Below are positions 1-64,000 of a stretch of DNA of 64,000 nucleotides, piece after piece (position 1 is the first letter of the stretch; the number at the start of each line of letters is the position of its first letter). A program made the translations under genes and the position numbers. The notes beneath the pieces were generated by a model that saw only the letters and a list, made by a program, of their open reading frames with translations, had not been told where the DNA came from and did no database searches. Source of the stretch: an uncultured Bacteroidales bacterium (lineage in GTDB: Bacteria; Bacteroidota; Bacteroidia; Bacteroidales; FEN-979); contig CAISRB010000017.1 in NCBI GenBank assembly GCA_903887775.1, positions 1 to 64,000 of the forward strand, written 5' to 3'.

Positions 1-798
1 AACCGTGATTGTTGCATCACTTGAATTAGCCGAAGAGCAAACCCCGCTCTGAACTACTGCACGATATTTTGTTGTGGCAGTAAGATTGGTGGCGACCAAA
101 GTGGTGGTGGTATTGGCAACATCGACTGGTGTTAACCAGTTATCGGTCGACTTCTGCCATTTTATGATGGATCCAGTATAACCCGATAGGGTAAGCAGCG
201 TAGTGTTGGCACCTGAACATACCGTGGTCGAGCCTGCAATACTTCCACCCACAGAAACAGGATCAACGGTGATTGTCGCATCACTTGAATTAGCCGAAGA
301 ACATACCCCGCTCTGAACCACCGCGCGATATTTTGTAGTGGCAATAAGGTTGGTGGCGACCAAAGTGGTAGTGGTATTGGCAACATCGACTGGGGTTAAC
401 CAGTTGTCAGTCGATTTCTGCCATTTTATGATGGATCCAGTATAACCCGATAGGGTAAGCAGCGTAGTGTTGGCACCTGAACATACCGTGGTCGAGCCTG
501 CAATACTTCCACCCACAGAAACAGGATCAACGGCGATTATCGCATCACTTGAATTAGCCGAAGAGCATACCCCGCTCTGGACTACAGCCCGGTATTTTGT
601 CGTAGCAACAAGGTTGGTGGCGGTTAAACTCGTGGTCGTATTGACTATATCAATGGGAGTTGTCCAGTTGTCGGTTGACTTTTGCCATTTGACCACACTG
701 CCTGTATGACCTGAAAGTGTCAATTCCGTCGTATTTGAACCGGAACAAACTGTTGTGCCTCCGGCAATGCTTCCACCAACGGAAACAGGATCAACGGC
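1..798 (-). repeat. 264-bp tandem repeats coding Ig-like domains
   Basis: The same landmark (gattgttgca, gattgtcgca, gattatcgca) begins at 7, 271 and 535, with a diverged copy at 799, giving an exact 264-bp (88-residue) period. The first copies are nearly identical, the copy after 535 more diverged toward the beta-helix. Each codes for an Ig_7-like domain. More copies may lie beyond the window edge. Near-identity makes this stretch prone to copy-number change and to assembly collapse. Confidence 0.9.
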
Positions 799-3700
799 GA
801 TCTGCAGAACATTTGATTCTGCGGCGCCTGTCCAGTCTGATTTGCAACTCACCCGCGCCATACGCTTGAACCAGGCAGTTGCCGTTAAGGTTCCTGAAGC
901 GTAGGTCTCAGCATTGCTTGATGCGATATCGCTGAACCCGGCCGAAGAACTCGTTGTTGACATCTGCCATTTATATTCGAGGGTTCCCGTATAGCCACTG
1001 GGAGCCGCAGAACTTGTAAACGCCGAGGGGGTGCCTCCCGAGCATATGGTCTGGGCTGCAGCGATCGTGCCTCCGCTTGTTGGATTAACGCATGGAGGTG
1101 TTACCGAATATTCCCAGGCTCCCATGGCAGGATAAGTCAGGCTCCTGGTATTGCCGCCATAGTCGGTCGTTATCCCTGTGCCTGTGGCTGCGACCAAGCT
1201 TAAAGCAGAAGGAAGATAGTTAACAGCTGATGTTCCTCCGGCGCTGGCAAAGCCCGGACTGACCGACTTGCTGCTTGCATCCTGTCCCGGGATGATCGGC
1301 AAGGAAAAGACATCTGCCGAATTGTAATGTCCCAGCAGAGCTGCGAAGCCAGGGGCATAATATTCATTGTAGTCAAGAGTCAGGTTGGTGCTTACACTAT
1401 AATTGAACCATACCGCATAATGTTGGTACCCGCCTGTGCTTGGACTTTTATCGTTAATGTGGCGCTCATTATCAAAAATATTGTTTCTGAAATTACGGGT
1501 ATTTGTGGAAGTCTTGCTGTATAATGCATACGATTTTGGCACTGATGACACCACAATACCACTTATATATATTGTATTGTAATACAGATTATTATCATTC
1601 CCTACATCCCCTCTTTCATAGATGCCGTAAACGTTGGCCAGGTAATTGCTCCCGACACTAATGATGTTATTGGACCAGGTGGTGGCTCCGTTCTGTATTT
1701 TGATTCCGTATATATTTGCGGATGATGTGCTGGTAGGAGAAACCGATAAGCTATGTATGAAGTTCCCTGAAACCGCACTGGCTGTCGTCGATCCGTTGTA
1801 ATACAATCCGATGACATTGCCAGCGAAGGAAGCATAGGTGTTTGATAAATTATAAATCGTATTGCCCGTGATCGATTGGGCTACATCCGTGATATCATCC
1901 AACACGATGCCACCAACCGATACTTGTTCGGAGGCATTGCTGTTTGCATTGGCAATCGTAAGATCACGGACTGTATTGCCTGAAATGGTATTTGATCCAT
2001 TCGAGGTTGTAATCCCATGAATCAAACCAGGGGTGATTATGGAAGAATTCGTGGTCCCATTGGTCATGTTGGCGATGGTATTGCCCGAAATGGTCACACT
2101 TCCTGGTCCATAATTATATATTCCATCGACTTCTTGTTCCATTTCTGTAGATGGCGAAATCAGATTAATGCTGTTGGCTGTTGTTTCGCTGCCTATCTTA
2201 TTGTTATTAATTGTTCCTGTTCCGCTGCACATGCTGGAAATTCCTGTAAAAAAATGACCTTTTGTGTGGTCTGAACCGTCCACAGTGAATGACCCGATAA
2301 TGTTTTTTTGGATGCTCTTGATTCCAGCTCCCTTCATGTTGATGCCAGCGACTGATCCGAGGCCAGCCCCTGCAGTAATTGTAATAGAACCGTTTCCCGT
2401 TGAATTGCCAATGGTGTTTCCATCATCGGTTCCAACATTCATATTGCCATGTTCTAGAAACACTGCATACCATAAAACATCTTCATCACCTGAGTATGAC
2501 CAGGAAAAATTCTTGATAGTATTTCCCTGGATATTGCTTGCAGTCTCATTTCCAACATTTATATATATCCCAAAAAAATAATTGCCATTTTCATTGGCTG
2601 TTATCCAGTTACCGCCGCATGCCGCTGAACTGCCGCCAATAAAGTTACCGGCTACTGTGAAATTAGCGCCTGCCATATTGTCGATTGCTATCGGTTCGTA
2701 TGTGACTATCGCTGTCGAACCAAATGTCGCGGTTTCATAAAAACTGTTTCCCGAAATGGTGCAGGAGGTGGTATTGGAATACAGATAGATGCCTCGTGAG
2801 TCCAATCCACGGTTCAGAAAATCATAGATATTGTTGTTGCTTATCGTAAGGTCACTGTTCTCTTTCAAAGGTGTTCCATAGGATAAAACCGCATTGACCG
2901 GCCGGTTGGCATCGGTTGCGCTGGTTATGTCGTTATGGTCAATGGTATTGGCATCATTTCCGGTTCCAGTTCCGGCTGTACTGAAGAAAATGATACCCGT
3001 GGACGCATCGGTTGATGAACCTTTAATATTGCAGTATTTTATGAGATCACTGGATGCATCGTTGATAAACCGTATTGTGGAAGTACCGGCCGATGAAGAG
3101 GTGCTAGTATTTGATATGGTGAGGTCCTTAGCCGAACCCACCGCATTCACTCTCCCGTCGATGGTCACGTTATCGGCCCCGTTCAGGTCGATGAGGGGTG
3201 TCTCCAGGTTGCCTGTGATACTTAGCCCTGTGACTGTAGGATAAACATTCACGGAGGTATAATCAGAACCTCCCATTCCGGGAGCTTTCCCTGTAGCGCC
3301 GCTGGCATACAGCACCGCAGCAGCTGTTTCGGTTGTGCTGTTGTTGATTTTGACTATGACAACTCCCTGGTGTGTTCCTGCATTAATTGCGTCGAATGCG
3401 GCTTTCAGCGTTGAATAAAATGCCGGGGAGGTTCCCGCAGTAGATGTTACCGTTACCGGCGGATTTGCATTATATTCCCAGGCACCTATCGAAGGGGTTG
3501 ACAAGCTTCTTGTTGTGCCGGCGTAATCGGTTAAGATCCCGGTCCCTGTTGCCGCAATCAGTCCTAGTGCAGAAGGAAGATAGTTAACAGCTGATGTTCC
3601 TCCGGCACTTGCAAAAGCCGGGCTTATCGCTTTGCTGCCTGCATCCTTTCCGCTGATCAGGGGCAGGTCAATTACATTAGCAGAATTATAATATCCCAGC

Positions 3701-6700
3701 ACACCTCCGTTGCCCGAAGCATAATAATCGTTGTTATCGAGGGTCAGGTTTGTGCTTACATTGTAATTAAACCAGGCTGAATAATTTGTACCGATGCCGC
3801 CTGGACTTTTAGCGTAACTGCTCCGCTGATTATCAAAAATATTATTTCTGAAGTTTCGGATATTTGTTGAAGTCGCGCTGTACAAAGCATACGATCTTGA
3901 TGTCATTGACTCCACAGTACCATAAATATATATGGTGTTGAAATACAGATTGTTGTCATTCAGGGCATCGCCCCTTTCATAAATGCCGTATATGTTTGCG
4001 AATGTATTGCTTCCTACACTGATGATGTTATTGGACCAGGTGGTGGCTCCGTTCTTTATTTTGATCCCGTAAATGTTCGCGGATGAGGTGCTGGTGGCAT
4101 CAACCGATAAGCTACGTATGAAATTCCTCGAAACGCTGCTCGCCGTCGTCGATCCGTTATAATACAACCCGATAACATTGCCTGCGAATGAAGCCCTGGT
4201 ATTCGATAAATTGTATATCGTGTTTCCGGTTATTGTCTGAACGTTAAGACTGTTATTTAATAGTGCAATCCCGATGACAGGCGCATTATAGTCTGCAGCG
4301 GTGTCTGCATTGGCAATCGTCAGATCACGGATCGTATTGTTTGAAATAGTGTTTGATCCATCAATGGTTGTAATACCCTGAATCAAACCGCGGGCGACTG
4401 CAGAAGAATTCGTGGTTCTGTTTGTCATATTGGCGATAACATTGCCCGACATAGTCACACTTCCCGTTCCCGCATTAAATATTCCATGACCTTTTTGCTC
4501 CCACGTAGTAGATGGAGAACTCAGATTTATGCTGTTGGCTGTTGTTAAGCTTCCTATCGTATTGTTGCTGATAGTTATCGTTCCGCTTGCCACGTTTAAA
4601 ATTCCATAAAAATCAATTCCGGTTGCATCATTTGACCCGGCAACAGTGATGGACCCTATCACATTATTTCGGATGTCCATAGGTTCTGTTCCAAACAGAA
4701 AAATTCCTTGAAATATGCCGGTAATATCTGATTCGGCACTATAGGTGATGGACCCTGTGCCTGTTGATCCGCCAATAGTGTTACCTTCAACGGTCCCGAC
4801 ATTCAAATTGCCGGCTCCGTATATTCCACACCATAGGTGTTTACCAGGGGCGTCTGACCAGGAAAAACTCTTGATGGTGTTGCCCTGGATATTGCTTGCA
4901 GCGCTATTTCCTACGCCCATTGCGATGGCAATAAAATCATTGTCGAATGCATTGGTTTTTGTCCAGGTGCCGCTGCATGCCGATAAACTGCCGCCAATAT
5001 GATTACCGGAAACGGTGAAATTAACACCTGCATTGGAGATCTTTATTAATTTGTAATTGGCCTCCGCAGTGGGAACAAATGCCGCAGTTTCGTAAAAACT
5101 GTTTCCCAAAATAGTGCATGAGGTGGTATTGAAAGAAAGATTGATGCCTTGTGAATCCAATCCACGACTCAGGAAATTATAGATGTTGTTGCTGATGATG
5201 GTATTCCCGCTGTTTTCCTTGCCTTCGGTTCCTTTCGAATATATTGCATTGATGGGCCGGTTGGCATCGATGGCGCTGGTTATGTCGTTATTGTCAATTG
5301 TATTCGCATTGTTTCCGGTTCCGGTTCCGGCTGTACTGAAGAAAATGATACCAGCGGCTGTATCAGTTGATGATCCCTTTATGGTGGAGTATTTAACGGT
5401 ATTGCTGCAGGCGTCGTTGATGAAACGTATGGTTGAGGTTCCTGATGTTGATAATGTGCTGGTATTGCTGATGACCAGGTCCTTTGTACTGCCTGTGGCA
5501 TTCACCCTCCCGTCGATGGTCACGTTATCGGCCCCGTTCAGGTCGATGAGCGGAAATGCCAGGTTGCCGGTGATACTTAGCCCTGTGACTGTGGGATAAA
5601 CATTTACGGAGGTGTAGTCTGAAATTATGGTCGCAGGAGCTTTCTTGTCAGGGATATATCCACTGTGATAGAGAACTGCAGATGCAGATTCAGTCGTGCT
5701 GCTGTTGATCCTGATTGTAATATCTCCCTTGTGGGTTCCTGTATTGATGGCGTCGAAGGCCCCTTTCAGGGTAGGATACACCCCTGTGAGGGTGCCTGAA
5801 GTTGCAGAGACCGTGACTGCTGAACTCACATTATATTCCCAGGCTCCCATCGCAGGATTTGTTGCGCTGCGGGTTATCCCAGCATAATCAGTAGTAATCC
5901 CTGTACCTGTAACCGCCATCAACGAGCTTTCAGATGGAAGGTAGTTTGCTGCCAGTGTGCCTCCCGGAGTGGCAAAGACCGGGTTGACATTCAGGCTGTG
6001 GATGTCCTGCCCTGTTGCAGCTTTCCACGCAGCCAAATCGGTTTTATCTCCACCCAGAAAACCCAAAAAGCCATTCGGAGCATAGTAATCGTTGTAATCG
6101 ATGGTCAAATTATTCAAAACAGCCACAGAAATAGCGTAATGTTTTCCGCCGGATCCTCCTGCCCTCGAATTGCTGAAAAGGTTGTTCTTATAGGTTCTGA
6201 AATTGTTGCCGCCGTTGCCGTTTGATAAAGCGTAGGTATTGCTTGTTGTACTGCTTGCCGTACCGCCAATGTAAACGGTGTTGTAAAACAAATCAAGCGT
6301 ATTGGTGCCTGCAGATAAAAGCTTTATGCCATAAAGGGCATACCCGGTCGAAATGCCGGTACCCAAACTGATGATGTTATTTGAAAAGGATGCCGATCCT
6401 CCGTCAATCTTAATTCCATAAATAGAGGCAGCGGAATTGGCGCTGTTCAATGACAGACTGTGAATGAAATTCCCTGAAACCGCGCTGGATGTTGTGGATC
6501 CATTATAATATAGTCCGATGACACTGCCAGCGAATGAAGCATAGGTATTCGATAAATTATAGATAGTGTTGCCGGTAATGCTCTGGGTTGCAGCCGTTGT
6601 GTAGTTCAGGGCGATCCCGGTGACCGAGGCCGTGTTAATGGCTGCCGTATTTGCATTGGCTATGGTCAGGTCCCTCACAATATTGCCTGAAATGGTATTG

Positions 6701-9700
6701 GTACCGTTTGCCGCGGTAATTCCGTTGATCAGTCCGGCGGTTCCTGCCGTTGAATTGGTTGTCCCGTTGGTGAGCTTCGATACCGTATTCGCGATAATCA
6801 TAGCGTTTCCGCTTCCTTCGCTGTATATTCCATACACGGTCTGTGATGCCCCGGTCGAAGGGGACGAAGCGTAAATGCTGTTGGTGGTTGCCACTGCGGT
6901 ACTGCCGATCGTGTTAGCGTTGATGACTCTGTCCCCGGTTCCTGAACTGAGAATTCCGTAAATATTTGTAGGATATCCTGTGTTTGAATTATTTGTGGTG
7001 ATGGCTCCCACAGTGTTGTTTTGTATCCACACTGTTCCGGTTGAGGTTGTGGCAATCCCATTAACCTGACTCGGTAAAGTAGTGTTTAAAGTATATGTAA
7101 TAGCTCCATTGCCTGTAGCGGCACCGACTACGTTTGCAGCAGTCGTTCCAATGTTCGCCCCAAGGGATCCTGCAACGTTGATCCCGGTAAAGCTGCCGGA
7201 ACCACTTGTCCAGTTGATATTCCTTATGATATTTCCCTGTATCTCGCAGGCAGTTCCTGTTGAAGGTGAATTGATACAGATACCGATGAAATCATGTTGA
7301 AAGTCCCCGGTTTTTGTCCATACGCCTGAACAGGCAGCGCTACTCCCCCCGATATAATTTGATGAGATCGTATGTCCGCTTCCCGATTCAATGTAAATAA
7401 TGAAATAATATGATGTCGATCCCGTTGTTGCAAAGAGTGCCGATTCATAAAAACTGTTTCCCGAAATGGTCCAGTTGGTATTGTTATCTCTGACACAAAT
7501 GCCAGTCGCAAATGAGGCTTCTCTGATCAGAAAATCATAGATATTGTTATTGCTTATCGTATTGCCGCTGTTTTCCATGGCGGATGTTCCAAGAGAAAAG
7601 ATTGCATTTATAGGGCGGTTGACATCGGCGGCATTGGTGATGTTGTTGTGGTCGATCAGGTTGCCATCGTTTCCTGTGGTTGTTCCTGTGCTGAACAAAA
7701 CGATTCCACTACCATATCCCGGGATGTTTGGAATCATCTGCGAACCTTTAAGCGTGCAGTATTTCACAGTATTGTTGGATGCATCGCTGATAAAGCGAAT
7801 GGTTGATGTCCCTACCGTTGCGGATGTGCTGGCGTTGGATATGGTCAGACTTACGGATGAACCGGTGGCATTCACCCTGCCGTCGATGGTTACATTGTCG
7901 GCGCCGTTCAGGTCGATCAAAGGTGTTGCCAGGTTGCCGCTGATGCTAAGCCCAGTGGTAGTCGGATACATATTTATGGATGTGTAGCTTGAGCTTCCAC
8001 TTGAGGGTGCTTTACCGTAAGTTCCGCTGGCATTCAGCACCGCAGCTGCTGTTTCGGTTGTACTGTTGTTGATTTTGACTGTGATAACCCCCTGGTGGAT
8101 CCCGGCGTTGATGGCGTCGAAGGCGGCTTTTAATGTGGAATAATATCCTGTTGGCGTTCCCAGGGTGGATGTAACCGTTATAGTTGGCGCAACATTGTAT
8201 TCATAAGCCCCCATTGAAGGGTATGTCACACTTCTGGCTGCATTGGCATAATCGGTGGTGATGCCGGTGCCTGTTGCGGCAATCAGGGAGGTATTGGATG
8301 GCAGATAATTGGCTGCTAGGGTACCGCCGGCGCTGGCAAAGACCGGGTCAGCATTTTTGCTGTTTGCATCCTGCCCGCTGACTAAGGGAAGTGAGGGCAC
8401 ATTCGCAGAGTTGAAATGTCCCAGAACACCGCTGCCCATGCCCGATATATAATAATCATTGTTATCGAGGGTCAGGTTTGTGCTTACACCGTAATTAAAC
8501 CAGGCTGCATAATTTGCGTAGAGACCAACCGGACTCTTAGCGCCAATGAAACGCTGATTGTCAAAAATATTGTTCCTGAAGTCTCGGGTATTTGTAGAAG
8601 TCGCGCTGTATAAAGCATACGATTTGGGCTCTGAGTACCCCACATCACCATAAATATATATCGTATTGAAATACAGGTTATTGTTATTTTCGGCATCCCC
8701 GTTTTCATAGATGCCGTAAATGTTTGTATTATAGTTGCTCCCAACGCTGATAATGTTATTTGACCAGGTGGTTGCCCCATTGTATATTTTGATCCCGTAT
8801 ATATTCGATAATGCAGTGGTGGAGGCTACTGATAAACTATGGATAAAGTTTTTCGAAACCGTGCTGGCAGTGGTTGAGCCCTGATAATAGAGCCCGATCA
8901 CGTTTCCTGTAAAGGAGGCAGATGTATTCGATAAATTATAGATCGTATTCCCGCTGATGGTATGCACGCCAGCGGTGCTCTGGTTGCAAATGCCGAGGAT
9001 CGACGACATATAATCAGAAGATGAATTGGTGTTGGCAATGGATAAATCCCGTATAGTATTGCCCGAAATAGTATTTGTCCCGTTATATGTGGATATACCC
9101 ATAAGCTGGCCAGAAGAACCCGTGCAGGAATTTTTCAGATTTGCGATGACATTATTTGAAATGTCTATAGTTCCGGTGCTTTGTGTCGAGATTCCATAAA
9201 CAAACTGGCTGTTTCCGGTCGAAGGACAGCTTGCATTAATGCTGTTTGCTGTAATGGTGCTTCCAATGGTGTTTGAGCTGATGGTCGTTGTTCCGGATCC
9301 GGACTTATAAATTCCGTAAATATTTGTGGAATTGGTTCCAAAAGAGTTGGTGGCTGTAACGGAGCCAATGGTGTTTCCCTGGGTGTTTGTCGTGCCTGTG
9401 CTTGAAATGTATATTCCATAAAAAGAGCCACCTGCGCTACCATTGGTCAAAGTCACAAAACCATTACCTGTTGCTGCTCCGATTGTGTTGGCTGTGAGGG
9501 TTCCGATATTTACAGCACCTGCAAGAACATTGATTCCATACCAGGAAGCATTCAAAGAGTTTGCAAAATCAAAGTTCCCGATTGTATTGCCCTGAACACT
9601 GGTTGCCGTTCCTGTGCCCACATTCAGGTTGATGGCTGTAAATGTATTGTTGAAAGCGGCTGTTTTTGTCCAGGTTGTACCACCGCATGAGGATGATTTT

Positions 9701-10584
9701 CCGCCGATAAAATTGTTGTTTACAATAAAACCATTTCCCGATGTGTAGTAGATGTTTATACCGTAGTATGCCACTGAAGCTGTTGGTACAAATGAAGCCG
9801 TTTCGTAAAAACTGTTTCCTGTAATGGACCAGGTCGTATTGTAATTCCAGATATTTATGCCGTACGAGATCGTACTTCTGTTCAGAAAATTAAAGATATT
9901 GTTATTGCTTATCGTATTACCGCTATTTTCCTTTCCTGAAGTGCCGATACCGGCGATTGCATTGATGGGCCGGTTGGCATCCGCAGCATTGGTAATATCA
10001 TTCAGGTCGATGGTGTTATTATCGTTGCCGGTTGTAACAGTCGTTGTACTGAAATAGATAACTCCCCCGTAGGCAGACATTGAAGAACCTTTAATCGTGC
10101 AATATTTTACTGTATTGCTGGAGGCATCGTTGATGAAGCGTATGGTAGAAGTTTCGGCTGTTGCTGATGTGCTGGTATTTGTAATGGCAAGGTCTTTTGA
10201 ACTGCCTGTGGCATTCACCCTGCCATCGATGGTCACGTTGTCGGCCCCGTTCAGGTCGATCAGCGGGGTAGCCAGGTTGCCGCTGATGCTAAGTATGGTG
10301 GCCGTGGGATAGATGTTCACCGAAGTATAACTCGAAGGTGAACTGCTGGCATTCAGAACTGCTGTTGCTGTTTCTGTTGTGCTTGCGTTGATGGCAATGG
10401 TAACATCCCCCTGGTGAGTTCCATTATTGATGGCATCGAAGGCGGCTTTTAAAGTAGAATAATCACCGGATGTCGTCCCTGAAGTGGCGGTAACATGGAC
10501 AGGGCTTGTTGCTTGGGTATTTAAGCTGATGGCACATAACAGGATAATGATGGCGGCCAAACGGAACTGGGTAAATTTTTCCAT
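1..10584 (-). CDS. Giant modular beta-helix and Ig-like surface protein, 3' end outside the window
   Basis: At least 3,528 codons read without a stop from an ATG at 10584 to the window edge; I checked the frame on many lines and repeat spacings are multiples of three. The N-terminus has a signal peptide (charged start, hydrophobic run IIILLCAISL). Four modules of about 787 residues follow, each opening with a STLKAAFDAIN-GTHQG motif, continuing as a long series of short NTI/GNTI-type repeats typical of right-handed parallel beta-helices, and closing with a GAYEY-like motif. The visible C-terminal part is Ig-like (Ig_7/PKD-like) repeats with an S-T-T-V-C-S-G-A-N motif. By family knowledge such proteins are T9SS-secreted cell-surface or released adhesin-like proteins; the T9SS tail would lie beyond position 1 and is not seen. 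The substrate or partner is unknown. A consensus promoter sits 65 bases upstream. Confidence 0.9.
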   Translation of the reverse strand, partial: MEKFTQFRLAAIIILLCAISLNTQATSPVHVTATSGTTSGDYSTLKAAFDAINNGTHQGDVTIAINASTTETATAVLNASSSPSSYTSVNIYPTATILSISGNLATPLIDLNGADNVTIDGRVNATGSSKDLAITNTSTSATAETSTIRFINDASSNTVKYCTIKGSSMSAYGGVIYFSTTTVTTGNDNNTIDLNDITNAADANRPINAIAGIGTSGKENSGNTISNNNIFNFLNRSTISYGINIWNYNTTWSITGNSFYETASFVPTASVAYYGINIYYTSGNGFIVNNNFIGGKSSSCGGTTWTKTAAFNNTFTAINLNVGTGTATSVQGNTIGNFDFANSLNASWYGINVLAGAVNIGTLTANTIGAATGNGFVTLTNGSAGGSFYGIYISSTGTTNTQGNTIGSVTATNSFGTNSTNIYGIYKSGSGTTTISSNTIGSTITANSINASCPSTGNSQFVYGISTQSTGTIDISNNVIANLKNSCTGSSGQLMGISTYNGTNTISGNTIRDLSIANTNSSSDYMSSILGICNQSTAGVHTISGNTIYNLSNTSASFTGNVIGLYYQGSTTASTVSKNFIHSLSVASTTALSNIYGIKIYNGATTWSNNIISVGSNYNTNIYGIYENGDAENNNNLYFNTIYIYGDVGYSEPKSYALYSATSTNTRDFRNNIFDNQRFIGAKSPVGLYANYAAWFNYGVSTNLTLDNNDYYISGMGSGVLGHFNSANVPSLPLVSGQDANSKNADPVFASAGGTLAANYLPSNTSLIAATGTGITTDYANAARSVTYPSMGAYEYNVAPTITVTSTLGTPTGYYSTLKAAFDAINAGIHQGVITVKINNSTTETAAAVLNASGTYGKAPSSGSSSYTSINMYPTTTGLSISGNLATPLIDLNGADNVTIDGRVNATGSSVSLTISNASTSATVGTSTIRFISDASNNTVKYCTLKGSQMIPNIPGYGSGIVLFSTGTTTGNDGNLIDHNNITNAADVNRPINAIFSLGTSAMENSGNTISNNNIYDFLIREASFATGICVRDNNTNWTISGNSFYESALFATTGSTSYYFIIYIESGSGHTISSNYIGGSSAACSGVWTKTGDFQHDFIGICINSPSTGTACEIQGNIIRNINWTSGSGSFTGINVAGSLGANIGTTAANVVGAATGNGAITYTLNTTLPSQVNGIATTSTGTVWIQNNTVGAITTNNSNTGYPTNIYGILSSGTGDRVINANTIGSTAVATTNSIYASSPSTGASQTVYGIYSEGSGNAMIIANTVSKLTNGTTNSTAGTAGLINGITAANGTNTISGNIVRDLTIANANTAAINTASVTGIALNYTTAATQSITGNTIYNLSNTYASFAGSVIGLYYNGSTTSSAVSGNFIHSLSLNSANSAASIYGIKIDGGSASFSNNIISLGTGISTGYALYGIKLLSAGTNTLDLFYNTVYIGGTASSTTSNTYALSNGNGGNNFRTYKNNLFSNSRAGGSGGKHYAISVAVLNNLTIDYNDYYAPNGFLGFLGGDKTDLAAWKAATGQDIHSLNVNPVFATPGGTLAANYLPSESSLMAVTGTGITTDYAGITRSATNPAMGAWEYNVSSAVTVSATSGTLTGVYPTLKGAFDAINTGTHKGDITIRINSSTTESASAVLYHSGYIPDKKAPATIISDYTSVNVYPTVTGLSITGNLAFPLIDLNGADNVTIDGRVNATGSTKDLVISNTSTLSTSGTSTIRFINDACSNTVKYSTIKGSSTDTAAGIIFFSTAGTGTGNNANTIDNNDITSAIDANRPINAIYSKGTEGKENSGNTIISNNIYNFLSRGLDSQGINLSFNTTSCTILGNSFYETAAFVPTAEANYKLIKISNAGVNFTVSGNHIGGSLSACSGTWTKTNAFDNDFIAIAMGVGNSAASNIQGNTIKSFSWSDAPGKHLWCGIYGAGNLNVGTVEGNTIGGSTGTGSITYSAESDITGIFQGIFLFGTEPMDIRNNVIGSITVAGSNDATGIDFYGILNVASGTITISNNTIGSLTTANSINLSSPSTTWEQKGHGIFNAGTGSVTMSGNVIANMTNRTTNSSAVARGLIQGITTIDGSNTISNNTIRDLTIANADTAADYNAPVIGIALLNNSLNVQTITGNTIYNLSNTRASFAGNVIGLYYNGSTTASSVSRNFIRSLSVDATSTSSANIYGIKIKNGATTWSNNIISVGSNTFANIYGIYERGDALNDNNLYFNTIYIYGTVESMTSRSYALYSATSTNIRNFRNNIFDNQRSSYAKSPGGIGTNYSAWFNYNVSTNLTLDNNDYYASGNGGVLGYYNSANVIDLPLISGKDAGSKAISPAFASAGGTSAVNYLPSALGLIAATGTGILTDYAGTTRSLSTPSIGAWEYNANPPVTVTSTAGTSPAFYSTLKAAFDAINAGTHQGVVIVKINNSTTETAAAVLYASGATGKAPGMGGSDYTSVNVYPTVTGLSITGNLETPLIDLNGADNVTIDGRVNAVGSAKDLTISNTSTSSSAGTSTIRFINDASSDLIKYCNIKGSSTDASTGIIFFSTAGTGTGNDANTIDHNDITSATDANRPVNAVLSYGTPLKENSDLTISNNNIYDFLNRGLDSRGIYLYSNTTSCTISGNSFYETATFGSTAIVTYEPIAIDNMAGANFTVAGNFIGGSSAACGGNWITANENGNYFFGIYINVGNETASNIQGNTIKNFSWSYSGDEDVLWYAVFLEHGNMNVGTDDGNTIGNSTGNGSITITAGAGLGSVAGINMKGAGIKSIQKNIIGSFTVDGSDHTKGHFFTGISSMCSGTGTINNNKIGSETTANSINLISPSTEMEQEVDGIYNYGPGSVTISGNTIANMTNGTTNSSIITPGLIHGITTSNGSNTISGNTVRDLTIANANSNASEQVSVGGIVLDDITDVAQSITGNTIYNLSNTYASFAGNVIGLYYNGSTTASAVSGNFIHSLSVSPTSTSSANIYGIKIQNGATTWSNNIISVGSNYLANVYGIYERGDVGNDNNLYYNTIYISGIVVSSVPKSYALYSKTSTNTRNFRNNIFDNERHINDKSPSTGGYQHYAVWFNYSVSTNLTLDYNEYYAPGFAALLGHYNSADVFSLPIIPGQDASSKSVSPGFASAGGTSAVNYLPSALSLVAATGTGITTDYGGNTRSLTYPAMGAWEYSVTPPCVNPTSGGTIAAAQTICSGGTPSAFTSSAAPSGYTGTLEYKWQMSTTSSSAGFSDIASSNAETYASGTLTATAWFKRMARVSCKSDWTGAAESNVLQIAVDPVSVGGSIAGGTTVCSGSNTTELTLSGHTGSVVKWQKSTDNWTTPIDIVNTTTSLTATNLVATTKYRAVVQSGVCSSANSSDAIIAVDPVSVGGSIAGSTTVCSGANTTLLTLSGYTGSIIKWQKSTDNWLTPVDVANTTTTLVATNLIATTKYRAVVQSGVCSSANSSDATITVDPVSVGGSIAGSTTVCSGANTTLLTLSGYTGSIIKWQKSTDNWLTPVDVANTTTTLVATNLTATTKYRAVVQSGVCSSANSSDATITV
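1111..10584 (-). repeat. Four tandem ~2.36-kb coding modules
   Basis: A module-end landmark (GAYEY-like codons, plus-strand ttcccaggct or ttcataagcc) occurs at 1111, 3475, 5836 and 8200. The spacings are 2364, 2361 and 2364 bp, so modules are 788, 787 and 788 residues; the first module runs from 8200 to the gene start. The modules are clearly homologous but diverged, with some stretches nearly identical (for example around 3180-3230 and 5520-5570), which points to tandem duplication followed by drift and perhaps local gene conversion. Confidence 0.88.
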
Positions 10585-10648
10585 ATGATTAGTTTCAGCA
10601 ATTAAACAATGGTTATTATGTTAAGGTCTGAGTATAACGGTCTTATAA

Positions 10649-10679
10649 CAAACATAATAAAAAGAGAAAGTAATGCAAA
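10649..10679 (-). promoter_or_regulatory. Bacteroidota-type promoter of the giant gene
   Basis: On the minus strand TTTG (plus 10676-10679) is followed after 19 bases by TATGTTTG (plus 10649-10656), an exact match to the TTTG-N19-21-TAnnTTTG consensus. Transcription would start near 10642, leaving about 58 bases of leader before the ATG at 10584. Confidence 0.7.
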
Positions 10680-10824
10680 CTTCATGCCATTGGACTTGAC
10701 TAATTGTAAATATAAAACTACGATTCCGTAATACATTAAGCCTCTGACTCATCGGTAACTCATCCTGGTTCTCAGTTTTTTTTCCTTAAGTAATCCTACT
10801 GTTATTTTTTTTAATAAATATGAT

Positions 10825-10848
10825 AAAAACGCGTACTTACGCGTTTTT
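10825..10848. other. Perfect palindrome in the divergent intergenic region
   Basis: aaaaacgcgta and tacgcgttttt form an 11-bp inverted repeat with a 2-base centre, or a 9-bp stem with a 6-base loop. It looks like a bidirectional terminator (A-run before, T-run after) but lies between two genes that diverge, where no transcript should end; an operator is the alternative. In the rest of 10585-11107 I see only the promoter above and AT-rich sequence, with no confident promoter for the sigma gene. Confidence 0.5.
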
Positions 10849-11107
10849 GCTGACTGTAATCCTCTTAACCCAGGCATATAATACGCATGCAAAGTCGATA
10901 TCCGTTTGTGATTGAATAAAATGCCATGATTTTGGTAATTTTTAATTAATTCCTTCTGAATTGTTAAAAAAAGTCAAACCGGTGTTTTTATATCAATTCT
11001 TACCTTTATCCTGTCGCTTAGACTTTGAATCTCCGGCAGAGATGACTTAAATGAGAATCCCCCGCAAGTAACTTCCGGGAAAATCATCAAATTTAAAAAG
11101 CAACATT

Positions 11108-11686
11108 TTGGCTGAGAAGAACTTTATACTGAGATTAAAACAAGGCCATCAAAACGCCTATGGGGAACTGCTTGATCTATTTTCCGATAAGGTGTTTAAT
11201 ACAGCCCTCGGACTTCTTCAAAATAAAGAAGATGCTGAGGATATTACCCAGGAAGTATTTGCTGAAGTGTTTCAGTCCGTTGCAAAATTCAGGCAACAGT
11301 CAAAGCTGTCTACCTGGATTTACAGGATTGCCGTGACAAAATCCCTGGAACTTATCAGAAGCCGGCAGCGGAATAAACGGTCAGCAATCATTTTAAGCCT
11401 TTTCGGGAAAGAGGACCAGATCCACGTTTCAAATAATGAACCATTCTACCATCCGGGAGCAAACCTTGAACACAAGGAAATGTCGGCAGTTCTGTTCGAT
11501 GCCATCCACCGGCTTCCCTTAAATCAAAGGACTGCCTTTACCCTGAATAAACTCGAAAACCTTAGTTATGCCGAGCTTGCCGTTGTAATGGACATCTCGG
11601 TTTCCTCGGTGGAATCACTTCTTTTCAGGGCAAAGCAAAAACTCAGGGAACTTCTTGGGGAATACTATGAACAAAACATAAAATAA
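11108..11686 (+). CDS. ECF sigma factor (RpoE/CnrH-like)
   Basis: A 192-residue sigma-70 family protein. Region 2 spans roughly residues 24-90, with the EDAEDITQEVF helix and STWIYRIAVT core; region 4 spans about 129-185, with the LPLNQRTAFTLNKLENLSYAELA helix-turn-helix. Length is usual for extracytoplasmic-function sigma factors. The start is a TTG; two in-frame ATGs upstream (11042, 11051) are each cut off by a TAA before it. It is followed by a one-TM protein and a CnrX/CpxP-like sensor, the order expected for a sigma factor held by a membrane anti-sigma and released by an envelope signal such as metal or misfolded protein. The signal is inferred, not seen. Confidence 0.93.
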   Translation: MAEKNFILRLKQGHQNAYGELLDLFSDKVFNTALGLLQNKEDAEDITQEVFAEVFQSVAKFRQQSKLSTWIYRIAVTKSLELIRSRQRNKRSAIILSLFGKEDQIHVSNNEPFYHPGANLEHKEMSAVLFDAIHRLPLNQRTAFTLNKLENLSYAELAVVMDISVSSVESLLFRAKQKLRELLGEYYEQNIK

Positions 11687-11721
11687 GCGCAAGTTTTTTT
11701 AAAGTAAAACATCAAACAGAT

Positions 11722-12018
11722 ATGAACTCAAAGGAACAATGGATCGATAATGCTGTTAAAAGCCTGGATGGCGTGGAGCGGGCAGCTTTAAGTCCGTTCG
11801 TCAGGGAAAAAATCCTGCAACGGATGCAAAACTCCGAAACAATGACTGATTCTGTAAAATTCAGCCTGGCCTGGAAAATTGCGGCAGTGATTATCCTGCT
11901 TATCAGCCTGAATGTTTTCACGATCCTCAGTTTCAGCAAATCGTCAGGAAGCAGTCAGAATTCAATAAAATCGCTAGCAAGCGAATATTTCTCATACATC
12001 GACCATTATAATCTCTGA
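11722..12018 (+). CDS. Small one-TM protein, candidate anti-sigma factor (CnrY-like position)
   Basis: 98 residues: a charged N-terminal half (about 1-52) predicted cytoplasmic, one membrane segment (about 53-70, WKIAAVIILLISLNVFTIL) and a short periplasmic tail. I recognise no sequence family. It begins 35 bases after the sigma gene and ends 3 bases before the CnrX-like gene. Size, topology and position fit the short membrane anti-sigma factors of CnrYXH-type modules, where a soluble N-terminal helix binds the sigma factor. That role is inference from context. Confidence 0.7.
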   Translation: MNSKEQWIDNAVKSLDGVERAALSPFVREKILQRMQNSETMTDSVKFSLAWKIAAVIILLISLNVFTILSFSKSSGSSQNSIKSLASEYFSYIDHYNL

Positions 12019-12021
12019 AAT

Positions 12022-12525
12022 ATGAAGAATGTCAGACTATACAAAATCATTATCATACTGCTGGTGGCTTTGAACCTTTGCACCCTGGCGTTTATGTGGT
12101 TTAACAGGCCCGGCAGGGAAAGGCAGGGTGATAAGCAGCAGGCTGCAACTTTCCTGATCAGGGAACTTCAAATGACCAAAGCCCAGCAGGAACAGTACCA
12201 GAGACTGAGAAATGAACACAGGTCAAAGCTTGACGTTCTCAGTGAACGTGATAAAGTACTTCATAAACACTTTTTTGACCTCCTTTTACTCGAGTCTGCG
12301 GATAGCGTTTCCCTTGATGCCATGGCATCTGCCATTGCTGCAAACCGCAAAGAAATGGAGTTTGTAACATACGAGCACTTCGACCTGATCAAAAAGATAC
12401 TTAATCCTGATCAGCAAAAGAAATTCGACAGCATTTTCCAGAATGTCATCCGTATGGTACTTCCCTTACCCCCGCCTCCGCCGCAACTTCCTCCACCACC
12501 TCCGCCTCCGCCACCGGCGCCGTAA
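12022..12525 (+). CDS. CnrX/CpxP-like periplasmic sensor with polyproline tail
   Basis: 167 residues. An N-terminal membrane anchor (about 8-27) is followed by an all-helical periplasmic domain with the LTK/MTKAQQEQYQRLRNEHR hairpin and a second helix pair ending NPDQQKKFDSIF, the layout of the Metal_resist/Spy/CpxP superfamily. Candidate metal ligands include H66, H82-H84 and H120-type positions among charged helices. The last ~20 residues are almost pure proline, which is odd for the family and would need EF-P for translation. In the CnrYXH paradigm this is the periplasmic sensor that controls the anti-sigma factor. Metal sensing is inferred. Confidence 0.75.
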   Translation: MKNVRLYKIIIILLVALNLCTLAFMWFNRPGRERQGDKQQAATFLIRELQMTKAQQEQYQRLRNEHRSKLDVLSERDKVLHKHFFDLLLLESADSVSLDAMASAIAANRKEMEFVTYEHFDLIKKILNPDQQKKFDSIFQNVIRMVLPLPPPPPQLPPPPPPPPPAP

Positions 12526-12593
12526 TACTTTGCCTTACTCTCATTGAACACATTGAATAATCGTTAAACGACAAATTCTAAAAAATCCAACTT

Positions 12594-13154
12594 ATGAAAA
12601 CCTTAGTCCAAAGAGTAAACACAGTGATCATCTTCCTGGTCTTCGGCTCGTTCTTTGCAGGCGCACAGGTTCAGAGCCATCAGTCAGATCCCGGTACAGC
12701 TTCCCTATCACACAGCCACGATGTTTCCTCCACAATGCCCCCTTCATCTCCTTCTGTATCAGGATTCCCTTTGCCTCCCTGCCCTCCGCCACCTCCCCCT
12801 CCGCCCCCGCCCTCTTCCGATGAAGGCATGGAACAGGGCCATCAGGGGCTTGATATGCCCGACCTGACCCCCGATCAATCAGCCGGAATCAAAAAGATCG
12901 ATCTTAAGAATATGGCAGATATGACTCCCCTGAGGAACCAGATGCAGGAAAAACGAGCCAGGCTTTCAACCATTCTCATTACGATCCCGATTGACTTGAA
13001 GCAGGTAGATTTGATTGCCGACGAGATTGGGAAAACAGCCGCTGCCATGTTAAAGGCACAGATCCGCCATGATCAGGATCTCAGAGCTATCCTCACCCCC
13101 GATCAGCAAGTGCTGTTCGATGCCAGGCCCAAACCATGGCTGAGAAGGCCGTGA
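12594..13154 (+). CDS. Secreted Spy/ZraP-like protein with polyproline linker
   Basis: 186 residues with a cleavable signal peptide (TVIIFLVFGSFFAGAQ). A His/Ser-rich segment (residues ~28-45, SHSHDVSS) and a run of prolines (~60-75) precede a helical Spy-like domain with LTPDQSAGIKKIDL near residue 91, a central arginine-rich helix (QMQEKRARLSTIL) and LTPDQQVLFD near the end. These paired LTPDQ motifs mark the LTxxQ/Metal_resist superfamily. It lies 68 bases after the CnrX-like gene and is probably co-transcribed; a strong hairpin closes the unit. Likely a periplasmic metal-binding or chaperone effector of the sigma regulon. Confidence 0.72.
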   Translation: MKTLVQRVNTVIIFLVFGSFFAGAQVQSHQSDPGTASLSHSHDVSSTMPPSSPSVSGFPLPPCPPPPPPPPPPSSDEGMEQGHQGLDMPDLTPDQSAGIKKIDLKNMADMTPLRNQMQEKRARLSTILITIPIDLKQVDLIADEIGKTAAAMLKAQIRHDQDLRAILTPDQQVLFDARPKPWLRRP

Positions 13155-13232
13155 GACGTGGATGAGCAGACGATAACCAGATATCAGAAGACCGCTGGCA
13201 GCTTCAGCAACTTACAATCTTAATTATTCATG

Positions 13233-13267
13233 CCTGGCCGGGTCATCAAACCCGGCCAGGTTGTTCT
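13233..13267 (+). terminator. Rho-independent terminator after the sigma-factor operon
   Basis: A perfect 11-bp GC-rich stem (cctggccgggt / acccggccagg, 6-base loop) ends at 13260 and is followed by ttgttct. It closes the 11108-13154 unit. The T-tract is short, so confidence is moderate. Confidence 0.65.
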
Positions 13268-13325
13268 ATATTCACCGGTAAAAGCACCAGGTCTGCTTAT
13301 GTAAGCAGCCGTTTCGTTGATTTGT

Positions 13326-13357
13326 TTTGCTTTGGCTCTATTCCATATATACATTTG
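13326..13357 (+). promoter_or_regulatory. Bacteroidota-type promoter for the lipoprotein gene at 13463
   Basis: TTTG at 13326-13329, 20-base spacer, TACATTTG at 13350-13357: an exact consensus match. The transcript would start near 13364 with a leader of about 100 bases. Confidence 0.68.
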
Positions 13358-13462
13358 TTCAAATTCCTGATAAAAATAAACCGTTAAAAATAATGTGCAT
13401 GAAACAATTCGACCCTGAAGACCAATAATAAAAATCAGACTAACAATTAAAAACAGGGAATT

Positions 13463-14815
13463 ATGAAAACGAAAAAAGTAAATTTCAGGAAAGATCATGA
13501 AAATGCTGCAATCAGTGTCATTCCGGTCAGAATAAACGGGATGTTAAACAACAGGCTGACTTCAATAATATTTGTATTACTGTTGATCCCGTTATTGTCA
13601 ATTTTTGCCGGCTGCAAAAAAGATTCAACCGTAACCGACGCTACCGTTCTGACACCCACCGGTAACGATCAGTACACAATAACCCAGGCTATTTCGGATG
13701 AAGCCCAGAGAAATACCATAGCTTTCGACGGGCTTGCATTTCTTACAGGAAATCTCGGATCACAGTCCTTCCTGCCTCCTGGCAAGGTAGCTGACTATAG
13801 TGGTTTTCAGTGCCTGCGCGATAATGATCCCACTCAACTTGGACATAATACCAGCTTCGTAACCATCATCGCGTTTAATGTACTGCATATTCTCACTACC
13901 GACCAGATCAACATGTATGTTGCACGGGCTCAGAATCAGATCGATCAGATCAATGCTTTTGCCTTGAAACGCTTCCCGTTACTGAAAGCTTTCCGCCGTT
14001 TAAAGGAAGGAGATATACCTGGCGGCACAAGCGGACTCAGTAAGGAAGCAGTAATGGCTTATGCAGCTGAACTGTACAGGATTGACGGGCTGATAAGCTA
14101 CGACAGGGCAAAATTATTCGGAACCGTTGTTAATTCATTCAGTTCTGAACAGAAAGCAAAAATGGATGCCCTGAAAGCTCTTAATGGAGTGGGGCACTGG
14201 GATAGCAGTTTATCCAATCCACTTGAAGGGCTGAATTTGCCGCAGGATGTCAATGTTGCTGTTATGACTTATGCAAGTGAAATGTATGCCTGGTATGCAG
14301 GCTCGGTTACATCCGATGTATATTTCTGCCCTGAAAGGCATGGTACCTATTTCGGTTCGTTTTACCTGAAGGACTGGCCGGCTATGGGAAATCCGAACTA
14401 CACCATTGATGAAACACTGACTGCCAATGCCGGACAGAACTTCCTGGCGATTCTTACAACGACGCAGGCCGACCAGGTGAAAGGGATCGTCGACCTACAG
14501 CGCAGTGCCCTCACGGAACTTGTGGCAAAACGGGAAGCCGTATCGACCGAACTTCGTAAATTTGTTGCTTCCGGAACTGCCGATTCAACCACTGTGATCG
14601 CGCTGAGCGAACGCTACGGAGAACTCGACGGGGAATTATCCTACTATTATGCTTCAGTTTTCACACAGGTATACAACACCATGTCGGATGAGCAAAAAGT
14701 AAAATTAACAAAACTTGCCAGTGACCTGGGATACATTAATCCAAGCGGGGCTTTCCAGTATTCCCAGCCTGTTGCAATGCCTGAAATATTGAATACCGAT
14801 TTCATGTTCAAATAA
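13463..14815 (+). CDS. Lipoprotein of unknown function with LTxxQ-like segments
   Basis: 450 residues. A lipobox (LSIFAGC) places the mature N-terminal cysteine near residue 51; the n-region before it is unusually long, so an ATG at 13541, which would start MLNNRLTSIIF directly before the hydrophobic core, is a credible alternative. The mature protein is helical and repeats Spy-like signatures (LTTDQINMYVARAQNQ, FSSEQKAKMDALKAL, LTTTQADQVKGIVDLQ, MSDEQKVKLTKLA), i.e. four helix hairpins that each begin with an S/T-x-x-Q turn. A central F-C-P-E-R-H motif could bind metal or heme. I do not recognise a named family. Its neighbours also have Spy-like motifs, suggesting a common envelope-stress or metal theme. 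Confidence 0.75.
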   Translation: MKTKKVNFRKDHENAAISVIPVRINGMLNNRLTSIIFVLLLIPLLSIFAGCKKDSTVTDATVLTPTGNDQYTITQAISDEAQRNTIAFDGLAFLTGNLGSQSFLPPGKVADYSGFQCLRDNDPTQLGHNTSFVTIIAFNVLHILTTDQINMYVARAQNQIDQINAFALKRFPLLKAFRRLKEGDIPGGTSGLSKEAVMAYAAELYRIDGLISYDRAKLFGTVVNSFSSEQKAKMDALKALNGVGHWDSSLSNPLEGLNLPQDVNVAVMTYASEMYAWYAGSVTSDVYFCPERHGTYFGSFYLKDWPAMGNPNYTIDETLTANAGQNFLAILTTTQADQVKGIVDLQRSALTELVAKREAVSTELRKFVASGTADSTTVIALSERYGELDGELSYYYASVFTQVYNTMSDEQKVKLTKLASDLGYINPSGAFQYSQPVAMPEILNTDFMFK

Positions 14816-14835
14816 TTAAACATCCGCTGACCTGA

Positions 14836-14876
14836 CTCCGGCCCCGTCAAAGGCTCTGCCTTTGACGGGGCCGGAG
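14836..14876 (+). terminator. Perfect 18-bp hairpin between two lipoprotein genes
   Basis: Left arm 14836-14853 (ctccggccccgtcaaagg), 5-base loop, right arm 14859-14876. It has no T-run, so it may act as an attenuator or mRNA-stabilising structure rather than a simple terminator. It ends 24 bases before the ATG of the next gene. Confidence 0.6.
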
Positions 14877-14900
14877 AGAGCGGAAAAAATTACCAGGAAT

Positions 14901-15506
14901 ATGAAAAAACGAAAAAATATTCATTTGTTCATCGTGATCTTGTTAATACTTCCATTCATGTCATCATCTTGTCAGAAAGACAAGGAGCAATCCCCAACCG
15001 TACTTTCAACAGATTCACTATTTACACTAAGCAGTTCAGCGGTTGAAAACGGGCTGCTGCTGGATGCCTATAAGTGCGAACCAAAAGTGAACGGCGTTGA
15101 GAATTCAATTCCCCTTTCGTGGATTAATGCTCCTGCCACTGCAAATGCCTTTGCAATCACGATGGTGCATTATCCGAACCCGGCCGACAGCATCCACCTG
15201 AACTCCTACCTGTTATTATGGGGTATTGATAAAAGTGTAAGCGCAATACCTTTCGGTGAGGCCGATAAAGGTCCATGGTTCATGGGACCCAATAAGGACA
15301 CGGTCGCGATCTCCTATACATCTCCCTGCTCGCCTTCTTCAGGCGCTCATAAATACATTATTACCATTTATGCCTTATCTGCAACTCCCCCGGACCTGCC
15401 GGTAAAGAGCTCAATGGACGTAACCTACGGAGTGCTGATGAAGGCACTCTCAACCGTTACAATAATTGATAAAGCTACACTGGTTTTTAACAATGTGACA
15501 CCATGA
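14901..15506 (+). CDS. YbhB/YbcL-type PEBP-fold lipoprotein
   Basis: 201 residues from ATG 14901; the longer frame upstream would begin inside an 18-bp hairpin and is rejected. The signal peptide ends in a lipobox (MSSSC). The mature part follows the phosphatidylethanolamine-binding protein (YbhB/YbcL, Raf-kinase-inhibitor-like) pattern: SIPLSWINAPATANAFAITMV near residue 70, LLLWGIDKSVSAIPFG, then YTSPCSPSSGAHKYIITIYAL, where the family has the ligand-pocket PCPPxGxHxY motif. It is shorter and somewhat degenerate (SPCSPSSG for CPPSG). Family members bind anionic groups; no specific ligand is known from this sequence. Confidence 0.83.
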   Translation: MKKRKNIHLFIVILLILPFMSSSCQKDKEQSPTVLSTDSLFTLSSSAVENGLLLDAYKCEPKVNGVENSIPLSWINAPATANAFAITMVHYPNPADSIHLNSYLLLWGIDKSVSAIPFGEADKGPWFMGPNKDTVAISYTSPCSPSSGAHKYIITIYALSATPPDLPVKSSMDVTYGVLMKALSTVTIIDKATLVFNNVTP

Positions 15507-15581
15507 TGCCATGTTTAAATGAGGGTATCAAAATTGAATAAACTTTTAAAGATATGTTTACAAACCTAAAATAATCCCATT

Positions 15582-16247
15582 ATGAAAACCCTTTTTGCAA
15601 TTAAGAAAATCACAGGCATTGCTATTGTCTTAATGCTGATGCTTGTTAATCCCGGAAAAAGTTTTTGCCAGGACAAGCAGAATCCCCCGCAAAAACCTTC
15701 CGAAAAAGTCCAGGCCCTGACTCCTGCACAAACAGCAACGATCAAAACTATTTTATCGAAATACAATGCTTCAAAGTTAACGGAAGCTGATGCTAAAGCT
15801 ATTCATGAGAAATTCAGGGAGGCCGGCATTCATGCAGGTCCTGAAACCAGGGATGCCATCACCGCAGCCGGATTTGATCCTGAAAAGCTGAGGACCCTTG
15901 ACCCTCCTAAGTCACCTGACAATAACGGGAAAGCTAATCCGCCATCAAATGAAGAAAGGATGAAAACAGTCCAGGAAAAAATTATTAAACCCCTCGCCCT
16001 CAACGCGGCACAGACTGAAACGATAACCAACGCATATAAAGATTTCATTACCGCTATGGAAAACCTGAAGAAAACACAGACTAATCCACAACAGCCTGTA
16101 GAAAAATCGAAGGTTGAACCTCTTGAAAAAGCAAGGGATGAGAAAATCAGCAAGGTTTTAACGAAGGACCAGTTCGCGAAATACATGGAACTGGAAAAAG
16201 CTTCCAGGCCACAGAAGGCTCCAGGCCAGGAACCTCCAAAGAACTGA
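15582..16247 (+). CDS. Secreted Spy-like helical protein
   Basis: 221 residues, signal peptide to about residue 29 (GIAIVLMLMLVNPGKSFCQ). Helical and highly charged, with LTPAQTATIKTIL and LTKDQFAKYMEL segments that resemble the LTxxQ hairpins of Spy/CpxP-type proteins, separated by a Pro/Asn-rich linker. Rich in K, E, Q and P; no catalytic motif. It may be a fourth member of the local Spy-like set, but the similarity is to short motifs only. Confidence 0.6.
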   Translation: MKTLFAIKKITGIAIVLMLMLVNPGKSFCQDKQNPPQKPSEKVQALTPAQTATIKTILSKYNASKLTEADAKAIHEKFREAGIHAGPETRDAITAAGFDPEKLRTLDPPKSPDNNGKANPPSNEERMKTVQEKIIKPLALNAAQTETITNAYKDFITAMENLKKTQTNPQQPVEKSKVEPLEKARDEKISKVLTKDQFAKYMELEKASRPQKAPGQEPPKN

Positions 16248-16314
16248 GCGAAAACGAACAGGCTTGATTATACCGGGCACAAAAGAATCAGATCGGCAAG
16301 TGAGCGGAATAAAA

Positions 16315-16322
16315 TATCTTTG
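16315..16322 (+). promoter_or_regulatory. Candidate -7 element upstream of the histidine kinase
   Basis: TATCTTTG matches TAnnTTTG; no clear TTTG lies at the right distance upstream. Transcription would begin near 16329, about 30 bases before the ATG at 16358. Confidence 0.45.
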
Positions 16323-16357
16323 TACACGGGATTTCACTTCAACGAAAGGTGATCAGC

Positions 16358-17617
16358 ATGAAAGTCCGAGATAAAACAATCCTTTTCACCGAGATCGCCC
16401 TGGTTATATTCGTCTGGCTCGTCTTGCTCATCACTCCGATCCTTTTCAGGGAGGACAACAACAATCCGCTGTGGAGAAGCGTGGCAAACCAGCTGGAAAT
16501 TCTCATTCCTCTGTCGATTCTGTTTCTTATCAACCGTTTTATTTTTGTTCCCGGATTTTTATTCAAGGGAAAAATAAAACTTTACATCGGCTCTTTATTG
16601 GGACTTATCTTTATTCTCACCATGGCCTCCTATTTTTATGATGTGAATAAAATGAATACGCCAAAACAGCGTGGGGCAGAAGCTGGTCGTTCTATAAGAC
16701 CACCGAAGGATTCTCAGTCAGAACGAAACCCACCGGATCAAAATCGGCCGGAACGAAATCCACCGGAACAAAATAAGCCGGAACGAAATCCAACAGACCG
16801 GAATCAACCGGATCGAAATCAGCCTGATCAAAATCCGCCAAACCGGAATCAACCCGATCAAAATCCGCCAGACCGGAATTCTCCTCAGGAACATCACCCC
16901 TCTCAGCAACGTCAGCCAAGACCCGTTCCTCCCTTTGCCAATTTTCTGATATTCTCATTTCTTATTGTCGGATTTGATACCGGATTACGTTCCGGCCTGC
17001 GCTGGATCTGGGTTGAGAATGAAAAGGTAAGGCTTGAAAAAGAAAACGTTTCGAACCAGCTGGCTTTGCTTAAGACCCAGATTAGTCCGCATTTTTTTAT
17101 GAATACCCTGAATAATATCCATGCCCTTGTCGATACCAATACCGATGAAGCCAAGGAGGCTATTATCAAGCTGTCGAAGATGATGCGCTACCTTCTGTAC
17201 GAAACGGAAACCGAAAAAACAACTTTGAAAAAAGAGGTGGAGTTCCTCGCAAGCTATATCAACCTGATGAAACTCAGGTTCAGTGAGAAAGTCAGAATCG
17301 AACTCAATTTACCTGTTGTAATCCCTGATACAGCTATACCACCATTTCTGTTCATTTCATTTATTGAAAATGCGTTCAAACATGGGATAAGCTATAAAAA
17401 TGAATCGTTTATCACGATTGATCTGATATTGGGAAAAGATCGCCTTTTATTCGTAGTAAAGAACAGTAAAACCGACAGAAGCCAGATCAATGAATTTTCA
17501 GGGATTGGTATTGAAAATACACGAAAACGACTGGCATTGCTATATGGTACTGATTACCACATTGACATAATAGACAATGAGGAATTATTTACAGTTAACC
17601 TATCTATTCCGTTATGA
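16358..17617 (+). CDS. LytS/YehU-type sensor histidine kinase with a pentapeptide-repeat loop
   Basis: ATG 16358 (a GTG at 16349 is possible) gives 419 residues. Membrane segments lie near residues 9-30, 47-65, 77-92 and 195-212. The fourth segment follows a ~55-residue hydrophilic loop of near-perfect five-residue units (RNPPD-Q, RNQPD-Q). The cytoplasmic part is the His_kinase family: H245 in LLKTQISPHFFMNTLNNI is the phosphorylation site, followed by a GHKL ATPase with the N-box FIENAFKHG and the G-box GIGIENTRKRL. The stop overlaps the start of the LytTR regulator (ATGA), so the two form a cognate pair. The ligand is unknown; the repeat loop may be a spacer or binding region. Confidence 0.93.
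   Translation: MKVRDKTILFTEIALVIFVWLVLLITPILFREDNNNPLWRSVANQLEILIPLSILFLINRFIFVPGFLFKGKIKLYIGSLLGLIFILTMASYFYDVNKMNTPKQRGAEAGRSIRPPKDSQSERNPPDQNRPERNPPEQNKPERNPTDRNQPDRNQPDQNPPNRNQPDQNPPDRNSPQEHHPSQQRQPRPVPPFANFLIFSFLIVGFDTGLRSGLRWIWVENEKVRLEKENVSNQLALLKTQISPHFFMNTLNNIHALVDTNTDEAKEAIIKLSKMMRYLLYETETEKTTLKKEVEFLASYINLMKLRFSEKVRIELNLPVVIPDTAIPPFLFISFIENAFKHGISYKNESFITIDLILGKDRLLFVVKNSKTDRSQINEFSGIGIENTRKRLALLYGTDYHIDIIDNEELFTVNLSIPL
16721..16882 (+). repeat. 15-bp tandem repeat coding an R-N-x-P-x loop
   Basis: About eleven 15-bp units of the type ccggaacgaaatcca run in frame through the kinase gene, coding (R/Q)N(P/Q/R)P(D/E/N) pentapeptides. Period and codons are conserved, consistent with slippage expansion. 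The length would be expected to vary between strains without frameshift. Confidence 0.85.
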
Positions 17618-18330
17618 TCAGATGCATTGCGATAGATGACGAACCCCTCGCTTTAAAGCAGATTGCCGATTATATAAGCAAAACGCCCTTTCTTGAGCTG
17701 GCCGGGCTATGCGAAAGCGCACTGCAGGCTCTTGAACTATTGGATAAAACCCCGGTCGACCTCATGTTTGTTGATGTGAACATGCCTGACCTCAGCGGAA
17801 TGGATTTCGTGAAAACACTGGAGAATCCTCCGTTTATTGTTTTTGTCACAGCCTACAGCGAATATGCACTGGAAGGTTTCAGGGTCGATGCAATCGATTA
17901 CCTGCTTAAACCAATCAGTTACAGTGATTTTTTAAAGTCGGCAAACAAAGTTAAAGCCTGGTTCGATGCAATGCAGCAGAAACCAGCGGAAGTCATGAGC
18001 AACAAGGATTTTCTTTTTATAAAGTCGGAATATAAGATCCTTAGAATTAACTTTGACGACATAAAATACATCGAAGCGATGAGTGAATACATCAGAATAC
18101 ACCTTGTCAATTCGAAACCGGTAATGACGCAGCTAAGCATGAAATCTATTGAGGATCAGTTGCCTGAAGACCGGTTTATGAGGGTACACCGCTCATTTAT
18201 CATTAATCTTTCGAAGATTTCCGTCATAGAAAGGAATCGGATCATTTTCGACGGAACAGTTTATATACCGGTAAGCGATCAGTATAAAAGTAAGTTTCAA
18301 AACTATATTGAAAAAAACTTTTTAAACTGA
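17614..18330 (+). CDS. LytTR-family response regulator
   Basis: 238 residues. Receiver domain at about 1-115 with acidic pocket D8-D9 and phospho-acceptor D54 (MFVDVNMPD), T82 and K104-type positions (FVTAY, LLKPI). LytTR DNA-binding domain at about 135-235 (FIKSEYKILRINFDDIKYIEA, MRVHRSFIINLSKI). The start codon overlaps the stop of the kinase by four bases. Such regulators usually control a few promoters through pairs of short direct repeats; no such repeat was recognised here. Confidence 0.95.
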   Translation: MIRCIAIDDEPLALKQIADYISKTPFLELAGLCESALQALELLDKTPVDLMFVDVNMPDLSGMDFVKTLENPPFIVFVTAYSEYALEGFRVDAIDYLLKPISYSDFLKSANKVKAWFDAMQQKPAEVMSNKDFLFIKSEYKILRINFDDIKYIEAMSEYIRIHLVNSKPVMTQLSMKSIEDQLPEDRFMRVHRSFIINLSKISVIERNRIIFDGTVYIPVSDQYKSKFQNYIEKNFLN

Positions 18331-18335
18331 TCTTT

Positions 18336-21215
18336 ATGACAAGGCTCATAGGCATTTTCATTGCTGTTTCGCTGTTAAGCACTGTCCATGCCCAGCGATA
18401 TGGCATGCCCGGAATCCATAATTTCAGCCGTTCGGAATATGGCGGGGGCACCCAGAACTGGGCTCTTGCACAAGCCCCTGATGGGATGATGTATTTTGGA
18501 AATAACAATGGCCTTGTTGAATATGATGGTGCCCACTGGACAGTTTATCCTGAGCTTGGATTGGTTATCCGCTCGATTTGTGTTGATGGTAACCGTATCT
18601 ATGTCGGAGCTTTTAACAAGTTTGGTTATTATGAAAATGATGCAAATGGAGGGCTCAGATACCATTCCCTGCTTCCTTTCCTAAAAAACCGTATCAATGA
18701 TTTCGATGAGATCTGGCGAATCCATAAAACCAGTTTTGGTATTGTATTCCAGTCATTCAGGGCTATATTTATTTACAATCACGGAAATATTGACATTGTA
18801 TACCCAAGATCCAAGTTTTATTTCTCTTATTACGTGAACGGAATTTTATGGATATATGACGAGAAGGAGGGATTGATGCAGTACCGGGAGGGGAAAGTCC
18901 GGCAGATCTCTGACGGAGCATTTTTCGAAGGTAACCCGATATGGACTATCCTGCCATTGAACGATGATCAGGTAGTTATTGGAACTGCAAAAAACGGGAT
19001 TTTCAGGTATGATGGGGAAAAGCTTTCAGTATGGAACAAACCCATCAATACTTTGCTTAAAAAGTACCAGTTATTTTCGGCAGCTCTTATTGAAAAGAAA
19101 TATTTTGCTTTCGGGACTATCCAGAACGGATTGATTATTTCAGATACTGCAGGCCAGGTTGTGGCCGAAATAAATAAGGAGCGCGGCCTGGCAAACAATA
19201 CAGTATTGTGCACCGGAAGTGATCAGGAAGGAAATATCTGGTTAGGGCTTGATAACGGGATCTCGGTTATCCATTTTAATTCACCCTTAACGTTTATTCA
19301 GAACTATTTTAACATCGGATCAGGTTATGCCTCAGCCTTATTCGGCGATAAACTATACCTGGGAACCAATCAGGGGCTTTTTTATATCCTCTTGAAAGAC
19401 TTTCTCAACCCCCTAAAAAAAAATGAAGATTTTCATCTGATTGCAGGTACCGAAGGTCAGGTTTGGTGTCTGACAAAGATAGGGAATACACTGTTGTGCG
19501 GACACCACTTGGGAGTCTTCCAGATATTTGATAAAACAGCTGTAAAAATATCTTCTGTTCCCGGCGGATGGAATATGATACTGACCGACAGTAAGCAACC
19601 ACTGCTGCTCGTCGGAAATTATTCAGGCATATCGGTTCTGGAGAAAAAAGGTCCGCTTTGGGCATATAGAAATGAATTATCAGGTTATGACCAATCATCG
19701 CATTACCTTGAACAGGATTCAAAAGGATTTATATGGATCAGCCATGGATATAAAGGATTATTCCGGTTAAAAGCTGATGACAATTTGAGGTTTGTTAAAG
19801 AGACCCGGTTTTATAGCAATAAAACAGGACTGCCTTCAGATTTCGGCAACTCTCTTTTTAAACTCAAATCAGGCATCGTAGCAGGAACCCGTTATGGAAT
19901 TTACAGATATAATGAAACCATCGATAAGTTTGAACCTGACCTGCAATTCAATCCTCTTTTTTCAAGCGTAAAGCAAATTGATTATTTAACCCAGGACAGC
20001 GCCAATAACATCTGGTATTATAATAATCAACAACCTGGGGTCCTGCGTTTTCAGGAAGATGGTACCTATACAAATATTACTGCTCCTTTCGTCGAACTTT
20101 CAGGAATGGTTATCCCGGCTTTTGGCCATATCAATGCACTGGATGCCGGCAATGTCATTATTGGCGTCGAAAGTGGGTTCGTCTATTATAATTCAGGGCA
20201 ATTTAAGTATTTCAGCACCTTACCGGTTATTTATATCAGCAAATTACGTTCAGGAGACACTTCCGAAGGCACTTACCGTTTCAACAGCAGCTGTCAGCGG
20301 CAGGAGGTTATTCCAAAGTTCAGATATACCAATAATACTATAACAATTGATTTTGCAGCGAGCCAATTTGCTGAACAGCCGATATCGTTTCAATATAAAT
20401 TGGATGGTTTTGATAAGGAGTGGTCAGCCTGGTCGCTTAAAAATTCAAAAGAATACACGAATTTGCAGGCGGGAGATTACACCTTTAAACTTAAAGCGCT
20501 TACAATACAGGGAAAAACAACTCCCGTTCTTGACTATAACTTCAGGATTCTCTCACCCTGGTACTGGACAGTTTCAGCATGGATCGTCTACTTTATACTT
20601 GCAATCTGCATATTGTTCCTTGTTTTTCGAATCTATCGTAAAAATATTGAAGCATCCCATCTTAAAGAAAAAGAAGCACAGAAAAATAAATTCCGGCAGC
20701 GGGAGCAGCAAATGAAGGAAGAAGTACTCATTACTGAAAAGGAAATAATCAGGCTGAAAAATGAAACATTAAATCTTGAAATGATTCATAAAGAAAAGGA
20801 ACTTGCTAACTCTACGATGCTGATCATTCAAAAGAACGACATCCTGAACAAATTAAAAAATGAACTCAGCAAGGTGAAAAATGCACTTACCGATGATCAT
20901 CTGAAGAATGACCTGAATACTACCATCAAACGCATCGGGAAAGAAATTGACAATGAAAAGCAATGGCAGGTTTTCAATATGCACGTCGAACAGGTTCATG
21001 AAGATCTGTTCAACAAACTTAAAAAACAATACCCTGGTCTGACGCCCCGTGAATTAAGTTTATGTGCCTACCTTCGTATGAATATATCCAGTAAGGAGAT
21101 TGCCACATTAATGAACATCAGCACCCGTGGCGTTGAAATAAGCCGGTACCGAATCCGTAAAAAGTTAGGGCTGGACCGAAATGCCAATCTCACCGATTTC
21201 ATGATGACTCTTTAG
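18336..21215 (+). CDS. Membrane-anchored propeller sensor with LuxR-type HTH output
   Basis: 959 residues. A signal peptide (IGIFIAVSLLSTVHAQ) is followed by an extracytoplasmic double seven-bladed propeller of the Reg_prop type (residues ~25-650, with repeated GLVEYDG, GNIWLGLDNGI, KGFIWISHGYKGL blades), a Y_Y_Y (triple tyrosine) domain (~665-730, FQYKLDGFDKEWSAW), one membrane segment (~742-762), a long charged coiled coil (~770-890) and a C-terminal LuxR/GerE HTH (~895-955, LTPRELSLCAYLRMNISSKEIATLMNIS). It has no kinase or receiver domain, so it is a one-component membrane-bound regulator. It starts 5 bases after the LytTR gene and may share its transcript. Confidence 0.9.
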   Translation: MTRLIGIFIAVSLLSTVHAQRYGMPGIHNFSRSEYGGGTQNWALAQAPDGMMYFGNNNGLVEYDGAHWTVYPELGLVIRSICVDGNRIYVGAFNKFGYYENDANGGLRYHSLLPFLKNRINDFDEIWRIHKTSFGIVFQSFRAIFIYNHGNIDIVYPRSKFYFSYYVNGILWIYDEKEGLMQYREGKVRQISDGAFFEGNPIWTILPLNDDQVVIGTAKNGIFRYDGEKLSVWNKPINTLLKKYQLFSAALIEKKYFAFGTIQNGLIISDTAGQVVAEINKERGLANNTVLCTGSDQEGNIWLGLDNGISVIHFNSPLTFIQNYFNIGSGYASALFGDKLYLGTNQGLFYILLKDFLNPLKKNEDFHLIAGTEGQVWCLTKIGNTLLCGHHLGVFQIFDKTAVKISSVPGGWNMILTDSKQPLLLVGNYSGISVLEKKGPLWAYRNELSGYDQSSHYLEQDSKGFIWISHGYKGLFRLKADDNLRFVKETRFYSNKTGLPSDFGNSLFKLKSGIVAGTRYGIYRYNETIDKFEPDLQFNPLFSSVKQIDYLTQDSANNIWYYNNQQPGVLRFQEDGTYTNITAPFVELSGMVIPAFGHINALDAGNVIIGVESGFVYYNSGQFKYFSTLPVIYISKLRSGDTSEGTYRFNSSCQRQEVIPKFRYTNNTITIDFAASQFAEQPISFQYKLDGFDKEWSAWSLKNSKEYTNLQAGDYTFKLKALTIQGKTTPVLDYNFRILSPWYWTVSAWIVYFILAICILFLVFRIYRKNIEASHLKEKEAQKNKFRQREQQMKEEVLITEKEIIRLKNETLNLEMIHKEKELANSTMLIIQKNDILNKLKNELSKVKNALTDDHLKNDLNTTIKRIGKEIDNEKQWQVFNMHVEQVHEDLFNKLKKQYPGLTPRELSLCAYLRMNISSKEIATLMNISTRGVEISRYRIRKKLGLDRNANLTDFMMTL

Positions 21216-21287
21216 TCGTATTTGTTTGTTGTATGAATGATGTAGTTAAAATGGATTAAACGTAACCGTTGATTATCTTGTTAGTTT

Positions 21288-21334
21288 GCCGGGCAGGAAC
21301 GTGTTTGCATAATCTGTAATCTGTTCCTCCCGGC
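21288..21334. terminator. Bulged inverted repeat after the propeller-HTH gene
   Basis: gccgggcaggaac (21288-21300) pairs with gttcctcccggc (21323-21334) with one bulged C and a 22-base loop. No T-run follows. It may end the 16358-21215 transcript or be a leftover structure. Otherwise 21216-21563 holds only the promoter listed next. Confidence 0.35.
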
Positions 21335-21503
21335 ATTTCCGTATCAGGGTGAATCGTTAAAACGGTGTATGTATCCATGCTTGATGTGTCCAGGATTGAC
21401 TGCGATACATCGGCAAAACGAAAGAACCGGGAATGGACTCTTGAATCCTTCACTGAATGAATTGCCGATTCCGCCGGTCAAAACTCCTAATTCATTGAAA
21501 ATA

Positions 21504-21535
21504 TTTGCAGGAATACCCAGGTAAAAATAATTTTG
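21504..21535 (+). promoter_or_regulatory. Bacteroidota-type promoter of the sulfotransferase operon
   Basis: TTTG at 21504-21507, 20-base spacer, TAATTTTG at 21528-21535, an exact consensus match. A start near 21542 leaves about 20 bases before the ATG at 21564. Confidence 0.7.
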
Positions 21536-21563
21536 GCGTAATGAATAATTTAAACATTACCTT

Positions 21564-23357
21564 ATGAAAAAGAGTCTTTTATTGTCAGGTCTTCTCCTCT
21601 TTGTGTTCTCGGTTTTTTCCCAGGAAAGTTTCATGGTGAAAACCGAAACCAGATACTGGGACAATTCGAGGACTTATCCGGGGTATACCCTTTTTGGCAC
21701 AAGAGGAACCACCTACCTTATAGATTTTGAAGGACACGTGATCCACACCTGGCCCATCGGGACCAATCCCAGGTTTACCGAGGCGGGAACCCTGCTTGAT
21801 GCCGTAGGAGGTAACCCGAGCAACCAGAATCAATGGAAAGAGCTGGACTGGAGCGGGAATACTTTATGGCAATACACCGAATCCCGAACCAATTATCACG
21901 GGCACCACGATTTTGCAAAAATTTATAATACCAAGCTGGGAGATTCAACTTTCATATTTATTGCCAACAAGGATCTTACGGCACAGCAATGCCTGTCTGC
22001 CGGATGCGACCCATCTCATAATTACAACGGCGCCCAGATGGATGCCATTGTAGAGGTCAACAGGGCGGGGACTGTAGTATGGGAATGGTGGTTCTTCGAT
22101 CATGTGGTGCAGGATATTGATCCAACCAAGTCGACTTACGGGGTTATTGCCAATACCCCGGGAAAAATAGATCTGAACATCCGCGGGAACCCTGTTAAAA
22201 GCGACTGGATGCACTGCAACTCTCTTGATTACAACCAGGATCTTGACCTTATCGTGATCAACTCGGTACATGGCGAATTTTACGTGATCGATCATGGCAA
22301 TACATTTATTTCTGATGATCCTGCTGGCAGCATAGCTCTTGCTTCAACAACTGCGGGTGATTTCAAATACCGCTTTGGCGATCCTGCCAAATATGACCAG
22401 GGAGATCCTCCTTCGGTACTTGACAATTGGGAGAAAGCAACGGCCGGCAACAAACAGCTGGGCGGTTCCCATGATATTCAATGGATAAAACCAGGTCTGC
22501 CCGGTGCAGGCAATTTCCTGGTATTCTGCAATGCTCAAAACCTCTTCGAACTCACACCCCAGTCTTATATCATTGAAATCAATCCTTACCTCAATTCTTC
22601 GGGCACGATAACAGGCAGCTTTGTCAACCCTCCCGATGCGGGCTACAATATCGTATCATCTCCGGATCCCAACCTGATGAAAGAAAACAAGAACGTATCA
22701 AAGCAAATCGTATGGACCTATTCAAGCAAAAACAACACTTCGTTTTACAGTACGATAGGTTCCAGTGCTCAAAGGCTTCCCAACGGGAATACCTTAGTAT
22801 GTGCAATGAACGACGGTCATTTCTTTGAGGTGGCGCCTTCCGACACATCGATTGTCTGGGAATATACCAACCCTATGACACGCGACGGTTTAAAGAAAAT
22901 AAAAGTCGATAATTATCCTACATACAATGGTGTTTTCAGAGTCTACCGCTATGCTGCAGATCATCCGGCCCTGGTGGGGCATGATCTCACGCCCGGGTCG
23001 ACGATGACAGGCGCTCCTCCCGCTTTCTGGACCCCTGATGATATCACTGCCATTGAAGAACAAACTCAGTCTTCATCAGTCAATGATGATCTGAAACAGA
23101 ATTATCCAAACCCTTTCTCTTACGGAACTACGATAGAATTTTCAATTGCGGAATCAGCTTCCGTCAACCTCGTGATCTACGATCTGAACGGAACCCTGGT
23201 CAGGACCCTGGTCAATAAATATTGTACTGCCGGCCCCTACTCTCTTTACTGGGAAGGCACAAACGACAACGGAAACCGGGTGGCAAGCGGGATGTACTTC
23301 TATATTCTTAAAGCCGACAACCGAAAACTCAGTAAAAAAATGATATACAACAAGTAG
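21564..23357 (+). CDS. Arylsulfotransferase-like secreted protein with T9SS tail
   Basis: 597 residues: signal peptide (~1-20), a six-bladed propeller of the arylsulfate sulfotransferase (ASST) superfamily at ~25-500, and a type A T9SS sorting domain at ~510-597 (QNYPNPF motif, ending KMIYNK). Histidine-bearing blades fit the ASST core: HGHHDF, DWMHCNSLDY, GGSHDIQWI and RLPNGNTLV-GHFFEV. Known ASSTs transfer sulfate between phenols through a catalytic histidine; whether this protein is active is not known. First gene of a three-gene unit whose third member is a paralogue. Predicted to be exported and attached to or released from the cell surface. Confidence 0.83.
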   Translation: MKKSLLLSGLLLFVFSVFSQESFMVKTETRYWDNSRTYPGYTLFGTRGTTYLIDFEGHVIHTWPIGTNPRFTEAGTLLDAVGGNPSNQNQWKELDWSGNTLWQYTESRTNYHGHHDFAKIYNTKLGDSTFIFIANKDLTAQQCLSAGCDPSHNYNGAQMDAIVEVNRAGTVVWEWWFFDHVVQDIDPTKSTYGVIANTPGKIDLNIRGNPVKSDWMHCNSLDYNQDLDLIVINSVHGEFYVIDHGNTFISDDPAGSIALASTTAGDFKYRFGDPAKYDQGDPPSVLDNWEKATAGNKQLGGSHDIQWIKPGLPGAGNFLVFCNAQNLFELTPQSYIIEINPYLNSSGTITGSFVNPPDAGYNIVSSPDPNLMKENKNVSKQIVWTYSSKNNTSFYSTIGSSAQRLPNGNTLVCAMNDGHFFEVAPSDTSIVWEYTNPMTRDGLKKIKVDNYPTYNGVFRVYRYAADHPALVGHDLTPGSTMTGAPPAFWTPDDITAIEEQTQSSSVNDDLKQNYPNPFSYGTTIEFSIAESASVNLVIYDLNGTLVRTLVNKYCTAGPYSLYWEGTNDNGNRVASGMYFYILKADNRKLSKKMIYNK

Positions 23358-23407
23358 AGGATAACAGTACAGGATTTTTATCAAACAAACTCAAACAAAG
23401 GCAAGCT

Positions 23408-25072
23408 ATGGCAGGTGCGATGCATAAACTTCTTTTTACAGCGGTGATGATCATCGTGTTTTTACAAGGGGTGAACGCCCAGAAACTACTTCCTTTCAAA
23501 CTGCCTGACACGGGACAAACCGATTGGAGAGTGCCAAATGTAAAGGAAATCCAGTCGTTGAATAACGTAGCTTTATTCAAACCTTCGTTCGAAAAAACAT
23601 ATTTCCCCGATGTACTTTCGGGAAATTTCTGGACTTCGACCACATTGATCCAGGCCACTGAAAAAGCATGGGATATCAATATCGATTATGGCATTGTTTC
23701 ATATAATGTCAAGACTCTCAGCGAGAATGTTCTGCTGGTCAGGGGCGGCCTCGACAACAGCAGCTTAAATATTAACGAAGTCCATATCCCGGGCGGAGAA
23801 TATGAGATGGGGGATCATTTTGGTTTTGTTGATCCCCATCATCCCAGCGATGAATTGCCGGTTCATCTTGTCAGCGTTGATTCATTCAACCTGGCAAAAA
23901 CTGAAACCACAAACCAGCAATATCTTGCATTTCTGAATGCATCATTGCTATCGGGACTGATCCAGGTTAATAACAATAAAGTACATCTTGCTGGAGACAC
24001 TGTTACATTATGTTACACCCATGAGTATGCTGATTATTACAGCATCGGTTATGATGGTACGGTATTTTCGATGGCCGATTTCAGGGCAAACCATCCAATG
24101 GTAGGTGTACTATGGCCGGGGGCTGCGACTTTTTGCAACTGGCTGAGCGGTGTGAACGGACTTCAGGAATGTTATGATCTCACGACCTGGGATTGCGATT
24201 TTACAAAGAATGGCTACCGGCTTCCTACCGAAGCGGAATGGGAATACGCAGGCAGAGGGGGGCATCTCGATCCGTATCTCAAGTATGAAAATGGCAATGA
24301 GGTTATCATTTCGTCGGCAAACCTGCCCAACTCGGGAGATCCCTATGAAACGGGCTCTTATCCTTTATCGACCCCTGTTGGCTTTTACGACGGAACCCTG
24401 AAACAGAAAGAAAATTACAACTGGCCCGGGAGTGCATCTGAATACCAGACTACCGACGGTGCTAATGGTTTCGGTTTATATGATATGCAGGGGAATGTGT
24501 GGGAACTGATCAATGACTGGTATGGTCAGGACTATTACAGCATCTCTCCTTATGATAATCCAAAAGGTCCGACTACAGGATTTATCATGCCCGACGGAAA
24601 GCCGTACCGCGGGATGCGGGGAGGTAACTGGTATAACGGATATGATACACTTGGGGTCAATGACGGGCATTCGCGCGTTTCGAACCGGAACCCTTCGTAT
24701 TATCGTGGTCCCCAGGACCCGAATCATCCCTGGTATCATATCGGCTTCAGGATAGCGAGAAAATATTCAACGATTACAGGTTTAAATGAAACAGTCAGTA
24801 AGCCGGCTGAAACATTTCAGTTGGCACAGAATTATCCAAACCCATTCAACCGGACGACAACAATAAAATATTTCCTTCCATCGTCATCACAGGTTTCTTT
24901 AATGGTGAGCAATACCCTCGGCAGGCCGGTGGCTATTCTGGCTGATGGTGTGGAGAATGAGGGATGGCATACCCTGAGCTGGGACAGCGGGCAGCTCGGC
25001 AGCGGCGTCTATTTCTGCCAGCTTCTGGCAGGATCTCATCCGCAGACAATAAAAATGATTCTTTTTAAATGA
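23408..25072 (+). CDS. SUMF1-domain (FGE/EgtB-like) secreted protein with T9SS tail
   Basis: 554 residues; signal peptide to about residue 25 (the ATG at 23420 is an alternative start). A DUF1566-like region (~30-80, WRVPNVKEIQSL, FWTST) precedes a formylglycine-generating-enzyme (SUMF1) domain at ~117-460: IPGGEYEMGD, LPTEAEWEYA, GLYDMQGNVWEL, RGMRGGNWY and GFRIAR. The position of the catalytic cysteine pair in true FGE (the S/Y-x-C-x-R region) reads RVSNRNPSYY with no cysteine, so sulfatase activation is unlikely; it probably acts as a binding or structural C-type-lectin-like fold. A T9SS tail (QNYPNPFNRT) ends the protein. Confidence 0.85.
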   Translation: MAGAMHKLLFTAVMIIVFLQGVNAQKLLPFKLPDTGQTDWRVPNVKEIQSLNNVALFKPSFEKTYFPDVLSGNFWTSTTLIQATEKAWDINIDYGIVSYNVKTLSENVLLVRGGLDNSSLNINEVHIPGGEYEMGDHFGFVDPHHPSDELPVHLVSVDSFNLAKTETTNQQYLAFLNASLLSGLIQVNNNKVHLAGDTVTLCYTHEYADYYSIGYDGTVFSMADFRANHPMVGVLWPGAATFCNWLSGVNGLQECYDLTTWDCDFTKNGYRLPTEAEWEYAGRGGHLDPYLKYENGNEVIISSANLPNSGDPYETGSYPLSTPVGFYDGTLKQKENYNWPGSASEYQTTDGANGFGLYDMQGNVWELINDWYGQDYYSISPYDNPKGPTTGFIMPDGKPYRGMRGGNWYNGYDTLGVNDGHSRVSNRNPSYYRGPQDPNHPWYHIGFRIARKYSTITGLNETVSKPAETFQLAQNYPNPFNRTTTIKYFLPSSSQVSLMVSNTLGRPVAILADGVENEGWHTLSWDSGQLGSGVYFCQLLAGSHPQTIKMILFK

Positions 25073-25098
25073 ACATGAAAAGATAAATACAGCATCTT

Positions 25099-26811
25099 AT
25101 GAAGATAAAACTTTTAATTATCGCAATGCTTGTCCTCCCTTTAGCAAGAGTTGCAGGGCAGACAAGGACCATGGGGCTGATGCTTAACGACAGTACCAAA
25201 ACATATATCGGTTATACGTTGTTTGCTCCCAAGCAAAATACCATGACTTACCTGATCAATAATGACGGACGTAAGATCCACGAATGGGATGCCAGCACTT
25301 ATCCCCCTGGCCAGGCGGTCTACCTTCTTGAGAATGGGAACCTGCTGCGTGCTTGCATGACGCCCAGCCAGCTTGGTACCGGGGGTGGTGAAGGAGGACG
25401 AATTGAAGAATATGACTGGGATGATAACCTGGTATGGTCAATGGATTATTCAACTTCGACCTATATGCAGCACCATGATATTAAAAAGCTGCCAAACGGA
25501 AATATTATTATGCTGGTTGTGGAGAAAAAGACATACGCACAGGTGCTTGCTGCAGGTTTTGATCCCAGCAAACTGAGTTCGGAAATACAGCAAAAAGAAT
25601 ATATGCTTCCCGATTGTATTATTGAAGTAACACCGACTTATCCTGTTGGCGGTACCGTGGTATGGGAATGGCATGTATGGGATCACCTGATCCAGGATTT
25701 TGATGCTTCCAAATCGAATTACGGTATAGTGAGCGCCCATCCTGAGCTGATCGATTGCGATGGCGACCACAGGAACCTGCCCCTTTTCTGGAATCATATG
25801 AATTCCATTGATTACAACGCCTCGCTTGACCAGATCGCAATGAGTGTGAGAGGGAACAGTGAAGTATGGATCGTCGACCACAGCACGACAACGGCACAGT
25901 CGGCAAGTCATTCCGGGGGTGCCCATGGAAAAGGAGGCGACCTGTTGTACCGATGGGGAAATCCGTTAACCTACGGAGCCGGAACAATCAATGACCGTAA
26001 ATATTTTGAGCAGCATGATGTGGAATGGGTAAAGACCGGCTGTCCCGGCGCCGGGGATTTAACCTGCTACAACAACGGTATAGGCCGTACCCCGCCTTAC
26101 TCAACGATTGACGAAATAATACCTCCGGTTGATGTGAACGGAAATTATGCATATACTACTGGATCGGCTTACGGTCCGACAGGCTTTACCTGGTCATACA
26201 CGGCCACTCCCCCCGAATCACTGTATTCTGAAAATATCTCCGGAGCACAACGCCAGCCCAATGGAAATACAATAATCGACGAAGGCGGGCATGGTGATTT
26301 TACCGAAGTCACTGCCGCCGGTGAGCTGATCTGGAGATATATATGTCCTGTGGATGACCATGGCCCGATGACGCAGGGTGATCCGATTCCAATTAACCCT
26401 GTAAGGCCTGATGAAACCATGAATCAGGTGTTCAGGATCTACCGTTATACCCCGGATTACCCTGCATTTACAGGCAGAGATATGACCCCGGGCGGCTATA
26501 TCGAACTTTACCCCAGCGGGGTCGGTTATCAGGATTCCCGGAGTTCATCGGTATTCCTGCTTGATCAGAATTATCCCAATCCCGTAAAGTCTTCAACAGT
26601 CATAAGTTTTGAGTTGTTTGTAAACACTCATGTAAGCCTGAAAATCAGGGATATTACAGGAAGAGAAGTGTTAATTATTGTTGACGGGATAAAGGTTCCC
26701 GGCCGATACCAGATCCCGGTTGATATGAGCAGCTTTTCTGCGGGAATTTATTTCTATTCGATCTCCGCCGGAGGCATCTCCGAAACAAAGCGACTGGTTA
26801 TCGTGCACTGA
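25099..26811 (+). CDS. Second arylsulfotransferase-like protein with T9SS tail
   Basis: 570 residues, paralogue of the gene at 21564: signal peptide ending about residue 20 (ARVAGQ), ASST propeller at ~25-490 with matching blades (MQHHDIKKLPNGNI, WNHMNSIDYN, FEQHDVEWV, RQPNGNTIIDEGGHGDF) and a T9SS type A tail (QNYPNPVKSS). It begins 26 bases after the SUMF1-like gene. The stop is only 17 bases from the end of the convergent TPR gene, with no visible terminator between. Confidence 0.83.
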   Translation: MKIKLLIIAMLVLPLARVAGQTRTMGLMLNDSTKTYIGYTLFAPKQNTMTYLINNDGRKIHEWDASTYPPGQAVYLLENGNLLRACMTPSQLGTGGGEGGRIEEYDWDDNLVWSMDYSTSTYMQHHDIKKLPNGNIIMLVVEKKTYAQVLAAGFDPSKLSSEIQQKEYMLPDCIIEVTPTYPVGGTVVWEWHVWDHLIQDFDASKSNYGIVSAHPELIDCDGDHRNLPLFWNHMNSIDYNASLDQIAMSVRGNSEVWIVDHSTTTAQSASHSGGAHGKGGDLLYRWGNPLTYGAGTINDRKYFEQHDVEWVKTGCPGAGDLTCYNNGIGRTPPYSTIDEIIPPVDVNGNYAYTTGSAYGPTGFTWSYTATPPESLYSENISGAQRQPNGNTIIDEGGHGDFTEVTAAGELIWRYICPVDDHGPMTQGDPIPINPVRPDETMNQVFRIYRYTPDYPAFTGRDMTPGGYIELYPSGVGYQDSRSSSVFLLDQNYPNPVKSSTVISFELFVNTHVSLKIRDITGREVLIIVDGIKVPGRYQIPVDMSSFSAGIYFYSISAGGISETKRLVIVH

Positions 26812-26828
26812 GAAACTGAAAGCTAAAC

Positions 26829-27560
26829 TTATTTGATCAGTCCCAGTCCTTCGGTTGCCGATGCATCCTTGGGTCTCATAAGAAGAGCTTTATTGAACAG
26901 CACCTGGGCTTCGCGAAGTTTCCCAAGGCGATATTCAGTCCATGCGTAAAGTACCATGCTGTCGTAATCGAAGGGATACAGGTTTACTACTTTTTCGAGA
27001 TATTTTTCGGCTTTGGCATAATCTTTCCGGCCATAAAGGATAGAACCCATCCTGTAATTAATCAGTGTGTTCTGGGGATCTATTGCAAGAATATCATTAT
27101 ACTGGGTTATTATCTGATCCCAGTTCCCCAGTGCAGAGGCAGGATTTGCAAAACCGATTTTGGCTTCAATGGCATAAGGTTTCAGTTTGATGGCTTTCTG
27201 ATAGTATGCTGATGACTCAGTAAATTGACCTGCCAGGTATGTCACCCAGCCCAGCCTCAGGTTGATCTCATAAGAGTCTTCCTGGTAAATGCCTTTCATT
27301 GTCGTGATGGCATCGGTGAAATTCCCCCTCGATTCATAGGCGTAGCTTTTCGAAAAGGCAGCCTGTTGCGCAGGGTAGTCGGTTTGGGCAAATGTGGGCA
27401 ATGCCAAGATTAAAAGTAGCGAAATAGCGAAGTAGCGATACGCTCGCATATTCACACCGCCGCTAAGGTGTTCCACCTGATGCGGCTTATGTGAAATGCT
27501 CGCTCCAATAAAACGATTTTCCTTGCGGACTTCCTTTATGCTTAGATTTAAAATTTCCAT
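26829..27560 (-). CDS. Secreted TPR protein; N-terminus partly formed by a dispersed repeat
   Basis: 243 residues, or 206 if begun at the ATG at 27449. The signal peptide starts at that internal ATG (RYFAISLLLILALPTFAQ), followed by about five TPR-like helical pairs (residues ~60-240, YQKAIKLKPYAIEAKIG, AEKYLEKVVNLYPFD). The first ATG has a good GGAGG seven bases upstream and overlaps the barrel gene by 13 bases, yet the 37 extra residues are encoded largely by a repeat also found at 34.1 kb. Last gene of the six-gene operon. The start is undecided; the periplasmic TPR role is secure in type, not in partner. Confidence 0.75.
   Translation of the reverse strand: MEILNLSIKEVRKENRFIGASISHKPHQVEHLSGGVNMRAYRYFAISLLLILALPTFAQTDYPAQQAAFSKSYAYESRGNFTDAITTMKGIYQEDSYEINLRLGWVTYLAGQFTESSAYYQKAIKLKPYAIEAKIGFANPASALGNWDQIITQYNDILAIDPQNTLINYRMGSILYGRKDYAKAEKYLEKVVNLYPFDYDSMVLYAWTEYRLGKLREAQVLFNKALLMRPKDASATEGLGLIK
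27430..27505 (-). repeat. Copy of a dispersed hairpin element inside a CDS
   Basis: Read on the minus strand, this stretch (gagcattt, cataagccgcatcaggtgga, tagcggcggtg, aatatgcgagcg) matches the array at 34020-34165 in the same order. The match spans about 70 bp with scattered differences. Because it lies between the downstream gene's ribosome site and signal peptide, it appears to have inserted or recombined there. Confidence 0.6.
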
Positions 27561-29026
27561 GTGATTCCTCCAATGATTGAATTTGTGTTATACGGATTAT
27601 TTTGTATTTGCTGTTTTATACCGGTTCCTCCGATTTTTATGTACGTCTGCTGGCTCTCCTTTCGAAAATACTGATATATGAGCGATAGCTGGATGTGTTT
27701 GCTTAAAACAAATACCAGGCTGGCGCCGGCACGATAATCGATCTTATCACTGTTGTTATAAACGATAGCACCATTGAAAATATTGGCATTGGTATAATCT
27801 CCGTAATAAAAGTTGGCTTCACCCCACAACCAGGGAGTGAGTTTCGCACCCAGGACCTGGCTGAACAGCAGCCGTTTGTTTTTGCTCTGGAAAAAACCTG
27901 TCACCTCTGTGGTTCCGTAAAAATTCAGGTTGCCCAGTGGAAAATAGGTCAGCGATGCCCCGGCCTGGTACTGTGTCTTTCCATTAAGATTAGACCAGCT
28001 GCCTGCAAGGCCTATTACAAAACGCCCAATGTCTTTTGATATCCGCAGCGCAGCAACGAAATTATTGAACGTTGTATCTTTTTGCGTAAACCTATAGACC
28101 AGTAAAGGGTATGTGAACATATGGTAAGTACTGTCAAGTTTAGAATAAAAGGCAGTATCGCTGATGCTGTCGGTGCGGAAACTTGTGTTAGTTATGTTGT
28201 ATTTAACGTTGATCCAGTGAACCGCAGGCATAATCTTTATTCCCCAGGGAAGAGTTAAGGTTGCCCCGAGGTAAGCTTCATTCTGCTTTACATTATATTT
28301 TATGGCCGTATCGTGGACTTTCCAGGGAAAGGAATAAAAATAATCATTACTGAATTCCTGGTATGAAATACTGTCAAGTCGGGCTTCACTCCTGCCGTAC
28401 TGAACATATTTGGTCTTCGCGAAGTTCAAGTAATTGTATGCCAGGCTAAAACTAAGCCTGTTTGAGGCTCTGATGTTCAACCCGAAATTACCGTAGAAAT
28501 AGTTGTCGTAAAGGTCCTGTTCTCCATAAATACTGTTACTTCCCATGAGGGTGCCAAGATTTTTCGGAGCCCTGTCGCTGCTGAGGGTATAACCGCTTTC
28601 AAAATGGATCTGTTGGAGAAAACCGGTCCGGGAATCAGCAGTATCACGGTCTTTCGGAGCGAGGTATGCCTTGAGCAAAAGGGCCTCATCAATCCGGTTG
28701 GTATAGATATACGACCAATAAAGATAATCGGTTACATAGGAATCCCCTGAATTAAATTCCCTCGCCTTTTTCAAATGGGTCGACGCAGGAAAATATTCCT
28801 TGATCTGGTAATACGAGATTCCCATCCTCACCCTGAGATAGTAGTAATCGATATCCTGTTTCAGGGCCTTTTTGCCAACAAGGATCACACTGTCCCACTT
28901 CTGTTCAGTATAACAACGGTACGTCAGCATATCAACCGTCTGAAAATCGAGCCGGGCAGAGGCATACGCTGAAAAAGTCATCAGCCAGAAAAAAAGAATA
29001 AAGAGCGAAGCTGGTTTAAATGTCAT
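27548..29026 (-). CDS. TPR plus outer-membrane beta-barrel protein
   Basis: 492 residues. Signal peptide (LFILFFWLMTFSAYA), a short TPR-like helical region (~25-140) and then alternating aromatic strands to a terminal F (GGITWKF), the sign of an outer-membrane barrel of 12 or more strands (~150-492). Architecture is like YaiO-type TPR-barrel proteins, but I cannot confirm the family. The start overlaps the end of the M23 gene by 11 bases. In context it may be the outer-membrane exit or anchor for the product of the PqqD operon. Confidence 0.8.
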   Translation of the reverse strand: MTFKPASLFILFFWLMTFSAYASARLDFQTVDMLTYRCYTEQKWDSVILVGKKALKQDIDYYYLRVRMGISYYQIKEYFPASTHLKKAREFNSGDSYVTDYLYWSYIYTNRIDEALLLKAYLAPKDRDTADSRTGFLQQIHFESGYTLSSDRAPKNLGTLMGSNSIYGEQDLYDNYFYGNFGLNIRASNRLSFSLAYNYLNFAKTKYVQYGRSEARLDSISYQEFSNDYFYSFPWKVHDTAIKYNVKQNEAYLGATLTLPWGIKIMPAVHWINVKYNITNTSFRTDSISDTAFYSKLDSTYHMFTYPLLVYRFTQKDTTFNNFVAALRISKDIGRFVIGLAGSWSNLNGKTQYQAGASLTYFPLGNLNFYGTTEVTGFFQSKNKRLLFSQVLGAKLTPWLWGEANFYYGDYTNANIFNGAIVYNNSDKIDYRAGASLVFVLSKHIQLSLIYQYFRKESQQTYIKIGGTGIKQQIQNNPYNTNSIIGGITWKF

Positions 29027-31244
29027 CAGGCGAAGCGAGTTTGACTTGTGTCGTTATGTTATTCTCTTTGATGACAAATTCCTGCAAACCATGCGCTCCG
29101 ATGAAAAGTTCACATTCCATCCGTTTCACTTCCCGCCTTCCGACCTTTGCACTGGCCAATGATTTAAGACGAATGCCCGTCTGCATCACCTCATCCTCCA
29201 TGCGTGTGTAATTCATGCTATATTCCGAACTGATGAACAGGAAGAAAGGTGCAACGAAATCCTGCAGTAAGCCAAGAATCGGGTTACTGAAAGTATATAT
29301 GGGATAACTGTCTTTCACAAGCAGCCCGGGATAATACCCCATCATGACTTTATATGCCCCGAGGAAAAACCGGAAAAGCAGGGAAGAACGGTCGCCTTCG
29401 AAATGAGTAAAATAATGGATGTCGCCATCGTTACGGAACCAAGCCCTTGACTTTGTTTTCTCACAGTAAATACAGCTTGTGTTGATCGCACTGATCTCGA
29501 CTTCCCAGGTAAGGGTGTACTCGTTTTCGCTACCAGGATATACAATAAGGCTGAGTTTCTGCCCCGGAATAAAATGAAAGGCCTTCTCCATCGAACTGTT
29601 TTTGCTTACATTCGAGACGATGACATCGGTTCCTGGTTTTTCCCAGGAGGTTAATTCGAATGTGCCTTTTTTATGATTGATGTAATGGCTGATAGGATAA
29701 TCGAGGGTCTTAGATCCTATATAAGGCGTTGACTGTATCTGAAAATGGATGTGTGGAAAAGGTGAACGACCCGAGTTACCGCAGCTTGCAACGACCTGCC
29801 CTTTCTTCACGGCGTCTCCTGCCGCTACCTTGAAACTCCCGTTTTTCAGGTGAGAAAGTTTCGAGAAGAGCTGATCCGCATGCCGGAGGATGATCGTATT
29901 TCCCCAGTTGTGCTCAAGGTCAACATCCCCGATTTCATTTTCATCCACGCCATCCACGAGCTCCTCAACGCATCCATCAGCCGGCGCTAAAACCGGCTTA
30001 TTGTAACCATAATAATCTTCGCGATCGTTTCCACTGCCTTCGTAGGTCTTACCTTTCTCATCGGTAATTTCAAAATCCCATGCATGGCGCCAGTCGCCCG
30101 TGTGAGTTAATTTCCCGCTATGTCCCTGGCTTACTTTCCATTCTCCCCAGAATGGAAGGGTGAACGGGAAATACAATGCTTTTCCGAAGCGGGCACGGTA
30201 ATTGAGGTGGGCATACAGGTTTTTCTCAGGTGAATATTGCTGGTAACTGACCAGCTCCGGTTTATCAAAGAAGCGCTCCCGGAATTTCAGGGAGTAAAGG
30301 AATAAAAGCACGATTAGATTGAACGGAAGTGAGTAAACAGAGAGCTGAAACATCGAAAAAACCATCTGTGTGCTTGTAAGGATTATCGAGATAAGGGGTG
30401 TAAGAAGTATCACCCAGAGAAACGACCACCGTGAAGGGATGATAAAAAATCCGCCAATCGCGATGGATGTAAGGATAAAGTTGAATCCAATATAGCTGTA
30501 ACTGAGTTCACGGATATCAGCCCCGATGAAATGATAATAAACATATGCTGAAAAAAAGCCTACAAGCGAAAGCACAAAAGCAATCCGTGAATAGATAAGC
30601 AGTCCAACTGCAACGAGTACACCAGCAAAGAGGTGATACTGAAAAAAGATGGCGCCCAGAGAGGTAAAATATAATCTTACCGATTCGTGAATCCCGAGAT
30701 TGGTAAGCCAGTTGTAAGAGGCAACCATATCGTGCCCTCCCATGCTGAACATCTCATTGGTCATGAAAATGCCGCGTTCGCTCACATGCAGTGCGGTGAA
30801 CTGTCGCGTGGCAAGACTTACAGCCCAGGTACCCAGTAAGAACGACATGCTCATAAAAGGGAGTCCGTATTTCCCTACCACTCCTTCCAGCAGGAGTGTA
30901 ATTAAGAGTGTAAGTAAGGCCGCAAAAAAAAGGACGATAAAAAATGCCGGACCCGGCTGAAAATAGACTCCGAGCCCCAGGCCCACGAGCAGGCTGTTAA
31001 ACCCGTAATATCCTTTTCTGATACTAACCCGGTTGAATCCGATGAGGTAGGCAAGGATGTTGGAGACCATCACTGCAATGACTCCGCTAAGACCGGCCCA
31101 GAAGTCAAAAAAACTCACAATGAAGAGGATCAGCGCAAAGGTCTTGCTGTTCGAAAAAAAGATCTGGGAATAGCTGTTAGCTATACTTGAAAGAAACGAC
31201 GGAAAGATGGATTTCAGCTTATGCACGATGTATTTAAGGTTCAA
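29016..31244 (-). CDS. Urea-transporter fold fused to M23 metallopeptidase domain
   Basis: 742 residues from a TTG start (an in-frame TAA lies just upstream). Residues 1-320 are ten or so membrane helices with the two-fold repeat of urea transporters: YYGFNSLLVGLGLG at ~79-92 and YIGFNFILTSIAIGG at ~251-265. Residues ~350-510 carry an M23-type Zn peptidase with H387xxD390 (RHAWDFE) and HIH at 498-500 (PFPHIHFQI). The rest (~520-742) is beta-rich of unknown function. Urea transporters fused to cell-wall peptidase domains exist in other Bacteroidota, to my recollection. The operon has no urease gene, so transport of urea or a related small amide is only inferred. Start overlaps none; 9 bases after the decarboxylase. 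Confidence 0.85.
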   Translation of the reverse strand: MNLKYIVHKLKSIFPSFLSSIANSYSQIFFSNSKTFALILFIVSFFDFWAGLSGVIAVMVSNILAYLIGFNRVSIRKGYYGFNSLLVGLGLGVYFQPGPAFFIVLFFAALLTLLITLLLEGVVGKYGLPFMSMSFLLGTWAVSLATRQFTALHVSERGIFMTNEMFSMGGHDMVASYNWLTNLGIHESVRLYFTSLGAIFFQYHLFAGVLVAVGLLIYSRIAFVLSLVGFFSAYVYYHFIGADIRELSYSYIGFNFILTSIAIGGFFIIPSRWSFLWVILLTPLISIILTSTQMVFSMFQLSVYSLPFNLIVLLFLYSLKFRERFFDKPELVSYQQYSPEKNLYAHLNYRARFGKALYFPFTLPFWGEWKVSQGHSGKLTHTGDWRHAWDFEITDEKGKTYEGSGNDREDYYGYNKPVLAPADGCVEELVDGVDENEIGDVDLEHNWGNTIILRHADQLFSKLSHLKNGSFKVAAGDAVKKGQVVASCGNSGRSPFPHIHFQIQSTPYIGSKTLDYPISHYINHKKGTFELTSWEKPGTDVIVSNVSKNSSMEKAFHFIPGQKLSLIVYPGSENEYTLTWEVEISAINTSCIYCEKTKSRAWFRNDGDIHYFTHFEGDRSSLLFRFFLGAYKVMMGYYPGLLVKDSYPIYTFSNPILGLLQDFVAPFFLFISSEYSMNYTRMEDEVMQTGIRLKSLASAKVGRREVKRMECELFIGAHGLQEFVIKENNITTQVKLASPDDI

Positions 31245-31253
31245 TGGCGCAAA

Positions 31254-32612
31254 TTACATATTAAATTTTTTCAAATGAGCCGGCACTTTCTCCATACTGT
31301 TCATATTATCGACCGTTTCGCGAAGGCGGATCACATGAGGTTTTCCATCCATATCGATAAGCACTACGTTGGGCCTGAGAGCGATGAACTGCATCCATTG
31401 GGTCATATTATAAGCGCCTACATGATGAATCACCACATGATCATTTTTGTTTAGTAATGGCAGACTGGCGCTTTCACGGATCACATCGATGTTCATACAC
31501 AAGGGGCCGTATATGCAGGTATCTTCCGAATAATTGGTAAACTCCTGTGCTGGTGTGATCTTATGATCGTACCAGAATGCGGTGAATAATATATTAACGC
31601 CGATATCAAGAATCGTATTGCGACGTCCGGTACTGGAGCGTTTGTTCGAGATCACCGATCCCAGAAGATAGCCCGCTTCATCAATAAGGGCACGGCCCGT
31701 TTCAAGGATCAGAAGGGGCAGATTTTCATGCTTGAAATTACTGTTGAGCAAAGCCGAAGAGATAGCTTCGGCGAAATCGTCAAACGTCGGGTTAGTATCG
31801 GAACCCGGCAGATAAGCACCTTTCAGAGTGTTCTTTGAGGCAAACCCTCCCCCCATGTCAATATATTTTATTTTGTGTTTGAATTTCTGTTCCACCGATA
31901 ATGCTAGTTCAGCAAGTTTTGAAGCAGCAACTCCATAAGCCGAGGGCGCAAGCATGAACGTGCCGATATGACAATGAAGCCCCACCAGTTCCATCCATTC
32001 CGAATGCATGATCTTATTAATCGCATCCCAGGCCTGGCCGTTCTCATAGTTGAATCCGAAACGATCCCATATAGGATATACACCGGTATCCATGTTAACC
32101 CTGATTGCCACTCTGGGGCGTGCTTTGAATTTTTCGGCCAGTTCGGAAATGGTATACAACTCATCGAGGTGATCAATATGGATAAGGGAGTCATTCTTTA
32201 TTGCCTTCGTAAGGTCCTCCTCACTTTTTTCCGGGCCGTTGAAAATGATCTTCTTTCCATCTACTCCCAGGCTGATGGCCTTATCGTATTCAAATCCCGA
32301 AACCACCTCGGCCCAGGAGCCTTCCTGGTGAAAAATGCTGCATATCGAATTCAGGTAATTGGTCTTGTACGACCAGGCAAACTGCACCCTGGGATACCTT
32401 GTCCGGAAAGCCTTCTTTGCTTTCTGTATTGTACTGCGAATGATCTTTTCGGAGATCACAAACAAGGGCGATCCATACTCTTTCATCAGCTTTGTAACCG
32501 GCACACCATCGATGTTGGTCATCGGCTGGTATTCTGTTCTCGTTCCGAATTTGTTCGGCATACCGGTTTCAAGTTTCTTGATCACCGGACGTTCATATCG
32601 TTGTTTTGACAT
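31254..32612 (-). CDS. Group III PLP-dependent decarboxylase relative (LysA/BtrK fold)
   Basis: 452 residues. The alanine-racemase-like barrel and decarboxylase barrel are clear: PLP lysine K83 (WSYKTN), H213 (GLHCHIGT), DMGGGF at 252-257, ETGRALI at ~304 and HHVGAYN near 408. The distal active-site motif, CESGD in diaminopimelate decarboxylase, reads CMNID (C372-D376): cysteine and aspartate kept, glutamate and serine lost. So the substrate is probably not meso-diaminopimelate. N-terminal ~35 residues are an extra extension. It is 20 bases after the ATP-grasp gene. Related enzymes act on amino acids or on amino-acyl carriers in natural-product pathways. Confidence 0.85.
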   Translation of the reverse strand: MSKQRYERPVIKKLETGMPNKFGTRTEYQPMTNIDGVPVTKLMKEYGSPLFVISEKIIRSTIQKAKKAFRTRYPRVQFAWSYKTNYLNSICSIFHQEGSWAEVVSGFEYDKAISLGVDGKKIIFNGPEKSEEDLTKAIKNDSLIHIDHLDELYTISELAEKFKARPRVAIRVNMDTGVYPIWDRFGFNYENGQAWDAINKIMHSEWMELVGLHCHIGTFMLAPSAYGVAASKLAELALSVEQKFKHKIKYIDMGGGFASKNTLKGAYLPGSDTNPTFDDFAEAISSALLNSNFKHENLPLLILETGRALIDEAGYLLGSVISNKRSSTGRRNTILDIGVNILFTAFWYDHKITPAQEFTNYSEDTCIYGPLCMNIDVIRESASLPLLNKNDHVVIHHVGAYNMTQWMQFIALRPNVVLIDMDGKPHVIRLRETVDNMNSMEKVPAHLKKFNM

Positions 32613-32632
32613 ATGCTTTATTGTTAATTGTA

Positions 32633-33679
32633 TTACAGTTCCCCATACATGCTGATCTGCTCAAACTCCTCCCGGTCAACGATCATATCCCAGGAATATC
32701 TTACAAACATCTTGCCGACGGCATACTCTGTAAAGGGTTTCACTGTATGCCCCATGGCGAGGTTGACCAGGACTTCAGGGATGTTCTGCCCTACTCCTAC
32801 CGCCAGGTAGATCCAGGCCGGCAAACGCGGATTTATCTCAAGCAGGTAAAGCTCTCCATCCTTGTTTTTCATCAGCTCCAGCTCAAAACCGCCACGCCAT
32901 TTGGTATTCCTGAGAAATTTCCGTGTCATGTCGAGCATCTTTTCATCTGAAATACTGATCCCTCCCCAGGCTTTGCCCTTGTCTGTGATATATTGTTTGC
33001 GCATGGGCACGGCAGCAATGGTTTTCCCGGTTCCATCGCCAAGTCCTGTCACGTTAAATTCCGTACCGTGAATAAACTCCTGGATGATGACCGGAAGCCC
33101 CCATTTAGCGCTGATCTTGTTAAAATAGCTTTTGACCTGTTCAATGCTGTAGGCAATGGACGCATCGTAGAATTTACCTTTCACTATCATCGGAAAAGAA
33201 AACTCGGAAGGCAGGCTGTGAACAGTGCTAAGATCATAGATCACCTTGCTCTTAGGTACCTTGATCCCATATTTTTTACCGAAGTCATTCAGGTTGACTT
33301 TATTACGCTCTTCGAATTGATGAAGGGTCGGCAGGAACATATGAATGCCCATTGTTTTCAGATTATGCTCGAGCTTAATAAAAGGATAAAGTTCCGCATC
33401 GAAATTGGGAATGATCACATCTAGTTTTTCTTTTTCCTGTATGTACTGCAGTCTTTCGAACAACAAATCAATACCGGCTGTGGGATAGGGAATGGAATAC
33501 GTACGATCGACCAGGTCGTGCATGTATATACCTGGCTCCAGCGATTCATAAGACAAGCCGATGATACGGGTATTGAATGATGCCGCCTCCCTTAACGCCC
33601 TGATCACCGATACTCCAGGGCCCGGACTGTCGATGGCATTAAGGCCGGTAACGGCAATATTAAGCGTTGGTTTCTTCAT
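32633..33679 (-). CDS. ATP-grasp ligase (CarB-like)
   Basis: 348 residues with an N-terminal Rossmann-like pre-ATP-grasp part (LNIAVTGLNAIDSPGPGVSVIRAL), a nucleotide-binding lysine region (FPMIVKGKF near 164), a second strand with VIIQEFIHGTEFNV near 196-209 and metal ligands in ELELMKNKDGELYLLEINPRLPAW near 262-287 (E..N..R). The family couples ATP to amide or acyl-phosphate bond formation. The start overlaps the PqqD-like gene by 20 bases. The partner substrate is unknown; with PqqD it suggests peptide or amino-acid ligation. Confidence 0.88.
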   Translation of the reverse strand: MKKPTLNIAVTGLNAIDSPGPGVSVIRALREAASFNTRIIGLSYESLEPGIYMHDLVDRTYSIPYPTAGIDLLFERLQYIQEKEKLDVIIPNFDAELYPFIKLEHNLKTMGIHMFLPTLHQFEERNKVNLNDFGKKYGIKVPKSKVIYDLSTVHSLPSEFSFPMIVKGKFYDASIAYSIEQVKSYFNKISAKWGLPVIIQEFIHGTEFNVTGLGDGTGKTIAAVPMRKQYITDKGKAWGGISISDEKMLDMTRKFLRNTKWRGGFELELMKNKDGELYLLEINPRLPAWIYLAVGVGQNIPEVLVNLAMGHTVKPFTEYAVGKMFVRYSWDMIVDREEFEQISMYGEL

Positions 33680-33920
33680 GACTTTCGATCAGGTTATTGT
33701 GAGAAAGTACGCCGATGAAATCCTGGTAGTCATTTTCGAAAGCTTGTTTTTCGGCGTTGTACTTACCAAGAATGGCCTCGCTGATCTGCTCATCAGTCTT
33801 TTCTTCGCGCAGGAAGTTCAGGATTTCAACTCCGATCGGGTTAACCGAAAAAGATTCACCTGTCACCGGGTTGAAAAGCAATCCTGACTCACTGACTGCA
33901 ACATTTTTTTTAAGTTTCAT
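33660..33920 (-). CDS. PqqD-like small protein (RRE fold)
   Basis: 86 residues with the PqqD pattern: a basic start, a short beta segment (GLLFNPVTGESFSVNPIGVEILNFL) and helices (EQISEAILGKYNAE, FENDYQDFIGVLSHNNLIE). PqqD proteins and RRE domains bind leader peptides in RiPP pathways; other PqqD-like proteins work with carrier or radical-SAM enzymes. No precursor peptide is evident in the 250 bases upstream. First gene of the six-gene operon, overlapping the ATP-grasp gene. I did not find a strong promoter match upstream; a weak TAATATTG lies near 33945. Confidence 0.8.
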   Translation of the reverse strand: MKLKKNVAVSESGLLFNPVTGESFSVNPIGVEILNFLREEKTDEQISEAILGKYNAEKQAFENDYQDFIGVLSHNNLIESHEETNA

Positions 33921-34019
33921 ATTTTAGGCTTTTTCATGATGCAATATTACCGCGTTCAAACAGCACTGGTGTTACGAAATTTTTTAAATGATGTATAAGA
34001 TTTTAAGACTGGCTATTGG

Positions 34020-34165
34020 ATAGCGAGCAGTCCCCATAAGCCGCATCAGGTGAAGCGCAGGGAGCATTTTGCATAAGCGGCATCAGGTGGAGCGCAGCGA
34101 CACCGTAGCCGCGGTGCAAAGATGCGACCGAATAGTAACACCGCAGCGGCGGTGTGAGGCTACGA
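34020..34165. repeat. Array of dispersed hairpin-forming repeats
   Basis: Two copies of cataagc-gcatcaggtg-agcgcag lie 37 bp apart (34035 and 34072), followed by hairpins (caccg-tagc-cggtg; acaccg-cagcgg-cggtgt). A third copy is at 27430-27505. It fills most of the 250-bp gap between the PqqD operon and the HMA-AraC gene. No protein-coding potential is apparent. Confidence 0.65.
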
Positions 34166-34172
34166 GCGGACG

Positions 34173-34778
34173 CTAACTCCCGGCTGCCAGCAGATCCAGG
34201 GGTTTCCTTTCAATGGTCGGGTTTGCCTTATAGTCAGTAACCGAGACTCCGGTCACCAATTTGAATTGAGTACTGAGGTATTGTACGCTGCTGTATCCCA
34301 TCATGTAAGCAATTTCACTAAGGGTAAGTTCGCCGTAATGTATCAGTTCCTTGACCTTTTCTATTTTATGAAAAATCGTGAATTTCTCAAGCGTGGTATT
34401 TTCATGCTTTGAAAACAATGAAGATATATAGGGATACGACATATCGAAGCGTTCTACCAGGTAATCTGAGTTCTTTACCATGGCGTTATATGTGGAATTG
34501 TGTATCAGCTCTATCATGGCCTGCTTGATCTGCTCAACAAGGATTTTTTCTTTATCTAAAATAATCTCGAAACCAAAATCTTCAAGCATCTTTTCGATCA
34601 TTTTCAGGCTGATTTTTTTCGGATCATAAGAAAAATCAAGGGTCCCGAGTTTGATGTCGTGGATTATGATGCCATCGATATCCAATTCTTTCCTGAGCAG
34701 GCGGATACAGCAATTGCAGACCATGTTTTTAAGATGGATGGTCTTTTTAACCAGCGCTGTTTTCATTTTTATGGTCAT
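34173..34778 (-). CDS. AraC-type regulator with N-terminal HMA-like domain
   Basis: 201 residues from ATG 34778 (a TTG at 34814 would add 12). An HMA-like ferredoxin fold with M-V-C-N-C-C metal-binding motif and CIRLLRKELDIDGIIIHDIKLG lies at ~10-75, followed by a helical linker and an AraC HTH pair (~110-200: LTLSEIAYMMGYSSVQYLSTQFKLVTG). This fusion of a CxxC HMA domain to AraC occurs in other Bacteroidota; metal sensing is probable but not proven. It follows the GT39 gene by about 50 bases and probably shares its transcript. Confidence 0.83.
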   Translation of the reverse strand: MTIKMKTALVKKTIHLKNMVCNCCIRLLRKELDIDGIIIHDIKLGTLDFSYDPKKISLKMIEKMLEDFGFEIILDKEKILVEQIKQAMIELIHNSTYNAMVKNSDYLVERFDMSYPYISSLFSKHENTTLEKFTIFHKIEKVKELIHYGELTLSEIAYMMGYSSVQYLSTQFKLVTGVSVTDYKANPTIERKPLDLLAAGS

Positions 34779-34828
34779 CGGGCTCAGATCAGGGGATATA
34801 ATATCCGCCGACAAATCAAATGATAAAA

Positions 34829-36781
34829 TTACTCTATTTTCCTGGAAAGCCCGTAAAGAACCGGATTCCCCTGCCTTATGCGGAATGACATCCTCCTGAT
34901 CACAAGATCCTGTTTTTTCGGGTTCCAGATAAAACCCCGGATATTAAGGAAATGATGCCTCCACTCTATATCGGCCAAACGGTAGGAACAATATATGCGG
35001 CGAAACTCACCGGGTTTAGCTCTTTGAATTGTTGCCGACTGAAAGGAAAGCAGTGTTTCCTTCTGATAAATTCCTGATTGCAGATAAGCTTCTGAAAACC
35101 CTACAGGGGTTTCAACATCTGCAGTCAAATCAATAATATCATTTTTATGACGGCAGATTTCCCTGAGGGATCCGATGAACACAGGACTGAATTCCAAGCT
35201 GCTGTCCATAGATAAAACCGGGGATTTCAGGTCGATGCCTGAGAACCGGATCGCGGCAGGCCGGAAGTTACCCCAGCCTGAACTGTTCGAGGCGAAATCC
35301 AGATCCGAAGAAAAATAATATTCACCAGGGCCGGGAACGCTGTCCTTTGTAAATACATAAAAGTCGCCCTCGTTAAACCTCGTATGGGTCAACAGGTTCG
35401 GATACTTTGCCTGGATTATTGGATAATCCTCCCACTTTGAGTTCGAAATGCAGCCGTAAACAAAATACTTCGCTTTACATGCATCAACTATGCTGCTTAT
35501 AACGGGAGGTTCAAACACATCATGGAGATCATTGATATGAAAACCATTCATCTCCGGTTTCGACAGGTAGTACGAGGTGAAACGCTGATGCGAATCGATC
35601 AGGATAAAGCAATTGGAACGGCCCAGGGAATCGGCCACATTCCTGGCCTTTACAATGATCTCCCTGTAACAGGAATTGTAAAATAACCGGTAATGCTTTC
35701 TTTCTGAAATCAAAGAGGGGATGATCACAAGGGCGCACAAACCCACAAGGATGCTTTTTTGCCAGGGTTTTTTAATGTCGGCATAAAAGAACATCAGCAA
35801 TAACAGGAATGGAAAGGAAAAGAGTAATACGGAATACTGAAGTACCGGGTTTATACACAATGAGTATATAAATCCCACGAGAAGGGGTATGAAAAACCAG
35901 GCGAATGATACCATTACAAGCCTGAAGTCAGTGAGGGCACCTTTCGTTCTCCAGGCCAGGGACAGTATGACCAGTGTGAAAACCAGGGCATACACATACC
36001 AGGAGAATTGGAACACATAACCCAGATAATCGAAAATAAAGTCGGGCCGGGGTTTGCTGAGCCATCCGCCAATACCTCCCTGTTTAATCTGTTCGAAAAA
36101 TATCGGAAGATGCGGCATATACAGCAGCGCGATGATCAGCCAGGAGAAGATATAGGAAATGCGGTATGGCCGGGCAAGGATGAAAACGCCGGTGATTCCC
36201 ACGATTCCGCAAAACAGGAGAGAAAAATGGTGGTTGTAGGCGCATAGTGCGGAAGCTATGACATAAGCTGCAAGGTTCATGTAATATCGTTTGCCGGGGA
36301 ACAGCATGAGCCTTGTCCAGAAATACACCATCAGCAGCACAAGAAACAAACCACTGGCATATGGCCTGGCGATCTGACCGTACATAACCGGGTATTGCAG
36401 GAAGGCGAGAAAGGATGCTGCAATAAGGCCTGCTGCAGAGCTGAACCATTGTTTGCCGATCGAATAGATCAGGTAAACGGCGATCAGGCTGAAAATCGTA
36501 AACGGCAGTTTAACGAGAGGTTCCGAGAAGCCGGTGAGTTTCACCCAATAAAATAAGAACACCTGCACCCCTGCCGGATGGGTGTCAACAACCACACCCT
36601 TGGCAATAAGGTCGTGAAAGTTGCTGAACTGTGTGCGGAATAACGCGCTGAATTCGTCATGGGTAAAAGGGATGTTTCCATAGTCGTAAAACCTGAGAAA
36701 AGCGCCAATGACTATGATCAGGAAAATCAGCAGCTGGTCAACATAGATATTTTTGGAATCCCTCATTTCAGGGCCAAACAT
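34829..36781 (-). CDS. GT39/ArnT-like membrane glycosyltransferase
   Basis: 650 residues. About ten membrane helices across residues 10-390, with the luminal acidic motif THDEF (D42-E43) after the first helix and VDTHPAG at ~65-71, both typical of GT-C enzymes that use lipid-linked sugars (dolichyl/undecaprenyl-phosphate mannosyltransferase, ArnT). A C-terminal ~250-residue extracytoplasmic region (~400-650) has beta-sandwich character and is unassigned. The start may be the second ATG (M6). It lies 13 bases after the Crp gene, so the two are likely co-transcribed. Acceptor unknown. Confidence 0.82.
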   Translation of the reverse strand: MFGPEMRDSKNIYVDQLLIFLIIVIGAFLRFYDYGNIPFTHDEFSALFRTQFSNFHDLIAKGVVVDTHPAGVQVFLFYWVKLTGFSEPLVKLPFTIFSLIAVYLIYSIGKQWFSSAAGLIAASFLAFLQYPVMYGQIARPYASGLFLVLLMVYFWTRLMLFPGKRYYMNLAAYVIASALCAYNHHFSLLFCGIVGITGVFILARPYRISYIFSWLIIALLYMPHLPIFFEQIKQGGIGGWLSKPRPDFIFDYLGYVFQFSWYVYALVFTLVILSLAWRTKGALTDFRLVMVSFAWFFIPLLVGFIYSLCINPVLQYSVLLFSFPFLLLLMFFYADIKKPWQKSILVGLCALVIIPSLISERKHYRLFYNSCYREIIVKARNVADSLGRSNCFILIDSHQRFTSYYLSKPEMNGFHINDLHDVFEPPVISSIVDACKAKYFVYGCISNSKWEDYPIIQAKYPNLLTHTRFNEGDFYVFTKDSVPGPGEYYFSSDLDFASNSSGWGNFRPAAIRFSGIDLKSPVLSMDSSLEFSPVFIGSLREICRHKNDIIDLTADVETPVGFSEAYLQSGIYQKETLLSFQSATIQRAKPGEFRRIYCSYRLADIEWRHHFLNIRGFIWNPKKQDLVIRRMSFRIRQGNPVLYGLSRKIE

Positions 36782-36794
36782 ACAAAATTCCGGT

Positions 36795-37496
36795 TTACCC
36801 GATGCGGCTGATCTTTCTCAGTGACTCATGATCAAGAAGTTTCAGCTCCTTATCATCAAACTGAATAATTCCGTCATGCTGGAAAGACCTCAGGATTTTA
36901 AGAGCGCTGTCGCGTGACATAGCCGAAAGATCGGCGAGATCCTGCCTGGTCAGAAGCATCGGGAAATGATCCGATTCGAAAATATCCTCAAAAAGGTACA
37001 AAAGTGAATCGGCCATCCTTCCCGGCATCTGTTTCTGGGTAAGGTAGATCAGGCGGTTGTATACGTTCAGCGTATTCCGGCTGAAATCCTTCATAAACTC
37101 TTCCGCGAAATGGTTGTTCCTCCTGATAACTTCTTTGATTGCATTCAGATCGATAAAGCAAACCGTGGATTCCATCAGGGCCATAACAGTATAATGATGC
37201 ATCTGGTCAAGATAAATGCCGGGCCCCCCGATAAAATTGGTCGGTTTTACAATACGGAGAATGGCATTCCTGTTCTCAATGCCTTCAAGGTAAAGTTTCG
37301 CCATTCCTGAATTCACCGATAACACATGGGTCATCTGAGTGCCTTGTTTTCGGATTGTCTCGCCTGCTTTAAAAACCACGCTCAACCTGTTCTTTTCAAT
37401 AATGCCAAGTTCAACTTCATCCAGCATACTGAAAAGCGAAGACTTTAATTCGCAATTAAAACAGCTCATCGACGATTTCCCAAGATATTCAAGCAT
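36795..37496 (-). CDS. Crp/Fnr-family regulator with N-terminal CxxC
   Basis: 233 residues: cyclic-nucleotide-type beta-barrel (~20-145), a long dimerisation helix (EEFMKDFSRNTLNVYNRLI) and a C-terminal winged helix (LTRQDLADLSAMSRDSALKILRSF at ~183-206). An N-terminal C12-x-x-C15 (SCFNC) plus a later cysteine (TVCFID) could bind an Fe-S cluster, but the four-cysteine FNR pattern is incomplete. A second start (MSCFNC, 9 residues later) is possible. A near-perfect FNR-type palindrome lies 20 bases upstream, suggesting autoregulation and control of the divergent redox operon. Confidence 0.9.
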   Translation of the reverse strand: MLEYLGKSSMSCFNCELKSSLFSMLDEVELGIIEKNRLSVVFKAGETIRKQGTQMTHVLSVNSGMAKLYLEGIENRNAILRIVKPTNFIGGPGIYLDQMHHYTVMALMESTVCFIDLNAIKEVIRRNNHFAEEFMKDFSRNTLNVYNRLIYLTQKQMPGRMADSLLYLFEDIFESDHFPMLLTRQDLADLSAMSRDSALKILRSFQHDGIIQFDDKELKLLDHESLRKISRIG

Positions 37497-37515
37497 GGTG
37501 TAAAGTTACAAAATA

Positions 37516-37529
37516 TTGATAAATGTCAA
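37516..37529. promoter_or_regulatory. FNR/Crp-like palindrome
   Basis: TTGATaaatGTCAA matches TTGAT-N4-ATCAA in nine of ten specified bases. It sits just upstream of the Crp/Fnr gene and about 200 bases upstream of the ferredoxin-NrfD operon. Relative to the proposed crp promoter it lies downstream of the start, a repressing position. Confidence 0.6.
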
Positions 37530-37578
37530 TGTTTTTTCGGTTGTTTTTCCTGTTATTGTCGGGGAAAAAGCTCGATTT

Positions 37579-37586
37579 CAAAGGTA
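37579..37586 (-). promoter_or_regulatory. Candidate -7 element of the Crp/Fnr gene
   Basis: Minus-strand TACCTTTG matches TAnnTTTG; the -33 side is not a clear TTTG. The leader would be about 75 bases and would contain the FNR-like box. Confidence 0.45.
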
Positions 37587-37628
37587 TTATCCCACGTTTA
37601 ATAAACCTGACTTCATTTACAAATGAAT

Positions 37629-37636
37629 TAGCTTTG
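37629..37636 (+). promoter_or_regulatory. Candidate -7 element of the ferredoxin-NrfD operon
   Basis: TAGCTTTG matches TAnnTTTG with no TTTG at the usual distance, as expected for an activator-dependent promoter. Start near 37643, leader about 88 bases. Confidence 0.4.
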
Positions 37637-37730
37637 GGCAGCCGAAAAACACCCGAAACCAGGATCTGTGAAAAATGATGTTATGGTGTTTATTATATTG
37701 ATTATATGAATTTTAACACAATTACGACTG

Positions 37731-38687
37731 ATGAAGAAGAACAGCAACTCTACACGCAGAAATTTTCTTAAACTTGGCCTGGCCGCCGGAGCCACAGCCC
37801 TGATAGGGGGGGGCGGAAAGGTTTTATCTGCGGTTTCTAACCCTGATGCGGTCTCGAAAGAAACAGGCGAGAAAGTCAAACTGCTGTCACCCGATGGTTC
37901 GCTTGTTGAAGTTGACAAGGGGCATTGCCACGCCTGCCCTGCAACCGGCAAGGAAGCCCGTCAGGGTATTCCCAACAAGAAAATGGTCATGGTTATAGAC
38001 CTGGCCCGCTGCAGGAATGCAAGAAAATGCCTTGAAGGCTGCCAAAGCATGCATCATCTTCCGCCGAAAATTGAATGGATCAAATTTTTCCTGTTACGTG
38101 ACAGCAAGGATACATCTCCATACTGGTTTCCTAAGCCCTGCTTCCAGTGCAACAATCCTCCCTGTGTTAAGGTTTGTCCGGTAGGTGCTACATTCAAGCG
38201 CACCGACGGCATTGTGCTGATCGACAATGACCGGTGTATCGGATGTAAATTCTGCATGGCTGCATGTCCTTATTCTTCGAGGGTATTTAATTGGGGGTCG
38301 CCGGACCAGGAGCCTCTACCTGCAGGGAAGAAATACTCACCCGAAACAAGCTGGCCCCAGAAAGTCGGAACCGTCGGGAAATGTGATTTCTGCCCCGATA
38401 TGGTGCGGCAAGGCAAGCTGCCGTCCTGTGTTACTTCCTGCCCTAACGGGGTATATTTTTATGGTGACAAGAATGAAGATACTGTTACCAACGGCACAGA
38501 AACTGTGAGGTTCAGCGAACTCGTTCAGCAAAGATCTGCATACCGTTATATGGAAGAACTGGGAACAGAACCCGGTGTTTACTACCTGCCTCCTGTAAAC
38601 CGATTGTTCGACTATAAAGTCGGGTTCCAGGATCTGAAACCTGAGGAAATTGATTTGTACAAGAAAGAAGCCAACTTATCTGAATAA
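37731..38687 (+). CDS. Tat-exported 16Fe-type ferredoxin subunit (DmsB/HybA-like)
   Basis: 318 residues with a twin-arginine signal (STRRNFLKLGLAAGA at 7-21). Cysteine groups for four [4Fe-4S] clusters run through the protein: CRNARKCLEGC, CFQCNNPPCVKVCP, CIGCKFCMAACP and CDFCP-CVTSCP. An additional H-x-C-x-x-C-P motif (~66-71) precedes them. Such subunits pass electrons between a periplasmic catalytic subunit and a membrane NrfD subunit. No molybdopterin subunit is nearby, so the redox partner is open. Next gene starts 11 bases later. Confidence 0.9.
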   Translation: MKKNSNSTRRNFLKLGLAAGATALIGGGGKVLSAVSNPDAVSKETGEKVKLLSPDGSLVEVDKGHCHACPATGKEARQGIPNKKMVMVIDLARCRNARKCLEGCQSMHHLPPKIEWIKFFLLRDSKDTSPYWFPKPCFQCNNPPCVKVCPVGATFKRTDGIVLIDNDRCIGCKFCMAACPYSSRVFNWGSPDQEPLPAGKKYSPETSWPQKVGTVGKCDFCPDMVRQGKLPSCVTSCPNGVYFYGDKNEDTVTNGTETVRFSELVQQRSAYRYMEELGTEPGVYYLPPVNRLFDYKVGFQDLKPEEIDLYKKEANLSE

Positions 38688-38698
38688 TATTATACAGC

Positions 38699-40939
38699 AT
38701 GGAATATAACAACAAAACATATAAAAACTATGAAGATTTCAAGCCTCAGCTTGAATCCATAGGCAGGTACGGTTATTTTTTCATAACTGCTATGGTTATG
38801 ATCATTGCCTGGGGCATTTACGCTCTATATACCCAGCTGTCGAAAGGACAGGTGGTAACCGGAATGCGTGATTACGTGATCTGGGGTATTTATGACGCCA
38901 ACTTTATTTTCTTCATCGGGATCAGTTATGCCGGCGCCCTCATCTCAGGGATCCTGCACCTGCTGAGGGTTGAATGGAGGCATCCTATTTTGCGCATGGC
39001 CGAAACCATAACCGTGGTCTCAACGATGATTGGCCCCAGTTATATTTTTCTGAGCATGGGCCGTCTTGAAAGGGTATGGCATATCCTCGTTTACGGCAGG
39101 ATCCAATCACCCATTGTATGGGATGTGTTTGCAATATCAACCTATCTTATCGGAAGTTTTATCTTCCTTTACCTGGCCTGTGTTCGTGACCTTGCGTTTA
39201 TGAGGGATCACCCGGTTGGCGTTGCCAGGTGGCGCAACCGCATCTATAAATTCTTGTCAGCCAATTATCAGGATACTCCTAAACAGCGTGAACTTCTCAA
39301 CCAGCTCATCGACCTGATCTCCATCGTGATCATCCCCCTGGCAATCCTTGTTCACTCGGTGCTTGCATGGATCTTCGGGATGACCCTGAGGCCGGGCTGG
39401 CACAGCACTATTTTCGCCCCGTATTTTGTGCTTGCCGCCATTTATTCAGGAACCGGGGTCCTGATCATCGTTATGTTTGTATTCCGGAAAATCTATCATC
39501 TTGAATCCTATATTACCAAAAATCATTTTACCTACCTCGGGATACTGCTGATGATCCTGGGAGCGCTGTATGGCTATTTTACATTCAGCGAATACCTGAC
39601 CAACTGGTATGGCAGTGTGAAATGGGACATGGAAGTGCTTTACAGGTTGTTTGACACTTCGACATACTGGTGGTGGTTCTTTTTCTCAGCCTTTATCGGG
39701 GTCCTGCTGCCCATCATTCTAATTGCCATGCCCCGCCTGAGAAACATCTATACGATTGTGTTTGCTGCAATGATAGCGGTAACAGCTCTTTGGGTCAAAC
39801 GTTACCTCATCATCATCCCCACCCTCGAAACTCCCTTGCTCCCGCTTCATGATGTAAGACCTGAATTTGCCGGCTATTCTCCGAGCTGGGTTGAATGGTC
39901 CCTGACTGCAATGGGTATCGCTATCTGGCTGCTCCTTTTCTTCCTGTTTTCCAAATTTCTTCCAATCGTTCCTGTTGTAAGAGTAAATACAGCTGATGAA
40001 AGGGATTATTTTAAACTCCGGAAACTCGCAAAGGAACGTATTCTCCGCCGCATGATCCGTAAGACCAGAAAAGAAAAGAACGTAGTAGCGGGTATCCTTG
40101 TCCTTTTGTTCATGTCGGCGGCCCTGGCCGGACATGCCCAGGACCCGCTGCGGTCAAGACTGAAACTCGAATTCCTGAACAAATCGGGCACCCGTATTCT
40201 CACTGGGAAACTCACGAGTAAAAAGGACGATCAGACAGTTCCTCTTGAAGGCATGGAAGTCAGTTTCTTTATTCAGGGAGCCAACAACAAGGTGTTGCTT
40301 GGGAAAGCTTCAACTGACGAGGCCGGGAAAGCAAATTTCACCCTTCCAGATAAACTTGATATTCGAAGAAATAAGGAAGGTAAATACAGTTACTCTGCAG
40401 CTTACGCAGGGAGCAAGGAATACCAGAGCTCAGAGTCTTCTGCAGCCATCATGGATGTTTTCATGAAAATCACGTTTTCGCAGAAAGACAGTTCGAAACT
40501 TATCAACCTCTTTGCCGTTGAGATCAATCAGAAAGGTGATTCCGTCCCGATTGACGGATCAACCGTGATATTTTATGTTCCCCGTACTTTCTCCTTATTG
40601 AAAATAGGTGAACAAGCTGTTAAAAGCGGGCATGCCGACCTTGACTTCCCGGTGACCCTGCCGGGTGATTCCGCAGGCAACCTGCCAGTTATCGCCAGAT
40701 TCGAAGATAACGACAATTACGGCAATGCTGAAGTGAACGCGACGATGGCCTGGGGTAAAAAACTTCCCCCTTTGGTAATCATTAAACGGGGGTTGGGCGA
40801 CACCAATGCTCCTCTCTGGATGGTATACACTCTTATCGTACTGCTATCTCTCGTGTGGTTCCATTTTACTTATGCCATAATTACAATTTTCAGGATCAAT
40901 TATCTTGGGAAAAAAGCTTTAAAAGAAAAACAGGCTTAA
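38699..40939 (+). CDS. NrfD-like quinone-reactive membrane protein fused to an Ig-like domain
   Basis: 746 residues. Residues ~20-425 hold about ten membrane helices of the NrfD/PsrC family (early DANFIFFIGISYAGALISGILHLLRVEWRHP, then helices to SKFLPIVP). A charged linker (LRKLAKERILRRMIRKTRK) is followed by a signal-like helix (VVAGILVLLFMSAALAGHAQ at ~455-475), an extracytoplasmic beta-sandwich (~480-700) and a last membrane helix (~712-735). It reads like NrfD joined to a second, once-separate exported protein. Expected to exchange electrons between quinone and the ferredoxin encoded just upstream. The fusion is unusual. Confidence 0.83.
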   Translation: MEYNNKTYKNYEDFKPQLESIGRYGYFFITAMVMIIAWGIYALYTQLSKGQVVTGMRDYVIWGIYDANFIFFIGISYAGALISGILHLLRVEWRHPILRMAETITVVSTMIGPSYIFLSMGRLERVWHILVYGRIQSPIVWDVFAISTYLIGSFIFLYLACVRDLAFMRDHPVGVARWRNRIYKFLSANYQDTPKQRELLNQLIDLISIVIIPLAILVHSVLAWIFGMTLRPGWHSTIFAPYFVLAAIYSGTGVLIIVMFVFRKIYHLESYITKNHFTYLGILLMILGALYGYFTFSEYLTNWYGSVKWDMEVLYRLFDTSTYWWWFFFSAFIGVLLPIILIAMPRLRNIYTIVFAAMIAVTALWVKRYLIIIPTLETPLLPLHDVRPEFAGYSPSWVEWSLTAMGIAIWLLLFFLFSKFLPIVPVVRVNTADERDYFKLRKLAKERILRRMIRKTRKEKNVVAGILVLLFMSAALAGHAQDPLRSRLKLEFLNKSGTRILTGKLTSKKDDQTVPLEGMEVSFFIQGANNKVLLGKASTDEAGKANFTLPDKLDIRRNKEGKYSYSAAYAGSKEYQSSESSAAIMDVFMKITFSQKDSSKLINLFAVEINQKGDSVPIDGSTVIFYVPRTFSLLKIGEQAVKSGHADLDFPVTLPGDSAGNLPVIARFEDNDNYGNAEVNATMAWGKKLPPLVIIKRGLGDTNAPLWMVYTLIVLLSLVWFHFTYAIITIFRINYLGKKALKEKQA

Positions 40940-40998
40940 ACTGCAATATATTAAACAAAATCAAATATTAATAAATTGATAAAAATCAGGAGGTTATT

Positions 40999-41397
40999 AT
41001 GAAAATGAAGAATGTAAGCCGTTTATTGGCAATTGTTCTAATGTTAAGTGCTTTTTGTATCGCAGGCTTTGCACAGAAACCTGCAAAATGGGTTGCACCA
41101 GATAAATACAAAATAATGAAAAACCCAAATGCAGCTGATGTGAGCACCGGCAAGGACCTTTTTGCAAAACATTGTAAATCATGTCATGGAAAAGATGGTC
41201 TTGGAGACGGCCCCAAAGCAGCTACCCTTGGCACATCCTGCGGTGATTTTACTGCAAAAGAATTCCAGTCGCAGACTGATGGTGAAATTTTTTACAAGAT
41301 CACAACCGGCAGAGATAAAATGCCTGCTTTCGGAAAAACCATTTCTGAAGACAATGACCGCTGGGCCCTTGTAGATTATCTCAGAAAACTTAAATAA
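40999..41397 (+). CDS. Monoheme cytochrome c
   Basis: 132 residues with signal peptide (AIVLMLSAFCIAGFAQ), one heme site CKSCHG at ~58-63 and a methionine ligand in KMPAFGK near 110. Class I fold. A consensus Shine-Dalgarno AGGAGG at 40988-40993, stronger than usual for this phylum, precedes the ATG. Third gene of the ferredoxin-NrfD unit; it may carry electrons from the complex to a periplasmic reductase or oxidase. Confidence 0.93.
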   Translation: MKMKNVSRLLAIVLMLSAFCIAGFAQKPAKWVAPDKYKIMKNPNAADVSTGKDLFAKHCKSCHGKDGLGDGPKAATLGTSCGDFTAKEFQSQTDGEIFYKITTGRDKMPAFGKTISEDNDRWALVDYLRKLK

Positions 41398-41440
41398 ACT
41401 GGTGCAAGGCTTGTTGCCGGGGACCCTGTTTTAATCCCTG

Positions 41441-41476
41441 CGAGCGCTAAGCGCGTTGCTTGCGGCAAGGTTTTTT
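41441..41476 (+). terminator. Probable terminator after the cytochrome gene
   Basis: GC-rich hairpin sequence (gagcgctaagcgcgttgcttgcggcaagg) followed by tttttt at 41471-41476. The pairing is imperfect, with more than one possible fold. Confidence 0.5.
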
Positions 41477-41530
41477 AATTGGCTTTTACTTTACATTTTC
41501 TTGCATTAATAAAGAAAAGGAGATAGAATT

Positions 41531-43195
41531 ATGCCACAAAATGAAACTGCAGAAAATCAGGAATTTGGGAAAATTGCTGAAAAATTGGCCAGTCTTGAAG
41601 AACGGCTTTCTGCCCTGGAAGAAAAAGTTCTTTCAGGTTCCCACAAGCAGGCACTGATGAAGAGTATTGAGGATGCGGGTTTTTCAGGTGGAGAGACTGT
41701 TTCTGTCGATTCTATTACCATTGAATCGAATATCCTGGAATACGGGCTTTCATGGATCGGAATTGTAGTTTTGTTATTCGGGATAGGATTTCTGATGATG
41801 TTCATCCAGAAACAAACCAACAGCTTTCTGTCCAGCGCGATAGGTTACCTGGCTGTTGCCGGGGTCTACACTCTTTCAAGATACCTTAAAAATTCCCATG
41901 ATCATCTTGCCTATATGCTTAATATAGGTACTCATCTTTTATTGTTTTATGTTACGTTACGCTTGTTTTTCTTCACCGACACCCCACTCATCCATTTTAA
42001 GGAGGGAGTTGTTCTGCTGCTCCTGATTGCCCTCGGGTTCCAGCTTTACAGGTCTGTTTTGCTGAAGTCGGAACTTCTTGCTGCAATAGGAATTTTTCTT
42101 GTACAGGCTACCTCCGCTTTTTCCGATAGCACCCATGAATCGCTGCCCCTTCTGACTATCGCTGCTGGCACTTCCGTTTGGTTGTTTTATCGTTACGGAT
42201 GGTGGAGGCAAATGATATTTTCGATCATAACGATCTATTTATCCCATATTCTCTGGCTTATGGGCAACCCGGTAATGGGGCATCCCGTTGGCGGACTTTC
42301 GTCGCCCCAGTTCAACCTGTTGTACCTTTTCTCTTATGGTATCCTGTTTTCCCTGGCCCCGCTTGTTAAACAGGATGAGCGGTTCAAAGCCAATGTATTC
42401 ACTTCATCGGTTATGGTAAACGGGATCTTTTTCTTCCTGGCCCTGCTGCTTGAAGTTTTGCTCTTCTATATGAAAAGTTATAGCGGGATCTTTGCCATCG
42501 TCTTCATTACCTGTCTTGCGTATTCGATTTTCCTTAAATTCAGGACCGAAAGGGTTTTTGATTCGGCATTTTACGCGATCTTCAGCTTCCTGGCCCTGAG
42601 CGCTGCAGTATACGGTTTTACAGGTTTACCCGGAGCCTATTTTTTTCTCGCACTGCAAAGTGTACTCGTGGTTTCCTGGGCTCTCTGGTTCCGCAGTCAG
42701 TTCATCGTAGTAGTCAATACAATATTATTTGTTGGCTTGCTCCTCGTCTACATGGTTTCGGGAGCCTATCTTGATTCCGTGAATTTCACATTCGCAATAT
42801 CTGCCTTTATCACGGCCAGACTCATAAACTGGCAGAAAATGCGCCTCGAACTGAAAACCGAGATGTTCCGGAAAACTTACCTGGTCTGCCTGTTTTTCAT
42901 TTTTGCCTTCGCACTCTATAAAGCCGTGCCCCCGAACTATGTAACACCAGCCTGGACAGGAGCAGCCATCCTCTATTTTATCCTCAGCCTGGTCCTTAAA
43001 AATACAAACTACCGGTGGATGGCTATTATCATGCTGCTGGTCACCGCGGTTTACCTGTTTGTGGTGGACCTTGGGCATATGGAAGTAGGCTATCGCGTGA
43101 TAGCATTTCTGTTTCTTGCTGTAGTGCTTTTCGGAACCTCATTGTATTTTACGAAGTTCCTGCGTAAAAAGAAAACACAGTCTTCCGAAGAATAA
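41531..43195 (+). CDS. DUF2339-like polytopic membrane protein
   Basis: 554 residues. A soluble N-terminal coiled coil (~10-40, EKLASLEERLSALEEKV) precedes about fourteen membrane helices (~70-540). This architecture is typical of DUF2339-type proteins, whose function is unknown. A strong Shine-Dalgarno (AAAGGAGAT) lies just before the ATG. It follows the terminator-like sequence and may be its own transcript. The end lies 10 bases from the convergent ABC-F gene. Confidence 0.75.
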   Translation: MPQNETAENQEFGKIAEKLASLEERLSALEEKVLSGSHKQALMKSIEDAGFSGGETVSVDSITIESNILEYGLSWIGIVVLLFGIGFLMMFIQKQTNSFLSSAIGYLAVAGVYTLSRYLKNSHDHLAYMLNIGTHLLLFYVTLRLFFFTDTPLIHFKEGVVLLLLIALGFQLYRSVLLKSELLAAIGIFLVQATSAFSDSTHESLPLLTIAAGTSVWLFYRYGWWRQMIFSIITIYLSHILWLMGNPVMGHPVGGLSSPQFNLLYLFSYGILFSLAPLVKQDERFKANVFTSSVMVNGIFFFLALLLEVLLFYMKSYSGIFAIVFITCLAYSIFLKFRTERVFDSAFYAIFSFLALSAAVYGFTGLPGAYFFLALQSVLVVSWALWFRSQFIVVVNTILFVGLLLVYMVSGAYLDSVNFTFAISAFITARLINWQKMRLELKTEMFRKTYLVCLFFIFAFALYKAVPPNYVTPAWTGAAILYFILSLVLKNTNYRWMAIIMLLVTAVYLFVVDLGHMEVGYRVIAFLFLAVVLFGTSLYFTKFLRKKKTQSSEE

Positions 43196-43205
43196 TTTCA
43201 TAAGA

Positions 43206-45083
43206 CTATACCGGATTTTTTTCGCTCAGTTCCATCCAGCGTTCCGTTTTGCTGTCGATTTCGGAAAGCAAAGCCGAAAAACGTGATGACTTATCTACAA
43301 GATCCTGCTGATTCAAAGAACCCGAACCAAGCGCTGCTTCAAGTACATTCTTTTCCTCCTCAAGTAGCCGGATATCTTTCTCCAGGTTTTCCAATTCAGC
43401 TTTTTCTTTAAAATTAAGGCCTGGTTTTTTGGGCTTGATCACTGCGGATGAGGGAGATGGTTCCTTAACCGCTCCGGCCCGGGCAATCGCTGCCTGTCGT
43501 TTTTTATGATCCGCCCAGTCCCTGTACTGGCTGTAGTTCCCCGGGAAATCTTTGATCACGGCATTTCCCTCAAACACGAACAGGTGGTCCACTATTTTAT
43601 CCAGAAAAAAACGGTCGTGGGTGACCACCAGAACGCATCCCTGGAAGGAAGCCAGGTAATCCTCGAGTATGTTCAGCGTAAGTATGTCGAGGTCGTTCGT
43701 TGGTTCATCAAGGATCAGGAAGTTTGGGTTCTGCATTAAAACAGTCACAAGGTACAGTCTTCTCTTTTCACCCCCGCTGAGCTTATATACGAATTGATGA
43801 TGCATTGGGTAAGGGAACATGAAATAGTTAAGAAAGTGAGCTGCCGAAACTTTCTCGCCATTGCTGAGCTGAACAATATCTGCAATGGATTTCACCACGT
43901 CAATCACCCTGATCTGCCCGTCAAATGTTAAGCCTTCCTGCCGGTAATGCCCGAATTTTATTGTTCCCCCGGTTTCCACAGTCCCTTTCTGAGGGCGTAT
44001 TCCCGATGTGACAATATCGAGGAAAGTCGATTTACCTGAACCGTTTTTCCCTATGATTCCTATCTTTTCCCGGCGTTTGAAAATATAACCGAAGTGGTCG
44101 AGGATCGGCTTGTCGCCCCATGAAAAACTAACGTCATGCACTTCAAGGATCTTTTTACCCATTCGCGCGCCTTCCATACCCAGGTTCATACTCCGCTCCC
44201 AGGTCTTATTTGCCGCCTTTTCTTTCAGCTCATAGAAAGAATCGATACGTGCCTTCGACTTGGTAGTCCGGGCTTTAGGCATACGTCTCATCCATTCCGC
44301 TTCAGTACGAAGGATGTTCCTTGCCTTTTCGGTCTCCTGTGTTTCATTTTCCTTACGTTCCTGGGATTTCTCAAGGAAATACTCGTAATTGCCTTTATGC
44401 CTGAAAAGCCGGCCATTTTCCATTTCCAGTATCTCATCACAAACCCTGTTCAGGAAATACCGGTCATGTGTGACCATCAGCAGGGTGATCTGGTTTCGTG
44501 TAAGATATTCCTCCAGCCATTCTATCATATCGATGTCAAGATGATTGGTAGGCTCATCGAGGATAAGGAAATCAGGTTCCGAGATCAGCGTCTTGGCCAG
44601 GGACAGCCGTTTCTTCTGACCGCCCGACAAGGCCGAAACAGGCTGGTGCATATCGGCCAGGCTGAGTCTTGTAAGAATCTGTTTGATCCGGTTTTCATAA
44701 TCCCAGCCATTGATGGCTTCCATCCTCTCGATGGCTTTCGAAAGAAGGTTTTTGCCGGGTGACTCAAGGGCCTCCTCGTAATCATGAATGGTTCTGAGCA
44801 TCTCATTGGAAGTGGCATACACTTCGTCAAACACCGTGAGGTTCTCATTCAGTTCGGGTTCCTGCCTAAGGTAAGCCACCCTGGCCTGGTTAAAAAGAGT
44901 GACCGTTCCTCCATCGGAGGGCTCAGTGCCATTGATTATGCTGAGAAGTGAGGTTTTTCCTGCTCCATTACTTGCTATCAAAGCAACTTTCTGATACTGG
45001 TTGATTGAAAAACTGATGTTTTCAAACAGGACTTTCTCTCCAAAATGTCTTGTCAGGTTTTCAACCTGAAGTAATGTGGGCAT
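43206..45083 (-). CDS. ABC-F family ATPase (Uup/EttA-like)
   Basis: 625 residues with two ATP-binding cassettes and no membrane segment: Walker A NGAGKTS and NGSGKST, signatures LSGGQKKR and LSGGEKRR, Walker B LILDEPTNHLD and LILDEPTNDLD, the DEPTN/D pair typical of ABC-F. The interdomain linker carries the helical ABC_tran_Xtn region, and the C-terminus (~530-620) is a coiled-coil domain. ABC-F proteins act on ribosomes (translation factor, antibiotic resistance or Uup-type DNA/ribosome roles). Which subtype cannot be told here. Confidence 0.95.
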   Translation of the reverse strand: MPTLLQVENLTRHFGEKVLFENISFSINQYQKVALIASNGAGKTSLLSIINGTEPSDGGTVTLFNQARVAYLRQEPELNENLTVFDEVYATSNEMLRTIHDYEEALESPGKNLLSKAIERMEAINGWDYENRIKQILTRLSLADMHQPVSALSGGQKKRLSLAKTLISEPDFLILDEPTNHLDIDMIEWLEEYLTRNQITLLMVTHDRYFLNRVCDEILEMENGRLFRHKGNYEYFLEKSQERKENETQETEKARNILRTEAEWMRRMPKARTTKSKARIDSFYELKEKAANKTWERSMNLGMEGARMGKKILEVHDVSFSWGDKPILDHFGYIFKRREKIGIIGKNGSGKSTFLDIVTSGIRPQKGTVETGGTIKFGHYRQEGLTFDGQIRVIDVVKSIADIVQLSNGEKVSAAHFLNYFMFPYPMHHQFVYKLSGGEKRRLYLVTVLMQNPNFLILDEPTNDLDILTLNILEDYLASFQGCVLVVTHDRFFLDKIVDHLFVFEGNAVIKDFPGNYSQYRDWADHKKRQAAIARAGAVKEPSPSSAVIKPKKPGLNFKEKAELENLEKDIRLLEEEKNVLEAALGSGSLNQQDLVDKSSRFSALLSEIDSKTERWMELSEKNPV

Positions 45084-45094
45084 TGAGTTAAGGC

Positions 45095-45246
45095 GTTATT
45101 GAGTTCTGCGTTTGGGCGTTATTGAGTTACTTCGTTGCGTTATTGTCTTACTGCGTTCTGTGTTATTGCCTTATTGCGTTATTCCGTTGTTGCGTAAAAT
45201 CCTAAATCGGGTTTCGTAAATAGTAACTGAAATCGTAAATCGTAAA
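45095..45246. repeat. Island of degenerate short repeats (GCGTTATTG and ATCGTAAATC types)
   Basis: About ten copies of gcgttattg-like units with spacers (45103-45190) run into aaatcgtaaatcgtaaatc-like units (45200-45247) and end at the stop codon of the patatin gene. The island separates two minus-strand genes and forms the upstream region of the ABC-F gene. No promoter match is clear inside it. Confidence 0.7.
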
Positions 45247-47529
45247 TCAAAAACTGTATCCTATGTTTACAAAGATCATGGGGCCGGAATTTACATTCGA
45301 TCCCATCAGGGTTAGTTCCACCGGGCCTATGAAACTGTCGTAGCTGGCAGTAAGTCCGTATCCACACATCAGGTTTTTAGATTTAAACACCTCTGAGAAC
45401 TCCAGTTGATCGGTTCCAAGGTCGGCCCGGGCTGTGAGGTATAACTTCTTGTAAAGATTATACTGAAGCCTTAGCCTTGCAATTGCCGAATAATATCCAA
45501 ACTCCTGTATAAACTGGACTCCTGTAAAGCTTACATACTGGTCGATGTAATTGCGCGAACATAATCCGCCGACACCGAAAATATGCTGCAAGGGAGGTTG
45601 ATTTTCATCCCATATTGCACCTCCTGCAAACAGCCCCGGCTGCAGAACGAATTTTCCCGACAACGGAATGTAATGATCGTATTTCAGGTAGAAGACACCG
45701 GCATTGGAAAAAATTTCCCTGGACCAGTTTGCCGAAAGCGGCATTACATATTCCCCTCTCAGGGTTGCCAATATTCCCCGTCTAGCGAAATAAGGACGAT
45801 CCCGGGAATCGACATTCAGGGAAAGAAAAACTGTTCCGTAACTCGTGAAATGCTGGAAAGGATGGAGGCTTGAATCCACATCGACATCCTGCTGGAACCT
45901 GAAATATTCATAATCGAACCCGGCTTTCAGGTTGACCATATTCTTAAAAGTGTATTGGAAAAAAAGACTGCCTTTGTTATTGAAAAAGTTGATCTGGTTG
46001 ATCTTTACATCTTTGTTGTAATCACCGAAATTAAAAGAGTAAAAATCAGCGCTCAGACCCATGGCAGCTTTCCCTCCGAATCCCAATAAATAAACAACCC
46101 TGAGACGGGGATCGGGGCCTATGTTCAGGTCGGCAAAAAGTTTGGAATTCTTTCCCAGGAGATTCCTGAATGCACCGCTGAGGATTATCCCTACATTATA
46201 GTTGTTATCGTAGTGAATACCTGCTCCCAGTGAACCGGGACCGGTTTCCATTGCTTCGATCACAAGGTCGGTTTTGCCGTTATGCTGCTCAAACTCATAG
46301 AATACATGTTCAAAATACCCGGAACCATATAATTTCCGTATGCTGTTTTGCAGATCCTTAATTGCTATTTTAGTGTTCTTCTTATGTTTAAATAAGCTTG
46401 AGAAGTAGTAGTTAGGCAGTTTTTTATTCCCCCTTATGATGATGCTGTCGACTTCCAGTGAATCGAGAGGTCTTGCCTTGAATTGTTTAAGCGGTTTATA
46501 TTCAATGGCATTGAGGGAATCGGCCAGGGCTTTGATCTCCTTAAAATGTGAACGGGCGACCCTTTCGCCCAGAGCTATTATCGAATCATATTGTTCAAAG
46601 TCAAGCATGCCATAATCTACTTTAAACCTGACTTTCAGGTCGGTAAGGCTGTCGCCTATCCTGTTTGCTCCGATGCGTGAGAATGAGGTGATCTGATCGG
46701 CAATCGCAGTAATGGAATTGAGTTTTTCACGCGGATACAGGCCCGACTGCACGTCGCCTCCCACGATAATCTCTGCCCCCATATTTTTTACCTGTTCCAC
46801 AGGATAATTATTCACCACCCCGCCATCCACCAGATAATATCCCATATAATCGGTTGGTGAGAAATAGCCGGGTATTGACATACTTGCCCTTATGGCCATC
46901 GGAAGATATCCCTTATCAAGAATAATCCCTTCTCCGGTCAGAAGGTTTGTGCCCATGCAGAGAAACGGTGTCTGTAACTTTTTGAAATCGTAAATTTTAT
47001 AGGCAGGAGAAAAATACTTGTTCAGCAGGAGGTTGATTTCCTGACCCTGGTACATTGACGAACCCAGGCCCAGTTTGTTATTTCTGATAGGGAGCCTTAC
47101 GATTGATTTCTCTCCGTATTCTTTTTCCTCGAAAGCAATATATCGGCGGTCAATATTATCTTTTAACAGGTCGTTCCAGTTTTGTGAGCGGATCATCTTC
47201 GCAATAGTATCGGGATGGTAGCCAATTGCATAAAGACCCCCCATAATACTGCCTATGCTTGAACCACCTATATAGTCTATCGGCAGGCCCGCTTCCTGGA
47301 TCACCCTGAGAAGGCCGACGTATGCGAATCCTTTGGCACCGCCTCCGCTTAGCACCAGGCCTACCGAAGGTCTTTTTGAAGCGGACGGCGTTGCCTGGGA
47401 AAAAAGTGATAGCGGTTTCAATATAAAAAAACACAAAAGAAGAAGACCTAAGACCAGACCTATCCTAATGGTCGCCTCCAGTGATTTTGATATAATCTCC
47501 TGTCGGTCCTCATTTTGATTTTCCGCCAT
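45247..47529 (-). CDS. Patatin-like phospholipase fused to BamA-type barrel
   Basis: 760 residues: N-terminal signal/anchor (~20-45), patatin domain (~50-260) with SGGGAKGFAYVG oxyanion loop, nucleophile motif GGSSIGS (~81-87) and catalytic aspartate in DGGVVNNYPV (~226); a POTRA-like domain (~345-430, SLEVDSIIIRGNKKLPNYY) and an Omp85-type barrel to the terminal F (VNIGYSF). This is the architecture of PlpD-type (type Vd) autotransporter phospholipases. The N-terminus is longer than usual. A matching promoter (TATATTTG) lies upstream. Confidence 0.93.
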   Translation of the reverse strand: MAENQNEDRQEIISKSLEATIRIGLVLGLLLLCFFILKPLSLFSQATPSASKRPSVGLVLSGGGAKGFAYVGLLRVIQEAGLPIDYIGGSSIGSIMGGLYAIGYHPDTIAKMIRSQNWNDLLKDNIDRRYIAFEEKEYGEKSIVRLPIRNNKLGLGSSMYQGQEINLLLNKYFSPAYKIYDFKKLQTPFLCMGTNLLTGEGIILDKGYLPMAIRASMSIPGYFSPTDYMGYYLVDGGVVNNYPVEQVKNMGAEIIVGGDVQSGLYPREKLNSITAIADQITSFSRIGANRIGDSLTDLKVRFKVDYGMLDFEQYDSIIALGERVARSHFKEIKALADSLNAIEYKPLKQFKARPLDSLEVDSIIIRGNKKLPNYYFSSLFKHKKNTKIAIKDLQNSIRKLYGSGYFEHVFYEFEQHNGKTDLVIEAMETGPGSLGAGIHYDNNYNVGIILSGAFRNLLGKNSKLFADLNIGPDPRLRVVYLLGFGGKAAMGLSADFYSFNFGDYNKDVKINQINFFNNKGSLFFQYTFKNMVNLKAGFDYEYFRFQQDVDVDSSLHPFQHFTSYGTVFLSLNVDSRDRPYFARRGILATLRGEYVMPLSANWSREIFSNAGVFYLKYDHYIPLSGKFVLQPGLFAGGAIWDENQPPLQHIFGVGGLCSRNYIDQYVSFTGVQFIQEFGYYSAIARLRLQYNLYKKLYLTARADLGTDQLEFSEVFKSKNLMCGYGLTASYDSFIGPVELTLMGSNVNSGPMIFVNIGYSF

Positions 47530-47567
47530 AATTTCAGTAGTTTGGTTTCTGTTAAAGCTGTCTTCAA

Positions 47568-47600
47568 CAAATATATAATATTTTTACGGGAAATTCGAAA
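47568..47600 (-). promoter_or_regulatory. Promoter of the patatin-BamA gene
   Basis: Minus-strand TATATTTG (plus 47568-47575) with an imperfect TTTC 21 bases upstream (plus 47597-47600). Leader about 30 bases. Confidence 0.55.
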
Positions 47601-47632
47601 GAGGAACGATCGCAAACCGATTGTTAGGGTAT

Positions 47633-48049
47633 ATGGAAAACAACATAAATGAAGGCCGGGACTTTTCTTCCGAGCTGATCTTTTCATTTTCGCGAAGCAG
47701 CGGGCCGGGGGGGCAGAATGTAAATAAAGTGAGTACAAAAGCCGAATTGCGTTTTCATATTTTGAACTCGGCATTGCTTTCGCAGGATGAAAAAGCATTG
47801 CTATCAGACAAGCTGGCTAAAAGAATTAACAAGGCGGGAGAACTGATTCTGGTTTCCCAAAGTGAACGTACCCAGTTGAAAAACAAAGAAGTTGTAATTG
47901 AGAAATTCTATTCTTTGCTTCGCAGAGCCCTGGCTCCCCGTAAAAAGAGAAAACCAACCAGGCCATCTGAAGCAACCAGGGAAAAACGTCTTGAAGACAA
48001 ACGGATTAAAGCACAACAAAAAGAACAACGGTCAAAGATCAACCCTTAA
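47633..48049 (+). CDS. arfB: Peptidyl-tRNA hydrolase ArfB (ribosome rescue)
   Basis: 138 residues from ATG 47633; the longer reading from a TTG 12 bases upstream is less likely. The release-factor GGQ motif (SSGPGGQNVNKVSTKAEL, residues ~22-38) is intact, followed by the K/R-rich C-terminal tail that enters the mRNA channel (KKRKPTRPSEATREKRLEDKRIK). Length fits ArfB/YaeJ. It rescues stalled ribosomes on non-stop mRNA. Its 3' end overlaps the convergent helicase gene by 11 bases. Confidence 0.93.
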   Translation: MENNINEGRDFSSELIFSFSRSSGPGGQNVNKVSTKAELRFHILNSALLSQDEKALLSDKLAKRINKAGELILVSQSERTQLKNKEVVIEKFYSLLRRALAPRKKRKPTRPSEATREKRLEDKRIKAQQKEQRSKINP

Positions 48050-49793
48050 AATGCTTTTTTTTAGACGCTTTCTGTTCTTTTAACAGTTCCACCCTTACAG
48101 GTTCATCCCCAAACCATGCATCTTTCAAGGCCTTCATCAGTTGTTCTGAATTCGGTTCGGGAACTTCAAAAATCACCGATCTTTTCGTCAGCTCAATTTT
48201 GCCAAGCCTGATCTTTTTACCTGGTGTATTCCTGTTGATAAGTTCCATGAGTTCAGCTGCATACATCCCGTCATTCTTACCTTTGTCGATGATCATTTTT
48301 GTGAAGTCCGATTCGGAGTCATTCGACCTGTCTTTCCAGTCCGGCTTCCCGCTCCTGTCTTTCCTGTCGGGTTTTCCGGATCTGTCCTTCCAGCCGGATC
48401 TGCCCGGCTTCTCATTCCGGTCGAATCTTCCTGAATTCTCTTTCCGGTTACTTTTAAAGTTATCTTCCGGGACGTTCAGATCGGGGGCATTTTTATAATA
48501 ATCCAGGAAGCGGTTGAATTCAAGCGCGACAAACCGTTTGATAATATCTTCCTTGTCAAGCCACTCCAGTTTACGGTAAATCTGCGGAAGGTAGGTGTCG
48601 ATCTCTTCATGGTCAATATCTACCTTTTCCATTTTGTCAACCATGCTGAAGAGTTGTTTTTCACAGATCTGCCGGCCGGAAGGAACGGCTGAAGAGGTGA
48701 ACGTTTTATTGATCTTTTTCTCAATCTTTTTAATCAGGTATTTTTCTTTCAGGTTAAGCAGGATGATTGATATGCCGGCCCGCCCGGCCCGCCCGGTCCT
48801 GCCGCTTCTGTGAGTATATGAATCAATGTCTTCCGGAAGATTATAGTTGATGATATGGGTGAGGTTTTCAACATCAAGCCCGCGCGCGGCAACATCCGTT
48901 GCGACCAGCAGGCGGATATGGCCGATCCTGAATTTGTTCATCACCGTATCCCTCTGGACCTGCGAAAGGTCCCCGTGAAGCGACTCGGCATTATATCCGT
49001 CCTGGATAAGTTTATCTGCAATCTCCTGGGTTTCCTTTCGTGTACGGCAAAACACAATGCCATAAACTGAAGGATAAAAGTCGACAATGCGTTTTAATGC
49101 AGGGTATTTATCTTTCGCATGAACGGTATAGTATACATGCTTGATATTTTCAGCGCCTGAATTCCTGGTGCCTATGGTCACTTCAACAGGGTTTTTCATG
49201 TATTTCCGGGCAATCGCAGCTACTTCGGCAGGCATGGTTGCTGAAAACAGGAGTGCTCTCCGCTGTGGAGGAACTGTTTCGAGAATATCATTGAGGTCTT
49301 CCGAAAAGCCCATGTTCAGCATCTCATCTGCTTCATCAAGAACCACGGTTTTGATATGGTTTAATTTTATCGCCTTTCGGCGGATGAGGTCGAGCAACCG
49401 CCCCGGCGTAGCCACCACGATCTGGATTCCTTTTTTCAGGGCTTTCATCTGTACGTCTATGCTGCTGCCCCCGAAAACCGGCAGTGTCGTGAGTGCATCG
49501 TTAAATTTTGCAAAGTCGTTCAGGTCATCCGCGATCTGCATACAGAGTTCACGGGTCGGACATAATATGAGTACCTGAGGGTTGACAACATCCGGATCGA
49601 TCATCTGGATCAGGGGCAGCCCGTAAGCAGCAGTCTTCCCCGTGCCTGTCTGGGCAAGGACGATCATATCCTGGTTCTCGTTCAGGACAAGCGGGATCAC
49701 TTTTTCCTGAACAGGCATAGCGGCTTCGAAGCCAAGTTCTTGAACAGCCCTGACATATTGCAGGGAAATGCCCAATTCTTCAAATGTAAACAT
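48039..49793 (-). CDS. DEAD-box RNA helicase (DeaD/CsdA-like) with DbpA domain
   Basis: 584 residues. Helicase core: Q motif (FEELGISLQYVRAVQELGF), AQTGTGKT (Walker A), PTREL, VLDEADEM, SAT, then HRSGRTGRAGR. After it comes a basic low-complexity stretch of SGKPD-(W/R)KDR repeats (~455-490) and a C-terminal DbpA RNA-binding domain (~500-575, KNDGMYAAELMELINRNTPGKKIRLGKIELTKRSVIFEVPE). Family members aid ribosome assembly and mRNA unwinding, often in cold shock. The ~95-base leader agrees with that, but is not proof. Confidence 0.95.
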   Translation of the reverse strand: MFTFEELGISLQYVRAVQELGFEAAMPVQEKVIPLVLNENQDMIVLAQTGTGKTAAYGLPLIQMIDPDVVNPQVLILCPTRELCMQIADDLNDFAKFNDALTTLPVFGGSSIDVQMKALKKGIQIVVATPGRLLDLIRRKAIKLNHIKTVVLDEADEMLNMGFSEDLNDILETVPPQRRALLFSATMPAEVAAIARKYMKNPVEVTIGTRNSGAENIKHVYYTVHAKDKYPALKRIVDFYPSVYGIVFCRTRKETQEIADKLIQDGYNAESLHGDLSQVQRDTVMNKFRIGHIRLLVATDVAARGLDVENLTHIINYNLPEDIDSYTHRSGRTGRAGRAGISIILLNLKEKYLIKKIEKKINKTFTSSAVPSGRQICEKQLFSMVDKMEKVDIDHEEIDTYLPQIYRKLEWLDKEDIIKRFVALEFNRFLDYYKNAPDLNVPEDNFKSNRKENSGRFDRNEKPGRSGWKDRSGKPDRKDRSGKPDWKDRSNDSESDFTKMIIDKGKNDGMYAAELMELINRNTPGKKIRLGKIELTKRSVIFEVPEPNSEQLMKALKDAWFGDEPVRVELLKEQKASKKKHFKG

Positions 49794-49893
49794 GGTAATA
49801 AGAATTTATGTGCTGACGGACTTTCCGGTCCTTGGTGTGAATCTCTTAAGGGGGGAAAAATAGTATGACCGGGAACACGGATTTATAAGCCTG

Positions 49894-49925
49894 CAAAGGT
49901 ACAAATTTTTTTTGACATTGATAAA
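49894..49925 (-). promoter_or_regulatory. Promoter of the DEAD-box helicase gene
   Basis: Minus-strand TACCTTTG (plus 49894-49901) with TTTA 20 bases upstream (plus 49922-49925), a near-consensus pair. The leader is about 95 bases. Confidence 0.6.
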
Positions 49926-50003
49926 CAAGGTTTTAAGGCTCCCGTTAAGAAAAATAATCGTATTTTTGAACATCAATCCATTTTTTAAAATATTGCCGAA
50001 TGA

Positions 50004-50055
50004 AATACCCATAAGGACTATGTTCAACTAACCTTGAATGTTAATTATGGGTATT
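50004..50055. promoter_or_regulatory. Spaced inverted repeat upstream of the propeller operon
   Basis: aatacccataa (50004-50014) and ttatgggtatt (50045-50055) are perfect 11-bp inverted repeats 30 bases apart, ending 33 bases before the ATG at 50089. It could be an operator pair or a stem in the leader. No clear promoter match was found for this operon. Confidence 0.5.
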
Positions 50056-50088
50056 CCATGTGACCATTGAAAAACAAATTATTAACAC

Positions 50089-51303
50089 ATGAAACGAATT
50101 ATCTTTCTCTTTTGCCTGATGGATTTAATGGCTTATTCAGCCTGTTCCCAGGATATTTCGCAATGGAGAGGTCCAGACCGTAACGGTATTTACCCTGAAA
50201 CCGGCCTCATGAAATCATGGCCGGAAACCGGCCCTGCCCTGTTATGGCATTATGATGAACTTGGGGACGGCCATTCTTCAGCTGCCGTCACCAACGACCG
50301 TATTTATACCTGCGGGGAGGTCAACGGTATAGGATACCTTTATTCTTTTGACCTGAACGGCAAACTGCTCTGGAAAATGCCATACGGAGAAGAATGGACG
50401 GAAAGCTGGCCGGGAGTCAGAAGCACCCCCCTGGTCTGTGATGGGAAGATTTATATGATGAGCGGTTTTGGCAAGCTCATCTGCCGGAAAGCTGAAAGCG
50501 GCGATTTTATATGGACCATTGATATCCTGAAAGACTTCAAAGCCCCCAATATTAAATGGGGAGTTACCGAAAACTTGCTTATCGACGGTAATAAGCTGTT
50601 TTGCACTCCCGGGGGGCCGGAAGCCAGTGTTGTGGCCCTTGACAGGAAAACCGGCAAACTTCTCTGGAAATGCGCAGCAAAAGGAGAAAGCAGCGCGTAT
50701 TGTTCCCCGGCCATCTTTACACATAATAAACGAAGGATCCTTGCAACCCATACTGCCAGCTCAATTATCGGTATAGATACTGAAACAGGAAAATTTCTCT
50801 GGAGTGTTGACCAGCCTAATACCTATTCGGTCCATGCCAACACCCCTGAATATATTGACGGTTCCATTTATTGTGTTTCCGGGTATGGTAAGGGAGGTGT
50901 ACTGCTTAAACTCAGCGGGGATGGAAGCAGCGTGACCGAAACCTGGAGAAGCCCTTCCATCAGCAACCGTATGGGCGGTTTCGTGGTCCTGAACGGCAAG
51001 ATCTACGGATCGGATGATGCCGGAAAAGCATGGTATTGCACCGACTGGAAAACGGGAACCGATATGTTCTCTGAAAAGGTCACCGGCAAAGGGAATATCA
51101 TTTCTGCCGATGGAATGTTATATCTCTACGGCGATAATGGAGAGATCGTGCTTGCCAAGCCAAGCCCGACAGGCTTCGGCAAAGTCAGCTCATTCAAAGT
51201 GCCATTCGGTTCGGCCCAGCACTGGGCCCATCTGGTGATCAAAAACGGTCGTCTTTATGTGAGGCATGGGAATTCACTGATGGTTTATAATATTGCAAAA
51301 TAA
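50089..51303 (+). CDS. Exported PQQ-like beta-propeller protein 1
   Basis: 404 residues. N-terminal signal sequence ends with a cysteine near residue 19 (AYSACSQD), so a lipoprotein is possible. The rest is an eight-bladed PQQ-like propeller with blade ends such as DRKTGKLLWKCA, DTETGKFLWSVD and KAESGDFIWTID. Opens with SQWRGPDRNGIYPETGL, the start typical of the PQQ_2 family of outer-membrane or periplasmic propellers. No aspartate-cysteine disulphide ring or other quinoprotein dehydrogenase motif was seen, so PQQ binding is unlikely. First gene of a six-gene unit. Confidence 0.85.
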   Translation: MKRIIFLFCLMDLMAYSACSQDISQWRGPDRNGIYPETGLMKSWPETGPALLWHYDELGDGHSSAAVTNDRIYTCGEVNGIGYLYSFDLNGKLLWKMPYGEEWTESWPGVRSTPLVCDGKIYMMSGFGKLICRKAESGDFIWTIDILKDFKAPNIKWGVTENLLIDGNKLFCTPGGPEASVVALDRKTGKLLWKCAAKGESSAYCSPAIFTHNKRRILATHTASSIIGIDTETGKFLWSVDQPNTYSVHANTPEYIDGSIYCVSGYGKGGVLLKLSGDGSSVTETWRSPSISNRMGGFVVLNGKIYGSDDAGKAWYCTDWKTGTDMFSEKVTGKGNIISADGMLYLYGDNGEIVLAKPSPTGFGKVSSFKVPFGSAQHWAHLVIKNGRLYVRHGNSLMVYNIAK

Positions 51304-51323
51304 CCCCGAAACTTAAACTTACT

Positions 51324-52586
51324 ATGAAATCACTGCATCTGCTCTGCTGTATCCTTGGTTTAAGCCAGGCTGTATTCTCACAAACCCCGGCCCAGTGGAG
51401 GGGTCCTGATCGCAGCGGGGTTTATAATGAAACCTCCCTCCTCAAAGAGTGGCCTGCCGAAGGCCCGGCATTATTATGGTCGGCCGAAGGCATTGGAAAA
51501 GGTTACTCATCGGCCGTCAGCGACGGCAATGCAGTATATGTGACAGGGATGAAGGACTCGACCGATATTCTTACCGCCCTGTCACCCGAAGGAAAAATAC
51601 TCTGGCAAACACCTTTTGGCCCGTCCTGGTTCGGCTCTTTCCCCGAAACACGGTGCACTCCTACTGTTGAAGGGGACTTTATTTACCTGGTGAGCGGAGG
51701 CGGAACTGTGGCCTGCGTTCTTAAGTCAAATGGAAAAATCAAATGGTCGGTCAAAGGCCTCGAAAAATTCGAAGGCAGATACGGGCAATGGGGTGTTTGC
51801 GAATCCCCACTCATGGCCGGGAACAAGGTTATTTATACGCCGGCCGGTCCGAAAACGACCATCGTGGCCCTGGATAAGAATACAGGGGAGACTATATGGC
51901 AGTCGGCCTCACTCAACGATACGGGATCCTATGTGTCACCAAGGCTTATTCATTTCGGGAACAAAGATATCATCATCACCGTGATCAACAAGTTCCTCTT
52001 TGGTACTGATCTTTCGAACGGGAATATCCTCTGGAGTTTTGATTACGGAAATTACATGCCCGAAAAAGGCGTTAAGATCTGGCCCGGGGCGCCAAAAACA
52101 AACACCATCACTCCCCTCTTCGACCAGGGTTTTCTATACATTACCGGAGGTTATAATCACGTTGGAGTTATGTTTAGGCTGTCGGATGATGCCTCAGGTA
52201 TCACCAGAACATGGACCGACACGGTCCTGGATTGCCATCATGGAGGTGTGGTCCTGGTTAATGGCTTTATCTACGGTTCAAACTGGATAGACAACAGCAA
52301 GGGAAACTGGTGCTGCCTTGACTGGAAGACGGGCAAACTGATGTGGGAGGAAAAATGGTTCACAAAAGGACCGGTTATTTTCGCCGACGGCATGCTCTAT
52401 TGTCTTGAAGAAAAATCAGGCAATGTTGGCCTGGTGAAACCTGATCCGCAGAAATTCACTTTGATAAGCAGCTTCAAGACCTCTCTCGGGAAAGGTCCCT
52501 GGTGGGCGCATCCTTCGGTTTACAAGGGCGTCCTCTATATCCGGCATGGTGATGTGCTGATGGCCTATGATATCAGGAAAAAATAA
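51324..52586 (+). CDS. Exported PQQ-like beta-propeller protein 2
   Basis: 420 residues, paralogue of the preceding gene: signal peptide (LLCCILGLSQAVFSQ), the same opening QWRGPDRSGVYNETSL and blades with DKNTGETIWQSA, LKSNGKIKWSVKG and DWKTGKLMWEEK. It begins 20 bases after the first propeller gene. The divergence between paralogues suggests different partners rather than dosage. Confidence 0.85.
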   Translation: MKSLHLLCCILGLSQAVFSQTPAQWRGPDRSGVYNETSLLKEWPAEGPALLWSAEGIGKGYSSAVSDGNAVYVTGMKDSTDILTALSPEGKILWQTPFGPSWFGSFPETRCTPTVEGDFIYLVSGGGTVACVLKSNGKIKWSVKGLEKFEGRYGQWGVCESPLMAGNKVIYTPAGPKTTIVALDKNTGETIWQSASLNDTGSYVSPRLIHFGNKDIIITVINKFLFGTDLSNGNILWSFDYGNYMPEKGVKIWPGAPKTNTITPLFDQGFLYITGGYNHVGVMFRLSDDASGITRTWTDTVLDCHHGGVVLVNGFIYGSNWIDNSKGNWCCLDWKTGKLMWEEKWFTKGPVIFADGMLYCLEEKSGNVGLVKPDPQKFTLISSFKTSLGKGPWWAHPSVYKGVLYIRHGDVLMAYDIRKK

Positions 52587-52588
52587 AC

Positions 52589-54013
52589 GTGAAAAAGATC
52601 TCCCGGTTTATCCTGCTTTCCCTTTTTTTGCTTGGCCTCGGCCTAATGGGAGTATGGTTTTTTCATGATCCTGCATCTTCCTTTAAACTGTCGCTGCCAG
52701 GAATGGATAACAGGAAGAAAGGGGCAGCAGCCCCTGCCGAAAAAGTCAACATAGGGGAGATCTTTGAGTCATTTAAATCGGTGCCGGGTATGCCGGGACC
52801 CGGCTGGCCCCGTTTCAGAGGAGAGCAGTTTGACAATATCAGCAAGGAAAATGTACGGCTGATTTCGAAGTGGGGCAGCTCCGGCCCGCATATCCTGTGG
52901 AAGCTCAGCCTGGGCGAAGGCCATGCAGCTCCGGCAGTGTATGACGGGAGGGTGTACATCCTCGATTACGATGAACAGAAAAAAGAAGACATCCTGAGGT
53001 GCCTGTCTCTTCAAACCGGGGACGAAAGCTGGAGAAGGGGCTACCATGTGCACCTGAAGCGCAACCATGGCCTTTCGCGCACCATCCCTGCTGTGTCAAA
53101 GAATTATGTACTGACGATAGGGCCCCGCTGCCAGGTGATGTGCTGCGAACGCATCAGCGGGGCGCTTGTCTGGGGTTTCGACCTCGGCAGGGAATACCAG
53201 GCTGAAGTGCCGTTCTGGTATACCGGGCAGTGCCCCCTTATCGACCAGGATACGGCGGTCATCGCCGTGGGCGGGAAGTCCCTGATGATTGCAGTAGATT
53301 GCAAAACAGGCAAAAAAGCCTGGGAAACTCCCAACCCCCATAACTGGAAGATGTCGCATTCTTCGGTCATGCCCATGATGCTGAACGGGAAAAAGATGTA
53401 CGTATATTGCGCTATCGGTGGGGTCTGCGGGATTGCGGCCACAGGCCCTTCCAGGGGAAAGGTCTTATGGGAGACAACTGAATTTTCTCCTTCTGTGGTG
53501 GCGCCAAGCCCCGTGATTATGGACGAAGGACTTATCTTTGTATGCGCAGGTTATGGGGCAGGTTCGGCATTGCTGCAGGTAAAAGAAACCAATGGTGTTT
53601 ATTCGGTAAAGGTCCTGCAGAAACTCAAGCCCCAGGGTGGGCTTGCTTCTGAGCAGCAAACACCAGTGTTTTACGGGGGTTATCTTTACGGGATACTCCC
53701 GAAAGACGCCGGCGGGCTCCGGAACCAGTTCGTATGCTGCAAGGGGAATGACTGCGGCAACATCGTGATGAGCAGCGGCAAGACCAACAGGTTCGGCATG
53801 GGGCCTTACATACTTGCAGACGGTAAATTTTTTATTCTGAATGACGATGGCGAGATGACAATAGCCAAAGCTTCACCGGCGGGATTTACTGTCCTGGACA
53901 AAGCCAGGATCATTGATGGTCAGGATTCCTGGGGGCCTGTTGCAATCACAGCAGGTTACCTGCTGATGAGGGATTCAAAGACGCTGGTATGTTTGGATAT
54001 CAAGGGGAAGTGA
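52589..54013 (+). CDS. Membrane-anchored PQQ-like beta-propeller protein 3
   Basis: 474 residues from a GTG start two bases after the preceding stop. An N-terminal helix (~6-26) anchors a propeller (~65-474) with PGWPRFRGEQFDNIS and blades QTGDESWRR, CKTGKKAWETPN and GKVLWETTE. It is notable for many cysteines in the middle (CQVMCCERISG, VCGIAATGPS, FVCCKGNDCGN). More GC-rich than the first part of the window. Tight spacing says co-translation with the preceding gene. Confidence 0.83.
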   Translation: MKKISRFILLSLFLLGLGLMGVWFFHDPASSFKLSLPGMDNRKKGAAAPAEKVNIGEIFESFKSVPGMPGPGWPRFRGEQFDNISKENVRLISKWGSSGPHILWKLSLGEGHAAPAVYDGRVYILDYDEQKKEDILRCLSLQTGDESWRRGYHVHLKRNHGLSRTIPAVSKNYVLTIGPRCQVMCCERISGALVWGFDLGREYQAEVPFWYTGQCPLIDQDTAVIAVGGKSLMIAVDCKTGKKAWETPNPHNWKMSHSSVMPMMLNGKKMYVYCAIGGVCGIAATGPSRGKVLWETTEFSPSVVAPSPVIMDEGLIFVCAGYGAGSALLQVKETNGVYSVKVLQKLKPQGGLASEQQTPVFYGGYLYGILPKDAGGLRNQFVCCKGNDCGNIVMSSGKTNRFGMGPYILADGKFFILNDDGEMTIAKASPAGFTVLDKARIIDGQDSWGPVAITAGYLLMRDSKTLVCLDIKGK

Positions 54014-54101
54014 ATATCGAATATCGTTCGGCGAAACCGCAATGAACACCATTGAAACAGACAATTATGTGAATAATATTGAATGTTGAAAATTGAATAA
54101 A
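54003..54101. repeat. AT-rich degenerate repeat island
   Basis: gaatatcgaatatcg directly after the stop of the propeller gene, then aataatattgaatgttgaaaattgaataaa up to the next start. The 7-9-bp periodic composition resembles the other islands in the window. Confidence 0.5.
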
Positions 54102-55067
54102 ATGAAACAGAAAATATTTATTGCTATGGGATTGGTATTGCTGATGATCGTGATTGTGATCATGCTGCTCGACCTTTTTTCGGGGCACAAAGCTGATCCG
54201 TCGAATCCCTACGACTACAAAATGGATGAGATCAGGAAAACCGACAGCAACCTGACTGCTTATACCGAACAGCTTACGATCAGGATCTCTCTCTCAGAAA
54301 TTAATGCTGTTGCCTGCGGGGCCGGGGACAGGATCTATGTTGCAGGGAAAAACGGCCTGGAGATTTTCAATCAGGACGGAAAGCCCGACGGTAATTTCAG
54401 TTTTGAAGGCACAGCAAGTTGCATGGCATTGGACAAGAAAGATAATATTTATATAGGCTTTCAGGACCATGTCGTGGTTTTTGACCAGCTTGGGAAACCA
54501 GTCATGAAATGGAAAAGCTTTTCCTCCGAATCCCTGCTCACAAGTATTGCTATTTCAGGTTCATATGTTTTTCTTGCCGATTTTGGAAAGAAGGTAGTTT
54601 ACCGCTGTATGACGGATGGAAGGCTCATCAACAGGATAGGTGAAAAAGACCCGGAAAAGAATGTTCCCGGATTTATCATCCCAAGCCCATACTTTGACCT
54701 GGCTTCGGGGAAGAAAGGGGAGCTCTGGGTAGCCAATACCGGCAGGCATTCAATGGAGCAGTTTGGCAACGACGGAACCCTGAAATCAGCCTGGGGCCAG
54801 GCCTCCATGGCTGTCGACGGTTTTTGCGGCTGCTGCAACCCATCTCATTTTGCCATTCTGTCTGATGGTTCATTTGTGACCAGCGAAAAGGGCATAGAAA
54901 GAGTTAAGGTTTATTCCCCAAAGGGAATATTCCTCTGCATCGTTGCGCCTCCTTCCGCTTTTATTGAGGGCACAAGGGGGCTTGACCTGGCGGTGGATTC
55001 AAAAGACAGGATCATTGTCCTGGACCCTGAAAAGAAACAGCTGAGGATCTTTGTAAAAAAGGAATAA
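54102..55067 (+). CDS. Membrane-anchored NHL-repeat protein with CGCC motif
   Basis: 321 residues from ATG 54102 (a TTG nine bases earlier is possible). One N-terminal membrane segment (~4-22) and then NHL-like propeller blades (GLEIFNQDGKPDGNF, VVVFDQLGKPVMKW, GIERVKVYSPKGIF, LDLAVDSKDRIIVLDPEKKQLRIF). Between blades lies DGFCGCCNPSHFAI, a cysteine cluster that I recall from NHL proteins next to Fe-S genes; it may bind a metal. Likely a periplasmic scaffold of the same system. Confidence 0.8.
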   Translation: MKQKIFIAMGLVLLMIVIVIMLLDLFSGHKADPSNPYDYKMDEIRKTDSNLTAYTEQLTIRISLSEINAVACGAGDRIYVAGKNGLEIFNQDGKPDGNFSFEGTASCMALDKKDNIYIGFQDHVVVFDQLGKPVMKWKSFSSESLLTSIAISGSYVFLADFGKKVVYRCMTDGRLINRIGEKDPEKNVPGFIIPSPYFDLASGKKGELWVANTGRHSMEQFGNDGTLKSAWGQASMAVDGFCGCCNPSHFAILSDGSFVTSEKGIERVKVYSPKGIFLCIVAPPSAFIEGTRGLDLAVDSKDRIIVLDPEKKQLRIFVKKE

Positions 55068-55127
55068 TTCAACCCGGTCGGGCTGCATTAATTTCAGCCC
55101 TGACATGAACCAGAGCGTAAATTTACT

Positions 55128-57041
55128 ATGCCAAACAGGAGGGAATTCTTAAATACACTATTACGTGGAGGGATACTTGCGGCCCTGGGACTGTTCAGCG
55201 GAGCCCTGGTATTCCGTTCGCGCGATAAGAATTCCTGTTCCTACGGTTTTGACTGCAGCAGGTGCAGCAAAAATGAAAACTGTAACCTGCCTGCTGCACT
55301 GGAAGCCAGGCAAATGGTCTGGCAGATCGACCCAGCCAAATGCATACAATGCGGACGTTGCGCCACCAATTGCGTTATGAGCCCTTCTGCCGTCAAGTGC
55401 ACCCATGCCTTTGCCATGTGCGGCTATTGCGACCTCTGCGGGGGATATTTCAAGCCGGGGACTAAAACCCTTGATACTGCCGCCGAGCACCAGCTCTGCC
55501 CTACCAATGCCCTCAAGCGGAAATTCATAGAAGATCCTTTCTTTGAATACACTGTCGACGAGGAACTTTGCATAGGATGCGGCAAATGCGTGAAAGGTTG
55601 CGGCGCCTTCGGCAACGGATCGCTGCAGCTGCAGGTGCATCATGACCGCTGTAAAAACTGCAATCAATGCTCCATTGCCAGGAACTGTCCGTCACAGGCC
55701 TTTACCCGTGTCCCAGCCAATAAACCATCCCTTCTGAAAACCTTTGAAGTGGCTAAGGCCGCCACGCTAACAGTCGCCGCCACCCTGCTCTCCACCTTAG
55801 CCATGGCAGTACAGCGCTTCCCTAAACCTGAATTCGAATCAGCCTATACTCAGCCCCAGACACAGATCCCCCTGCCCAGGGGGGAATTCCTTGCATACCT
55901 GGATGTAGTCATTTTATTTGCCTCCCTCTGCCTGGTTACCTGGCTGGTTCTGAAAAAACGTTCGAGGCTGTGGGTGTTTTTCATGTCACTTTTCTCCCTG
56001 GCATATTTCGGATTTTACAGGGAAGGCTGTGTTTGCTCCATTGGCGCTATACAAAATGTAAGCCTGGCTCTCTTCGACCATTCCTTTGTGTTACCTCTTA
56101 GCGTGATCATATTTTTCATCCTTCCCCTTATTTTCACCCTCTTCTTCGGACGGACTTTTTGCGCGGCAGTCTGCCCTTTCGGGGCTTTCCAGGACCTCTT
56201 CGCATTCAAACCCCAGGCACTGGGCTCAAGGCTGAATACCATTCTGGGGATCATCCCCTACCTTTACCTGGGACTTGCGGTATTATTTGCCGCAACAGGT
56301 ACCGACTTTATTATCTGCCGTTATGATCCGTTTGTCGGGATCTTCCGTTTCAATGCCTCCTTCGGGATGTTCCTTTTCAGCGGCATCCTTCTTTTATCCG
56401 GGGTTTTCATTGCCCGCCCTTACTGCCGCTTCCTTTGCCCTTATGGAGTGTTGCTCAACTGGATTAGCCGGTTTTCGCGCAGACATATCAGCATTACACC
56501 TAAGGAATGCATACAATGCAGACTGTGCGAGCATTCCTGTCCGTACGACGCCATCGACATGCCTGTTACCACAAAAAGCCCGGAAGCAAGGCCGGCGATG
56601 GTGAAAAAGATGATGATCCTTACTGTCGTCATTCCTTTCCTTGTCCTGGCTTTCGGCTTTACCGGCTCCAGCTTGCATGAAACCCTTGCCAGCGTTGACT
56701 CCAGGGTAAAGCTTGCAAAAGAGGTTCTTGCACTTTCAGCAGGCATCAGACCGGATGAAAAAAAAGCCGGTGAAACACTTCAGCCTGCTGCTGAGGAGTC
56801 CTTTGAGATCAAGGCATTCAAAGCCTCAGGAAAGACCGAAGCCCAGGTGTATTCTGATGCATCCATCGTTTTAAAAAAGTTTTATGTTGGCGGATGGCTT
56901 TTCGGCGGCTTCATAGGCCTTGCGTTCGGGTTAATGATAGCCGGGCGTATGGTACAGGTTTATCGTACCGATTATGTAACAAACAAAGCGAGATGTTTCA
57001 GTTGTTTACGCTGCGTAGATTATTGTCCTGTAAAATCCTGA
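55128..57041 (+). CDS. Tat-exported polyferredoxin membrane protein (NosR/NapH-like)
   Basis: 637 residues. A twin-arginine-type start (NRREFLNTLLRGG) precedes three or more [4Fe-4S]/cysteine clusters (CIQCGRCATNC from C72, CGYCDLCGG, CIGCGKCVKGC, CKNCNQC-NCP at ~175-190). Then six membrane helices (~255-465) with two CPxG motifs (CAAVCPFGAFQD and CRFLCPYGVLLN) typical of NapH/NosR/CcoG, another cluster CIQCRLCEHSCP, a further helix pair and a last CFSCLRCVDYCP. The extra N-terminal ferredoxin domain is atypical for NapH. It likely moves electrons across the membrane from quinol to the propeller proteins or the reverse. Confidence 0.88.
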   Translation: MPNRREFLNTLLRGGILAALGLFSGALVFRSRDKNSCSYGFDCSRCSKNENCNLPAALEARQMVWQIDPAKCIQCGRCATNCVMSPSAVKCTHAFAMCGYCDLCGGYFKPGTKTLDTAAEHQLCPTNALKRKFIEDPFFEYTVDEELCIGCGKCVKGCGAFGNGSLQLQVHHDRCKNCNQCSIARNCPSQAFTRVPANKPSLLKTFEVAKAATLTVAATLLSTLAMAVQRFPKPEFESAYTQPQTQIPLPRGEFLAYLDVVILFASLCLVTWLVLKKRSRLWVFFMSLFSLAYFGFYREGCVCSIGAIQNVSLALFDHSFVLPLSVIIFFILPLIFTLFFGRTFCAAVCPFGAFQDLFAFKPQALGSRLNTILGIIPYLYLGLAVLFAATGTDFIICRYDPFVGIFRFNASFGMFLFSGILLLSGVFIARPYCRFLCPYGVLLNWISRFSRRHISITPKECIQCRLCEHSCPYDAIDMPVTTKSPEARPAMVKKMMILTVVIPFLVLAFGFTGSSLHETLASVDSRVKLAKEVLALSAGIRPDEKKAGETLQPAAEESFEIKAFKASGKTEAQVYSDASIVLKKFYVGGWLFGGFIGLAFGLMIAGRMVQVYRTDYVTNKARCFSCLRCVDYCPVKS

Positions 57042-57053
57042 GACCCCTGTGAT

Positions 57054-58874
57054 ATGAATATGAAGACCGGGAAAACACCATTTAATACCATCAGGCTGCT
57101 TGAGAACATCTCCCTGGGAAGCGCGGTATTTGCAGTGATCTTTTGCGTGCTTATTATAGTCAACTTTATCCAGGTCAAAAGGGCAGATCCCCTGAATACT
57201 GCCGCGATGACATCCCTGGTGGAGAAACTTCAGAACGATCCCGGGAATGAACAGATCAGGCAGGAGGTAAGAACCCTTGACCTTCTGGCCCGCAAAGCTT
57301 TTTTTACAACCCAATGGCAGGTGCGAACCGGCGGCTACCTTTTGTTCATCAGCATCCTGATCCTTGTTACCTGTGTGAAGGCCTTAGAGCTTATGCGTGT
57401 GAAACTGCCCGATGCCCCTTTCGGAAAACCGGCGGTGTTCTGGGAAACCAGGATCCTTAAAAGGCATTGGCTGGTTTATTCCGGGGCAGGACTGGTGGTA
57501 CTCACCCTGCTGCTTGCCTGGTTTACGCATAACGATCTGGGGAAGGATCTGGAAACAGCCGTGACCAGGGAATCGCAAACCGTGAACCGTGATAAAGGAT
57601 CAGGGGTCAGGGATCAGGGATCAGGGAACCAGAAACCTGCAGCAGGTAGCAGCGATTCGATAAAAGTCAACCATGATTCGTCATCCAGCATTCTGCATCC
57701 TGCATCCAATTATCCATCCTGGCAGGAAGTGAAACTGAACTTCCCATCTTTCAGGGGACCTGGAAGCATAGGTATTACAGAGCGTACGAACATCCCGGCA
57801 AGCTGGGATGGAAAAAGCGGGAAAAATATCAAATGGAAAACAGCGATCCCATTGCCCGGGAATAATTCACCAGTGATCTGGAACGACAGGATCTACCTGA
57901 GCGGGGCAAGCGAATCAAAACGCGAGGTGTACTGCATTGATGCCCTGAGCGGGAAAATACTCTGGACAAGCACTGTCGACAAGATCCAGGGCTCTCCTTC
58001 GCAGGTTCCCGGTGTCAGCAAGGAGACGGGGTTAGCCGCACCCAGCCTTACCACTGAAGGCCTCAGGGTGTATGCCATCTTTGCGAATGGCGACCTCATC
58101 GCACTGGATATGGACGGGAAAAAGGTCTGGGCGAAAAACCTGGGTATGCCCGCCAACCATTACGGGCATTCTTCATCCCTCCTCATGTACCATGACATCC
58201 TTCTCATCCAGTATGACCAGCGCGGAGCCCCGGAGGTGATGGGGCTTTCGGGGAAGACCGGGGAACAGGTATGGAAAACCTCAAGGAATGTAAAGATCTC
58301 CTGGGCCTCGCCTTCACTTATCAATACAGGCAAACGCATGGAACTGTTGCTTTCGGCCGAACCCTGCGTTGCCTCTTATGATCCCCTTACCGGCAAGGAA
58401 CTCTGGAAGCTGGACTGCATTTCCGGAGAAGTAGGCCCTTCTCTGGCTTACGCCAATGGCATAGTGTACTCGGTAAACGAGTATTCAACCTTGTCGGCCG
58501 TTCAGATCGGCATAACCCCCAGGGTCCTCTGGGAGAACAACGAATTCCTTTCGGATGTGCCGAGCCCTGTAGCAACAGACAAATACCTTTTTGTGATAAC
58601 TTCATATGGAACCGGGGTATGTTATGATGCTGTGGCAGGAACAAAATACTGGGAACATGATTTCGGGAACCCCGTATATTCTTCCCCGATGCTGGCCGAG
58701 GGCAGGATCTACCTGTTGGATAAAAGGGGAATGATGTTCATCTTTAAAGCAGACAAGGAGTTTTCACTGATCAGTCAATGCCCACTTGGCGAGGGCTCCT
58801 TCTGCACCCCGGCTTTTACAAACGGGCATATTTTCCTGAGGGCTGATAAAAATCTATACTGCATAGGGAAATAA
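57054..58874 (+). CDS. Membrane PQQ-like beta-propeller protein 4 with repeat-coded linker
   Basis: 606 residues. Two or three N-terminal membrane helices (~20-42, 87-106, 140-160), a ~50-residue linker (~172-225) coded by repetitive DNA, then a PQQ-like propeller (~225-606: FRGPGSIGITERTNIPASWDG, DALSGKILWTS, DPLTGKELWKLD, DAVAGTKYWEHD). It starts 12 bases after the polyferredoxin stop and closes the unit. The topology puts the propeller outside the membrane, next to the ferredoxin. Confidence 0.85.
   Translation: MNMKTGKTPFNTIRLLENISLGSAVFAVIFCVLIIVNFIQVKRADPLNTAAMTSLVEKLQNDPGNEQIRQEVRTLDLLARKAFFTTQWQVRTGGYLLFISILILVTCVKALELMRVKLPDAPFGKPAVFWETRILKRHWLVYSGAGLVVLTLLLAWFTHNDLGKDLETAVTRESQTVNRDKGSGVRDQGSGNQKPAAGSSDSIKVNHDSSSSILHPASNYPSWQEVKLNFPSFRGPGSIGITERTNIPASWDGKSGKNIKWKTAIPLPGNNSPVIWNDRIYLSGASESKREVYCIDALSGKILWTSTVDKIQGSPSQVPGVSKETGLAAPSLTTEGLRVYAIFANGDLIALDMDGKKVWAKNLGMPANHYGHSSSLLMYHDILLIQYDQRGAPEVMGLSGKTGEQVWKTSRNVKISWASPSLINTGKRMELLLSAEPCVASYDPLTGKELWKLDCISGEVGPSLAYANGIVYSVNEYSTLSAVQIGITPRVLWENNEFLSDVPSPVATDKYLFVITSYGTGVCYDAVAGTKYWEHDFGNPVYSSPMLAEGRIYLLDKRGMMFIFKADKEFSLISQCPLGEGSFCTPAFTNGHIFLRADKNLYCIGK
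57590..57715 (+). repeat. In-frame repetitive island in the propeller linker
   Basis: ggatcaggggtcagggatcagggatcaggg followed by other short repeated words (gcatcctgcatcc). It codes the low-complexity linker G-V-R-D-Q-G-S-G-N and a Ser-rich stretch. The reverse complement of the same GATCAGGGAT word occurs in the island at 63121-63192. Confidence 0.65.
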
Positions 58875-58985
58875 TAATCCTTATGACGCTGCCGGCAATT
58901 TTTTTTGCCTGAATACTATACTGATTTATAGAATATCTTTACAACATAAAATATATGAGTTCATACCTGATTCAATACATTGAAT

Positions 58986-61694
58986 ATGAACACAAATACT
59001 AAAACAAAAAAAGAACTTATTCATGCAATAAATGAACTGGAACTGCAGGTTGCCCGGCAGGAAAAAGCAAAGGAGTTATTGCAGGAAAATGTTAAGCGGT
59101 ACTATACAATATTTACCCACTCACCCCTTGGGATTGTACATTTTGATGTTGACGGCATAATACTGGATGTAAACATAGAATTTGTCAGGATCATCGGCTC
59201 ATCAAGGGAAGCGCTTATTGGATTCAATCTGCTAAAACAGCTGAATGATGAGAAAACACTCTCAGCTGTGCGGGAAGCATTAAAAGGAGGAACAGGCAAT
59301 TATGAAGGAATATATCATTCGGTGACTTGCAGTAAAGTCACACCGGTACGGGGTCTTTTTGTTGGTCTGCCTGATGACAATGGCCGGATAACAGGAGGAA
59401 CCGGTATATTCGAAGACATTACTGATCAGAAACAAGCCGAAGAATCCCTTAAAGACAGCTTCGCCCGCAATAAAGCAATGCTTGATGCCATTCCTGACCT
59501 GATGTTTGTGTTTGACGCAGATTGCCGGTTTGTTGATTATCATGCTGAAAAGTCAGTCAACCTCTATACTGATCCGGAGCTTTTCCTTGGAAAAAAACCT
59601 GAAGAAGTGTTACCTCCTGACATTGGAATAATGACCAGTACTAGAGTCAAAGAAATTTTAAGGACCGGGCAGCCGGATTACGATACTTATGATCTCCTGA
59701 TCGGTGGTGATCTTCGTCATTTCGAATCAAGGGGGGCGCTTTATGGCAATGACCATGTTTTATCGATTGTACGCGACATCACCGACATGAAAAGGGCTGC
59801 AGAAGTAAAAAGAGTGAGCGAGGAACGATTTTGGTCTATACTTAATGCTTCACCCGATAACATAACCATCACTGACCTGAAAGGGAACGTCCTTATGGCT
59901 TCGCCTGTAGGCATGAAGTTGTTTGGTTACGAGAAGGAGGAAGAGCTCAAAGGGCTGCCAGTCACAGATTTTATTATCCCCTCAGATAAGGAACGTGCAT
60001 TATCGAATATCGCTTTCATGTTCCAGGGCATTCTGACAGGACCTGCTGAATACCACGGACTGAGGAAAGACGGAAGTGTTTTTTACATTGAAGCAAATGC
60101 AGAATTCATAAGGGATGCAAACGGTCAGCCTGACCAGATTGTTTTCATCATCCGTGACATTACGGAGCGAAAGAGGGCTGAAGATGAATTAAGAAAATTA
60201 TCCCTGGCAGTCAAGCAAAGTCCGGCTTCAATATTAATTACAGATACTGATGGCAATATAGTTTATGCAAATCCAAAGGTATGTTTGATCACAGGATATT
60301 CACCTGAAGAACTCAGGGGAAAAAACCCACGCATCTTTCAATCCGGTGAAACTCCCCAGGAAACCTATATGAATCTATGGGAAACGATCTATTCAGGAAA
60401 AGAATGGAAAGGTGAATTCCATAATAAAAAGAAAAACGGTGAACTATATTGGGAATTTGTGTCAATCTCTCCTATCATTGACAACACTGGGAAGATCACC
60501 GAGTTCCTGGCAGTCAAGGAAGACATTACAGAATGGAAAAAAATGATTGCAAGTCTTGAACAAGCCAAAGAAAAAGCTGAAGCCAGCAACCGGCTGAAAA
60601 CAGCTTTCATGAACAATATTTCACATGAGGTCAGAACGCCTTTAAATGGAATCCTTGGGTTCAGCAGTCTGATCTCTCAACCCGATAATACTGAAGAAGA
60701 AAAAGCTCAGTTTTATTCACTCATTAAAACAAGCAGCAGCCGGCTGCTCAGGACCATCACTAACTATATGGATATTTCTCTGATTGCTTCAGGGAACCTG
60801 GAGGTCAGACGAAAATCCTTTGATTTTCACAGGATGCTTTATCAACTCTATGATGAATTTCAACCCCATTGTGCAGAGAAAAACCTGGAACTGCATTTTG
60901 ATATTCCTGCGGAAACATTGACTATAAAAATGTTTTCCGATCCAGAGTTAATTCAAAATGTAATTTCTCATTTACTGGATAACGCTTTGACTTTTACAAA
61001 TAAGGGGGAGATTACTTTTGGATATAAAAGGAAATCGGGATCAATTGAATTTTTTGTGAAAGACACAGGCATCGGCATCAATCCTGAATCCCTCCTGGTA
61101 ATCTTTGAAAGTTTCGTTCAGGGTGAGATATCGCCTTCCGGTTTTCATAGCGGCAGTGGTTTGGGATTGTCCATTGCACAAGGATATATACGATTATTAG
61201 GCAGCGAAATTCGTGTCGAATCAGAAGAAGGCCGTGGCTCTGCATTTTTCTTTTCAATCCCTGACTCAGGATTAAAGGAAGACGCTGCAACAGCTGATAT
61301 TATTGACCCGGAGTACCCGGTTCAGGCTAACCCGGTTATCCTGATTGCTGAAGATGACACTACAAATGTACTTCTCACTCAAGCCATGTTAAAAGATACC
61401 GGTGTTACAGTATTAGTTGCGAATAATGGCGAGGCGGCTGTTTCCCTTTGCAAGGATCATCAGGAGATCACCCTTGTATTGATGGACTTGAAAATGCCTG
61501 TTTTAGGTGGGATCGAAGCTACCCTGCAAATCAAATCATTCAGGAAAGACCTGCCGGTTATTGCGGTTACTGCTTATGCTTTGAGCGAAGATGAAAAAAC
61601 AGCCATAGAAGCTGGTTGCAGTGATTTTCTGGCCAAGCCATTTGAGAAAGATGTTTTATTCCGGAAACTTAAAAGATATGGTATCTTATTTTAA
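58986..61694 (+). CDS. Hybrid histidine kinase with multiple PAS domains and a receiver
   Basis: 902 residues from ATG 58986. Four PAS/PAC domains (about 35-150, 160-265, 275-400 and 405-520; ends such as GIFEDITDQKQAEE, FIIRDITERKRAED, AVKEDITEWKK), HisKA with H547 in NISHEVRTPLNGILGF, HATPase (NVISHLLDNALTFTNKG, DTGIGI, GSGLGLSIAQGY) and a C-terminal receiver with phospho-acceptor D834 (LVLMDLKMPV). No membrane segment, so it senses a cytoplasmic cue such as redox or a small ligand bound by a PAS domain. No cognate regulator is next to it. Confidence 0.95.
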   Translation: MNTNTKTKKELIHAINELELQVARQEKAKELLQENVKRYYTIFTHSPLGIVHFDVDGIILDVNIEFVRIIGSSREALIGFNLLKQLNDEKTLSAVREALKGGTGNYEGIYHSVTCSKVTPVRGLFVGLPDDNGRITGGTGIFEDITDQKQAEESLKDSFARNKAMLDAIPDLMFVFDADCRFVDYHAEKSVNLYTDPELFLGKKPEEVLPPDIGIMTSTRVKEILRTGQPDYDTYDLLIGGDLRHFESRGALYGNDHVLSIVRDITDMKRAAEVKRVSEERFWSILNASPDNITITDLKGNVLMASPVGMKLFGYEKEEELKGLPVTDFIIPSDKERALSNIAFMFQGILTGPAEYHGLRKDGSVFYIEANAEFIRDANGQPDQIVFIIRDITERKRAEDELRKLSLAVKQSPASILITDTDGNIVYANPKVCLITGYSPEELRGKNPRIFQSGETPQETYMNLWETIYSGKEWKGEFHNKKKNGELYWEFVSISPIIDNTGKITEFLAVKEDITEWKKMIASLEQAKEKAEASNRLKTAFMNNISHEVRTPLNGILGFSSLISQPDNTEEEKAQFYSLIKTSSSRLLRTITNYMDISLIASGNLEVRRKSFDFHRMLYQLYDEFQPHCAEKNLELHFDIPAETLTIKMFSDPELIQNVISHLLDNALTFTNKGEITFGYKRKSGSIEFFVKDTGIGINPESLLVIFESFVQGEISPSGFHSGSGLGLSIAQGYIRLLGSEIRVESEEGRGSAFFFSIPDSGLKEDAATADIIDPEYPVQANPVILIAEDDTTNVLLTQAMLKDTGVTVLVANNGEAAVSLCKDHQEITLVLMDLKMPVLGGIEATLQIKSFRKDLPVIAVTAYALSEDEKTAIEAGCSDFLAKPFEKDVLFRKLKRYGILF

Positions 61695-61755
61695 GAGGGA
61701 TTGCAGGGTAAATGAGCATAAATAACCTATTGATGAATGCATCCTGGGCAACAAA

Positions 61756-64000
61756 GTGAAAGAATACTCAGAGAACATACACAAAACCGTAGACCGCATC
61801 ATCGCCCGAAGGGGAACCTCGGTTACTGCTGTCATTCCCATACTCCAGGACATTCAGCAGGAATTCAACCACCTCCCGAAAGAAGCACTGGATTACACCT
61901 GCCAGGTAACTGAAATAAGCCCTGCCCGCATCGAGGGAGTTGCTTCGTTTTACTCTCAGTTCCGAAGGCATAAAACGGGGGAGCACATCATCAGCGTTTG
62001 CGCAGGGACGGCCTGCCATGTCAAAGGCTCAGGCCTCGTGTACGACGCCATCCGCAGAGAAATGAAGCTGGACCCAAATGAGAATACTGATGCCGACGGT
62101 ATATTCACCATCGAAAAAGTAGCCTGCCTGGGCTGTTGCACTCTGGCCCCTGTAGTGAGGATTGATACGGTCACTTACGGGCATGTGATGCCTGAAAATG
62201 CCGGGGAAATACTCTCCGACTTCCTGAAACGCAGAAAGCAGCCGGTGAAGGCTGGTTCAAACGCAGCTCCTTCATCCGCAGTGAAAGGAGAAATTCGGAT
62301 TGGCCTGGGTTCCTGCTGTATAGCCAGCGGCAGCCAGGAGGTCAAGACAGAACTTGAAAAGACCGTAGCCGAGGCCGGGATCAGGGTTGATGTGAAACAG
62401 GTGGGCTGCGTGGGAATCTGCAACCAGGTGCCTATTCTTGAGATCGTTAAACCCGGCGAAAACACGGCTTTTTATGCCCGTATCAAACCAGAGGAGGTGA
62501 AGCAGGTGGTGCTTAGTCATTTCAGGCCCGAAGGCAGCTACCGCAGGTTTAAATCGAGGGTGGTGGGTATGTTTGAGAATATGATGGCGGATGAGGAGCC
62601 ACGCTCGGTTCAGAAGTATATGTTCGAGCAGAGGGACAGCCCGCTATCTGCTTTTTTAGGCCCCCAGGTCAATATAGCCACGGAGAACCGCGGTATAGTA
62701 AGGCCGTGTGACATCAGCGAATACAGGAATGCCGGGGGATTCGAGGCTCTGAAGAAGTGCCTGGAAACGATGAGTCCCCAGGATGTCATTGATGAGATCA
62801 AAGCCAGCGGCCTGAGGGGGCGCGGAGGTGCAGGGTTTCCGACGGGCCGCAAATGGCAGCTGGTCCACGACCAGGTATCAGACGAAAAATATATAATTTG
62901 TAATGGTGACGAGGGTGATCCCGGTGCGTTCATGGACCGGATGCTTCTTGAGTCTTATCCTTACCGCATCATCGAAGGCATGATCATCGCAGCCTATGCA
63001 ACAGGCTCACATAACGGGCTGTTTTATATACGCGCTGAATATCCCCTGGCTGTGCAAAGGATCAGCGAAGCGATCCAGGTCTGCCGGGACGAGGGGATTC
63101 TCGGGGATTCGGGACCGCTGGCAATGGATCACAGATCACAAATCCCCATTCGCAAATCCCCAATCTCCAATCACCAACCCCCAATCCCTGATCACAGAAT
63201 TTCCTTCGACATCAGGATATTCGAAGGCGCCGGGGCTTTTGTATGCGGGGAGGAAACCGCGCTTATCGCCTCTATTGAAGGGAACCGCGGGATACCACGG
63301 CTGAGGCCGCCTTATCCCGCCATACAAGGTATCTACGGAAAACCAACCCTGATCAATAATACAGAGACTTTCTCGCTGGTATCATGGATCATCCGCAAAG
63401 GTTCAGCTGAATTTGCCCGCATAGGCACGGAAGGCAGCAAGGGCACGAAGGTGTTTGCATTGGCCGGGAAAGTTAAGCGGGGCGGGCTTATCGAAGTGCC
63501 CATGGGCATCAGCATAAAAAAAATCGTGGAGGAGATAGGCGGTGGAATTGCAGACGACAGGCAGTTTAAGGCGGTACAGATCGGAGGACCTTCGGGCGGA
63601 TGCATCCCGGCTGCACTTGCCGACCTGCCCATAGATTTCGAAGCACTTACAGAGGCCGGGGGCATGATGGGTTCGGGCGGGCTTGTAGTCCTTGATGATG
63701 CTGACTGCATGGTCGACATTGCCCATTATTTCCTGTCGTTCACCCAGAACCAGAGTTGCGGCCAATGTACATTCTGCCGCATAGGCACACGCAGGATGCT
63801 GGAGCTGCTTGAGAAAATCCGCAGCGGCGAAGGTGTCGCCGAAGACCTTGAAAAACTCCAGCACCTGGCGAAAAGCACCCATACCGGCAGCCTTTGCGGT
63901 CTCGGAAAAACCGCGCCAAACCCGGTTCTGTCGACCCTGAGGTATTTCAGGCATGAATATGAAGCCCATTTAAAGGGCTGTTGCCCTGCAGGTAAATGCA
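61756..64000 (+). CDS. NuoE-NuoF-type fusion (HndA/HndC- or HoxF-like), 3' end outside the window
   Basis: 748 codons to the window edge from a GTG start (an in-frame TAA lies at 61723). Domain order: NuoE-like [2Fe-2S] thioredoxin fold (~1-155, cysteines in CAGTACH and CLGCC), a second thioredoxin-like Fe-S domain (~175-245, GSCCIASGSQ, GCVGICNQ) and NuoF (~280-748) with GRGGAGFPTGRKW and NGDEGDPGAFMDR (FMN), GAGAFVCGEETALI, and the [4Fe-4S] motif SCGQCTFCRIGTRRM. The NuoF part contains a 25-residue in-frame insertion coded by repeats. Such a fusion handles NAD(P)H in bifurcating hydrogenases or formate dehydrogenases; the partner lies beyond the window. Confidence 0.92.
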   Translation, partial: MKEYSENIHKTVDRIIARRGTSVTAVIPILQDIQQEFNHLPKEALDYTCQVTEISPARIEGVASFYSQFRRHKTGEHIISVCAGTACHVKGSGLVYDAIRREMKLDPNENTDADGIFTIEKVACLGCCTLAPVVRIDTVTYGHVMPENAGEILSDFLKRRKQPVKAGSNAAPSSAVKGEIRIGLGSCCIASGSQEVKTELEKTVAEAGIRVDVKQVGCVGICNQVPILEIVKPGENTAFYARIKPEEVKQVVLSHFRPEGSYRRFKSRVVGMFENMMADEEPRSVQKYMFEQRDSPLSAFLGPQVNIATENRGIVRPCDISEYRNAGGFEALKKCLETMSPQDVIDEIKASGLRGRGGAGFPTGRKWQLVHDQVSDEKYIICNGDEGDPGAFMDRMLLESYPYRIIEGMIIAAYATGSHNGLFYIRAEYPLAVQRISEAIQVCRDEGILGDSGPLAMDHRSQIPIRKSPISNHQPPIPDHRISFDIRIFEGAGAFVCGEETALIASIEGNRGIPRLRPPYPAIQGIYGKPTLINNTETFSLVSWIIRKGSAEFARIGTEGSKGTKVFALAGKVKRGGLIEVPMGISIKKIVEEIGGGIADDRQFKAVQIGGPSGGCIPAALADLPIDFEALTEAGGMMGSGGLVVLDDADCMVDIAHYFLSFTQNQSCGQCTFCRIGTRRMLELLEKIRSGEGVAEDLEKLQHLAKSTHTGSLCGLGKTAPNPVLSTLRYFRHEYEAHLKGCCPAGKC
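63121..63195 (+). repeat. In-frame repetitive insertion in the NuoF domain
   Basis: gatcacagatcacaaatccc, then aatccccaatctccaatcacc and ccaatccctgatcac code a Pro/Ser/His-rich peptide (H-R-S-Q-I-P-I-R-K-S-P-I-S-N-H) between the LGDSGPL and SFDIRIFEGAGAF segments, which are adjacent or nearly so in normal NuoF. The frame is kept. Confidence 0.75.

Follow-up and report, generated by a model that had tools for sequence, protein, structure and literature searches.

A group of six minus-strand genes in the window (the whole stretch of DNA analysed, 64,000 nucleotides) is a real system, common to widely separated Bacteroidota. It probably encodes an RRE-docked ligase-decarboxylase pair which would make an amide-bearing amine and is joined to an envelope conduit. 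Judging from the sequence, the RRE appears to have as its client the N-terminal tail of the decarboxylase itself, in which a motif much like the leader motif of lasso-type RREs is found.

All six genes lie on the minus strand. They encode a PqqD-like RRE protein (33660..33920; 86 aa), an ATP-grasp ligase (32633..33679; 348 aa), a PLP decarboxylase of the DAPDC/FslC/BtrK fold group (31254..32612; 452 aa), a urea-channel/M23 fusion (29016..31244; 742 aa), an outer-membrane barrel protein (27548..29026; 492 aa), and a secreted TPR protein (26829..27560; 243 aa). The first two were assigned from the ORF list with PF05402 and Pfam, respectively, the fusion from Pfam UT and Peptidase_M23, the barrel from an AlphaFold2 model, and the last from Pfam TPRs. 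The ORF list agreed with the overlaps of 20, 11, and 13 bases and the gaps of 20 and 9 bases described in the initial annotation; the 20-base overlap joins the RRE and ATP-grasp genes. The 13-base TPR/barrel overlap is uncertain, since Met38 (27449), the onset of a signal-peptide-like stretch, may be the real start of the TPR gene, and homologue matches start anywhere between residues 12 and 53.

Order and strand were kept for every gene found in 80 of 80 named loci (found via the ATP-grasp; the locus rows include near-copies, and some contigs carry two locus ids), so the arrangement is more than chance. In a phylum sample of 395 genomes, 34 had an ATP-grasp ortholog. The UT-M23 fusion was present in 34/34 of these, on the same contig at a distance of 1.4–2.8 kb; none of the remaining genomes in the sample gave a match covering the channel. 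The earlier proposal that a peptide-binding RRE forms a core with an ATP-dependent ligase and with a decarboxylase, tied to envelope parts, was supported. Independent occurrence of the genes, which the initial annotation had named as evidence against such a grouping, was seen in part: linkage was broken in four genomes, with the genes at least partly unlinked, yet all four core genes, tail included, were present in each. Both RRE and decarboxylase genes were found in 22 of 25 further loci; L213 ends at a contig edge, and L204 and L205 carry the ATP-grasp alone, neither gene adjoining. Since these last two genomes have the ATP-grasp without an adjacent RRE or decarboxylase gene, its tight coupling is not universal. 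A plasmid search for isolate carriers gave a single 25.5% Streptomyces match. The gene combination was absent from the open-licence PMC articles searched, in agreement with the initial statement that no described pathway with this set was known.

An AraC-type regulator (34173..34814, minus strand), whose N-terminus resembles HMA weakly and with scores under the cut-offs, lay near the operon in 36 of 106 loci and is a possible regulator outside the core. Metal sensing by this neighbour, and with it a metallophore reading, was rejected, as only 17 of the 36 had MxCxxC. Between the decarboxylase and the channel, an IF-2B-type protein was encoded in six loci and a remnant of it in L121 (Pfam was run on two), and a histidine kinase and an aminotransferase were inserted on three distinct contigs (the aminotransferase assigned by Pfam on one, the kinase by our reading); the remaining insertions were unrelated. 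The inserted genes suggest amino-acid metabolism, though they are not constant.

The RRE protein belongs to the PqqD family (PF05402, 42.6 bits; cut-off 23.4). Its best single-stretch PDB match was the lasso RRE TbiB1 (E 1.3e-7), and every NCBIfam score stayed under its cut-off, with the ScmD and lasso models about equal (29.5 and 29.2 bits). Pocket positions, placed through the TbiB1 alignment, were strongly conserved: N27 in 88/88, F68 in 86/88, D64 in 80/88, and Y54 in 76/88 with Phe in the other 12/88. Position 64 corresponds to the RRE residue for which a bond with the Tyr of the leader is known. In PMC13381572, residues N33, D70, and F74 of the LppB pocket are described as gripping YxxP leaders. 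N27, D64, and F68 stand at these positions; the correspondence rests on shared numbering, TbiB1 L32, V35, I56, Y60, V67, D70, and F74 being numbered as in the pocket list of LppB. The protein shares its sequence family, the Asn/Asp/Phe pocket, and a partner motif of the [Y/W]xxPx[L/V/I/F/A] type with discrete lasso-peptide RREs (TbiB1, FusB1/TfuB1) and with LppB of linear polyphosphorylated peptides. In contrast to them, its apparent client is the N-terminal end of an enzyme of 452 aa; unlike in lasso systems, no short precursor was found, and neither an Asn-synthetase-like cyclase nor a B2 protease was present in the scan of the six genes, three upstream genes, and four other neighbours. On contig 5, the genome has a second PqqD-like gene, which adjoins an apparent OPT-type transporter gene and looks unrelated to the operon.

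The leader-like tail comprises decarboxylase residues 1–32 (32517..32612, minus strand) and is predicted to be disordered, with AlphaFold2 pLDDT values of 52, 42, and 59 per ten residues. The putative RRE-type recognition motif, YERPVI, spans residues 6–11 (32580..32597, minus strand). Among 118 tails the consensus was [YF]-E-x-P-x-[ILV] followed by Lys, with Tyr in 108 and Phe in 10, Glu in 116, Pro in 118, and Ile, Leu, or Val in 118. Past the motif, Lys21 (32550..32552, minus strand), a candidate modification or carrier site 12 residues after Pro9, was present in 118/118 and Gly23 in 117/118, within a conserved [PM]-N-K-F-G segment. The mean majority share was 0.75 in the tail vs. 0.76 in the enzyme body, and column entropy (1.22 vs. 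1.03) indicated that the tail is slightly more variable. Within the first 40 residues, [YF]-E-x-P-x-[ILV] occurred in 107 of 111 decarboxylase gene models vs. 1 of 1321 other ORFs; among the four models without it, that of L128 is a split gene, those of L067 and L150 have long starts, and L047 has FEPP instead. At the DNA level, the pattern Y-E-[RS]-P with two hydrophobic residues added gave two occurrences in the genome of the window (98% complete), this tail and one YESPIV, vs. 12 for the reversed pattern; the idea that the tag marks other proteins of the genome was dropped on this one YESPIV, for the Y-E-[RS]-P pattern only. The three examined among the genome's four other DAPDC-like matches, all but the one on contig 10, lack the extension. 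One of these three (L167) carries FNIPEI, within the part aligning to the enzyme body. The tail alone gave no match to solved leader peptides.

Tail and pocket covaried. RRE residue 64 was Asp in 94/94 Tyr-tag loci and Tyr or His in 11/11 Phe-tag loci; the tail/RRE64 pairs totalled Y/D 94, F/Y 10, F/H 1, and Y/S 1, the last being L129, left out of the comparison because its RRE was masked and the frame runs off. Full separation of the two tag types was given by position 64 alone of the 86 RRE positions and by position 6 alone of the 452 decarboxylase positions. L046 combined a Phe-tag with Tyr64, and L052, L082, L085, and L128 a Tyr-tag with Asp64; the RRE rows L083, L098, L111, and L132 came from loci with no tail. 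The first six Phe-tag loci form one clade, and a second tree with eleven Phe-tag loci needed two changes, though there may have been a single origin, so one or two events in evolution underlie the covariation. Docking of the tail to the RRE is likely on these sequence comparisons.

The decarboxylase body matched Pfam Orn_Arg_deC_N (107.6 bits; cut-off 23.4) and was modelled by AlphaFold2 with a mean pLDDT of 88.7; K83, C372, and other active-site residues were invariant in 75 rows. Its closest PDB match was the N-citrylornithine decarboxylase FslC (7kh2, 208 bits), and both enzymes have G-P-x-C-M at the conserved Cys; the score with the FslC model NF041039 was 242.5, below the cut-off of 500. 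The FslC alignment begins after the tail, and FslC may have a tail of its own. BtrK matched at 89 bits, from residue 33 on. Identity with LysA was rejected (TIGR01048, 220.3 vs. a cut-off of 297.9), and a separate LysA is encoded elsewhere in the genome (397.6 bits). The ligase matched ATPgrasp_Ter (43.2 bits; cut-off 29.1), resembles carbamoyl-phosphate synthase, and had invariant K167, E268, E281, N283, P284, and R285 in 10 aligned rows. Free amino acids are the substrates of related ATP-grasps.

In the channel/M23 fusion, the urea channel covers residues 19–318 and M23 residues 414–505, followed by a C-terminal region of ~237 aa. The UT fold scored well above its cut-off (PF03253, 197.5 vs. 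25 bits), and TIGR03441 fell below (117.7 vs. 274.6). As in bacterial urea transporters (dvUT, 3k3f), the pore Gln and two Ser/Thr were largely kept (Q27 in 74/86, S132 in 81/86, S305 in 72/86). Unlike in dvUT, the channel is fused to M23, and the E187 equivalent was Ala198 in 76/86, which we take, from dvUT numbering and roles, as loss of the second urea-binding residue. Since the urea-type pore is small and this residue is lost, the channel may have another cargo or work in the inward direction. Peptidase_M23 scored 55.2 bits (cut-off 28.7), and H381, D390, H465, H498, and H500, presumably the zinc and catalytic residues, were each present in 86/86. The charged loops of the channel hint weakly at a cytosolic C-terminus, where M23 follows. 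No Pfam family was found for the barrel protein at E 0.1. Its AlphaFold2 model (mean pLDDT 93) contained a signal-like helix, TPR helices at 28–127, and a beta-barrel. The top structural neighbour was FadL/TodX (Z 20.8), followed by OmpG, CymA, and other barrels (Z 17–19); Foldseek gave no close match, with TM-scores ≤0.42 over the query among the matches listed.

The preferred explanation is a cytosolic assembly of the ATP-grasp and the decarboxylase, joined to the envelope conduit. The RRE would grip the YERPxI tail as lasso RREs grip precursor leaders and so bring the decarboxylase to the ligase. We infer that the ligase acts before the decarboxylase: it would join an amino acid in an amide, and the FslC-like decarboxylase would strip the alpha-carboxylate to leave an amide-bearing amine as the class of product. 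The urea-type channel may take the product or its precursor across the inner membrane and the TPR/FadL-like barrel may take it across the outer one, and the M23 domain may trim a peptide, perhaps the tail.

A narrower form of this explanation, compatible with it and with nearly an even chance of being right, is that the tail merely tethers the decarboxylase, the ATP-grasp uses small molecules in free form, and Lys21 serves as a structural contact with the RRE or ligase. It agrees with the covariation, with an ATP-grasp gene that can sit apart, and with the free amino acids used by related ATP-grasps; the strictness of Lys21 and near-strictness of Gly23, beyond the RRE-contacting motif, ask for a further role. 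A rather unlikely alternative makes the tail a RiPP-like leader and core fused to the enzyme: the RRE presents it, the ATP-grasp modifies Lys21 in [PM]-N-K-F-G, and the modified piece is then released as the product by a peptidase, for which M23 is a candidate. The leader-like motif, the invariant Lys with its near-invariant Gly, the intact M23 residues, and the lack of a separate precursor in the motif-based search fit this, and in borosins, too, a peptide segment is covalently part of the enzyme, the precursors being fused to their methyltransferase; here, unlike in borosins, a separate RRE accompanies a leader-like motif and there is no methyltransferase. The segment is, however, more conserved than one would expect of a natural product (although RiPPs of the cofactor type show conservation as well), a peptide would not fit through a urea-sized pore, and a conserved decarboxylase active site is needless for a mere core carrier.

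Of the initial readings, a RiPP with a short precursor of its own was not supported; a classical RiPP and remodelling of cell-wall peptides are disfavoured. RREs normally serve RiPP precursors, according to PMC12710340, and a classical RiPP would here have its precursor gene elsewhere and a YxxP-like tail by coincidence. Such a coincidence is highly improbable with [YF]-x-x-P-x-[ILV] in 118/118 tails, RRE position 64 tracking tail position 6, and the rarity of Y-E-[RS]-P, the one pattern searched, in the genome. No short precursor of its own was found in 120 loci from −2 to +8 kb: ATG-started ORFs of 20–110 aa that lay outside larger ones and had [YWF]xxPx[LVIFA] among their first 35 residues were present in 27 loci, none conserved, that in L128 being the split decarboxylase. 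Precursors without a YxxP-type motif were covered by clustering of ORFs of at least 60 aa, which gave no conserved one. Cell-wall peptide remodelling by M23, with DAP-type amino-acid handling by the decarboxylase, would suit the M23 family and the DAPDC fold; it is very unlikely given the score below the LysA cut-off, the true LysA elsewhere, and, weakly, the cytosolic M23 predicted from channel topology.

The RRE-docked pair also admits a bolder form, which we regard as speculative and on balance doubtful, with Lys21 as a substrate arm. With the YERP leader held by the RRE, the ATP-grasp would load an amino acid onto Lys21 via the side-chain carboxylate of that amino acid; the tail would deliver the loaded group to the decarboxylase, and M23 or an amidase would free the decarboxylated product for exit by the channel. 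In butirosin biosynthesis, BtrJ, BtrI, and BtrK are an ATP-grasp ligase, an acyl carrier, and a decarboxylase, and the ligase and the DAPDC-fold decarboxylase likewise work on a carrier-bound amino acid. Unlike there, no acyl carrier protein is encoded here, and, should the analogy hold, Lys21 of the tail would take the part of the carrier. If true, carrier-protein chemistry would have a counterpart that is leader-guided and enzyme-tethered, and this would be, to our knowledge, the first case of an RRE acting on a metabolic enzyme and not on a RiPP precursor.

RREs are markers for finding RiPP clusters, and many of them, the white nodes of PMC12710340, are without an identified precursor. If this RRE serves an enzyme tail, part of such orphan RREs may be reread, and the RRE-leader pair would be a more general docking module. 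The operon points to a widely kept, uncharacterised pathway of Bacteroidota, the first step of which is testable with an 86-residue protein and a 32-residue peptide.

Re-reading of the open reading frames bore out the six minus-strand genes at 26829–33920, with the overlaps and gaps reported in the initial annotation. Pfam assignments were PqqD, ATP-grasp, a PLP decarboxylase of two domains, a fusion of urea-transporter and M23 domains (UT-M23), and TPRs; the barrel protein yielded no Pfam family at E 0.1. Its AlphaFold2 model (mean pLDDT 93) showed TPR helices at residues 28–127 followed by a beta-barrel, for which FadL/TodX channels were the nearest structures (Z 19–21), other barrels reaching 17–19. 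The start codon of the TPR gene is uncertain since Met38 opens a signal-peptide-like stretch. On the plus strand, two arylsulfotransferase-like proteins on either side of a sulfatase-modifying-factor-like protein (21564–26811), each of the three bearing a type IX secretion tail, converge on the operon. An AraC-type regulator (34173–34814) with a weak HMA-like N-terminal match recurs close to the operon in 36/106 loci; 17 of the 36 have the motif MxCxxC.

The six genes form a system. Loci were gathered with ATP-grasp as the query. Among the relatives, own genome included, 39 of 61 matched at the tool threshold, 36 of them strongly and three weakly (≤31% identity). A scan of named genomes gave at least 540 stretches encoding an ATP-grasp relative, and in the best 80 loci, which were retained, gene order and strand were unchanged (80/80) for whichever of the six genes were found. 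All six were present in 54 of these best 80; of the 26 incomplete loci, 24 were interrupted by contig ends, loci L098 and L131 being the exceptions. Totals per gene were PqqD 79, ATP-grasp 80, decarboxylase 76, UT-M23 69, barrel 59, and TPR 55. The barrel was the least conserved, and that of the window had no match in the most distant loci. In an even phylum sample of 395 genomes, ATP-grasp matched 35 at E 1e-30, one weakly (G429, without UT-M23). UT-M23 was also used as an independent query, with two candidates scored in each genome. It matched 41 genomes: in 34 the match extended across the channel part, in the other seven it was confined to M23. The 34 channel-matching genomes were the same as the strong ATP-grasp genomes, with UT-M23 located 1.4 to 2.8 kb from ATP-grasp on the same contig in 34/34. 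The fusion was split or carried a stop in G065, G184, G303, and G315, and at the G065 locus (L143) channel and M23 lay in separate frames. Occurrence was patchy in two further groups (12/194 and 9/195 genomes). An IF-2B-type protein (Pfam on L096 and L103) was inserted between decarboxylase and UT-M23 in L096, L097, L103, L105, L106, and L108, with a remnant in L121. At the same place L092, L100 (same contig as L043), and L118 carried a histidine kinase (reader's assignment) and a class I/II aminotransferase (Pfam on L092).

Independent occurrence of the genes, which the initial annotation had set against a functional unit, was found as regards linkage, yet not as regards retention. Neither the RRE nor the decarboxylase gene adjoins ATP-grasp in G570 and G627, where the four core genes lie on four different contigs, although short contigs could mask some adjacency; in the L131 genome UT-M23 alone is located away from the others. 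UT-M23, decarboxylase with intact tail, and the PqqD-like gene were all found in these three genomes and in that of L098, so that all four core genes were kept in 4/4 genomes with broken linkage. This co-retention is the best argument for their joint action.

The N-terminus of nearly all decarboxylases (residues 1–32, the tail) reads M-x-K-x-x-[YF]-E-R-P-x-I-x-K and lies about 20 to 30 residues upstream of the LysA model and BtrK starts; FslC likewise has N-terminal residues outside the alignment. Among 118 proteins, position 6 was Y in 108 and F in 10, E7 was found in 116, P9 and K21 in all 118, G23 in 117, and position 11 was I (103), L (11), or V (4). By alignment of 96 rows, tail and body appear about equally conserved (mean majority share 0.75 vs. 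0.76; column entropy 1.22 vs. 1.03). The tail is predicted to be disordered, with pLDDT of 52, 42, and 59 for its first three ten-residue blocks and mostly >85 beyond (prediction supplied with 74 homologues). The motif [YF]-E-x-P-x-[ILV] occurred within the first 40 residues in 107/111 decarboxylase models vs. 1/1321 other ORFs in equal windows, and three other DAPDC-fold proteins of the window's genome all had no N-terminal extension. A DNA pattern for Y-E-[RS]-P-hydrophobic-hydrophobic occurred twice in this genome (the decarboxylase tail and a site coding YESPIV) vs. 12 times for the reversed control. In L128 (1058–1256 relative to the ATP-grasp start) tail and body lie in separate reading frames, probably an assembly frameshift.

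Among solved structures, the best single-stretch match of the PqqD-like protein (86 aa) was TbiB1, a lasso-peptide RRE (E 1.3e-7); the repeat protein SconeE reached 9e-8 only through summed weak stretches. According to PMC13381572, [Y/W]xxPx[L/V/I/F/A] leaders sit in a two-part pocket in published structures; LppB bonds the leader Tyr through D70 and holds the kink at the Pro with N33, and its pocket lining includes L32, V35, I56, Y60, V67, and F74. By residue number, TbiB1 shares L32, V35, I56, Y60, V67, D70, and F74, but has D33. Because the pocket residues share numbers, LppB numbering was carried over through the TbiB1 alignment, giving the predicted pocket V26, N27, I29, I50, Y54, F61, D64, and F68, of which N27 (88/88 rows), D64 (80/88), and F68 (86/88) are conserved. 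The RRE is thus predicted to fit the leader-like tail of the decarboxylase. A second PqqD-domain protein (141 aa; L165, 8403–8828) of the window's genome adjoins an apparent OPT transporter.

Tail position 6 and RRE position 64 covary: 106 pairs comprised Tyr/Asp (94), Phe/Tyr (ten), Phe/His (one), and a sole odd pair, masked (L129). In 100 pairs without L129, Phe-tag and Tyr-tag loci had no residue in common at RRE position 64, which held for no other of the 86 RRE columns; among the 452 decarboxylase columns, only position 6 separated them in this way. L046, outside this set, fits the pattern. The covariation carries weight because the sole separating RRE column coincides with the structure-based prediction. 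The coupling corresponds to one or two coupled changes retained through deep lineages, not many: the first six formed one clade in a quick tree, and a decarboxylase-only tree (50 rows, all eleven Phe-tag loci) needed two changes, a single origin remaining compatible.

The nearest structure-database match of the decarboxylase was FslC, an N-citrylornithine decarboxylase (208 bits), followed by DAPDCs, with BtrK at 89 bits; the decarboxylase reached neither the LysA nor the FslC family cut-off. As it shares C-M with FslC instead of the L-C-E-S-S-D of the matched DAPDC at the aligned site, a sensible guess is a substrate amino acid with its far end already acylated. ATP-grasp is carbamoyl-phosphate-synthase-like by score, keeps E-x-N-P-R, and has a PylC-like N-domain match below cut-off (17 vs. 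27 bits). PylC joins an amino acid onto a lysine side chain, and partly for this reason the invariant Lys21 is suspected as the ATP-grasp target.

On the envelope side, the pore Gln and two Ser/Thr of the channel are largely retained, the second urea-binding residue is Ala in 76/86, and five M23 residues are invariant (86 rows). The N-terminus, the first inner loop, and the segment directly after the last membrane helix carry positive charges. Both termini of known urea transporters are cytosolic, and the charge pattern hints weakly at the same for both channel ends, which would put M23 in the cytosol.

The RiPP-like precursor envisaged in the initial annotation did not materialize: a scan of 120 loci gave no short ORF that both carried a leader motif and was conserved, and for this reason the label of RiPP cluster was rejected. 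The leader-like N-termini of the decarboxylases suggest why a separate precursor may be unneeded. Recognition of leaders by RREs and precursor–enzyme fusions are both known; the open-licence PMC literature yielded no description of the six-gene set or of an RRE with a metabolic enzyme as client. We file the operon as a putative form of RRE-guided biosynthesis, in which the gene set and the enzyme client would be the new elements.
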